Source of the DNA: Clostridia bacterium
GTDB lineage: Bacteria; Bacillota_A; Clostridia; Oscillospirales; CAG-272
Direction: 5' to 3'
Length of the DNA stretch: 37,920 nucleotides
Assembly (NCBI GenBank): GCA_017632155.1
Contig: JAGBRZ010000024.1
Span: forward strand, 1 to 37,920
Made by a program: the position numbers and the translations under genes. Numbering within the stretch: the first letter of the stretch is position 1; each line of letters starts with the position of its first letter. Below the pieces are notes generated by a model. It was not told the DNA's origin and ran no database searches. It saw nothing but the letters and a program-made list of their open reading frames with translations. Positions 1-37,920 of the stretch are shown piece after piece.

Positions 1-230
1 AGGCTTCGGGAAAAGAAAGCAACTGGTTTATTGGGCTTTACGGATTTACAGCAAAGGAAGTCGAAGAAATGTATGCGGAAGGCGAGAAATTCTCTCTTTC
101 GGGGTACGGCGTTCTTACCATTGACAAAAATTGTGACGAAGAAAAGCTTTTTGCGGTTGTTGAAAGCATAACGCACCGTGGAAAGGTGATCTGCTCGCAG
201 TCGGTGAAGGAACATTACGGATTGAAATAG
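1..230 (+). CDS. 3' end of an unrecognised protein (partial)
   Basis: An open frame enters from the left edge (first full codon at position 3) and ends at a TAG at 228-230, giving the last 75 residues. The tail contains a charged stretch starting KEVEEMYAEGEK and ends CSQSVKEHYGLK. It has no membrane segment and no motif that I recognise. A strong hairpin terminator begins 10 nt after the stop, which supports this being the true 3' end of a plus-strand gene. I assign no function. Being open to the edge, in frame and closed by a terminator is the only support for coding. Confidence 0.55.
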   Translation, partial: ASGKESNWFIGLYGFTAKEVEEMYAEGEKFSLSGYGVLTIDKNCDEEKLFAVVESITHRGKVICSQSVKEHYGLK

Positions 231-240
231 GTAAATGACA

Positions 241-278
241 AAAGACAGCCTCGCGCTTTGGCACGAGGCTGTCTTTTT
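241..278 (+). terminator. Rho-independent terminator after the partial first gene
   Basis: A perfect 10-bp GC-rich stem (arms 244-253 and 264-273) with a 10-nt loop is followed by five T. A short A-run precedes the left arm, so it may also act on the minus strand, where the FAD oxidoreductase gene ends 30 nt further right. Confidence 0.9.
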
Positions 279-307
279 GTCCGAAACGCCGGCGGGGCGC
301 GGTGCAA

Positions 308-2125
308 TTAATAAAGCTCGAAGTTAAAGATATGAGCTGTCGAGCTGCCGTAGTCCTCTACCTTCGATTCGCTATGGTAGGTTGAGAGGGGAATGAGTCG
401 GACTGCCTTTGCGGTGATATCAAGATCGTGCTTGATGAAGCGCTGATGGTTGTCGAATACCTCAACCACGGTGTTCCACTCTCCTGCTTCGTTCTGTGCC
501 TCAATCTTATAGTGTTTGATGAGGCACTTGGGGAAGCCGAAGGTGGTATTATTGTGGCTTGCCGCCATAAAGAGGATCATCGAGGTGTGCAGACCGTCGG
601 GGTTACCGTCGGTGTACTCGCGGTCAAGGTCGCTGTCGAATACAAGACGAACGCCGCCGATATGCGTGGGCTCGTCGAAGGTGTATGTGATAGCCTTGTT
701 GGTCTTGCCGTAGTAGCCGTTATCGTTTCCCCAGATGCGGCGGTCAAGTCCGTTCAAAAGAGCGGAGCAATCGCCGTAATCTGCGGTGAGGGTTGCACGC
801 TTGGTGAGCTCGGAGGATTCGCGGCGGAAGCCGGGAAGGAAGCAGTCGTCATCCATAAGGATCTTCTGAATTTCCTTGATCTTCTGCGCGCAGACCTCGC
901 GGGGAGTGAGATCGTTCTTAGTCGCAACAGCCGCGGCAGTGCCGACAGCCTGACCGATAACGCCGATGGTGCCCATTACGCGCGCGCTGCTGAAGCCTAT
1001 GTGCGATGCGCTGATGTTTCTGCCCGCGAACATAAGGTTTTCAATGTTCTTGGAGTAAAGCGCACGGAGCGGGATGGAATAGGGCTCGGAAAGACGGCGC
1101 TTCTGAAGGTGTCCGCCACCCTTTGCGTTCATATGGAAGCCGCCGGGGAGGTGGTTGTCGATCTGCCATCCGCCGTATGCAACGGTATCCTCAAAGCGAG
1201 GGCAGTTTTCAACGTCGTGCTGTGTGATGATGTAATCACCGACGTAACGGCGGCTCTCGCGCTTGCCGGGAAGGAATCCAATGAATTCGAGATCCCAATT
1301 CTCTGCGCCGTGGTCGCCGTGGTTCTTGATGTGATCCCAAACGCCGAACGCGATCTTGAGAAGCTCGTCACGTACCTCTTCGGTATCATCAATAGAGTTC
1401 TGCATACCGCCAAGCTCGATCCAATAGAAGTTTGTGTTCATCTCGTAGAGCTTGTGGGGCTTGTTGTTCATCGCGTCGTCATCGGGGAAGTCGTATGCCC
1501 AAGCGGGGGGAGTGTAGCTGACGGGATGATCGGTCTCGCGGCACTGAATCATAAGGCTCATACCCATGGTGTGGTTGTCCGCAACCTCAAGTCCGAATTC
1601 TTCACCGAATTCGCTCTTTGCCTCGCGGCCTACGCGATACTCTGCGCCCGTGAGAGGAGCGAGGATCGAGTCGCCCGAGCTGTCAACGAAGATCTTTGCG
1701 TGAACCTCGTGCCAGGTATAGGTGGTGAGCTGGAAGCCCTTGATCCATTCGATCTTGTTCCCGTTCATCTTAGCATCACAGCAAGCGCAGTTGAGCATAA
1801 GATCGATGTTGTCCTCGAAGCGCACGAGCTCGTAAAGGAGCGCATCCCAAGTGGTGAAGTTTCTCTTCGGGTTGCGGTGCATATTTTCGAGGAGAAGCTC
1901 CTCCATAATGCCGGTCTCCTGAAGATCGCGCACTCTTGTGCCCGCGCCGGAGATCCACATTCTGATCTCGCTCGAGCAGTTACCGCCAAGAACGGGTCTG
2001 TCCTGCATAAGCGCTACCTTTGCGCCCTGTCTTGCCGCGGAAATTGCGGTGAACATACCGCCGATACCGCCGCCCACAACGCAGATATCGACGTTGTGAA
2101 CCTTTGTTTTAAGCATTTCACTCAT
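308..2125 (-). CDS. FAD-dependent oxidoreductase (FAD_oxidored family) with C-terminal beta-sandwich-like region
   Basis: This is a 605-residue flavoprotein. A Rossmann dinucleotide-binding motif, VGGGIGG, lies at residues 17-23. It is followed by an acidic/Gly strand and the segment LGGNCSSEIRMW, typical of the PF12831-like FAD oxidoreductases often found near carbohydrate-use genes. The second FAD contact region (GRNISASHIGFSSAR) is near residue 370. Residues from about 450 to the end look like a discoidin/F5-8-type beta sandwich (YTFDEPTHIGGVRLVFDSD), possibly for substrate binding. There is no signal peptide, so it should be cytoplasmic. The start is set by an AAGGAG (2134-2139, minus strand) 8 nt upstream. 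The gene is divergent from an AraC regulator that probably controls it. The substrate is unknown. The family call is firm; the C-terminal domain call is moderate. Confidence 0.88.
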   Translation of the reverse strand: MSEMLKTKVHNVDICVVGGGIGGMFTAISAARQGAKVALMQDRPVLGGNCSSEIRMWISGAGTRVRDLQETGIMEELLLENMHRNPKRNFTTWDALLYELVRFEDNIDLMLNCACCDAKMNGNKIEWIKGFQLTTYTWHEVHAKIFVDSSGDSILAPLTGAEYRVGREAKSEFGEEFGLEVADNHTMGMSLMIQCRETDHPVSYTPPAWAYDFPDDDAMNNKPHKLYEMNTNFYWIELGGMQNSIDDTEEVRDELLKIAFGVWDHIKNHGDHGAENWDLEFIGFLPGKRESRRYVGDYIITQHDVENCPRFEDTVAYGGWQIDNHLPGGFHMNAKGGGHLQKRRLSEPYSIPLRALYSKNIENLMFAGRNISASHIGFSSARVMGTIGVIGQAVGTAAAVATKNDLTPREVCAQKIKEIQKILMDDDCFLPGFRRESSELTKRATLTADYGDCSALLNGLDRRIWGNDNGYYGKTNKAITYTFDEPTHIGGVRLVFDSDLDREYTDGNPDGLHTSMILFMAASHNNTTFGFPKCLIKHYKIEAQNEAGEWNTVVEVFDNHQRFIKHDLDITAKAVRLIPLSTYHSESKVEDYGSSTAHIFNFELY

Positions 2126-2148
2126 TGGATTTTCTCCTTATGTTCAGC

Positions 2149-2324
2149 CAATTGTAAAACTGCGTTTTACAATTGATAAGCGCGCGCTTATCGCCGCTTG
2201 TCAAAATCAAAGTTTTGACAGCTCCCCTCGGCGCGCGGACTCGCTCTGCTCGTCTGAGAGGTGTTTTTTCGTCGGCGAAGCCACCGAAAAAACAAATTTT
2301 ATTGTAATAAGCTGGTTTTACAAT
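2149..2324. repeat. Cluster of stacked palindromes in the leader of the FAD oxidoreductase gene
   Basis: Between the start of the FAD gene and its probable promoter lie several inverted repeats in a row. There is a 12-bp perfect stem at 2149-2160/2164-2175, an 18-bp perfect palindrome at 2175-2192, an 8-bp stem at 2199-2206/2213-2220, a 9-bp stem at 2263-2271/2285-2293 enclosing a smaller one, and a 7-bp stem at 2301-2307/2318-2324. The 10-mer ATTGTAAAAC at 2151-2160 recurs inverted at 2315-2324, so the whole 176-bp block is bounded by inverted repeats, like a small mobile palindromic element. If the minus-strand promoter is right, all of it is transcribed as 5' leader. Function is unknown. 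Confidence 0.7.
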
Positions 2325-2349
2325 CCGGCTATAAAATTAATATTTACTA

Positions 2350-2378
2350 TTGCATTTTGCACCATTATAGTGTATAAT
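2350..2378 (+). promoter_or_regulatory. Sigma-A promoter of the araC-type gene
   Basis: A -35 TTGCAT (2350-2355), a 17-nt spacer and a perfect -10 TATAAT (2373-2378) predict transcription starting near 2385, about 65 nt before the regulator's ATG. The -10 lies in a perfect 9+1+9 palindrome (2370-2388) shared with the divergent promoter. Confidence 0.75.
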
Positions 2379-2379
2379 A

Positions 2380-2408
2380 ATTATACACATCACAAAATAA
2401 AATGTCTA
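2380..2408 (-). promoter_or_regulatory. Divergent sigma-A promoter of the FAD oxidoreductase gene
   Basis: On the minus strand, TAGACA (2408-2403), a 17-nt spacer and TATAAT (2385-2380) form a good promoter that reads toward the FAD oxidoreductase. It would give a leader of about 250 nt containing the stacked palindromes. Its -10 is the mirror image of the plus-strand -10 within one palindrome, so RNA polymerase can hardly occupy both at once. Confidence 0.65.
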
Positions 2409-2411
2409 TCA

Positions 2412-2444
2412 CGTTTGTGACATTAAATTTGCGTTTTGTGACAT
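2412..2444 (+). promoter_or_regulatory. Candidate AraC operator: direct repeats TTTGTGACAT
   Basis: The 10-mer TTTGTGACAT occurs at 2414-2423 and again at 2435-2444, 21 bp apart, which is two helical turns. A related inverted sequence, ATCACAAAA, lies at 2389-2397. Direct half-sites about 21 bp apart are the usual layout for AraC-family dimers. The repeats sit just downstream of the regulator's own start of transcription and upstream of the divergent -35, so binding could repress one gene and activate the other. Inferred from sequence only. Confidence 0.5.
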
Positions 2445-2451
2445 ATAGAAA

Positions 2452-3348
2452 ATGAAACTGTTATCGCATTATCTTCAAAACAAAAACGATCCTCGCCACG
2501 AGATTACAAACTGGGAAAACGATCTGATAAACGATTCGCTCTGCTACTCATACAGAAGCACCGTGTACGATGTGAACACCTTCCCCTCGAGCCTTCACAG
2601 CCACGATTATTATGAGCTCGTCATCTTCGTTGAGGGCGAGATCAATTACGTTTGCGAGTCGAGCGTGTATTCGCCGAAGCGCGGGGACGTCATCATTATC
2701 CCGCCGGGAAAATTCCACATGTCAAAGCTAAAGGGCGAGCGCACGCATTACAAAAGGCACGTGTTTTATCTCTATCCGAACGCCTTTGATGCGGTTGGGA
2801 AGATCCTTGCCGATATATTGATTCGGACGGGCGAGGGCGTGCACTTTTCGCTTTCCTCGCGCGAGAGGGAAGAGGAACTTTTGACTTTGACCGAAAAGCT
2901 TTCCTCGGCACTCAAAAAACGCGAGGATGGACTTTCGCGCGCGCTTGCGTTCGGATACATCATAGAGATATTCTGCCTTCTGAACCGCAAGGACATCCGC
3001 CACAGCGGAGAGAGCGAGCGTCTGCCCGAGAATATCCTTGCGCTCCAGCAGTATCTTGACGCGCACTATACCGAGATCGATTCGGTATCGGAGGTTGCCG
3101 AGCACTTCTTTTACAGCCGCGAATACGTTTCAAGGCTGTTCAAAAAGTATTATGACACCACGATTCTCGACTATATCCACAAGCTCCGCATATCAAAAAG
3201 CCGCGCCTTGATCGCCGAGGGAATGCCGATAATCGACGTCTGCTACGCTGTTGGATTTTCATCGCTTTCGACATTTATACGAGCGTTTCGAGCGGCGACG
3301 GATATGACGCCGTCGGAGTATAGGAAGATTGTGCGTGATGGTGGATGA
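2452..3348 (+). CDS. AraC-family regulator with N-terminal cupin sensor domain
   Basis: This is a 298-residue transcription factor. The N-terminal half is a cupin-like sensor (SLHSHDYYELVIF near residue 47, then RGDVIIIPPGKFH). The last 100 residues are a double helix-turn-helix of the AraC/XylS type (SVSEVAEHFFYSREYVSRLF, then the signature GFSSLSTFIRAFRAATDMTPSEYR). Such proteins usually sense a sugar or related metabolite. The ATG at 2452 has no obvious Shine-Dalgarno sequence; the leader is AT-rich, so translation may be weak. The divergent FAD oxidoreductase is the most likely target. The class is certain; the ligand is unknown. Confidence 0.93.
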   Translation: MKLLSHYLQNKNDPRHEITNWENDLINDSLCYSYRSTVYDVNTFPSSLHSHDYYELVIFVEGEINYVCESSVYSPKRGDVIIIPPGKFHMSKLKGERTHYKRHVFYLYPNAFDAVGKILADILIRTGEGVHFSLSSREREEELLTLTEKLSSALKKREDGLSRALAFGYIIEIFCLLNRKDIRHSGESERLPENILALQQYLDAHYTEIDSVSEVAEHFFYSREYVSRLFKKYYDTTILDYIHKLRISKSRALIAEGMPIIDVCYAVGFSSLSTFIRAFRAATDMTPSEYRKIVRDGG

Positions 3349-3434
3349 TTCTGTCGGCTTCGCCGAATGATGATCTGCTTCGCAGAATGATGATCGCGCG
3401 ATGCGCGAATGATAATCTCCCTTCGGTCGAATGA
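3344..3434. repeat. Short array of variable hairpins separated by a constant ATGATGAT-type linker
   Basis: Right after the AraC stop comes a tandem pattern with a period near 20 nt: constant linker ATGATGAT, then a small hairpin whose stem changes while pairing is kept. Stems are TCGGC/GCCGA (3354-3366, loop TTC), TCTGC/GCAGA (3374-3386, loop TTC) and TCGCGC/GCGCGA (3394-3408). A decayed fourth copy lies at 3416-3430. Paired changes in both arms across units argue for selection on, or copying of, folded structure. I recall similar linker-hairpin arrays from intergenic regions of gut Clostridia. Function unknown. Confidence 0.75.
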
Positions 3435-3438
3435 AGGT

Positions 3439-3464
3439 AAATTTTCGCCGAGGCGAAAATTTTT
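3439..3464 (+). terminator. Probable terminator of the AraC gene
   Basis: An 11-bp perfect inverted repeat (3439-3449/3452-3462) with a very small loop runs into a T-tract. It closes the hairpin array and precedes the promoter of the next gene. The stem is AT-rich at its base, so strength is uncertain. Confidence 0.55.
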
Positions 3465-3504
3465 GGATAAAATTCTTGATGGTTTTAACTCCGCGTTTTC
3501 GGTC

Positions 3505-3533
3505 AAGACAAATTATTCGGTCTGTGATATAAT
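3505..3533 (+). promoter_or_regulatory. Extended -10 promoter for the second AraC-type gene
   Basis: TGATATAAT (3525-3533) is an extended -10 with a perfect TATAAT. The -35 (AAGACA, 3505-3510, 17-nt spacer) matches only partly. Transcription would start near 3540. This shows that the open frame's upstream ATG at 3534 is not the start and favours 3588. Confidence 0.65.
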
Positions 3534-3587
3534 ATGCTCACAAGCATGAGGCCGAATGTTTTGAAAACGATAAGGAGAGTGTTACTT

Positions 3588-4814
3588 ATGGAAAACAATG
3601 AATTAATAAAAAAAGCCCTGAAATACATTGATAAGCTAGGCTCAAATAAAACCACGATCGAAGACGTTGCTAAAAACGCGGGATTTTCTGTGGATTATTT
3701 CAATCGTATTTTTCGATCTCATACAGGGTTTAACGTTATGGAATATGTACGATTCAGAAAACTGAATCGCGCGGCGCGAATGCTTCGCAATTTCCCCGAT
3801 AAAGATATTCTCGATGTTGCGCTCGATTGCGGATATGAAAGCCACGAGGGATTTTCCCGTGCATTCAAAGAACAGTACGGTAAAACTCCGAGTGAGTACC
3901 GCGAGCAGATGAAGGATAAACCTATGGTTTGGGCGGATTTCGGCTATAATGCGACGGTCAGTGCAGAATTTCGTCATATACTTCCTGCTTTTTATGAAAA
4001 ATATGCTGACGAGATCATTGATATTTTGCTTGAGAAAGATGCATTTAGATATGGGTATACGGCTTCTTCAATAGCCATTAACGGCTCAAAGATCCTGTGC
4101 GATTCCGAGCTTGAAGCAATCGGAGGATATGTCAGTGCAGATATCGCCGTCGGTGGCAAGCTGTATCTTGGCTTGATTTTGAACGATGCAAGTGAGCTCC
4201 GTAGAAATGTGGAAAAGCTTCTGCCTCTTGCTCCTCAAACCATCGATCTTTGTTTCGGCTGCGATATTACTCTCGACGAGATCAAAAATGCACTCGAAGG
4301 AATCAATTGCAAAGAGATAACCGAGCGCGACGAGGCTATGTATTTTGGTGAGCAATTTATACTCCCCGAAGAATCGAAAGAATATGACATTCATTTTCTG
4401 GAGATGACTGACTTGCCTGCACTCGAAGAATTTATCTCACGCTTTGACGATGAGGTGTTCGTGAAATCCGGGGCATACGGGGTAAAAAGAAGTCTTAGAC
4501 AACCCGTTTCGGAAAGAGCGAATCGCTCTGCGGGAGTGTTCAAAGACGGCAAGCTGCTTGCAATTTCTTACGATTGCCCTCAACCCGCTCACGGATTCAA
4601 GCTTAATAATTGCATACAGTCACCCCGCCTTCCCGAGGCAGACGACAAGGCTATCGAATATCTGTATATGTTCGCGACGAACAGCGTCATAGAGCGCGGA
4701 TATATCCCCTTCGAAGATAGCCAGTTCGGTGATTATGCAAGGAAGCACGGCAATTTTACCGCTTATGACCTTGGATTCCGAAAGGTTAACACAAAGTATT
4801 CTATCATATTCTGA
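3588..4814 (+). CDS. AraC-type HTH protein with a long C-terminal region, partly GNAT-like
   Basis: The product has 408 residues from the ATG at 3588, chosen because AAGGAG (3572-3577) lies 10 nt upstream and the promoter sits at 3505-3533. Residues 1-100 are a complete AraC double helix-turn-helix (TTIEDVAKNAGFSVDYFNRI, then ESHEGFSRAFKEQYGKTPSEYR). Here it is N-terminal rather than in the usual C-terminal place. Residues 110-250 are an unassigned effector-like region. Residues from about 270 resemble a GNAT acyltransferase fold (AGVFKDGKLLAISYD, IERGYIPFEDSQ, YDLGFRKVNTKYSIIF). It could be a regulator sensing an acyl-CoA or amine, or a bifunctional protein. The HTH is certain; the GNAT resemblance is moderate. 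It is monocistronic and ends at a strong hairpin. Confidence 0.85.
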   Translation: MENNELIKKALKYIDKLGSNKTTIEDVAKNAGFSVDYFNRIFRSHTGFNVMEYVRFRKLNRAARMLRNFPDKDILDVALDCGYESHEGFSRAFKEQYGKTPSEYREQMKDKPMVWADFGYNATVSAEFRHILPAFYEKYADEIIDILLEKDAFRYGYTASSIAINGSKILCDSELEAIGGYVSADIAVGGKLYLGLILNDASELRRNVEKLLPLAPQTIDLCFGCDITLDEIKNALEGINCKEITERDEAMYFGEQFILPEESKEYDIHFLEMTDLPALEEFISRFDDEVFVKSGAYGVKRSLRQPVSERANRSAGVFKDGKLLAISYDCPQPAHGFKLNNCIQSPRLPEADDKAIEYLYMFATNSVIERGYIPFEDSQFGDYARKHGNFTAYDLGFRKVNTKYSIIF

Positions 4815-4819
4815 TTATT

Positions 4820-4858
4820 AACAATCCCGTCTTTCGTTGATCGTAAGACGGGATTGTT
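4820..4858 (+). terminator. Hairpin terminator after the HTH-GNAT-like gene
   Basis: A 14-bp perfect stem (4820-4833/4845-4858) with an 11-nt loop starts 6 nt after the stop. The trailing T-run is poor, so it may mainly stabilise the 3' end. The next 60 nt are plain AT-rich sequence. Confidence 0.65.
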
Positions 4859-4930
4859 ATTGCACAATGCTATTAATTGTTTTGTAATGATAGATTAAAT
4901 AATATCAATATGTAATAATTTCATTTCACT

Positions 4931-5074
4931 TGTAGGGACCGACGTCCCCGGCGGTCCGTGGGCATAAAAATATATATTTGTGTAAAATCTAGAAAAATGT
5001 AATTCGACTATATTGGTTTTATGCAGATCAATAATATTATTTGGCTCAGACCGCCGAGGACGTCGGTCCCTACA
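4931..5074. mobile_element. 144-bp MITE-like element with terminal inverted repeats
   Basis: TGTAGGGACCGACGTCC begins at 4931 and its inverted copy ends at 5074. Extended inward, the two ends match at about 25 of 27 positions. The roughly 90 bp in between are very AT-rich and encode nothing. Small size, GC-rich terminal inverted repeats, no coding capacity and a position in a gap between two transcription units fit a miniature inverted-repeat element or a large palindromic repeat. I see no clear target-site duplication (flanks TTTCACT and TATGACA), and no transposase in the window could move it. Confidence 0.65.
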
Positions 5075-5116
5075 TATGACATTTGTATAAATTTTGAACA
5101 AATTTGCGAAAAGCAC

Positions 5117-5145
5117 TTGACACGGGGCGATTTTTGCAGTATACT
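5117..5145 (+). promoter_or_regulatory. Consensus promoter of the T-box trpB2 operon
   Basis: TTGACA (5117-5122), a 17-nt spacer and TATACT (5140-5145) form a near-perfect sigma-A promoter, with transcription predicted to start near 5152, just before T-box stem I. Confidence 0.85.
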
Positions 5146-5151
5146 ATGATA

Positions 5152-5410
5152 AACCGATGAGAAAGAATAGTAGTAGGTTTCGATTCCCCACAGAGAGCCG
5201 CCGGTGTTGAGAATGCGGCGGGATAGGGCTTGCGAATGGGCTTTTGAGGGCGAGGTGAAAATGCGCGTGCGCAAGTAGCCAAGACGGGTGTTCCCGTTAC
5301 AGAACGAGTGTATGAAGTACACGTAAGAGGGCGCATAGTCCGAAGGACAGCGTCAAGCAGGGTGGCACCGCAGGTATTTCCTGTCCCGGCATTTGGGGCG
5401 GGGATTTTTT
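5152..5410 (+). promoter_or_regulatory. T-box leader with a tryptophan (UGG) specifier
   Basis: The leader has the T-box landmarks in order: the AGAGAG-type stem I element, a stem I distal hairpin (GCCGCCGG ... GCGGCGG, about 5196-5222), and the specifier strand GCGAATGGGCTTTTGAGG with TGG at 5237-5239 followed by a purine. The conserved antiterminator sequence AGGGTGGCACCGC follows at 5359-5371. UGGC within it (5363-5366) complements the GCCA 3' end of tRNA-Trp (discriminator G). Uncharged tRNA-Trp would stabilise the antiterminator and switch on trpB2 and the HAD gene. The structure is deduced by eye. The T-box class is very secure; the specifier assignment rests on alignment with typical leaders and agrees with the downstream gene. 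Confidence 0.92.
5380..5410 (+). terminator. Intrinsic terminator of the T-box leader
   Basis: A C-rich strand (CCTGTCCCGGC) pairs with GGGGCGGGG and is followed by six T at 5405-5410. It lies immediately after the antiterminator sequence, as required for tRNA-controlled read-through. Confidence 0.75.
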
Positions 5411-5458
5411 GTTTTTACCTGCCCGAACAAGAAATGCACCCAAAAAGGAGAAATCAAA

Positions 5459-6832
5459 ATGGAAAAGAAACAGATTCCCTACAAAATTTATCTGAGCGAA
5501 AACGAGCTTCCGCGCGAATGGTATAACCTCCGTGCCGATATGCAGAATAAGCCCGCGCCTCTGCTCGATCCCGCAACTCACAAGCCGATCACGGCAGAAG
5601 CACTTTCCGCAGTTTTCTGCGAGGAGGCGATCCGTCAGGAGCTTGATGATACCACAAGATTTTTCAAGATTCCCGAGCTGATTCGCGATTTCTATAAGAT
5701 GTACCGACCCGCGCCCCTCATCCGTGCTTATTGCCTTGAGGAAAAGCTCGGTACGCCCGCGAAGATATACTATAAATTTGAAGGCAACAACACAAGCGGA
5801 AGCCACAAGCTCAATTCCGCTATCGCACAGGCTTACTACGCAAAGCAGCAGGGACTCAAGGGCGTCACCACCGAAACGGGTGCGGGCCAGTGGGGCACAG
5901 CGCTTTCGATGGCTTGCGCATACCTCGGACTTGACTGCAAGGTTTATATGGTTAAGGTATCCTACGAGCAGAAACCGCACCGCCGCGAGGTTATGAAGAC
6001 CTACGGCGCGACAGTAACCCCTTCGCCCTCGCCTGATACCGTTGTCGGAAGAAAGATACTGGCAGCTCATCCCGGTACTTCGGGAAGCCTTGGTTGTGCG
6101 ATCTCTGAGGCCGTTGAGGTGGCAACAAACACCCCCGGATACCGTTACGTTCTCGGAAGCGTGCTCAATCAGGTTATGCTGCACCAGTCCGTTATCGGTC
6201 TTGAAACAAAGACTGCACTTGATAAATACGGTGAAAAGGCAGATATAATTATCGGCTGTGCCGGCGGCGGCTCGAACCTTGGCGGACTTATCGCTCCCTT
6301 CATGGGCGAGAAGCTTCGCGGCGAGGCTGATTATCGCTTCATCGCGGTTGAACCCGCATCCTGCCCCTCGCTTACAAGAGGTAAATATGCATATGACTAT
6401 TGCGACACGGGTATGGTCTGCCCGCTTGCAAAGATGTATACACTCGGCAGCGGATTTATTCCCGCGCCCCATCACTCGGGCGGTCTGCGCTACCACGGTA
6501 TGAACACAACGCTCTCCGCGCTTTACGATCAGGGGCTTATGGAAGCCGTTTCGGTCAAGCAGACCGAGGTTTTCGAGGCTGCTGTAGAGTTTGCAAGAGT
6601 TGAGGGCATCCTTCCCGCGCCCGAAAGCTCGCACGCGATCAAGGTGGCGATCGACGAGGCTCTCAAGTGCAAGGAAACGGGCGAAGAGAAGACTATCGTC
6701 TTCGGTTTGACCGGAACCGGTTACTTCGATATGCTTGCTTACGGCAAATATAATGACGGTCAGCTGACCGATTACGCCCCCACCGACGAGGAGATTGCAA
6801 AAGGCTTCGCGGGTATGCCCAACGTTGAATAA
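5459..6832 (+). CDS. trpB: TrpB2-type tryptophan synthase beta chain
   Basis: This 457-residue PLP enzyme joins indole to serine (or an activated serine) to make tryptophan. The start at 5459 has AAGGAG 8 nt upstream. The PLP lysine is K117 in SGSHKLN. The catalytic loop reads ETGAGQWG at 139-146; the Trp instead of the His of classical TrpB, and the length well over 400, mark the TrpB2 branch. The phosphate-binding loop GCAGGGSN is near 265. TrpB2 proteins usually act without a TrpA partner, and no trpA or other trp gene lies here, so indole salvage is the likely role. The Trp T-box upstream confirms tryptophan-linked control. It is followed after 21 nt by a HAD gene in the same operon. Confidence 0.95.
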   Translation: MEKKQIPYKIYLSENELPREWYNLRADMQNKPAPLLDPATHKPITAEALSAVFCEEAIRQELDDTTRFFKIPELIRDFYKMYRPAPLIRAYCLEEKLGTPAKIYYKFEGNNTSGSHKLNSAIAQAYYAKQQGLKGVTTETGAGQWGTALSMACAYLGLDCKVYMVKVSYEQKPHRREVMKTYGATVTPSPSPDTVVGRKILAAHPGTSGSLGCAISEAVEVATNTPGYRYVLGSVLNQVMLHQSVIGLETKTALDKYGEKADIIIGCAGGGSNLGGLIAPFMGEKLRGEADYRFIAVEPASCPSLTRGKYAYDYCDTGMVCPLAKMYTLGSGFIPAPHHSGGLRYHGMNTTLSALYDQGLMEAVSVKQTEVFEAAVEFARVEGILPAPESSHAIKVAIDEALKCKETGEEKTIVFGLTGTGYFDMLAYGKYNDGQLTDYAPTDEEIAKGFAGMPNVE

Positions 6833-6853
6833 TATAGAAAAGGAAGTAAAAAT

Positions 6854-7525
6854 ATGAGCGAAAAGAAGGGTATGATATTCGATTTCAACGGCACTCTCGT
6901 GCTTGATTCGCATATTCACAAGGCAGTTTGGACGGACTTTTTTCCTCTTCACGGCAAAGCGCCGCTTTCGGAGGAAGAAATGGAGAAAAATCTTCTCGGC
7001 TGCGGAAACACCGAAATACTGACTCGCTTTTTCAGCCCTATAACTCCCGAGGAGATCGAAAGACTCACCTATGAAAAGGAAGCCGAATACCGCCGCCGTG
7101 CAGTGCTCGACCCGACCTTTGTTCTCGTTCCCGGTGTCGAGGAATTTCTTGATTACCTAAAGGCAGAAGGATACCCGATGATGATCGCAACCGGCTCGGA
7201 GATCAACAACGTCAAGTGCTATTTTGAATATTTCAAGCTTGACCGTTGGTTTGACTGGGATCACATCATCTATGACGACGGTGTTATGCCTTGCAAGCCC
7301 GATCCCGATATTTATATCAGAAGTGCGGCTTGCCTTGGAAGAAAACCGGAGGATTGCATCGTATTCGAGGATTCGCTTTCGGGCGTCCTTGCCGCACAGC
7401 GCGCGAAGATCGGCAGAGTTTACGGCTTCGGCCCCGGTTATACTCCCGAGAGATACACGTCCGTTGGCGGTGTTGATGGCGCGTTTGATGATTTTTCAAA
7501 TTGGAAAAGCTTTGACCTTACCTAA
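6854..7525 (+). CDS. HAD-superfamily phosphatase-like protein with DFNGT motif I
   Basis: This 223-residue protein has the beta-phosphoglucomutase-like HAD layout. Motif I DFNGT is at residues 10-14, followed by a helical cap domain, motif II IATGSE (about 115), the motif III lysine in CKPDPDIY and motif IV VFEDSLSGV. The second aspartate of the usual DxD motif, the general acid-base, is Asn12, which may lower or change phosphatase activity. The start has AGGAAG 7 nt upstream. It is 21 nt behind trpB2 and shares its T-box, so it should act in tryptophan or serine metabolism, but the substrate cannot be read from the sequence. A terminator follows. Confidence 0.85.
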   Translation: MSEKKGMIFDFNGTLVLDSHIHKAVWTDFFPLHGKAPLSEEEMEKNLLGCGNTEILTRFFSPITPEEIERLTYEKEAEYRRRAVLDPTFVLVPGVEEFLDYLKAEGYPMMIATGSEINNVKCYFEYFKLDRWFDWDHIIYDDGVMPCKPDPDIYIRSAACLGRKPEDCIVFEDSLSGVLAAQRAKIGRVYGFGPGYTPERYTSVGGVDGAFDDFSNWKSFDLT

Positions 7526-7533
7526 AAAACAAC

Positions 7534-7564
7534 TTCGGCGGTTCGAAAGAATCGCCGATTTTTT
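7534..7564 (+). terminator. Rho-independent terminator of the trpB2-HAD operon
   Basis: A 9-bp GC-rich stem with one G-U pair (7536-7544/7549-7557), a GAAA tetraloop and six T ends the operon 9 nt after the HAD stop codon. Confidence 0.92.
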
Positions 7565-7585
7565 ATAAAAATTTTCAAAAAAGAC

Positions 7586-7614
7586 TTGACAAAAACGCTT
7601 TAATGTGTTATGAT
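7586..7614 (+). promoter_or_regulatory. Promoter of the histidine operon
   Basis: TTGACA (7586-7591), a 17-nt spacer and an extended -10, TGTTATGAT (-10 hexamer 7609-7614), make a strong sigma-A promoter. It lies 55 nt upstream of the first gene and is the only good promoter seen for the 8.5-kb operon. Confidence 0.85.
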
Positions 7615-7628
7615 TTTAGCATACTAAA
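7615..7628 (+). promoter_or_regulatory. Candidate HisR operator next to the his promoter
   Basis: TTTAG-CATA-CTAAA, a perfect 5-bp inverted repeat with a 4-bp centre, starts directly after the -10 hexamer and covers the likely transcription start. A wider CTTTAAT/ATTAAAG pair flanks it. TrpR-family repressors bind short CTA-containing palindromes over promoters, and the first gene of the operon is a TrpR-family protein. That it binds here is inference. A small hairpin (7627-7632/7644-7649) overlaps its right end in the leader. Confidence 0.5.
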
Positions 7629-7668
7629 GGATTAAAGAAAATTATCCTTGAAAGGGTAGGTTTTTTGA

Positions 7669-7986
7669 ATGAATAAAGACATCAGAAACATATCAAAAGA
7701 GAGAATGCACGAGCTTTGGCGAGCTATTTCAATGCTTGAAACTCCCGAGGAATGCGAAAGCTTCTTTGTCGATCTTTGTACGGTTGCAGAGCTTGATGAA
7801 ATGGCGAAGCGACTTGAGGTTGCAAAGTGTATCGACGCGGGAATGTCCTATGGCGATGCGGCTGAAAAAACGGGCGCAAGCACGGCAACGATAAGCCGAG
7901 TCAAGCGTTCGCTTTATTACGGCAACGGCGGTTACCGCACGGCGCTTGATAAGCTTGAAGGAAAAGAGGCGAAGGATGATGAATAA
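7669..7986 (+). CDS. hisR: HisR/YerC, TrpR-family regulator of histidine genes
   Basis: This 105-residue helical protein belongs to the YerC/YecD branch of the Trp-repressor family. The family core reads FFVDLCTVAELDEMAKRLEV, followed by a helix-turn-helix (YGDAAEKTGASTATISRVKR) and the tail YYGNGGYRTAL. In Firmicutes this branch has been proposed, from comparative genomics, as a histidine-responsive repressor (HisR). Its place as first gene of a complete his operon, behind a promoter with a palindrome, fits autorepression by histidine. The Shine-Dalgarno is modest (AAAGGG). The coding end overlaps hisZ by 8 nt. Confidence 0.9.
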   Translation: MNKDIRNISKERMHELWRAISMLETPEECESFFVDLCTVAELDEMAKRLEVAKCIDAGMSYGDAAEKTGASTATISRVKRSLYYGNGGYRTALDKLEGKEAKDDE

Positions 7987-9076
7987 GCTTCGCGGCAGAA
8001 TCATTGATGAGTTGCCGAGCGCTCTTCGCGAATTGTATTCCTCGGCGGGATATTCGTGCTATCGCACGGTTGGTTTTGAGGAATATGATCTTTTCTCGCA
8101 GTACCGTGACTTTTTGACCAGCGGTCAGATGATAACCTTCACGGGTGCGGGCGGCAGACTTCTTGCGCTCAAGCCCGATATTACGATGTCCATCATCCGC
8201 GACGCGGCTCAGGAGCGCGGCAGAAGCGACAAATTCTTTTACAGCGAAAGCGTTTATCGCGTGCCTGCGGGCGGTGATGAATTCAAGGAGATACTTCAGA
8301 TCGGTCTTGAATGCATTGGCGATCTTGGCGGATATGACCGCACCGAGGTCGTTTCTCTTGCTTGCAAGACACTTGGAATGACGGGACGCGAGTATAAGCT
8401 CGATATTTCGCATACAGGACTTGTTTCGGGACTTTTTGAGCTTTTCGGTATCCCCGAGGATGCCCGTGCGGATTTCGCGGATGCCTTGAAGGATAAAAAT
8501 GCTCCAATGATCTCTCTTCTTTGCGAAAAGAACGGAATCACTTACGAAAACGCGAAAAAGCTTATCGATTTTTCGAGATTTTCTCTCCCGATAAGAGATG
8601 CCGCGCGGGAGCTTCGAGCTCTTGGCTTCGGCGATAACGCAAAGTCTGCGCAAGCTCTCCTGATGCTTGAGCTGATCGCAAATACCCTTACCGACGACGA
8701 GGCAGAATGCGTGTCGCTTGATTTCTCGGTCATTCACGGAATGAATTATTATGACGGAACCGTTTTTGCGGGATATATTGACGGCGTTGCCGAGGCGGTC
8801 CTCAAGGGCGGCGAATACGGCAAGCTGATGAAAAAGATGGGCCGCGAGGGCAGCGGACTCGGATTTGCGCTTTACACCGATCTGCTCGAGCGTCTTGATG
8901 ACGGTGATAAGAATTATGCGGCAGACGTTATGCTTGTCTGCGGTGACGCATCTCCCGAGGCGATCGCGGCAGAGGTCCAAAAGATCCGCTCCTCGGGCAA
9001 GACCGTGCTTGTTCAAAAGGGACGGGCGGGCGCAGAAAGATGCGCCGAGATCGTCATTCTTGGCGAGGAGGTCTGA
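7979..9076 (+). CDS. hisZ: HisZ, ATP phosphoribosyltransferase regulatory subunit
   Basis: This 365-residue paralogue of histidyl-tRNA synthetase forms the hetero-octamer with short HisG and makes it sensitive to histidine. The class II synthetase-like core is clear: GFEEYDLF, then ALKPDITMSIIRDAA, FYSESVYRV and LQIGLECIGD. The HisRS-type motif near the end is HGMNYYDGTVFAGY. The C-terminal anticodon-binding domain of true HisRS is absent. ATG codons occur at 7976 and 7979; I chose 7979 because GAGG (7966-7969) then lies 9 nt upstream and the 8-nt overlap with hisR suggests coupling. The next gene, a short-form hisG, is the partner expected for HisZ. Confidence 0.93.
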   Translation: MNKLRGRIIDELPSALRELYSSAGYSCYRTVGFEEYDLFSQYRDFLTSGQMITFTGAGGRLLALKPDITMSIIRDAAQERGRSDKFFYSESVYRVPAGGDEFKEILQIGLECIGDLGGYDRTEVVSLACKTLGMTGREYKLDISHTGLVSGLFELFGIPEDARADFADALKDKNAPMISLLCEKNGITYENAKKLIDFSRFSLPIRDAARELRALGFGDNAKSAQALLMLELIANTLTDDEAECVSLDFSVIHGMNYYDGTVFAGYIDGVAEAVLKGGEYGKLMKKMGREGSGLGFALYTDLLERLDDGDKNYAADVMLVCGDASPEAIAAEVQKIRSSGKTVLVQKGRAGAERCAEIVILGEEV

Positions 9077-9077
9077 T

Positions 9078-9710
9078 ATGGAAAACAGAAAATATTTGAA
9101 CGTCGCTCTGCCGAAGGGCAGACTTGGCGAGAAGGTATATTCATACTTTGAGCGCGAGGGAATGGAAGCCGAGGGTATCCGCGAGGAAAGCCGCAAGCTC
9201 GTTTTTGAAAATGCCGAAGGCACTCTGCGTTTCTTTTGGGTAAAACCCTCCGATGTTGCCATCTACGTTGAACGCGGCGCGGCTGATATCGGTGTTGCGG
9301 GAAAGGATATTCTTCTTGAATATTCTCCCGACGTTTACGAGCTTTTTGATCTTGAGCTTGGCAAATGCCGAATGGCTGTTGCGGCGAAATCCGATTTCAT
9401 CGATGACAGATCGAAAACCCTGCGCGTGGCTACCAAATTCACGAACATTGCGGGGCAGTATTATGCATCGCTCGGCAGAAGGATAGATATAATCAAGCTC
9501 AACGGCTCAATCGAGCTTGCACCTCTTCTCGGACTCTCCGACGTTATCGTTGACATAGTTGAAACGGGAAGCACCCTCAAGGCAAACGGCCTTGTGGAAT
9601 TCAATAAAATTTGCGACATCAGCGCACGGCTTATCGCCAACAAGGCAAGCATGAAATTCAAGGGCGAGCAGATTATGCGCGTTTGCCGTGCTTTTGAAAA
9701 AAAGGAATAA
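9078..9710 (+). CDS. hisG: HisG, ATP phosphoribosyltransferase catalytic subunit (short form)
   Basis: This enzyme catalyses the first step of histidine synthesis, PRPP plus ATP to phosphoribosyl-ATP. At 210 residues it is the short form, without the C-terminal regulatory domain, and therefore needs HisZ. Visible motifs are the N-terminal ALPKGRLGEK, DIGVAGKDIL near residue 75 and the PRPP-loop region DVIVDIVETGSTLKANGL near 155. An AGGAGG (9066-9071) sits 6 nt before the ATG, so longer upstream extensions of the frame are not used. Only 1 nt separates it from hisZ. Confidence 0.97.
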   Translation: MENRKYLNVALPKGRLGEKVYSYFEREGMEAEGIREESRKLVFENAEGTLRFFWVKPSDVAIYVERGAADIGVAGKDILLEYSPDVYELFDLELGKCRMAVAAKSDFIDDRSKTLRVATKFTNIAGQYYASLGRRIDIIKLNGSIELAPLLGLSDVIVDIVETGSTLKANGLVEFNKICDISARLIANKASMKFKGEQIMRVCRAFEKKE

Positions 9711-9712
9711 AA

Positions 9713-10993
9713 ATGATCAGAACAGTTTACAGAAAAGATATCAGCGACAATGAGATATTTGACAGAATAGGCGGAGCACCGGATGTTTCCGCTACCGTCA
9801 GCGAGATCATTGCCGACGTAAAGGCGCGCGGCGACGTTGCGCTCCGTGAATATGCACTCAAGTTTGACCGTGCAGAGCTCGATTCGCTTGAGGTTTCAAA
9901 AGAAGAAATAGATGCGGCTTGTGCCGAGATCGGTGATGATTACATCGGCATGCTCGAGCGCGCGGCGGCGAATATTCGTGATTTTCACAGCCGTCAGGTT
10001 CGTCAGGGCTTTGTTTGCAACAGCCGTGCGGGTGTTTTTGCGGGTCAGAAGGTCATTCCGCTTGAAAGAGTCGGACTTTACGTTCCCGGCGGCACGGCGG
10101 CGTATCCTTCATCCGTGCTTATGAATTGTATTCCCGCCAAGCTTGCGGGAGTCGACGAGATCATTATGGTTACTCCACCGAGCGGTGGAAGCATCCCCGC
10201 GCAGATCCTTGCGGCAGCTCGCGTTGCGGGCGTTGGCCGTATCTTCAAGTGCGGAGGCGCACAGGCTGTTGCCGCGCTGACTTACGGTACAGAAAGCATT
10301 CCCGCTGTTGATAAGATAGTCGGTCCCGGTAATGCTTATGTTGCTGAGGCAAAGCGTCAAGTCAGCGGTAAGGTTGGTGTCGATATGATCGCGGGACCGA
10401 GTGAGATTCTTGTGATCGCGGACTCTAATTCAAATCCCGTTTGGGTTTCAGCAGACCTGCTTTCTCAGGCAGAGCACGACAAGCGCGCATCTGCGGTGCT
10501 TGTAACCGACAGCGCAGAACTTGCCGAAAAGGTAACTCTTGAGATCGAAAAGCAGCTTTTGAGCCTTCCAAGGCAGGAGATCGCGCGCGCTTCGGTTGAT
10601 GACCACGGGCTTATCATCATCGTTGACAGTATCGCCGAAGCGGTTGCAATGTCGAACAGAATTGCTCCCGAGCACCTTGAGCTTTGTGTTGACGATCCCT
10701 TCGGACTTCTCGATAAGGTCAGAAATGCCGGTTCGGTGTTCCTCGGCAGAAACTGCCCCGAGGCGGTCGGTGACTATATGGCGGGTCCGAACCACACGCT
10801 TCCCACATCGGGAACCGCGCGCTTTTACAGCCCGCTTTCGGTTGATGATTTCGTTAAAAAGATGCAATTCACTTATTTTTCCGCCGAGGCGCTTGCCGAT
10901 ATAGCGGATGACGTTGATAATTTTGCCCGCAGTGAGGGCTTTGACGCGCACGCCAGAAGCGTTATGCGCCGTATGGGGAGAGAATACGAATGA
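9713..10993 (+). CDS. hisD: HisD, histidinol dehydrogenase
   Basis: HisD performs the last two oxidations, histidinol to histidine, using NAD and zinc. The 426-residue length is normal. Landmarks are VGPGNAYVAEAKRQV (about 202), GPSEILVIAD (about 226), DLLSQAEHD with zinc ligands Gln and His (about 249), APEHLEL holding the catalytic Glu-His pair (about 319), GPNHTLPTSGTARF and the C-terminal zinc histidine in FDAHARSV. It starts 2 nt after hisG and its stop overlaps hisC by 4 nt (ATGA). Confidence 0.98.
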   Translation: MIRTVYRKDISDNEIFDRIGGAPDVSATVSEIIADVKARGDVALREYALKFDRAELDSLEVSKEEIDAACAEIGDDYIGMLERAAANIRDFHSRQVRQGFVCNSRAGVFAGQKVIPLERVGLYVPGGTAAYPSSVLMNCIPAKLAGVDEIIMVTPPSGGSIPAQILAAARVAGVGRIFKCGGAQAVAALTYGTESIPAVDKIVGPGNAYVAEAKRQVSGKVGVDMIAGPSEILVIADSNSNPVWVSADLLSQAEHDKRASAVLVTDSAELAEKVTLEIEKQLLSLPRQEIARASVDDHGLIIIVDSIAEAVAMSNRIAPEHLELCVDDPFGLLDKVRNAGSVFLGRNCPEAVGDYMAGPNHTLPTSGTARFYSPLSVDDFVKKMQFTYFSAEALADIADDVDNFARSEGFDAHARSVMRRMGREYE

Positions 10994-12051
10994 GCCGTTT
11001 CCTTGCAAAAAAATACAGAACTCTTGATGCCTATGTCCCCGGCGAGCAGCCGAGAGATAAGAGGTACATCAAGCTCAATACAAATGAATTCCCATATCCG
11101 CCCGCACCCGACGTCATAGCTGCGGTCGATGCAAACGTCATATCCGATCTTCGTCTTTATTCCGATCCCACGGCAAAGAATCTTAAAGAATCGCTTGCAA
11201 GATACTACGGCGTGAGTGCTGAAAACGTATTTGTTTCAAACGGCTCGGATGAGTCGCTGAATTTCGCATTTGCCTGCTTCTTTGAGGATGGCGTGGCTTT
11301 TGCTGACCTGACTTACGGTTTTTATTCGGTTTTTGCCGATCTTTACGGCATTGATGCAAAAATTATTCCGCTTGACTCTAATTTTTCGATCGTTCCCGAA
11401 GATTATATGGGACTTGACAGAGGCGCGGTCATTGCAAATCCCAACGCTCCCACGGGAAAGGTACTTCCACTTGCAGATATCGAGCGTATCGTCGCATCGA
11501 ACCCCGACCGTGTTATAGTTGTTGACGAGGCTTACGTTGATTTCGGCGGCGAGAGTGCTATTCCGCTTACAAAGAAATACGATAATCTGCTCGTTTGTAT
11601 GACCTATTCGAAGTCGAGAGGTATGGCGGGTGCAAGACTTGGCTTTGCCATCGGAAACGCAGAGCTTATTGCCGATCTTGAGCTGATGAAGTATTCGACC
11701 AATCCCTACAACCTCGATTCCCTCGCGCTCCGAATGGGCGCGGCGGCGCTTACCGAATCTTCGAAGATTTATTACGAGGAGAAGGTTGGCGAGGTCGTTA
11801 AGGTGAGGGAAGATACCGCAGAGAAGCTTAAAGCGCTCGGAGCAGAAGTGCTCCCGAGCAAGGCAAACTTCCTTTTTGCGAAACTTCCGAGTATTTCGGG
11901 CGGAGAAGCTTACATCAAGCTGCGCGAGCGCGGAATCCTCGTCCGCCATTTCTCGAAGGCGAGGATCAGTGACTATCTGCGAATCAGCATCGGCACAGCA
12001 GAGGATATGAAGACTCTCGTCGATGCCGTGGCTGAGATCATTAAGGAGTAA
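10990..12051 (+). CDS. hisC: HisC, histidinol-phosphate aminotransferase
   Basis: This is a 353-residue class I/II PLP aminotransferase that converts imidazole acetol phosphate to histidinol phosphate. Motifs include LNTNEFPYPP at the N-terminus, FVSNGSDESLNFAF, the NPNAPTGKVLP loop, DEAYVDF with the PLP-binding aspartate, and the Schiff-base lysine in TYSKSRGMAGARLGF (about 211). The substrate Arg region near the end reads YLRISIGTAEDM. GGGGAGAG lies 7 nt before the start, inside hisD, and the ATGA overlap implies translational coupling. Confidence 0.97.
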   Translation: MSRFLAKKYRTLDAYVPGEQPRDKRYIKLNTNEFPYPPAPDVIAAVDANVISDLRLYSDPTAKNLKESLARYYGVSAENVFVSNGSDESLNFAFACFFEDGVAFADLTYGFYSVFADLYGIDAKIIPLDSNFSIVPEDYMGLDRGAVIANPNAPTGKVLPLADIERIVASNPDRVIVVDEAYVDFGGESAIPLTKKYDNLLVCMTYSKSRGMAGARLGFAIGNAELIADLELMKYSTNPYNLDSLALRMGAAALTESSKIYYEEKVGEVVKVREDTAEKLKALGAEVLPSKANFLFAKLPSISGGEAYIKLRERGILVRHFSKARISDYLRISIGTAEDMKTLVDAVAEIIKE

Positions 12052-12054
12052 AAA

Positions 12055-12642
12055 ATGAGAATTTCAAATATAGAAAGAAACACCGCTGAAACAAAAATCA
12101 AGCTGACGCTTAATATAGATGGAAGCGGAAAAAGCAATATAAACACGGGTGTCGGCTTTTTTGACCATATGCTCACCCTCTTTGCTCGTCACGGCGGATT
12201 TGACCTTGACGTTGTTTGCGATGGAGATATAGAGGTTGATGCTCACCACACGGTTGAGGACGTTGGAATTTGCCTTGGCAAGGCATTTGCCGAGGCTCTT
12301 GGCGACCGCCGCGGAATCTGCCGCTACGGCGATATAATCCTTCCGATGGACGAGGCATTGATGCTTTGCGCGGTTGACCTTTCGGGCAGAGCGTACCTTG
12401 ACTATCAGGTACAGATCAAGCGCCCCAGAGTGGGCACTTTTGATACTGAACTTGGTGAGGAATTCTTCGTTGCCTTTGTGCGTGAATCGAATATCTGCCT
12501 GCATCTGCGCAAGCTTGCGGGGAAGAACGCGCACCACATCCTTGAAGCTGCTTTCAAGGCAAGCGCAAGAGCTATGCGTGCGGCGGCGGCAAAGGACAGC
12601 CGCTTTCCCGATGAAATTCCGTCAAGCAAAGGAGTTCTCTGA
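12055..12642 (+). CDS. hisB: HisB, imidazoleglycerol-phosphate dehydratase
   Basis: This 195-residue monofunctional dehydratase removes water from imidazole glycerol phosphate. The two manganese-binding repeats are visible: GFFDHMLTLFARHGGFDL with DAHHTVEDVG in the first half, and NAHHILEAAFKASARAM in the second. No phosphatase domain is fused; that step is done by the PHP enzyme hisK at the end of the operon. AAGGAG lies 6 nt upstream of the start. The stop shares one base with the hisH start (TGATG). Confidence 0.98.
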   Translation: MRISNIERNTAETKIKLTLNIDGSGKSNINTGVGFFDHMLTLFARHGGFDLDVVCDGDIEVDAHHTVEDVGICLGKAFAEALGDRRGICRYGDIILPMDEALMLCAVDLSGRAYLDYQVQIKRPRVGTFDTELGEEFFVAFVRESNICLHLRKLAGKNAHHILEAAFKASARAMRAAAAKDSRFPDEIPSSKGVL

Positions 12643-13283
12643 TGCTGTGCGTTGTTGATTACGGAGTCGGAAATCTCTACTCCCTTTGTTCGTCGCTTAA
12701 GGCTGTCGGCGCGGATGCTGTTGTCAGCGGTGATCCCGAGGTGATAGCAAAGGCGGATAAAATCATTCTCCCCGGTGTCGGTGCATTCGGTGACGCGGCG
12801 GCAAAGCTGCGCGAAAACGGGCTTGACAAGCTTATAGTCGAGCGAGCAAAGGCGGGTGTTCCGCTGATGGGCATCTGCCTTGGGATGCAGATGCTGTTCG
12901 ATGAAAGCCACGAATTCGGATGTCATAAGGGCCTCGGACTTATCCCCGGCAAGGTTGTTTCGATGGACGGAGTGATCGCTCCCGAATTAAAAATTCCGCA
13001 GATGGGATGGAACGCGCTTCATTTCCCAAATGCTGAGCTCAAGGCATCTTCACCCGTTTTTTGCGATATTGAAGAGGGTGAGTTCGTATATTTCGTTCAT
13101 TCCTATTATGCATCCGAGTGTGAGGCGGACGTGGTTGCAGTATGTGATTGCGGTGTGCCGATCACGGCGGCAGTAGTGCGCGGAAACGTGATGGGATGTC
13201 AGTTCCATCCCGAAAAGAGCTCGAAGGCGGGACTGCAGATACTGAAAAACTTCTGCGAGGGCGATTTCGGAGGTGCAAGATGA
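12642..13283 (+). CDS. hisH: HisH, glutaminase subunit of imidazole glycerol phosphate synthase
   Basis: This 213-residue class I glutamine amidotransferase delivers ammonia to HisF. The nucleophile elbow is GICLGMQMLF (Cys near residue 79) and the catalytic His-Glu pair is in CQFHPEKSS (about 186). The start VVDYGVGNLYSL is typical of HisH. It overlaps hisB by one base and hisA by four, so the partner hisF is one gene away in the order H-A-F, the common bacterial arrangement. Confidence 0.97.
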   Translation: MLCVVDYGVGNLYSLCSSLKAVGADAVVSGDPEVIAKADKIILPGVGAFGDAAAKLRENGLDKLIVERAKAGVPLMGICLGMQMLFDESHEFGCHKGLGLIPGKVVSMDGVIAPELKIPQMGWNALHFPNAELKASSPVFCDIEEGEFVYFVHSYYASECEADVVAVCDCGVPITAAVVRGNVMGCQFHPEKSSKAGLQILKNFCEGDFGGAR

Positions 13284-14008
13284 GAATAGTACCTGCAATA
13301 GATCTGATCGGCGGAAAGGCTGTCAGACTCACGCACGGTGATTATAATAAACTTACCGTTTATGATAACGACCCTCTTGCGGTTGCAAAGCGATTCAAGG
13401 CGGCGGGAGCCGAGTGGCTTCACGCAGTTGATCTTGAAGGTGCGCGCGACGGAAATACACCGAATATCGAAACTGTTTCCGCGCTTGCAAGAGAAAGCGG
13501 ACTCAAGGTTGAGATCGGCGGCGGAATCCGATCTGTTGAAATAGCAAAGAAATATCTCGATGCGGGTGTCGCGCGCGTTATTCTCGGCACAGCCGCCGTT
13601 ACCGATCCCAAAATGCTTGAAGACTGTCTTCGTGAGTGTGAGGGCAGAGTGGTGGTAGGAGTCGATCTTCGCGGCGAGGCGGTTGCCATCAAGGGTTGGC
13701 TTGAGGAAGCGCCTATGAAGCGCGACGATTTCTTTAAATCAATGATAGAAAAAGGCGTGCGCGACTTCATCGTCACCGATATTTCGCGTGATGGCGCAAT
13801 GAAGGGCACCAACGTCGCTCTTTACGAATATCTTTGCAAGACTTATGCGGGATGCAATATCGTCGCGTCGGGCGGTGTGTCCTCGTACACCGACATTGAG
13901 GCTCTTTCAAAGATCGATGGACTTTGGGGCGCGATAGTCGGAAAAGCCTGCTACACGGGCGATATAGACGTCAAAAAGGCAATCGAAATGGCGGAGGCTG
14001 CAAAATGA
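13280..14008 (+). CDS. hisA: HisA, ProFAR isomerase
   Basis: This is a 242-residue TIM-barrel isomerase for N'-(5'-phosphoribosyl)-formimino-AICAR ribonucleotide. The first strand holds the catalytic Asp (PAIDLIGGKAVRL), the phosphate sites read EIGGGIRS and IVASGGVSS, and the second acid is in VTDISRDGAMKG. The start at 13280 is set by GGAGG 7-11 nt upstream and the ATGA overlap with hisH. The upstream extension of the frame lies within hisH and is not coding. Confidence 0.97.
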   Translation: MRIVPAIDLIGGKAVRLTHGDYNKLTVYDNDPLAVAKRFKAAGAEWLHAVDLEGARDGNTPNIETVSALARESGLKVEIGGGIRSVEIAKKYLDAGVARVILGTAAVTDPKMLEDCLRECEGRVVVGVDLRGEAVAIKGWLEEAPMKRDDFFKSMIEKGVRDFIVTDISRDGAMKGTNVALYEYLCKTYAGCNIVASGGVSSYTDIEALSKIDGLWGAIVGKACYTGDIDVKKAIEMAEAAK

Positions 14009-14772
14009 TCACAAAAAGAATAATCCCATGCCTTGACGTGCGCGACGGGCGCGTGGTCAAGGGAGTTAATTTCGCCGATCTGCGCGACGTTTCCTCCCCC
14101 GAAGTGCTTGCCGAGTTTTACAGCGATTGCGGCGCAGACGAGCTTGTTTTTTATGATATTACTGCATCTTCGGACGGAAGACAGCTTTTCACCGATGCCC
14201 TTCGCCGAGTGGCTTCAAAGGTCTTTATTCCTTTGACTGTCGGCGGTGGAATCAGGACTCTCGACGATTTCGACCGCGTTCTCAAATGCGGTGCAGATAA
14301 GGTCAGCGTCAATTCGGGCGCGATCAGCGATCCCGATCTCATCCCCCGCGCGGCTGAACGTTACGGAAGCCAATGTGTTGTTCTCAGCGCGGACATCAAG
14401 CGCGTTGACGGAAGATTCAGCCTTTTCAAAAACGGAGGGCGAGTTGACACGGGAATTGATGCTATCGAATGGATCGAGCGCGGTGTTCGCAACGGCGCGG
14501 GCGAGATAGTTGTCAATTCGATCGATACCGACGGTGTCGGCGGTGGATTCGACATTGAAATGCTTCGCGCGGTCAGCGAGGTCGCGGACGTACCGATCGT
14601 TGCTTCGGGCGGTGCCGGAAGTATTGACGACTTTATCACTCTCTTTAACACTCTCCCCGGCGTTGATGCCGGACTTGCCGCAACTATTTTCCATTTCGGC
14701 AAGATCAAAATACCCGATTTGAAGGCAAGCCTTCGCGATGCGGGAATCTCTGTGAGGTACACAAATGTTTGA
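14005..14772 (+). CDS. hisF: HisF, cyclase subunit of imidazole glycerol phosphate synthase
   Basis: HisF is a 255-residue TIM barrel that uses HisH-derived ammonia to form imidazole glycerol phosphate and AICAR. The catalytic aspartates are in [14 protein letters not shown] (D11) and [13 protein letters not shown] (about 130-140). Phosphate loops read TVGGGIRT and IVASGGAGS. The second-acid region is slightly divergent from the common DRDGTKNGYD form but keeps the key Asp. The gene overlaps hisA by 4 nt and hisIE by 8 nt, and a GGAGG lies upstream of its ATG. Confidence 0.97.
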
Positions 14773-15415
14773 TATCAAAAATCTTAAATATAATTCAGAC
14801 GGGCTCATTCCCGCTATAATCACCGACGAGGCGGACGGCGCGGTGCTGATGCTCGGCTATATGAACGCTGAAAGCCTCGGTATAACTCTCGAGCAGAAAA
14901 AAGTCTGCTTTTTCAGCCGTTCAAGGCAGAAGCTTTGGCTGAAGGGTGAAACTTCGGGCAATTTCCTGAACGTTGTTTCGATCAAGACAGACTGCGATGC
15001 GGATACTCTGCTGATCACGGCAAAGCCCGACGGTCCCACCTGCCACACGGGTGCTCGCTCTTGCTTCTTTGAGGACATCTATGAGGATGAAAACGCCGAG
15101 CAGGCTTTCTGCCTTGATGATCTTATGAAGCTCATTGAGGGCAGAAAGACGAACCCAAAGGAAGGTTCTTACACCACATACCTATTTGAAAAGGGTATTG
15201 ACAAGATTCTCAAAAAGGTCGGCGAGGAATGCACCGAGGTCATCATTGCGGGCAAGGGCGGCGACCGCGCAGAGGCTATATTTGAAATCGCGGATCTTAC
15301 TTATCACATCATGGTAATGATGACGGAGATGGACATTTCGCTTGACGAGGTTCGCGCAGAGCTTGCAAGCCGTCACGTGGTCGATAAGAAGATCAAACAG
15401 GAGAAGATGAAGTAA
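14765..15415 (+). CDS. hisI: HisIE, bifunctional phosphoribosyl-AMP cyclohydrolase / phosphoribosyl-ATP pyrophosphatase
   Basis: This 216-residue fusion performs steps 2 and 3 of the pathway. The HisI part (1-110) has the zinc/substrate motifs [18 protein letters not shown] and [10 protein letters not shown]. The HisE part (about 125-216) is a helical MazG-like pyrophosphohydrolase with [20 protein letters not shown] and the metal-binding EECTEVIIA plus EIADLTYHI. The 8-nt overlap with hisF and 1-nt overlap with hisK keep it in the coupled chain. Confidence 0.97.
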
Positions 15416-16203
15416 TGGCTTTCTTCAATTACCATACGCATACAACCTACTGTGACGGCAAAAGCACGCCCGAGGAGATCGTTCTTGAGGCGATTAGGCT
15501 CGGGATGGACACAATTGGCTTTTCGGGTCACGCTCCCTGTCCCGGTGCGGAGGATTACTCCGTGCGTGATCTTGATGGGTACAACGAATGCATAGAGCGT
15601 TTGAAGGATAAGTATTCGGATAAGATCAAAATACTTCGCGGTATTGAGAGGGATATTTTTGCATACGACGATAATCACGATTACGATTACGTTATCGGCG
15701 CATTTCATAACTTATACGTTGACGGCAAATTTTACGCGACAGACCGTTCACCCGAGATCATACAGGCGAGCATTGATGAGCTTTGCGGCGGCGATGCCGA
15801 AGCTTTTGCAATTCGTTATATGGGATTTGCAAAAGATATCGCGCGCGTTACCGGTTGCGATATCATAGCGCATATGGATCTTGTCACAAAGTTCAACGGT
15901 GACGGTGAAAATAAGCTCTTTGACGTGCGTTCAGAGGCTTATCTCGCGGCTGTCCGTGAAGCAATTGACGAAAATATGAAGCTCTGCAATCTCTTTGAGA
16001 TCAATGCGGGTGCGATCAGCCGCGGTTGGCGCAAGACTCCGTACCCCGATCCCGCGATACTTGATATCATTTACGATGCGGGCGGCAAGGTGACCTACGG
16101 CGCGGATTCTCACGCGAAAGAAACACTGCTTCTCGGATTCGATCAGGCGGAAGAACTTGCAAAGAAGCATGGCTTTGGAAGCCTTACAAGATTGAAAATT
16201 TAA
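15415..16203 (+). CDS. hisK: HisK, PHP-family histidinol-phosphatase
   Basis: This 262-residue metal-dependent phosphatase supplies the histidinol-phosphate phosphatase step that monofunctional HisB lacks. PHP metal ligands are in NYHTHTTYCDGKST (residues 5-9), FSGHAPCP, RGIERDI, GAFHN, IAHMDLVTKF and the C-terminal TYGADSHAKE. It starts on the last base of the hisIE stop (TAATG) with AGGAG upstream, and a strong terminator follows. It completes the pathway: no his step is missing in this operon. Confidence 0.94.
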   Translation: MAFFNYHTHTTYCDGKSTPEEIVLEAIRLGMDTIGFSGHAPCPGAEDYSVRDLDGYNECIERLKDKYSDKIKILRGIERDIFAYDDNHDYDYVIGAFHNLYVDGKFYATDRSPEIIQASIDELCGGDAEAFAIRYMGFAKDIARVTGCDIIAHMDLVTKFNGDGENKLFDVRSEAYLAAVREAIDENMKLCNLFEINAGAISRGWRKTPYPDPAILDIIYDAGGKVTYGADSHAKETLLLGFDQAEELAKKHGFGSLTRLKI

Positions 16204-16208
16204 TAATC

Positions 16209-16243
16209 AAAAAGCCGAGGATGAAAATTTCTCGGCTTTTTTT
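16209..16243 (+). terminator. Rho-independent terminator of the his operon
   Basis: A perfect stem AAAGCCGAG/CTCGGCTTT (right arm starting 16231) with an 11-nt loop and a long T-run lies 6 nt after the hisK stop. Confidence 0.93.
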
Positions 16244-16321
16244 GAGAAAATTTTTGAAAAAGCGGAACTTTTTTGCGGTTTTGGCGTCTTTATTAGTGAA
16301 GAAACCGAAAGGAGAACGAAA

Positions 16322-16771
16322 ATGAAGAAAATATCTTTTTTGACATTGCTTGCGTTGTGCCTTTTTGTGATCTCGTGCGGGGAAGAATATTCTTGCGGCG
16401 GTCCGCCCCCTGAGATCACTGTGCTTCCCGAAAGTGAAGAAACGTCTGCCCCTGTGGAAACTACAGCGTTAATAACGCATATTCTCGTCGATTGGATGGA
16501 TTTTGTGCGCGTGAACGGCAAAACTTACGATGGCGCTTGGGAAAACAAAGAGGTTGACGAATCACGGATCGGCGAAAAACTCGGTGAGATACTTTATAAA
16601 GTAAAGTCTTATTATGAAAGCGAAGAAGAACTGCATCAAGCAGACAAACGCGATTTTACAGCCGCTTTCAGACCGATCGGTTGTGAGATATTCTCTGTAA
16701 AGGATGACGAAAATTCAATCGTGGTTCTGGATGACGGAAAATACTATCTTTATAACGCAAACAGTGATTAA
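16322..16771 (+). CDS. Small predicted lipoprotein of unknown function
   Basis: A 149-residue secreted protein. The N-terminus is a signal peptide, MKKISFLTLLALCLF, ending in the lipobox VISC, so Cys19 would be lipidated. An acidic, Thr/Ser/Pro-rich linker follows, typical of a spacer from the membrane. Residues 55-149 form a small soluble domain (DFVRVNGKTYDGAW, RPIGCEIFSVKDDEN, DGKYYLYNANSD) that is predicted mostly beta and that I do not recognise. An AAAGGAG precedes the ATG. No strong promoter is visible in the 78 nt between the his terminator and this start, and no terminator follows it. Confidence 0.82.
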   Translation: MKKISFLTLLALCLFVISCGEEYSCGGPPPEITVLPESEETSAPVETTALITHILVDWMDFVRVNGKTYDGAWENKEVDESRIGEKLGEILYKVKSYYESEEELHQADKRDFTAAFRPIGCEIFSVKDDENSIVVLDDGKYYLYNANSD

Positions 16772-16826
16772 AATTCCAATAAAATGTAAATTTGCATCAA
16801 TTTAATGAAAAAATAAAAGATTTTTC

Positions 16827-16855
16827 TTGACATTTGGCTAATATAGAGGTATAAT
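16827..16855 (+). promoter_or_regulatory. Consensus promoter for the CofE-like gene
   Basis: TTGACA (16827-16832), exactly 17 nt, and TATAAT (16850-16855) form a perfect consensus sigma-A promoter, 69 nt upstream of the start codon. It points to strong constitutive expression of the following gene. Confidence 0.92.
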
Positions 16856-16923
16856 ATATTGTAAGTTTCCTTTTTGAGATTTACATAAATTTGTATTCTA
16901 ACACCAAGGAAGGTGAAATATTT

Positions 16924-18114
16924 ATGGCAAGACTTATCGGAACAGTTTCAAGAGGCGTTCGCGCACCTATTATCAAGGTAGGCGATGATATCGCTACTAT
17001 CGTTGCAGACAGCGTTATTGAAGCAGCAAAGTCGGAAAATCTTGAGATTCGCGACCGCGACGTTATCGCGATGACCGAATCTATCGTTGCCCGTGCTCAG
17101 GGTAACCTCGCAAGCATCGATCAAATTGCGGCAGATGTCCGCGCAAAATTCCCCGGCGGAGAGGCTGCTATCGTATTCCCCATTCTCTCCCGTAACCGTT
17201 TCTCTATCTGCCTTAAGGGTATCGCAAAGGGACTTAAGTCCATCATTATCATGCTTTCATACCCTGCGGATGAGGTAGGAAACCATCTCATTGACATTGA
17301 CGTTTTTGACAGATCCGGTGTAAATCCCGTTACTGACGTTCTCACGGAAGAGAAGTACCGTGAGCTTTTCGGTTACCACAAGCACACCTTTACCGGCGTT
17401 GACTATATCGAATACTACCGCGAGCTTGTTGAGTCCTGCGGCTGTGAGTGCAAGATCATTCTTGCCAACGATGTAAGAGCTATTCTTAACTATACAAAGC
17501 ACGTTATCTGCGCAGATATCCACACCCGCTTCCGCAACAAGAAGCTTCTCAAGGATGCAGGTGCAGAGACCGTTTACGGTATGGATGATATTCTTTCCGC
17601 GCCCGTTAACGGAAGCGGATACAACGAAAACTACGGTCTTCTCGGCTCTAACAAGTCCACTGAGGAAGTTGTTAAGCTCTTCCCCAGAGATTGTCAGCCC
17701 GTTGTTGATGCTGTAAGAGACAAGATCCTTGCCGCTACCGGCAAGTGCGTTGAAGTAATGGTTTACGGCGACGGCGCATTCAAGGATCCCGTAGGAAAGA
17801 TCTGGGAGCTTGCAGACCCCTGCGTATCTCCCGCTTATACCGCAGGACTCGAGGGAACTCCCAACGAGATCAAGCTCAAGTACCTTGCTGATAACGAGTA
17901 TGCTAACCTCTCCGGCGAGGAGCTCAAGGCTGCTATCTCAGAGAGAATCAAGGCGAAGAATTCTAACCTTTACGGTCAGATGGCTTCTCAGGGAACCACT
18001 CCCAGAAGACTCACCGACCTTATCGGTACTCTTTGCGACCTTACCTCCGGTTCCGGTGACAAGGGAACTCCCATCGTTTGGATCCAGGGTTACTTCGATA
18101 ACTATACAAACTAA
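16924..18114 (+). CDS. CofE-like protein (F420-0:gamma-glutamyl ligase superfamily)
   Basis: This 396-residue protein resembles the coenzyme F420-0:gamma-glutamyl ligase superfamily: IIKVGDDIATIVADSVIEA, then RDRDVIAMTESIVARAQGN, and later VMVYGDGAFKDPVGKIWELADP. In true CofE, GTP-dependent glutamate addition occurs; this version is longer than the archaeal enzyme (about 250), and no F420 gene lies nearby, so the substrate is probably different. The ATG at 16924 is preferred over an upstream TTG because AAGGAAGGTG precedes it. It stands alone between its own consensus promoter and a strong terminator, and its codon choice (GTT, CTT, AAG, GAG) looks that of a well-expressed gene. Family call good, reaction unknown. 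Confidence 0.85.
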   Translation: MARLIGTVSRGVRAPIIKVGDDIATIVADSVIEAAKSENLEIRDRDVIAMTESIVARAQGNLASIDQIAADVRAKFPGGEAAIVFPILSRNRFSICLKGIAKGLKSIIIMLSYPADEVGNHLIDIDVFDRSGVNPVTDVLTEEKYRELFGYHKHTFTGVDYIEYYRELVESCGCECKIILANDVRAILNYTKHVICADIHTRFRNKKLLKDAGAETVYGMDDILSAPVNGSGYNENYGLLGSNKSTEEVVKLFPRDCQPVVDAVRDKILAATGKCVEVMVYGDGAFKDPVGKIWELADPCVSPAYTAGLEGTPNEIKLKYLADNEYANLSGEELKAAISERIKAKNSNLYGQMASQGTTPRRLTDLIGTLCDLTSGSGDKGTPIVWIQGYFDNYTN

Positions 18115-18123
18115 TTGAATATC

Positions 18124-18164
18124 AAAAGGTACGGGAACGCCGCGGCGTTTCCCGTACCTTTTTT
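18124..18164 (+). terminator. Rho-independent terminator of the CofE-like gene
   Basis: A long GC-rich hairpin (AAAGGTACGGGA paired with TCCCGTACCTTT, with a further self-complementary core and one bulge) ends in six T. It starts 10 nt after the stop codon. Confidence 0.93.
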
Positions 18165-18176
18165 GTACTGATTTCA

Positions 18177-18210
18177 TCCTCGGTGAACGATATTTTTTCG
18201 ACACCGAGGA
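18177..18210. other. Free-standing hairpin before the dcw promoter
   Basis: A 9-bp perfect stem TCCTCGGTG/CACCGAGGA (18177-18185/18202-18210) with a 16-nt loop that can pair further (CGA/TCG). It follows the strong terminator and has only a weak T-rich tail, so it may be a back-up terminator or a processing site. The remaining 150 nt up to the dcw promoter are AT-rich with no further structure that I can support. Confidence 0.5.
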
Positions 18211-18362
18211 CTTCTTTGTATTATAAAATGTAAATAAATAACAATTATGATAATAAAAAGGAATTACAACACAAAATAGCAAATAATATAGGCTCAAATG
18301 GCCTCTCCGGTAGTATTTTGCGATAAAATTTTTGTGAATATTAAGAAATTTTCAGAAAAGAC

Positions 18363-18391
18363 TTGATTTGAGTGCTTAAATGTTATATAAT
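18363..18391 (+). promoter_or_regulatory. Promoter of the dcw cluster (mraZ promoter)
   Basis: TTGATT (18363-18368), a 17-nt spacer and a perfect TATAAT (18386-18391) put the transcription start near 18398 and leave a 160-nt leader before mraZ. It is the only good promoter before the internal ftsZ one. Confidence 0.8.
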
Positions 18392-18402
18392 AATGGCACC
18401 TA

Positions 18403-18419
18403 AAAGTGGTTAAGAATGG
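18403..18419 (+). promoter_or_regulatory. Candidate MraZ boxes
   Basis: AAAGTGG (18403-18409) and AGAATGG (18413-18419) repeat with a 10-nt period just after the predicted start of transcription. MraZ binds direct G-rich repeats of about this period upstream of its own gene in several bacteria. Further down, TGGGAATCCCA (18441-18451) and TTTCCCAC supply more G-tract half-sites. Autoregulation is inferred. Confidence 0.45.
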
Positions 18420-18561
18420 CTTAAAATACCGCGAATTGTTTGGGAATCCCATAGAATTTCCCACACTTTGGGGCGGTGAAGAAACCGATGGGCGCAAAAA
18501 TAGCTTCGGTGGAGCATAAAAACACCGCAGTGGCGCAAAATTTACGAGAGGAGAGATGAAA

Positions 18562-19011
18562 ATGGCAGGATTTATCCCGATAATGGGCAGAGCTACCCAT
18601 AATCTTGACAGTAAAAACCGAATTTTCATCCCCGCGAAGCATCGCGAGGCATTGGGAACTAACTTCGTTATTTTCCCGAACATCAAGGATAGACGCTCTC
18701 TCGTCATTTCCTCCGTCGAGTACCTTGAGGAGCTTATGAGAAAAATCAAGGAAAGCCCCAAGCTCACCGGTAAAGAAAAAGCTCAGATGATCAATTATCT
18801 CAACGGAAACGGCGATACTCTTACTCCCGATGCTCAGGGAAGAGTTGTAATCGGAGCTTCGCTCGTTGCATTTGCCGGTCTTGGAGGTCCCACCGTTATC
18901 GACGGTTGCTTCGACCACGCCGAGATCTGGCCCGAAAGCGTATTTGTCGGAACAACGCCCGAGCAGGCAGAGTTCTTTGCACAGCGTTATGAAGAAGCTG
19001 ATCTGATATGA
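18562..19011 (+). CDS. mraZ: MraZ, transcriptional regulator of the dcw cluster
   Basis: This 149-residue DNA-binding protein has two SpoVT/AbrB-like MraZ repeats. The first carries LDSKNRIFIPAKHR and the second PDAQGRVVIGASL, the DxxxR signatures of the family. Three in-frame ATGs lie within 7 nt (18556, 18559, 18562); the third is preferred because AGGAG (18549-18553) is then 8 nt away and MAGFIPIMGRATHNLDSK matches the family start. It overlaps rsmH by 4 nt (ATGA). As elsewhere it heads the dcw cluster and probably represses it. Confidence 0.95.
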   Translation: MAGFIPIMGRATHNLDSKNRIFIPAKHREALGTNFVIFPNIKDRRSLVISSVEYLEELMRKIKESPKLTGKEKAQMINYLNGNGDTLTPDAQGRVVIGASLVAFAGLGGPTVIDGCFDHAEIWPESVFVGTTPEQAEFFAQRYEEADLI

Positions 19012-19994
19012 GTAACATGAAAGAAATTAATCGTTCGGGTTCCCCTGCGGGCGGAGAATTGCCGACGTTTTCGCACAAGCCCGTATTGCTCGATGAAGTC
19101 CTTGATGCTCTCTCCTTGCACGGGGACGGGATGTTCCTTGACGGAACTGTTGGCGGCGCGGGGCATTCGAGCGCCATTGCCTCAAAGCTCACAACGGGCA
19201 AGCTGATCGCACTTGACAGAGATGATACGGCAATTGCCGTGGCAAGTGAAAGGCTTTCTCGCTTTGGGGACCGCGCCGAGGTCGTCAAATCCAACTTTGT
19301 CGATATGGCAAAGGTTTGTGTAGATAAGGGAATCGAAGCCCTTGACGGAATACTCCTTGACCTTGGAGTTTCCTCGCATCAGCTCGATACTCCCGAACGC
19401 GGATTTTCCTATATGCACGATGCACCTCTCGATATGAGAATGGACAGAACGGCGCCTCTCGATGCCGCCTACGTCGTTAACAATTATGAGAAGAGCGAGC
19501 TTATCAGGATCATCCGTGATTACGGCGAAGAAAAATTCGCAGGTAAGATCGCAGAAAAGATCTGCAAAAGAAGGGAAGAACGACCGATCGAAAGAACCGG
19601 CGAGCTCGTTGAGATAATCAAGAGTGCTTTTCCCGACGGTGGCAGATACCTCAAGCATCATCCCGCGATGAGAACCTTCCAGGCAATACGCATTGAGGTC
19701 AACGGCGAGCTTGAGATAATTGCAAAAGCCGTGAGGGATGCCGTAAGCCTTCTTGCTCCCGGCGGAAGGCTCGCGATCATCACATTCCACTCGCTTGAGG
19801 ACCGCGCGGTCAAGGAAGCCTTCGCACAACTCGCACAAGGATGTACTTGTCCCCGCGATTTCCCCGTATGTGTTTGCGGAAATAAGCCAAAAATAAAGAT
19901 AGTCAGTAAAAAACCGATAGTTTCCTCACCCGAGGAGCTCAAGGAAAATCCCCGCGCGCACAGCGCAAAGCTCAGAGTAGCGGAAAAGTTATAG
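19008..19994 (+). CDS. rsmH: RsmH, 16S rRNA m4C1402 methyltransferase
   Basis: This 328-residue SAM-dependent enzyme N4-methylates cytidine 1402 of 16S rRNA. Family motifs: SHKPVLLDEVLDAL, the SAM loop LDGTVGGAGHSSAI, ALDRDDTAI, GILLDLGVSSHQLDTPERGFSY, FQAIRIEVNGEL and the C-terminal ITFHSLEDRAVKEAF. An insert of about 20 residues starts CTCPRDFPVC, a Cys-containing segment seen in many Firmicute RsmH proteins. The ATGA overlap with mraZ is conserved in Firmicutes. The extra N-terminal 20 residues before SHKPVLL are Gly/Ser-rich. Confidence 0.97.
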   Translation: MSNMKEINRSGSPAGGELPTFSHKPVLLDEVLDALSLHGDGMFLDGTVGGAGHSSAIASKLTTGKLIALDRDDTAIAVASERLSRFGDRAEVVKSNFVDMAKVCVDKGIEALDGILLDLGVSSHQLDTPERGFSYMHDAPLDMRMDRTAPLDAAYVVNNYEKSELIRIIRDYGEEKFAGKIAEKICKRREERPIERTGELVEIIKSAFPDGGRYLKHHPAMRTFQAIRIEVNGELEIIAKAVRDAVSLLAPGGRLAIITFHSLEDRAVKEAFAQLAQGCTCPRDFPVCVCGNKPKIKIVSKKPIVSSPEELKENPRAHSAKLRVAEKL

Positions 19995-20013
19995 AGCTAA
20001 GAAGGATAATGAA

Positions 20014-20904
20014 ATGAAAAAGACTCACAGAAATTTCAGAGTTGATTACAGTTCTGCGATAAAGTCGATCGGCATCGGCGACGAAGAATTCGAATCGCTT
20101 AAGGATATACAGGCTGAACTTGAACGTCAGGTAGAGCGCGAAAGAAAGAGCGCTTCCGAATATCCCGAGTCATACAGACTTGCGGATATTATGACCTCGG
20201 TCGGCGGAAATAATTACAGAAGCGGAGACGCAGACGGTGTTCGCGTTATGACTCACGAGGACTATATGCGTATGATCGTTGCCGAAACGCGAATTCCCGA
20301 GTACGGCAAGAACCCGCGCAAGACCTACCACGTAAATCCTCGCCCCGCAACCGTTTATAACGTGCGCTCCTGCGGAGAGCGTTCGGGATCTGTTCGCGAA
20401 AGCGTTATGGCTTCCGACGGTCACAGTGTTGCTCGTGTTGAAGGCTCGGATACCACCATATCCGGCAGTGTTACAAGATTCTTTGATCAGTGGTTCCCCC
20501 AGCACACCTTCATCAAGCCGGACAGAAAGTATCGCAGACGAATGGCTTCCTCGGCGGCGGGCATTGCTTGGGTGATGATATTTGCATTCGTTGTAGCACT
20601 TCCGATCACTCTCGGCGTGCTCAAGAGCGAAGCAAGCTCGACTCTTGCAGAGAAACGCAACGAACTTGCGGCACTTGAAAATATGGAAGCAAGACTTGAG
20701 GCTGAATATGAAAGCGGACTCGACCTGCGTGAGATCGAATCTATAGCAATCAACGAGTACGGAATGATAAAGCTCAATCAGAGCACACTCAAGGTTCTCC
20801 GCCTCAATGATATTGACACTATCGAAAGCTTTTCCGAAAAAGAAGATACCTCTCTCGTTCCCGCGCTCCTCAGTGCGCTTGGAATTCGCGTAGGTAACGA
20901 ATAA
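20014..20904 (+). CDS. ftsL: FtsL-position membrane protein with a long cytoplasmic N-terminus
   Basis: This 296-residue single-pass membrane protein stands where ftsL is expected, between rsmH and the division transpeptidase. Residues 1-178 are a polar, charged cytoplasmic region (an E/K-rich stretch about 20-50 and a repeated basic KPDRKYRRR just before the membrane). Residues 179-201 are the membrane helix (AGIAWVMIFAFVVALPITL). Residues 206-236 can form a short coiled coil (TLAEKRNELAALENMEARLE), as in FtsL/DivIC. Then ESIAINEYGMIKLNQ matches the loop seen after the coiled coil in FtsL proteins. FtsL is normally about 100-130 residues, so the N-terminal extension is the oddity. The role in divisome assembly is inferred from order and topology. 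Confidence 0.8.
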   Translation: MKKTHRNFRVDYSSAIKSIGIGDEEFESLKDIQAELERQVERERKSASEYPESYRLADIMTSVGGNNYRSGDADGVRVMTHEDYMRMIVAETRIPEYGKNPRKTYHVNPRPATVYNVRSCGERSGSVRESVMASDGHSVARVEGSDTTISGSVTRFFDQWFPQHTFIKPDRKYRRRMASSAAGIAWVMIFAFVVALPITLGVLKSEASSTLAEKRNELAALENMEARLEAEYESGLDLREIESIAINEYGMIKLNQSTLKVLRLNDIDTIESFSEKEDTSLVPALLSALGIRVGNE

Positions 20905-20935
20905 AAAAGAAAAACTCAGAATAAAATTTATAAGA

Positions 20936-20963
20936 CAAGGGAAGGCAGACTCGCTTTCCCTTG
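20936..20963 (+). other. Intergenic stem-loop before the division transpeptidase gene
   Basis: In the 107-nt gap, CAAGGGAA (20936-20943) pairs with TTCCCTTG (20956-20963) around a 12-nt loop. No T-run follows, so it is not a terminator. It may protect or space the downstream message. The following gene has only a weak ribosome binding site (AGGGAT). Confidence 0.5.
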
Positions 20964-21011
20964 ACTCAAACAATTTTCGCAACAAACCGCAAAAGTAGGG
21001 ATCAAACAGAG

Positions 21012-23279
21012 ATGCAAAACGAAAAAATCGGCACGGGATTAACAATAAGAGCCTTTATCGGCCTTGCCGTAATGGCAGTTGCCTTTCTGGCGTTGATAGT
21101 TCGAATTTTTTCGCTGCAAACTGTGGATTTTGATTACTACAAAAACAAGGTTATCGATCAGCTCACCACGGAATCAACGATAATTTCCGAGCGCGGAAAT
21201 ATTTATGATTCAAACGGGATCTTGCTTGCCTCCAATAAAACGGCATACCGAATTTTCATCGCACCCAAGACGATACACGACGAGATGAAGACGGCTAAGG
21301 AAAAGGGAAAGGTTGAAAGACTTGACCTTGACGTAAAGATCAGCCGCGGGCTTTCCGAGCTTCTCGGAATCGATTACGACACGATCTACGCTATGACGGG
21401 CAAGACAAAGAGCCTTGATGCTACCGTGCTTCGCGAGGCAAATTCCGCACAAGCGGATGCGGTCCTTGGGCTTATCGCAGAGCTTAAGGTTTCAAATTGC
21501 ATCTACGTTGAGCCTATGAGCGTCAGAAATTACGCATACGGCGATCTTGCAGCACACGTGCTCGGATTTACGGGGCGCGACGGTGACGGCCTTTACGGAC
21601 TTGAATACTATTATAATAAAGAGCTTGCGGGAACTCCCGGCAAGATCATAACGGCTCGAGATGCTTACGGCAACGAAATGCCTTATAAGTATCAAAGCGT
21701 TATTGATGCGGTTGACGGGTATAATCTGAATACCACGATAAACATAAAGATTCAGGAGATCCTCGAGGAACAGCTTGAAGCGACCTATAAAGAATCGGGC
21801 GCACAGGCGGGCGTAGCCGGAATGGTTATGAACGTCAAGACCGGCGCGGTGTACGCTATGGCTACTTACCCCGATTTTGACTTGAACGATGCTTGGACAC
21901 TCAGCTCCGAATACCTCGAGCAGATGCAGGCAAGCGGGCTCGCTGAAGGGGACGAGGGTTATTCCTCACTTCGTGCGTCACTTCTCAATCAAATGTGGCA
22001 AAATAAGGCGCTGACCTTCACTTATATGCCGGGTTCGACCTTCAAGATCATCACAACCGCAATGGCTCTTGAAACCGGCGCGTCGAATCTCAACGAAACC
22101 TTTGTGTGCCGAGGCTCGCTTAACCTTTACGGAAGCGTTATCCATTGCCACAAGGTCACCGGTCACGGTAAGCTGACATTTGCGGGCGGTCTTCAGCAAT
22201 CCTGCAACCCCTGCATGATGACTCTCGCCGAACGCATCGGCAGACCAACATTTTATAGTTACGTAAGAAATTTCGGATATCTTGAAAAAACAGGCATCGA
22301 CCTCCCGGGTGAGGGCAGAAGCAGCTTTTGGGACGAAAACTCATTTGGACCCGTTGACCTTGCGGTTGCCTCCTTCGGACAAAACTTCAAGATCAGTATG
22401 ATACAGCATTTGACCGCGATCTCTGCGGTCGCAAACGGTGGAACTCTTGTAGAGCCTTATATGGTCGAGTCAATGACCGACTCGGACGGAAACACGGTTT
22501 GGCAGCACCAAACCAAAGCGATCAGACAGGTCGTTTCCACCTCTGTTTGCAAAACAGTTGCCTCGATTCTCGAGGAGGGTGTTTCGGGCAACGGAGGCTC
22601 GAGAAACGCTTACGTCGCGGGTTATCGAGTAGCGGCTAAAACGGGTACCTCCGAGAAGATCGGTGACGACGAAACACTCAGAATCGGCTCCTGCGCGGCT
22701 TTCGCGCCTGCGGAGGATCCCGAGATCGCAATCATCATCATTGTTGACGAACCCACTTGCACCAACGTTTTCGGTAGCTACGTTGCAGCACCCTACGTTG
22801 CAAATTGCCTTGAGCAGATGCTTCCCGCGCTTGGCGTTGAGGCTGTATACACCTCCTCTGAGGCTGCAAAGCTCGAGGTTGAGGTTGGCAACTATATGGG
22901 AATGATGTCCTTCACCGCCCGCGAGGCTATCCGCAAGAACGGGCTTGAGGTTGAGATCATAGGAAACGGCGAAAAGGTAACGGCTCAGGTGCCCGCCGCA
23001 GGAAGCAAGCTTTCGAAGCAAAACGGAAAGATCGTTCTTTACGTTGGCGATGCCGCGCCGAGCACCGATTTAACCGTGCCAAACGTTATCGGAATGAGCG
23101 CTTCAGCGGTCAACCGAGTCCTTATCAACGCGGGATTCAACATCAGCATTGAAGGAACAACAAATTATGACGTGGGAAGCGGAGCTGTAGTAGTTTCGCA
23201 GTATCCCGAGGCGGGAACAACCGCGACACGCGGCGACGTTATCACGGTAACCTTCCGCCACACCGACGTCAGTGACTAA
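21012..23279 (+). CDS. Class B penicillin-binding protein with two PASTA domains (FtsI/SpoVD type)
   Basis: This 755-residue septal transpeptidase crosslinks peptidoglycan with an FtsW-type glycosyltransferase. It has one N-terminal membrane helix (about 11-33), a PBP dimerisation domain (SERGNIYDSNGILLASN), and the transpeptidase with S342-T-F-K345, S397-C-N399 and K543-T-G-T. Two C-terminal PASTA domains (about 612-680 and 685-750) begin VEVGNYMGMMS and TVPNVIGMSAS. The ATG at 21012 is the first good start; the longer frame would need TTG. In Firmicutes this slot holds pbpB/ftsI or the sporulation paralogue spoVD. Only one copy is present, so it may serve vegetative division; the two cannot be told apart here. 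Confidence 0.94.
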   Translation: MQNEKIGTGLTIRAFIGLAVMAVAFLALIVRIFSLQTVDFDYYKNKVIDQLTTESTIISERGNIYDSNGILLASNKTAYRIFIAPKTIHDEMKTAKEKGKVERLDLDVKISRGLSELLGIDYDTIYAMTGKTKSLDATVLREANSAQADAVLGLIAELKVSNCIYVEPMSVRNYAYGDLAAHVLGFTGRDGDGLYGLEYYYNKELAGTPGKIITARDAYGNEMPYKYQSVIDAVDGYNLNTTINIKIQEILEEQLEATYKESGAQAGVAGMVMNVKTGAVYAMATYPDFDLNDAWTLSSEYLEQMQASGLAEGDEGYSSLRASLLNQMWQNKALTFTYMPGSTFKIITTAMALETGASNLNETFVCRGSLNLYGSVIHCHKVTGHGKLTFAGGLQQSCNPCMMTLAERIGRPTFYSYVRNFGYLEKTGIDLPGEGRSSFWDENSFGPVDLAVASFGQNFKISMIQHLTAISAVANGGTLVEPYMVESMTDSDGNTVWQHQTKAIRQVVSTSVCKTVASILEEGVSGNGGSRNAYVAGYRVAAKTGTSEKIGDDETLRIGSCAAFAPAEDPEIAIIIIVDEPTCTNVFGSYVAAPYVANCLEQMLPALGVEAVYTSSEAAKLEVEVGNYMGMMSFTAREAIRKNGLEVEIIGNGEKVTAQVPAAGSKLSKQNGKIVLYVGDAAPSTDLTVPNVIGMSASAVNRVLINAGFNISIEGTTNYDVGSGAVVVSQYPEAGTTATRGDVITVTFRHTDVSD

Positions 23280-23336
23280 AAATTAAGGATGCAAAAAATC
23301 CAAGGATGAAAAAGCAATACTTCATCGGAGGATTTC

Positions 23337-24875
23337 ATGCTTCTTCAAGAACTACTGCGTTCCGCGGGGATATATTACAGAGCCTGCGGGGACGAAAACA
23401 TCACGATCGATTCGATATCTTCAGACTCGCGCTCGGCGGGGGAAAATTCCCTGTTCGTGTGCATTCGAGGCCGCATTCACGACGGTCATTCTCACGCAAA
23501 AGAGGCGGTTGCCAAAGGCGCCACCGCCATACTTGCTGAGGATGAGCTTTATGACCTGCCGAGCCGAGTCACCGTTATATATACCGAGGATACGCGAGGT
23601 GCTCTTGCGCGGCTTTGGGACGCTTATTACGGGCATCCTGCACGCGATATGAAGCTGATCGCGGTCACTGGAACGAACGGAAAAACAACGGTAAGCTTTA
23701 TGCTTGACGCCATATTTTCCGCGTCGCTCTCAAAATGTGGTCTGATCGGCACGGTCTATTGCAGAACGCCGAAAAGACTTCTTGAAATCGAAAAAGGTGA
23801 TATGACAACGCCCGAGCCCGAGGTACTTTATCGAGTTCTTTCGGAAATGAAGCGGGACGTCGCGGAATACGTCTTTATCGAGGCAAGCTCACATGCGCTT
23901 GCTATGGGAAGACTTGAGCCCCTGAATTTTTATGCTGCGATCTTCACCAATCTTACCCCCGAGCATCTTGATTTTCATTCGGATCTCGAAAATTATTTTC
24001 TTGCAAAAGCCTCACTTCTCGAAAAATGTGAGCGTGCATATATAAATCTTGACGATTCTTATGCCTCTCGTTATCGCGCGTACGCGCGCGCGATGGGATG
24101 CCGAGCTAAATTGCTGTTTTACTCGGGAGCGGGCAAGGGTGAGGCGGATTTCAAAGCCGACAAAACAAAGCTTTGCGGTGTAAACGGCATTTCATACACA
24201 TATCGCTCGAAAAACACTGTGTGTGAGATACGATCTCCGATCCCCGGAAGATTCACGGTTGACAACACTCTTGCCGCCGCCGCGGTTGCCTTTGATCTCG
24301 GTGTCAGCGCGGGATGCGTTGCGGAGGCTATATCGGGCTTCGGTGGAGCGCCCGGAAGGCTCAAACGGGTCAAGGTAGCTTCGGGCTACGCCGCATCGGT
24401 CTACGTCGACTACGCGCACACACCCGATGCGCTTGAAAACATACTGAACGCGGCAAAAAGCTTTTTGCCGAAATCATCTAAGCTTATCCTCGTCTTTGGT
24501 TGCGGGGGCGATAGGGATAAAAGCAAACGCCCGCAGATGGGCAGAATCGCAACCTCGATTGCCGATGTGACGATAATAACGTCGGACAACAGCCGCAGCG
24601 AGCTGCCGGAGGACATCATTGCCGATATTCTTTCGGGAATTGATCCCGAAAGCGAGCACGCAGTTATCGTGTCGCGCGCCGATGCGATAAAATACGCCGT
24701 CAGAATTGCGAAGGACGGCGACGTTATCTTCCTTTGCGGAAAAGGCCACGAAAAATACGAGATCGGAATTGGTGGCAGACGTAATTTTGATGAGTCAGTC
24801 ATAGTCGAGCACGCGGTGCTTGAGGAGCTTGCGGGAAGAGAAGAAAACAAAGGGAAAAACGGTTATGAAAGTTAG
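23337..24875 (+). CDS. murE: MurE, UDP-MurNAc-tripeptide synthetase
   Basis: This 512-residue Mur ligase adds the third amino acid of the peptidoglycan stem. The ATP loop GTNGKTT is at about 112-118, the carbamylated-lysine region reads FLAKASLL, and the C-terminal part has SVYVDYAHTPDAL and FGCGGDRDKSKRP. The specificity loop reads DNSR (417-420) then SE. meso-DAP ligases usually have DNPR and lysine ligases lack the Arg, so meso-DAP is most likely although Pro is replaced by Ser. CGGAGG lies 5 nt before the ATG. Its last 11 nt overlap murF. Confidence 0.95.
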   Translation: MLLQELLRSAGIYYRACGDENITIDSISSDSRSAGENSLFVCIRGRIHDGHSHAKEAVAKGATAILAEDELYDLPSRVTVIYTEDTRGALARLWDAYYGHPARDMKLIAVTGTNGKTTVSFMLDAIFSASLSKCGLIGTVYCRTPKRLLEIEKGDMTTPEPEVLYRVLSEMKRDVAEYVFIEASSHALAMGRLEPLNFYAAIFTNLTPEHLDFHSDLENYFLAKASLLEKCERAYINLDDSYASRYRAYARAMGCRAKLLFYSGAGKGEADFKADKTKLCGVNGISYTYRSKNTVCEIRSPIPGRFTVDNTLAAAAVAFDLGVSAGCVAEAISGFGGAPGRLKRVKVASGYAASVYVDYAHTPDALENILNAAKSFLPKSSKLILVFGCGGDRDKSKRPQMGRIATSIADVTIITSDNSRSELPEDIIADILSGIDPESEHAVIVSRADAIKYAVRIAKDGDVIFLCGKGHEKYEIGIGGRRNFDESVIVEHAVLEELAGREENKGKNGYES

Positions 24876-26268
24876 ATTTGCCAATAATATACCAACAGTA
24901 GCGGAGCTTGCAAGCCTTTGCGGCGGTAGCCTGATAGGCGACGGCTCGGCAAAGATCAGCTCGGTTTGCACCGATTCGAGAGAGGTCGAGGAAGGCTCGC
25001 TCTTCATCGCGATAGTCGGTGAGAGAGTTGACGGACACAATTTCCTTCCCTCGGTGATCGCGGCGGGTGCGGGTTGCGCTCTTTGCTCAAGGATTCCCGA
25101 AGGTTCGGATATCCCGATAATTCTTGTTGAAGATACCGTGAAAGCACTCGGCAGACTCGGATATGAGTATTCGAAGAACTGCAAGGCAAGACGCGTGGGC
25201 GTCACGGGAAGCGTGGGAAAGACCACGACGAAGGAGTTTATCGCATCTGTTCTTTCGACAGCCGGAAAGGTTTGGAAGACGGAGGGCAACTTCAACAGCG
25301 TGATCGGACTTCCAATGTCGCTCCTGACACTCTCTGAGGATGCGGACTTCGCCGTTCTTGAAATGGGAATGACGGGACCCGGCGAGATAAAGCTTCTTTC
25401 CGACATTGCGTGCCCCGAGATCGGAGTTATAACCACGATCGGTACGGCGCATATGGAGCTTCTCGGCTCGCGTGAGAATATTGCGGCGGCAAAGCTTGAG
25501 ATCAAGAGTTCGCTTGCAGAAAACGGTCATCTGCTCCTTTGCGGAAATGAACCCTTGCTTGCAGATGAAGGCAAGACCGACAGCAGAGTAAGCTATTTCT
25601 CAACCGATGATAAAAATTCTGAATACTTCGCCTCCAAAATCACCTCGGATGAGGCTGGTATGACTTTTGATGCTTCCTGCGAGGGCGAGATGATCTATGA
25701 CCTTGAGATCCCCTCGATAGGAAAGCATAACGTCGCTGCTGCGCTTGCGGGCGTTGCGGTCGGACGAATGGTGGGTATTGATACCGAAAGGATCAGACGC
25801 GGCCTTGCCGCATACAGACCCGTTGGACTTCGTCAGCAAATGACGGACGTTGCGGGTATCAAGATCATTTCGGACTGCTACAACGCAAGCCCTGAATCAA
25901 TGAGAGCCGCTGCAGCGGTGCTTTCAACGGTCGCTTCGCACAGAAATGGCAAAAAGGTTGCGCTTCTCGGAGATATGCTTGAGCTTGGAAAGAACTCTCC
26001 CGCACTTCATTACGCGGTTGGCGAATGCTTTGCAGATGCGGGCGTGGATCTCCTTGTAACCTTCGGCGAGCGTGCGGAAATGATTGCAAACGGCTTTGCG
26101 GATAAGCGCGGCGAGGATAAGGTTCTGCGTTTCAGCGACAGAAGCGATGCGCTCTCTCCCGCAAAGGCACTTGCAAAGCTTCTCTCGGAGGGCGACGTGC
26201 TGATTCTCAAGGCAAGCCGAATGATAGCGGCAGAACGTGTTGCCGACGAACTTAAAAAACTTCTTTGA
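24865..26268 (+). CDS. murF: MurF, UDP-MurNAc-tripeptide D-Ala-D-Ala ligase
   Basis: This 467-residue enzyme attaches D-Ala-D-Ala to the tripeptide. The N-terminal domain has SSVCTDSREVEEGSLFIAI. The ATP loop is TGSVGKTTT (114-122), followed by KTEGNFNSVIGLP, the MurF hallmark that binds the nucleotide precursor. The glutamate region reads VLEMGMTGPGEI, then GTAHMELLGS and SDCYNASPESM near 345. The start at 24865 overlaps murE by 11 nt in another frame. The Shine-Dalgarno (AAAGGG) is weak, so coupling to murE is probable. The gene after next would normally be murD but is absent. Confidence 0.97.
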   Translation: MKVRFANNIPTVAELASLCGGSLIGDGSAKISSVCTDSREVEEGSLFIAIVGERVDGHNFLPSVIAAGAGCALCSRIPEGSDIPIILVEDTVKALGRLGYEYSKNCKARRVGVTGSVGKTTTKEFIASVLSTAGKVWKTEGNFNSVIGLPMSLLTLSEDADFAVLEMGMTGPGEIKLLSDIACPEIGVITTIGTAHMELLGSRENIAAAKLEIKSSLAENGHLLLCGNEPLLADEGKTDSRVSYFSTDDKNSEYFASKITSDEAGMTFDASCEGEMIYDLEIPSIGKHNVAAALAGVAVGRMVGIDTERIRRGLAAYRPVGLRQQMTDVAGIKIISDCYNASPESMRAAAAVLSTVASHRNGKKVALLGDMLELGKNSPALHYAVGECFADAGVDLLVTFGERAEMIANGFADKRGEDKVLRFSDRSDALSPAKALAKLLSEGDVLILKASRMIAAERVADELKKLL

Positions 26269-26297
26269 TTTTTGATTACAGATAAAGGATGATAGCC

Positions 26298-27293
26298 ATG
26301 AAGGAACGGATGCTGATTGAATTTTTTGCCATGACACTTGGAGTATTTTTTGTCACTTGGCTTATCCTTCGAAAGCTGATACCCGTGCTCAAAAGCCGCA
26401 AGATCGGGCAGAAGATATATGAAATCGGTCCCCGTTGGCACAAGGGCAAGGAGGGAACGCCGATTATGGGCGGTCTTGGATTCATAATCGCGACCATCAT
26501 CGGAATTGCCGTGATCAGCGGAGTTTATCTCTATTTTGGAAGAGAAAAAGAACTGCTCGGTGTTTGGCTGACTTTGGCACTCGCGCTCCTCAACGGTCTT
26601 ATCGGATTCTTTGATGACTACACCAAGCTTATCAAAAAGCAGAATCAAGGCTTTCTTGCTTGGCAGAAGCTTCTTCTTCAGCTTTTGGTTGCCGCCGCTT
26701 ACCTTTGGGCAATGAGCGCGTGCGGATTCATTGACACCGCGCTTGAAATTCCCTATTTCGATATTGAGCTTGAGCTTGGTATCTTCTACTACTTCTTTGC
26801 AATCCTCTTTATTGCGGGTATGGTCAACTCGGTCAACCTGACCGACGGTATTGACGGTCTTTGCTCGAGCGTTTCCGCAGTTGTTGGCGCATTCTTTGCT
26901 GTTGTTGCATTTGTAATGCTTCGTCCCGAGCTTGCAATTTTCCCCGCGACCGTTATCGGCGGTACTGTCGGATTCCTTATGTACAATTTCTACCCCGCAA
27001 AGATCTTTATGGGTGACACCGGTTCGCTTTACCTCGGCGGTGCAGTTGTCGGTATGGCGTTTCTGATTGAAGAACCTCTTATCATTATGATCGCGGGAAT
27101 CATCTACCTCATTGAAGTCGCATCTGTTATTCTTCAGGTCGGCTACTTCAAGATCACACACGGAAAGCGCATCTTCAAGATGGCTCCGATCCATCATCAT
27201 TTTGAAAAATGCGGATGGAGCGAGGTCAAGATCGTCGGCGTTTTCGCTCTGATTACTGCCATCGCGTGTGTACTCGCTTATCTGGGACTTTAA
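26298..27293 (+). CDS. mraY: MraY, phospho-MurNAc-pentapeptide translocase
   Basis: This is a 331-residue polytopic membrane enzyme with about ten helices that makes lipid I. Catalytic and substrate motifs are FFDDYTKL, NSVNLTDGIDGLCSS, FMGDTGSLYLGG and the cytoplasmic triple-His APIHHHFEK. RWHKGKEGTPIMGGLGF follows the first helix. I chose the ATG at 26298 rather than 26289 because AAAGGA (26284-26289) is 8 nt from it and would overlap the earlier ATG. It is followed after only 30 nt by ftsW. Confidence 0.97.
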   Translation: MKERMLIEFFAMTLGVFFVTWLILRKLIPVLKSRKIGQKIYEIGPRWHKGKEGTPIMGGLGFIIATIIGIAVISGVYLYFGREKELLGVWLTLALALLNGLIGFFDDYTKLIKKQNQGFLAWQKLLLQLLVAAAYLWAMSACGFIDTALEIPYFDIELELGIFYYFFAILFIAGMVNSVNLTDGIDGLCSSVSAVVGAFFAVVAFVMLRPELAIFPATVIGGTVGFLMYNFYPAKIFMGDTGSLYLGGAVVGMAFLIEEPLIIMIAGIIYLIEVASVILQVGYFKITHGKRIFKMAPIHHHFEKCGWSEVKIVGVFALITAIACVLAYLGL

Positions 27294-27323
27294 TTCTACT
27301 CAAAAAATCGGGAGGCTGCCGTT

Positions 27324-28583
27324 ATGGCGTGGTTTGATAAAAGAAAACATTCGCCGTCGGTCAGCGGTGACGGCATAAAACGCCGCCGCGCAAAAAGATC
27401 CTCATCCTTGCTCATCAGCCACAAAAAGGATAAGGGCTTGATCGAGGAAAACGAAGCCTCGCTTTTGATACTGCAAAGCAGACCCGATGCATTTTTCGCC
27501 GTGATATATGTGCTTTTGCTTGCACTCGGTGCAGTGCTTTCATTCAGCGCCGGCTCGGCTTATGCCGAAGAGGCTTACGGCTCGGGATTCTACTTTGTTA
27601 TGAACCACGTAAAACACCTGGTCAGCGGCTTGGTGGTTTCGGGATTCATCTACTTCTGCTCACAGCCTCGACTTATGAGGATCTTTTCGATAGCGTTTTA
27701 CGGCGGATCGATCCTGCTTCTCATTGCCGTGCTTTTTGTCGGCGTTACCGGCGGAGGAGCGCAAAGATGGCTTAACCTCGGCTTCTTCACACTTCAGCCC
27801 TCCGAACTTGCAAAAACGGGCATAATTCTTTTGATGGCACTCTATCTGACAAGGCACGACAAGGCGGTCACATCGAAGGGATTTAACAAATACTCCTTTG
27901 TTCACGGCTTTTTCGTTCCTTCGCTGATATTCATCCTTGTTTGCGTGCTCGTTCTGCTTGAGGACCATTTCTCGGGAACGATTATCATTGGTGCGATCGG
28001 GTTCGGAATGCTCTTTCTTGGCGGAACTTATCTTGGATGGTTTGTTTCGGTTATACCGTTCGGTGCGGTAATAGTGGCACTGATCCTCAGCACCGATTAC
28101 GCAAGGCAGAGAGTTGTAAGCTTCTTTGACAAGAGCTCGAACTCGCTGACCAACAACTGGCAGTCAACGCAAGGACTTTACGCGATCGGCTCGGGCGGAC
28201 TTTTCGGAGTTGGCCTTGGGAATTCAAATTTGAAATACGGTTACGTATCACAGCCGCAGAACGACTTCGTTTTCACGATAATTTGCGAGGAGCTTGGCTT
28301 CTTTGGAGCTACCGCAATACTTTTGCTTTTCTTCGCGCTGGTTGCAAGAGGAATCATCCTTGGCTCCCGCGCACCCGATAAATTTACTGCTCTCGTGATC
28401 TACGGACTGACCTTCAAGCTTGCCATCCACGTTTTTCTCAACGTCGGAGTTGTAAGCGGAATGCTTCCGAACACGGGAATCTCACTTCCTTTCTTTTCAA
28501 GCGGAGGAAGCGCAACGATTTCGCAGATGATCGATATGGGAATCATCCTTGGACTTTCGAGATTCTGCACACAGAAAAAATAA
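27324..28583 (+). CDS. ftsW: FtsW, SEDS-family peptidoglycan glycosyltransferase
   Basis: This 419-residue protein has ten predicted membrane helices preceded by a basic cytoplasmic tail of about 55 residues (KRRRAKRSSS). SEDS signatures include GGGAQRWLNLGFFTLQPSELAK, QGLYAIGSGGLFGVGLGNS, PQNDFVFTIICEELGFFGA and the C-terminal PNTGISLPFFSSGGSATIS. It polymerises glycan strands with the class B PBP encoded upstream. GGGAGG lies 7 nt or more before the ATG. In sporulating Clostridia the paralogue SpoVE can occupy this place. It directly follows mraY, with no murD between. Confidence 0.95.
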   Translation: MAWFDKRKHSPSVSGDGIKRRRAKRSSSLLISHKKDKGLIEENEASLLILQSRPDAFFAVIYVLLLALGAVLSFSAGSAYAEEAYGSGFYFVMNHVKHLVSGLVVSGFIYFCSQPRLMRIFSIAFYGGSILLLIAVLFVGVTGGGAQRWLNLGFFTLQPSELAKTGIILLMALYLTRHDKAVTSKGFNKYSFVHGFFVPSLIFILVCVLVLLEDHFSGTIIIGAIGFGMLFLGGTYLGWFVSVIPFGAVIVALILSTDYARQRVVSFFDKSSNSLTNNWQSTQGLYAIGSGGLFGVGLGNSNLKYGYVSQPQNDFVFTIICEELGFFGATAILLLFFALVARGIILGSRAPDKFTALVIYGLTFKLAIHVFLNVGVVSGMLPNTGISLPFFSSGGSATISQMIDMGIILGLSRFCTQKK

Positions 28584-28601
28584 ACCGAAAGGAGCCCTGA
28601 A

Positions 28602-29717
28602 ATGCGGGTTCTTGTGACGGGCGGAGGCACGGGCGGACACGTTAATCCCGCGCTTGCAATCGCCAATACAATCAAAAAGAATATTCCCGACGCCGAGATC
28701 GCATTCGTCGGCACGGTTCGAGGCCTTGAAAATCAGCTCGTTCCGAAGGCGGGGTATAAGCTTTACCACGTTGACGTGCGCGGCATTCGCCGTTCACTCT
28801 CGCTATATAATATCAGATCCCTTTGGCTCGCGGCGGTTTCGCCCGTGAAGGCAAAGAAGATAATCAAGGAATTCAAACCCGACCTCGTTGTCGGAACCGG
28901 CGGATACGTAAGCTGGCCGATACTTGTTGCGGCTTCAAGAATGAATATCCCGACGGCGGTTCACGAATCCAATGCAGTCCCCGGACTTGCGGTTCGAAAG
29001 CTCGTTCCCTATGTTGACCGCATATTCACTAATTTTGCAGTCAGCGCCGAGATTCTCGGCAAGAGCGGCAAGGTGATGCAGGTCGGATGCCCGATGCTCG
29101 GTGAGTTCGGCAACATCAGCCGCGAGGATGCAAGAAAGCAACTCGGAATTCCGCTTAATTCGAAATACATCGTTTCCTTCGGCGGCAGCCTTGGTGCGGC
29201 GGCGATGAACGATATGGCAATCGAGCTTATGCGCGATTACGTCAGCGCAAACAAAAATGTAAAATATACCCACGCAACGGGCGGCGATCATTTTGAATCT
29301 GTCAATGAACGATTCCTCGGCGAGGAACTTGATAAATACGAAAACATAGAGCTTCTGCAATATATTTACGATATGCCCCTTCGTATGGCGGCGGCAGACA
29401 TAATAATCAGCCGTGCGGGAGCTATTACGATCTCGGAGCTTGCGCGTCAGGGAAAGGCGGCAATACTTATCCCCTCGCCCAACGTAACCGACGATCAGCA
29501 AACAAAGAACGCAAAGGCTCTTGCCGACATTGGCGGTGCTTGTATGATCCGCGAGCCCGAGCTTGTGAACGGCAAGATCTGCAAAGAGGTCGCTTCACTT
29601 CTTGAGGACGGCGCAAGAAGAGCGGCAATGGAAAAGGCTATCGCGGGATTTGCCCCCCTCGATTCCAATAAACTGATATTTGATGAGCTTATAAGGCTCT
29701 CGAAAAGTAAAAAATAA
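28602..29717 (+). CDS. murG: MurG, lipid II synthase
   Basis: This is a 371-residue GT28 glycosyltransferase that transfers GlcNAc to lipid I on the inner membrane face. The N-terminal loop is TGGGTGGHVNPALA, followed by VGTGGYVSWPILVAA and TAVHESNAVPGLAVR. The C-terminal UDP-GlcNAc site has SFGGSLGAAAMND, ISRAGAITISELARQGKAA and LIPSPNVTDDQQTKNA. AAAGGAG precedes the ATG and it follows ftsW by 18 nt. Confidence 0.97.
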   Translation: MRVLVTGGGTGGHVNPALAIANTIKKNIPDAEIAFVGTVRGLENQLVPKAGYKLYHVDVRGIRRSLSLYNIRSLWLAAVSPVKAKKIIKEFKPDLVVGTGGYVSWPILVAASRMNIPTAVHESNAVPGLAVRKLVPYVDRIFTNFAVSAEILGKSGKVMQVGCPMLGEFGNISREDARKQLGIPLNSKYIVSFGGSLGAAAMNDMAIELMRDYVSANKNVKYTHATGGDHFESVNERFLGEELDKYENIELLQYIYDMPLRMAAADIIISRAGAITISELARQGKAAILIPSPNVTDDQQTKNAKALADIGGACMIREPELVNGKICKEVASLLEDGARRAAMEKAIAGFAPLDSNKLIFDELIRLSKSKK

Positions 29718-29756
29718 TTCGCAAGGAATATAAAGAAAGAAGGTGCTCCGATTGGG

Positions 29757-30752
29757 ATGAATCTCATAAAACAGAATAAACCCGCGGAAAGACCTTCGAA
29801 TCCGAGTGCGAGCAATTCAAACGTTTCGACCTATGTAAAAAAGGAAGAAAAGGTTTACGTTCGCAGATACGCAATGTCAGAAAGCAGACGCAGACGCTGG
29901 CTTGAGAATTTCAAAAAAGATCAGGCAGACAACATAATGTTTCCTTCAATGAAGCCTCTCAAAGCTGAAGAAGCGACACTTGACGACAAAAGAGAAAAGG
30001 CAAAGATCTTGATGATCTGCCTTGGAATTGCCTTGATACTTCTTCTTATCTGGCCTATGGCGAGATTCGCGGCATCGCATCTTGTCGTTGAGAATGTCAG
30101 AATTGAGGGAAGTGAGGCATATAGCGGGGAAGAGATACTCAATACCGCCGAGATCGAAATCGGTGACAGCTTGCCGATATTTAAGGTCAAAACAATGGAG
30201 AATGCTTTGCGAGCGTCGCTTCCTTATCTGAAAAGTTGTAAGATCACATTTGAACTGCCCGGCACGGTGATAATTACGCTTGCAGACGAAGCCCCCGCGT
30301 TTTGTGCGGAAATATTCGGTGAGTACTATGCGGTAAGCGCGGATCTTCGCGTGCTGGAAAGAGCGGACTCGAGCGGAAGATTTGCGAATCTGATTGATAT
30401 TGAATTACCTCTTGTATCACGCGCAATAGTTGGAGAAAATTTGATTTTCGCTGACGGAGATAATTGCGATCATATCACGGAATTCCTTACTTTGCTTTCT
30501 GATTCAGAGCTTAAAGGTCGCGTTGATAATGTATATTTCGATAAGAAATTCGACATTGTGGCGTGTATCGATTCGGAATTCCGCGTGATGTTCGGCTCGC
30601 CCTCGGATATGAAGCTGAAGCTGGCAACAGCTGCAAAGATGATCGGAGATAATTCCGACAAATGCGAAACGGGCGGAATTGTTGACGTCAGAGTGGTGGA
30701 TATCGCAGGCATTGTCATAAATGCGGATATCGACCCCACGGCAAGGGAATGA
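29757..30752 (+). CDS. ftsQ: DivIB/FtsQ-type cell division protein
   Basis: This 331-residue bitopic protein has an 83-residue cytoplasmic N-terminus rich in Arg and Lys (SESRRRRWLENFKK), a membrane helix at about 84-105 (ILMICLGIALILLLIWPM), then a POTRA domain (VVENVRIEGSEAYSGEEIL) followed by the FtsQ/DivIB beta domain. It bridges FtsL/DivIC and the septal synthases. The start is ATG 29757 with AAGAAGGTG about 12 nt upstream, which is long spacing. Like the FtsL-position protein, it carries a cytoplasmic tail longer than in E. coli. Family call is good from topology, POTRA and position. Confidence 0.9.
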   Translation: MNLIKQNKPAERPSNPSASNSNVSTYVKKEEKVYVRRYAMSESRRRRWLENFKKDQADNIMFPSMKPLKAEEATLDDKREKAKILMICLGIALILLLIWPMARFAASHLVVENVRIEGSEAYSGEEILNTAEIEIGDSLPIFKVKTMENALRASLPYLKSCKITFELPGTVIITLADEAPAFCAEIFGEYYAVSADLRVLERADSSGRFANLIDIELPLVSRAIVGENLIFADGDNCDHITEFLTLLSDSELKGRVDNVYFDKKFDIVACIDSEFRVMFGSPSDMKLKLATAAKMIGDNSDKCETGGIVDVRVVDIAGIVINADIDPTARE

Positions 30753-30799
30753 TTTCCCATATCGGCAGAAATTACAAAACAGAATTTTCCCGAAGATAC

Positions 30800-30828
30800 T
30801 TGAAATTTTGGAGAAAAAATTATATCAT
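30800..30828 (+). promoter_or_regulatory. Candidate internal promoter for ftsZ
   Basis: TTGAAA (30800-30805), a 17-nt spacer and TATCAT (30823-30828) are each one base off consensus, in an AT-rich 122-nt gap before ftsZ. A dedicated promoter would let ftsZ be made at a higher level than the upstream wall genes. Confidence 0.6.
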
Positions 30829-30874
30829 AATAATGTAAATAATAACTTTACCTATAAAATCGGAGGAATTGAAA

Positions 30875-32161
30875 ATGGCTTACAATTACGAACACGACAA
30901 CTTTAACACAAGCGACGATATTCTTGAAAGCGGAGTAAATATTAAAGTAGTCGGCGTTGGCGGCGGCGGTAACAACGCGGTCAACAGAATGATCGACACA
31001 AATATCAGAGGCGTTGAGTTTATCGCGGTAAACACCGACCGTCAGGCTCTCCGCAATTCTGTATCTCCCACACTTATTCCCATCGGCGAGAAGATCACCA
31101 AGGGTCACGGCGCAGGCGCAAATCCCGAGATCGGTCAGCGCGCAGCTGAGGAGAATGCAGAAGAGATCCGCGCTGCACTTGCAGGTGCAGATATGGTATT
31201 CATTGCAACCGGTATGGGCGGCGGAACAGGTACCGGCGCGGCTCCCGTTGTTGCAAGAATCGCACACGAAATGGATATTCTCACGGTTGCAATCGTAACC
31301 AAGCCCTTCCTCTTTGAGGGCCGCCGCCGTATGCTTCAGGCGGAAAAGGGTATTGAGGAGCTTCGCAATTACGTTGACTCCCTCGTTATCATTCCTAACG
31401 AAAGACTCAAGCAGGTTTCCGAGACCCGCATAACCCTCAAGAATGCTTTCGAGATCGCGGACGACGTTCTCCGTCGCGGCGTTCAGAGCATTTCCGAACT
31501 CATCAACGTTCCCGGCTTCATCAACCTTGACTTCGCTGACGTCACAAGCGTAATGCGCGATGCAGGTTATGCTCACATGGGTACAGGCTCGGCAACCGGT
31601 AAGGACAAGGCTGAGATCGCGGCAAAGGCTGCAATTTCCAGCCCGCTTCTCGAAACATCCATCAAGGGCGCAACCGGTATTCTTGTAAGCATCACCATGT
31701 CCCCCGATGTAGGACTCGAGGACGCAGACCTCGCTTCGACCATGATCACCGCAGAGGCACATCCCGATGCGAACGTAATCTGGGGAGCTGCATTCGATCC
31801 CGATCTTGAGGATGAGATGAAGATCACCATTATCGCAACCGGTTTTGAAAACCCCGGTCACGATGAGCATAAGGCTCCCGCGCGTCCCGCACAGCCCGCA
31901 CGTCCCGCTCCCGCGCAGAGACCCGCGCCTCAGCCCGCTCCCGCACCCCAGGCAGCACCTCAGCCGGCGCCCGCTCCCGCCACTCCCGTAGCTGAAGCTC
32001 CCGCACCCGCTCCCCAGCCGGCGCCCGCTCCTCAGCCCGCTCCCCAGCCGGTTCAGCCCCAGCGCCCCGCTCAGCAGAATCCCGGTGACAGCTTTGACGA
32101 TATAATGTCCATTCTTCGTCAGCGCAAGCCGAGAAATGATTTTGGCAACGGCAGAAGATAA
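30875..32161 (+). CDS. ftsZ: FtsZ, tubulin-like division ring protein
   Basis: This 428-residue GTPase forms the Z ring. It has [15 protein letters not shown], the nucleotide signature [12 protein letters not shown] (about 113-122), [19 protein letters not shown] and the catalytic [15 protein letters not shown] loop. CGGAGG (30861-30866) sets the start at 30875 rather than the upstream TTG. Residues about 330-400 form a linker made almost only of Pro, Ala, Gln and Arg, in [13 protein letters not shown] repeats. The C-terminal peptide [14 protein letters not shown] keeps the core for FtsA/SepF-type partners and is followed by a basic tail. No ftsA is present, so SepF elsewhere is the probable anchor. 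Confidence 0.98.
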
Positions 32162-32179
32162 TCCCCGCGGAGGCAAAAA

Positions 32180-33079
32180 ATGACACTTTCCGAATTCAGA
32201 GCTCTTCTTTTGAGCGATAAGGCAATCGATATAATTCTTGACACAGATACCTATAACGAGATAGATGATCAGTATGCCCTTGCATACGCAATGCTCTCAA
32301 AAAAGAAGATCAATCTTCTTTCGGTAAATGCCGCTCCTTTCTACAACAGCCGCTCCTCGAGCGCTGAAGAGGGAATGGAGAAAAGTTACAATGAAATCTT
32401 TAATATCATGAAGCTCACAGATGCGGTGATGGCAGAGCAGGTGCCGGTTTACCGCGGAAGCAGACGCTTTATGACTTCGAAGACCGATATCGTCGAGTCG
32501 GATGCTTGCGACAACATTATCAACACGGTAATGTCGCGTGAAACACCCGTCGTCATCGTGGCAATTGGTGCCATCACCAACGTAGCGTCAGCGTTGGCAA
32601 AGGAACCCGAAATTGCCAAGAGAAGCGCGGTCATCTGGCTCGGCGGACACGCCCTCGAGCGCCCCGACACCAAGGAATTTAATCTGCGTCAGGATATTCC
32701 GGGTGCACAGGTACTCTTCGACTCGCGCATCCCCTTCCTTCAGATTCCGTGTGACGGAGTTTGTTCCTCCTTCATCACCACCCCCGCCGAGCTTGATTAT
32801 TACCTCAAGGGTAAGAACGAGCTTTGCAATTACCTTTGCTCGATCACGGGTGATTACATAAGCTGGGGCTACGGAAGATCAAAGGTTGTATGGGATGTAA
32901 CCGCTATCGGATGTATGACTCTTCCCTCGTCGATGGAGATCGTCGAGATCCCGTGTCCTTACGTAACGAGCGATTGCCGTTATGCATTCGACAGCGCGCG
33001 CCATCACTACCTCTATGTCAGAAAGATCAGACGAGATCCTCTCTATGCTGACCTTTTCAGAACATTGAGCGAAAAGTAA
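32180..33079 (+). CDS. Inosine/uridine nucleoside hydrolase-like protein
   Basis: This 299-residue protein is of the IU-nucleoside hydrolase fold. The N-terminal metal site reads LDTDTYNEIDDQYALAYAM (D21, D23, D29, D30), with two residues more than the DTDPGIDD of classical enzymes. Then come VIVAIGAITNVASAL, VIWLGGHALERPDTKEFNLRQD and the late VVWDVTAIGCM, which carries the last calcium-binding Asp. It probably cleaves an N-glycosidic bond, but this variant motif marks a less studied branch and the substrate is unknown. GCGGAGG lies before the ATG, 18 nt after ftsZ, with no separate promoter, so it should be co-transcribed with ftsZ. Confidence 0.88.
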   Translation: MTLSEFRALLLSDKAIDIILDTDTYNEIDDQYALAYAMLSKKKINLLSVNAAPFYNSRSSSAEEGMEKSYNEIFNIMKLTDAVMAEQVPVYRGSRRFMTSKTDIVESDACDNIINTVMSRETPVVIVAIGAITNVASALAKEPEIAKRSAVIWLGGHALERPDTKEFNLRQDIPGAQVLFDSRIPFLQIPCDGVCSSFITTPAELDYYLKGKNELCNYLCSITGDYISWGYGRSKVVWDVTAIGCMTLPSSMEIVEIPCPYVTSDCRYAFDSARHHYLYVRKIRRDPLYADLFRTLSEK

Positions 33080-33081
33080 TT

Positions 33082-33119
33082 AAAAAATCGGCACTTTATT
33101 AAAAAAGTGCCGATTTTTT
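33082..33119 (+). terminator. Rho-independent terminator ending the dcw / nucleoside hydrolase unit
   Basis: AAAAAATCGGCACTT (33082 on) pairs perfectly with AAGTGCCGATTTTTT around an A/T loop, and the right arm ends in six T. It is symmetric and works on both strands. Confidence 0.94.
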
Positions 33120-33120
33120 A

Positions 33121-33149
33121 TTGCAGAATTGAAGAAAAAATGGTATAAT
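33121..33149 (+). promoter_or_regulatory. Extended -10 promoter for the PHP-domain gene
   Basis: TGGTATAAT (33141-33149) is an extended -10 with perfect TATAAT. The -35 (TTGCAG, 17-nt spacer) is poor. It lies directly after the terminator and 40 nt before the gene. Confidence 0.65.
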
Positions 33150-33188
33150 ATATTTGATTAATCTTTTTCTTTAACGGAGGGCTTATTT

Positions 33189-36100
33189 ATGATAAAGAAG
33201 TTTCACGGCGGGGTCCCGAATGTTCTCCATTCTTCCCCCGCGTTTGCAATAGCGGGTGAGCCTTTCAGCATTTCTGCTGCTTGCCGTGCTTATGGCGAAA
33301 ACGCTCCCGAAAAGCTTGTAATGCGTATCGAGGGAGATAAGGAATTTTATCTTATCCCTTCTGATAGATATGACCGACTTGGCGTGTCTTATATGATCTA
33401 TCGCGCAGATATTCCCGCATCGGCGATGAAGGGTGACCGACTCGTTTATCGCATTGATGCCGAAGGCGAGGTAAATGCCAAGCTCCCGCCTTATATCTGT
33501 AAGATCATTGATAAAGAAAGTATGCCTGAGCTTCCTCCCCTCGTGATCACCGAAATCTTCGACAGACCGAAGGGCAAGGATTTTATCACATACGTTGAGC
33601 TTTTCAATCCGACCGAAAAGGCAGTTGACCTTTACGATTACGAAGCGCTCATTTATCCCGCAAAAACAGAACCTGTGGGAGAGCCTAAGGGCAGACTGCC
33701 TCTTTCCAGAGAAGCGGGCAAATATGTTCTCGGTGCGGGCGAGTCCGCGGCTTATTGGCCGATCACCTTAAAAAACTATCTGCCCGAAGCAAATTGCTTC
33801 ACTAAGGAAGATTTTATTGCACATATCAATGCAACTTATTTTTATTCCAAAGATCCGATCGATGAGGGGAACGTTAAGATTTTCCCCGTCGATCTTACCG
33901 AGCCCGACGAAAAGACGGGCGGTCTGAAGCATATTGACGGAATTTGGTCGCTACCGAACGGTCACGATGCAACTACCGTTTTGATAGTACCGCGCGGAGG
34001 TGATGCGACAAGCGCTGTGTTCACTCTTGTTTACAGCGATTGCTATGCTGAGTGGGATACACCCGTGCATCGCTCGTCATATTGGACGTTTGATCCTATG
34101 AATCCAAGCCGCGCGATCAATCTTACTCACGCAGAGTTCGCCACCCCGGGATATCCCGCATATATGCAGACGGGTAAATTCGATCTGACGTCTCCCGCAC
34201 CCACTATTCTTCCTATTGCTCCGATCAAGGAAGCCTATCACGGTGACTATTGCGGAACTATCGAGTTTACCGTTCTCACCGCGGATCCCGATTGCAAAAT
34301 CGGAAAAGCCTCTGTTGCTGTAACTCTGCCAAATGGAGAAACCGAGGAATATGAGGCTCGTGAGGAGCACGACGGTATTTACCGTGCCCGTATTCCAGAG
34401 GAAATATTTGAAGAATTCTTTGAGCTTGAATACGTTATCAAGGTTTCCGACGGTGCGAGAGAGTTCACACTTGGAAGCGTTCTTCCTCTCCGCGTGCCCG
34501 TTTATGATAATCGCGGTCCGAGAATCACCTCAATGGTTCCCTCCCGCGGATATGCTTATGACGGTACAAAGCCGATAGTTATCAAGGCGAACTATACCGA
34601 TGCTTCGGGTATCCGAATCAAGGATTGCTATCTGAAGCTTGACGGCAAGGACGTTACGAATGACGCGACCATAACAGCTACTTCACTTGTTTACGAACCG
34701 AAAAAGCCTATTGAATTCGGCGATCACACTCTGACTATCCGCCTCAAGGACGGTCTTGGAAACCGCACGACGAGAACGGTTGAGTTCATCGTTTCCGATA
34801 TGACCGAGCTTAATGCTTATTTCGGCGAGATCCATGCTCACACCGGTGAATCGGACGGAAACGGACTTTGCCGAGATGCGATAGAATTTGCCTATGATAA
34901 CGGTGCCGATTTCTTCTCGGTCACAGAGCACTCGCACTATTTTACTCAAAAAGCATACGACGAGCAGAAGCGCGTCGCAAATTCCCTCGACCGACCCGGC
35001 AGATTCGCCGCACTTTACGGTTGGGAGATGACCTGGAATAATACTTGTGGATATTGGGGACATATGAACGTTATCGGAAGCGAGCGAGTCGTTTCGGATA
35101 TTCACGCTGTCGGTATGCCCGAGCTCTTCAAGTGGCTTGAAGGTGAGCCGAATGCAGTTGGTATGTTCAATCATCCCGGTCAGGCTTGGGGTGATTTTGA
35201 AGATTACGGTTTTTGGTCACCGGAGGCAGACCGTCAGATGGCTCTCGCCGAGATCAAGGGCAGAGGATACGATCTGCAATATGCTCTCCTCCTTTCGCGC
35301 GGATGGCACGTTGCTCCCTCATTCAATGAGGATAATCACGCGCCCAACTGGACGGTGGCTTCTCCTTACATCACGGGAGTTCTCGCACCCGCGCTCACCC
35401 GTGAAAACGTGATGGAGGCATTCCGCGCCCGCCGTGTTTATTCGAGCGCAGATCCAACAATGAAGATCTATTATAAGATCAACGGCGAGTGGATGGGTTC
35501 AAGGCTCAATAATCCGAGCGCACTCAATGTTTCCGTAAAGATAACAACAGAAAATGAAAACGGTATTGGCCGCATCGAGATCATCGGCGAGGATAATGTT
35601 CTCGTCGCGTACAAGTCCGTCGGCGCGCGTCAAAGCTACGAATGGAACGTAACTCTTCCCGTTGAGTTTGATTATTACTATATCCGCATTCAAAACGGAC
35701 AACAGTATTCGGTTACCGCGCCCGTTTGGGTAGAGAACAGACAGGAACCGAAGGTTCTTTCTATGGTCCATTCCGCATCTTACGATCCGCGCGAAAGCTC
35801 GGCGGTTACTCTCAAGGTGGAAAATCCGACCGAAAAGACGATGGATGAGGTCAGAATCGACTTCTATCTTACCGGAATCGAAGGATTTTCGCTCCGCGAT
35901 GCTGTTCCTTATGCAAAGGTCTGCATCGGTAAGCTCAAGCCCGGAAGACACGTCAGCGTTACACGCCAGCTCCCCGAAATATCGAAGAATCGACGCGTGA
36001 CTGCGATCGTCTCCGCCGTTTCGGATAAGAAGGTTCGCAAGGCGACTGCTTATATTCTTCTTTCGCCCATCAGCATCACCGAGGTGCTTTGCGCATCAGG

Positions 36101-36815
36101 TGCTATCGAGCGCGATGGCGAAACTATCGAAAATCCCTTCCCCTATGTCACACTTTGCAACAATTCGGGCAATGATATTACCCTCAAGGATTCAAAGCTT
36201 GCTCTTTGGACCACCACGGGTAAGCCGCCGAAGGAGGAGAATATCTGGACTGCGGACGGCGTGAAGCTTCCCGCAAGAGGTGCGGTTGTGATCTGGTATC
36301 GCAAGCCGGAAAACGAGGCTTTGACTGTCGAAGACTTCAACCGCAGATTCGGTACTTCTCTCATCGAGGGTGAGAGCATCTTCATTTGCGATAAGCCGAT
36401 CACATCGAGAGCAACTGCGGGCAGAAGACTCGATCTTATTGTCGGTGGCGAGGTCATTTCTCGTGTTACCTGGAATATGGGCGAGCGTTACGGTCAGGAT
36501 GCAGAGGTTGGCGAGGCATATAAGTACCGCTTTGATTGCGATATGTCTCCGCTTGGGGTATTCTGCGGAAAGGGAAATCCCACGCCCGGAAGCGTGGATT
36601 ATAAGCAGCTCGGCGCACGCTTGGCTGTTGAACCTACGCACAAGGAGATCAAGAGCGCAAAGAAGCAATCCAAAAAGGATGCAAAGCGCGCAAAGCACAA
36701 GGCACAGATCAAGTATACTACGGCTGAGGCGGGTGCTATTGCAGCCGGAAGCGCAGCCCTTGCAGCATTTGCCGCCGCTGCTATTACCAAAGCTTTGACA
36801 AAGAGAAATAAATGA
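33189..36815 (+). CDS. Large PHP-domain (CehA/McbA-like) metallohydrolase with lamin-tail-like domains and hydrophobic C-terminus
   Basis: 1208 residues. Residues 1-110 are an uncharacterised beta region with no signal peptide. About 116-330 resemble a lamin-tail (LTD) domain (PLVITEIFDRPKGKDF, YVELFNPTEKAVDLYDYE). About 345-540 look like Ig-type beta domains. The PHP core starts near 544: YFGEIHAHTGESDG with H549 and H551, VTEHSHYF, YGWEMTW, MFNHPGQAWGDF and the CehA-type GWHVAPSFNEDNH. A second LTD-like domain (SPISITEVLCASG) is near 960. The end is a Lys-rich stretch (KKQSKKDAKRAKHK), then a hydrophobic helix of about 22 Ala-rich residues and KRNK. It probably hydrolyses a phosphoester or another ester; the substrate is unknown. 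CGGAGG lies 8 nt before the ATG. It is coupled to manA. Confidence 0.85.
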   Translation: MIKKFHGGVPNVLHSSPAFAIAGEPFSISAACRAYGENAPEKLVMRIEGDKEFYLIPSDRYDRLGVSYMIYRADIPASAMKGDRLVYRIDAEGEVNAKLPPYICKIIDKESMPELPPLVITEIFDRPKGKDFITYVELFNPTEKAVDLYDYEALIYPAKTEPVGEPKGRLPLSREAGKYVLGAGESAAYWPITLKNYLPEANCFTKEDFIAHINATYFYSKDPIDEGNVKIFPVDLTEPDEKTGGLKHIDGIWSLPNGHDATTVLIVPRGGDATSAVFTLVYSDCYAEWDTPVHRSSYWTFDPMNPSRAINLTHAEFATPGYPAYMQTGKFDLTSPAPTILPIAPIKEAYHGDYCGTIEFTVLTADPDCKIGKASVAVTLPNGETEEYEAREEHDGIYRARIPEEIFEEFFELEYVIKVSDGAREFTLGSVLPLRVPVYDNRGPRITSMVPSRGYAYDGTKPIVIKANYTDASGIRIKDCYLKLDGKDVTNDATITATSLVYEPKKPIEFGDHTLTIRLKDGLGNRTTRTVEFIVSDMTELNAYFGEIHAHTGESDGNGLCRDAIEFAYDNGADFFSVTEHSHYFTQKAYDEQKRVANSLDRPGRFAALYGWEMTWNNTCGYWGHMNVIGSERVVSDIHAVGMPELFKWLEGEPNAVGMFNHPGQAWGDFEDYGFWSPEADRQMALAEIKGRGYDLQYALLLSRGWHVAPSFNEDNHAPNWTVASPYITGVLAPALTRENVMEAFRARRVYSSADPTMKIYYKINGEWMGSRLNNPSALNVSVKITTENENGIGRIEIIGEDNVLVAYKSVGARQSYEWNVTLPVEFDYYYIRIQNGQQYSVTAPVWVENRQEPKVLSMVHSASYDPRESSAVTLKVENPTEKTMDEVRIDFYLTGIEGFSLRDAVPYAKVCIGKLKPGRHVSVTRQLPEISKNRRVTAIVSAVSDKKVRKATAYILLSPISITEVLCASGAIERDGETIENPFPYVTLCNNSGNDITLKDSKLALWTTTGKPPKEENIWTADGVKLPARGAVVIWYRKPENEALTVEDFNRRFGTSLIEGESIFICDKPITSRATAGRRLDLIVGGEVISRVTWNMGERYGQDAEVGEAYKYRFDCDMSPLGVFCGKGNPTPGSVDYKQLGARLAVEPTHKEIKSAKKQSKKDAKRAKHKAQIKYTTAEAGAIAAGSAALAAFAAAAITKALTKRNK

Positions 36816-37711
36816 TGAAATATCCTATAATTTTATCACCTATTGCAAAAACTCGCGTTTGGGGCGGAGATAGACTCTCCGCTCTCGGCGCAGAGCCTCC
36901 GATCGGCGAGCATTGGGTGCTTTCGGTTCGTGAGGATGATAATAATAAGATCGTAAACGGTGAATTTGCGGGGAAGAGGCTTGACTCTGTTTTGGAGTCG
37001 CATCCCGAATTCCTTGGTACCGATTGCGCGAAGGACAAGTTCCCCTTGCTGATCAAATTTATTGATTCAAAAGAGTCCCTTTCTATACAGGTGCATCCAG
37101 ATGATATTTCCGCCGCCGAGCTTGGCGAGGAATGCGGAAAGACCGAGATGTGGTATATCATCGATGCTGAGCCCGATTCGTATATTTATTTCGGTATCAA
37201 GGACGAATACTCCGAAGATGAAGTAAAAAATGCCATTCTTTCGGGAAATGATCCTACGCCTTATCTCAACAAAGTATCCGTCAAAGCGGGTGACTGCTAT
37301 TTCATCGCAGGCGGAACGCCTCACGCTATCGGCGGCGGTAACTATATCTGCGAAATACAGCAGAATTGCGATACGACCTACCGTATTTATGATTACGGCA
37401 GACCGCGCGAGCTCCACTTGAATCAGGCGGCGGTGTCGATCAAGAAAAACGCGATAGAATATACTAAAAATGACAATATCCTTGCCAAGTGCGAGTATTT
37501 TACATCTGAGCTTGTAAAGGTAAACGGTGAAAAGTATATCGATGCAATACCCGAAAAGTTTATTTCTTTGACGATCGTCAAGGGTAACGGATGCATAATT
37601 GCAGGCGATAATGAATATCCCGTTCGGGAAAGAGATTCCGTTTTTATTCCCGCGGGAGAAGAGAAGTATCTTCTTCGCGGAAATATTGAGCTTATCAAAA
37701 CTACAATATAA
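36812..37711 (+). CDS. manA: Mannose-6-phosphate isomerase, class I
   Basis: This 299-residue zinc enzyme of the cupin fold interconverts mannose-6-phosphate and fructose-6-phosphate. Zinc ligands and family motifs are LSIQVHPDD (about 90), GKTEMWYI (about 109) and FIAGGTPHAIGGGN (about 170), with the catalytic Arg region YRIYDYGRPRELH. N-terminal TRVWGGDRLSAL and IGEHWVLS match the short Bacillus-type enzymes. The start overlaps the PHP gene stop by 4 nt (ATGA); a second ATG at 36815 is also possible. The Shine-Dalgarno is weak, so translation probably depends on coupling. Confidence 0.95.
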   Translation: MMKYPIILSPIAKTRVWGGDRLSALGAEPPIGEHWVLSVREDDNNKIVNGEFAGKRLDSVLESHPEFLGTDCAKDKFPLLIKFIDSKESLSIQVHPDDISAAELGEECGKTEMWYIIDAEPDSYIYFGIKDEYSEDEVKNAILSGNDPTPYLNKVSVKAGDCYFIAGGTPHAIGGGNYICEIQQNCDTTYRIYDYGRPRELHLNQAAVSIKKNAIEYTKNDNILAKCEYFTSELVKVNGEKYIDAIPEKFISLTIVKGNGCIIAGDNEYPVRERDSVFIPAGEEKYLLRGNIELIKTTI

Positions 37712-37714
37712 AAC

Positions 37715-37746
37715 AAAAAACCGATGCGTTTCCGCATCGGTTTTTT
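37715..37746. terminator. Bidirectional Rho-independent terminator between manA and rplL
   Basis: A 14-bp perfect stem AAAAAACCGATGCG/CGCATCGGTTTTTT with a 4-nt loop (TTTC) has T-runs on both strands. It serves manA on the plus strand and the convergent rplL on the minus strand. Confidence 0.94.
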
Positions 37747-37791
37747 GCACAGCAAGGATTTTCGGATGTGCAAAATATGTGTGGGATTAAA

Positions 37792-37920
37792 TTACTTAAT
37801 CTCAACGGTAGCGCCAGCCTCGGTAAGAGCAGCCTTGATGGACTCAGCTTCTTCCTTAGCAACGCCTTCCTTAAGGGTCTTGGGAGCGCCCTCAACGAGC
37901 TCCTTAGCTTCCTTAAGTCC
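37792..37920 (-). CDS. rplL: Ribosomal protein L7/L12, C-terminal part (partial)
   Basis: Read on the minus strand, the last 42 residues are [15 protein letters not shown], then [17 protein letters not shown] and [10 protein letters not shown], the conserved C-terminal domain of L7/L12 that contacts elongation factors on the ribosome stalk. The stop (TAA) is at 37794-37792 and the gene runs off the right edge. Optimal codons such as CTT and AAG fit a highly expressed gene. It converges on manA and probably ends at the bidirectional terminator. The usual rplJ neighbour should lie beyond the edge. Confidence 0.97.

Follow-up and report, generated by a model that had tools for sequence, protein, structure and literature searches.

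What does a large protein built of lamin-tail-like (LTD), Ig-like and PHP domains do in gut Clostridia, on which side of the membrane would it work, and why does its gene overlap manA? In the window, the whole 37,920-nucleotide stretch analyzed, the focal gene (33189 to 36815, plus strand; supported by the open reading frame, the family search, and a structural model) codes for 1208 residues. Its ATG lies 7 nt downstream of a ribosome-binding site on the same strand, GGAGGG at 33176 to 33181, and its TGA stop codon (36813 to 36815) shares ATGA with the manA start codon at 36812, giving a 4-nt overlap; because another in-frame ATG is present at 36815, the actual overlap may be a single nucleotide. 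Both the frame and the overlap had been noted in a sequence-only reading of this DNA and are borne out. We regard the chances as evenly balanced that the product is a cytosol-facing, probably membrane-tethered PHP phosphoesterase that is coupled to manA in the window's clade.

A search of ~5.8 billion proteins, in which 7998 candidates were scored, gave 76 hits. Seventy-four relatives (P0002 to P0075), 32 to 88% identical, align along the protein, three of them shortened (P0037, P0043, and P0075), and the other two hits (P0076 and P0077) are distant. Where the genome record is named, it is a MAG of Clostridia, Clostridiales, Oscillospiraceae, or Ruminococcus, in many cases from the gut of goats, cattle, yaks, horses, sheep, and roe deer. 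With the family profile, matches are obtained in 12 of the 13 genomes of the genus to which a close relative (G004) belongs, in all five of the G011 genus, and, across the wider taxonomic family, in 30 of 295 sampled genomes, some of the 30 having only a paralogue or fragment.

Domain layout and the PHP core

The AlphaFold2 model (mean pLDDT, 90.3) has a confident Ig-LTD-Ig-Ig-PHP-Ig-Ig-LTD layout, all coded on the plus strand. An Ig-like domain of mainly strands, with boundaries that are our own (residues 1 to 112; 33189 to 33524), is followed by an enlarged LTD1 (residues 113 to 335; 33525 to 34193; best Pfam LTD stretch, 117 to 152), two Ig-like domains (residues 336 to 540; 34194 to 34808; from the model and a sub-threshold Big_7 match at 444 to 517), and the PHP core (residues 541 to 755; 34809 to 35453). 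Two further Ig-like domains recognized in models (residues 756 to 958; 35454 to 36062), the second of which has a sub-threshold CARDB match at the equivalent position of a lipoprotein paralogue, lead to LTD2 (residues 959 to 1125; 36063 to 36563), recognized from LTD matches in relatives and by alignment with LTD1. The C terminus consists of a Lys-rich basic helix, or stalk (residues 1143 to 1173; 36615 to 36707; model helix at 1151 to 1173), and an Ala-rich hydrophobic segment that is a putative membrane tether (residues 1181 to 1199; 36729 to 36785).

The two LTD-like regions and the Ig-like regions proposed from the sequence both stand. Pfam LTD (PF00932) matches the window protein in two stretches at 34.1 bits, just below the gathering cut-off of 34.3, and profile comparison of LTD1 with LTD2 (hhalign; 97.4% probability, E 1.3e-11) marks them as homologous, the best of ten control Ig-LTD pairs giving a probability of ≤1.1%. 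The gathering score is reached in four of five proteins scanned (L013, 42.2 bits; L026, 37.2; L017, 38.5; the lipoprotein paralogue L031, 47.6), and in L026 and L031 the best stretch is the region equivalent to LTD2; the Pfam scan gave no LTD match in L043, a paralogue that begins at its PHP domain. Matches of the Ig-like regions to Big_7, Big_13, and Big_9 are all sub-threshold, and the strands of the model agree with them.

By profile score the protein is of the CehA/McbA type. The NF038032 (CehA/McbA) match scores 91.2 bits (cut-off, 80) and spans profile positions 3 to 315 of 315 at residues 544 to 849. Among relatives, L013 (97.9 bits), L026 (91.9), and L031 (90.1) are above the cut-off and L017 (79.4) and the PHP-first L043 (71.9) are below it. 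The focal protein also matches DUF3604 (27.8 bits; cut-off, 20.4) and belongs to the PHP superfamily by fold. The H549-A-H551 and GWHVAP...EDNH motifs singled out earlier are both present, and nine putative metal-site residues (H549, H551, D556, H581, E613, H625, H662, D715, and H717) are invariant in the 75-row alignment; the same nine His/Asp/Glu positions do not vary in any of 44 proteins, paralogues included. The site residues are intact, and the core would be expected to bind metal.

The resemblance to CehA/McbA lies in the score above a curated cut-off, the nearly full-length profile match, and the invariant HxH and site residues; unlike CehA, the focal core is flanked by two LTDs and a total of five Ig-like domains and carries a tail. 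CehA is a carbamate esterase in which four histidines are reported to be important, according to PMC8292978, and non-phosphoester chemistry is therefore possible for the focal protein, although a phosphoesterase is the most likely assignment. Two PHP proteins of known structure offer comparison: BVU_3505 (PDB 3e38) is a two-domain PHP-like protein of only predicted function, with no room for LTDs and a tail because its chain has 342 residues, and TM0559 (PDB 2anu) is a predicted PHP phosphoesterase whose 222-residue chain is shorter than the focal protein.

Cellular location and the C-terminal tail

When a KD19 of ≥1.6 within residues 1 to 50 is taken as the mark of an N-terminal signal, 74 of 75 proteins, the window's included, have none, as the sequence-only reading had stated for this protein; the one exception is P0047 (1.64). 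Seven of the 13 genomes of the G004 genus (G001 to G004, G006, G007, and G571) have a paralogue that matches the protein from residue ~430 to 470 through 1140. Paralogues L031, L033, L038, L040, L112, L113, and others carry a signal peptide with a lipobox-like cysteine at its end, and L114 has an N-terminal hydrophobic stretch. A lipoprotein paralogue such as L031 (869 aa) shares the PHP-Ig-Ig-LTD half and the same invariant residues with the focal protein, and differs in its lipobox-type signal, its exported-type composition, and its lack of both the N-terminal LTD and the tail. We note that the lipoprotein paralogues L028 to L031, L033, L034, L036, and L038 to L040, all with this half, are 860 to 897 aa as called, and that L031 has two tandem copies. 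In a third type of ~977 aa (L042, L043, and L045), the PHP domain comes first and no signal precedes it. These PHP-first genes lie at L043 10001 to 15950, L045 10007 to 15943, and L042 8612 to 11545, with L043 and L045 each having a tandem pair, and the L043 protein has a GDSL-lipase-like C-terminal region at 31.5 bits, just under the 32.9 cut-off.

The composition of the homologous core separates these types. The focal family (n = 30) has 1.43% Cys, 17.9% Ser+Thr+Asn, and an R/(K+R) of 0.62, compared with 0.66%, 24.0%, and 0.33 in lipoproteins (n = 10) and 2.09%, 16.1%, and 0.56 in PHP-first proteins (n = 3). All three measures differ in the same direction in six of six same-genome focal/lipoprotein pairs (L001/L031, L002/L040, L003/L033, L004/L038, L013/L028, and L012/L029). 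The focal proteins (Ser+Thr+Asn, 16.3%; R/(R+K), 0.58) fit with 72 cytoplasmic-family proteins of the same loci (15.1%; 0.53) and the lipoprotein paralogues (23.2%; 0.32) do not, with 17 unrelated lipoprotein-like open reading frames falling between the groups (18.7%; 0.41). A cytoplasmic location is favored over hidden export because the composition resembles that of cytoplasmic proteins rather than that of the paralogue in every pair, an argument that is statistical in nature.

The tail has the form described from the sequence, with a basic helix, a 19-residue Ala-rich stretch (1181 to 1199; KD19, 1.87; low-confidence model helix at 1178 to 1199), and a TKALTKRNK end, and residues 1126 to 1208 have a net charge of +13. 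It is nearly unchanged in L001 to L004 and kept among the window's close relatives, and elsewhere it is replaced or missing. A KD19 of ≥1.6 is reached within the last 75 residues in 49 of 75 proteins and of 1.2 to 1.6 in 8; the remaining 18 comprise three shortened proteins, three with a hydrophobic segment further in plus a long extra tail, five with weaker amphipathic-looking ends, and seven that end after LTD2. Tail-less homologues had been named in advance as evidence against the tail-based proposal, and these seven weaken it in part. Of the 33 loci at which the gene end is complete, 16 have the Lys-rich and hydrophobic type (including all eight manA-linked loci), 12 an amphipathic-looking type that was assigned by sequence likeness, with hydrophobic moment computed for two such loci and one database protein, one an internal type (L024; KD19, 1.92 at residue 1189), and four no tail. 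Membrane insertion is uncertain because the KD19 is well below that of the membrane helices in FtsQ proteins coded at the same loci (2.36 to 3.03) and because a value of 1.6 is attained at some point in 23 of the 72 cytoplasmic controls; in none of the 72 does this occur within the last 75 residues. Anchoring by the tail is plausible.

Two alternatives place the protein differently. It may be a soluble cytoplasmic enzyme with a tail that serves as an oligomerization element or binds nucleic acid or an acidic surface, and the modest hydrophobicity of the segment relative to FtsQ, the frequency of such stretches in the controls, the small-residue-rich helix in a +13 tail, and the tail-less relatives that keep the rest of the protein all point this way; the absence of such a stretch at the end of any control, however, and the recurrence of a 19-residue segment after a positive stretch at 16 of 33 loci make this somewhat unlikely. 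It is improbable that the protein instead reaches the surface by an unrecognized route and is retained in the wall or membrane through its tail. PMC12419801 describes LTDs as external, and a lipoprotein signal is present on the paralogue that shares the PHP-Ig-Ig-LTD half, but the lack of an N-terminal hydrophobic segment in 74 of 75 proteins, the paired composition comparison, and the signal-less PHP-first paralogues all argue against export. Although it shares two LTD-type domains with external bacterial LTD proteins (PF00932), the focal family thus appears to sit inside the cell. The sequence-only reading had offered a tail-anchored cytoplasmic enzyme or unrecognized export; the cytoplasmic enzyme is favored by the missing signal and the composition, and its membrane insertion is plausible.

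The manA linkage and other neighbors

The downstream gene (36812 to 37711, plus strand) codes for a class I mannose-6-phosphate isomerase, ManA (TIGR00218, 127.1 bits; cut-off, 116.2). Upstream, a nucleoside-hydrolase family gene (32180 to 33079, plus strand; IU_nuc_hydro, 80.8 bits) ends the division/cell-wall (dcw) cluster and is followed by a terminator-like hairpin with a 17-pair stem (33081 to 33120), which the scan puts on the minus strand although it is almost symmetric and has runs of both A and T; the scan's count of such sites in the region, 8, is not above that in its shuffles (6.6). A likely plus-strand promoter follows (33121 to 33149; TTGCAG-17-TATAAT, with TGG directly 5' of the -10 element), which was missed by a consensus scan because its first hexamer fits TTGACA at only three of six positions. 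The order of nucleoside hydrolase gene, hairpin, promoter, and focal gene is common to the window, L002, L003, and L004, with an equivalent hairpin and the same promoter elements and 17-nt spacing (L001 begins at the focal gene). A second hairpin 3' of manA (37713 to 37748), kept in L001 to L004, closes the unit. Because of the hairpin and promoter upstream and the hairpin after manA, the focal gene and manA are probably a co-transcribed two-gene unit apart from the dcw cluster in the window's clade, with the nucleoside hydrolase gene probably in a separate transcription unit and the ManA frame probably translationally coupled.

At the 32 loci where ≥1.1 kb of sequence follows the focal gene, manA adjoins it in eight (the window, L001 to L004, L017, L018, and L020), all with the 4-nt overlap; in the other 24 there is no adjacent manA, and a ManA profile search found no further one. 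L017, L018, and L020 belong to a separate clade and also have a hairpin after manA, the L017 ManA scoring 90.1 bits, below the TIGR00218 cut-off. The linkage requires at least three changes on the tree, and the manA tree does not decide between one origin of the linkage and two. All seven linked genomes searched yielded no manA other than the adjacent one. In the other nine genomes, manA is elsewhere in five (one of them, G010, with a weak 32.5-bit match); in all, none was detected in four of the 16 family-carrying genomes searched, including L019, of the same clade as L017. The coupling is real and recurrent and is not a family trait. A neighborhood survey without manA association had been put forward as a refutation, and although 24 of 32 loci do lack it, the pairing is not random, given the unit between terminators, its recurrence in a separate clade, and the sole manA in seven of seven genomes. 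Our searches of the open-licence literature gave no description of the LTD/PHP architecture or of the manA pairing, in keeping with the earlier suggestion that the pairing is undescribed.

Other partners are varied. A GH20C-type glycosidase is coded directly upstream in eight loci (L007 to L013 and L027; Glyco_H_20C_C, 196.4 bits in L013), and a DUF554 membrane protein in 15 (L014, L018, L021 to L026, L032, L037, L041, L050, L087, L088, and L094; 231.9 bits in L026), within 40 nt in most. The GH20C N termini show no obvious signal peptide, and in L006 GH20C is one gene away, separated by a 318-aa open reading frame (445 to 1401) with a PHP-like HTHS motif at its start. Twelve loci (the window, L002 to L005, L008 to L013, and L027) have murG, ftsQ, and ftsZ upstream, and L011 to L013 among them are placed by the tree in a different clade from the window's; no match to these genes was found in the flanks examined of the DUF554 clade and L017 to L020. 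Together, ManA, GH20C, nucleoside hydrolase, and DUF554 hint at sugar or nucleoside salvage, with the substrate not fixed.

These neighborhoods bear on two further readings. The proposal in the sequence-only reading of a mannose-linked phosphate metabolite, with the product passed to ManA, draws on ManA adjacency, and the overlap in eight of eight linked loci, the two separate clades, and the sole manA in linked genomes are consistent with it; however, because manA is adjacent at only eight of 32 loci and the others carry GH20C or DUF554 directly upstream, a mannose substrate is weakly supported. The genomes with manA elsewhere (five of 16) or undetected (four of 16) also count against it, and with the manA tree silent on independent origins, we consider this quite unlikely. 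A role in cell division or wall synthesis, suggested by the position after the dcw cluster at 12 loci in different clades, is very improbable, since a terminator-like hairpin and the gene's own promoter separate it from dcw in four of four window-clade loci, the DUF554 clade and L017 to L020 lack these genes in the flanks examined, and inherited gene order can account for the remainder.

The proposed hydrolase and its setting

In the reading that we prefer, the protein belongs to the CehA/McbA branch of the PHP superfamily and is a metal-dependent hydrolase, most likely acting as a phosphoesterase, that faces the cytosol. Its Ig-like and lamin-tail domains would make up a rod, and the Lys-rich stalk and the Ala-rich helix at the C terminus would probably hold the protein at the inner membrane face. 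With ManA it would form an operon in the window's clade, probably with translational coupling; its substrate or product may be a small sugar derivative, ManA handling the mannose branch in some lineages only.

Bacterial LTDs are read as a mark of the outside, and a two-LTD family with no export signal contrasts with that. It is conceivable, though unlikely, that an intracellular LTD/Ig rod at the inner membrane face scaffolds a phosphoesterase that has an exported lipoprotein twin, in which case one catalytic module would serve both faces of the membrane. The focal protein and its signal-bearing twin, which share some genomes, are a pair with which to study the cytoplasmic role of LTD/Ig modules and the substrates of the uncharacterized CehA/McbA-type enzymes in gut Clostridia, and the linked ManA, GH20C, and DUF554 genes are testable substrate leads.

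Elsewhere in the window, two long open reading frames (605 and 582 aa) overlap on opposite strands at 308 to 2176, the plus-strand one with no Pfam match at 1e-5. Histidinol dehydrogenase and aminotransferase genes are in tandem at 9713 to 12048, probably as part of a histidine operon, and an F420-0:gamma-glutamyl ligase family protein (182.8 bits) is coded at 16891 to 18111 in this Clostridia-like genome. On the convergent strand, positions 37800 to 37920 may hold the end of a ribosomal L7/L12 gene, judging by the likeness of the C-terminal residues.
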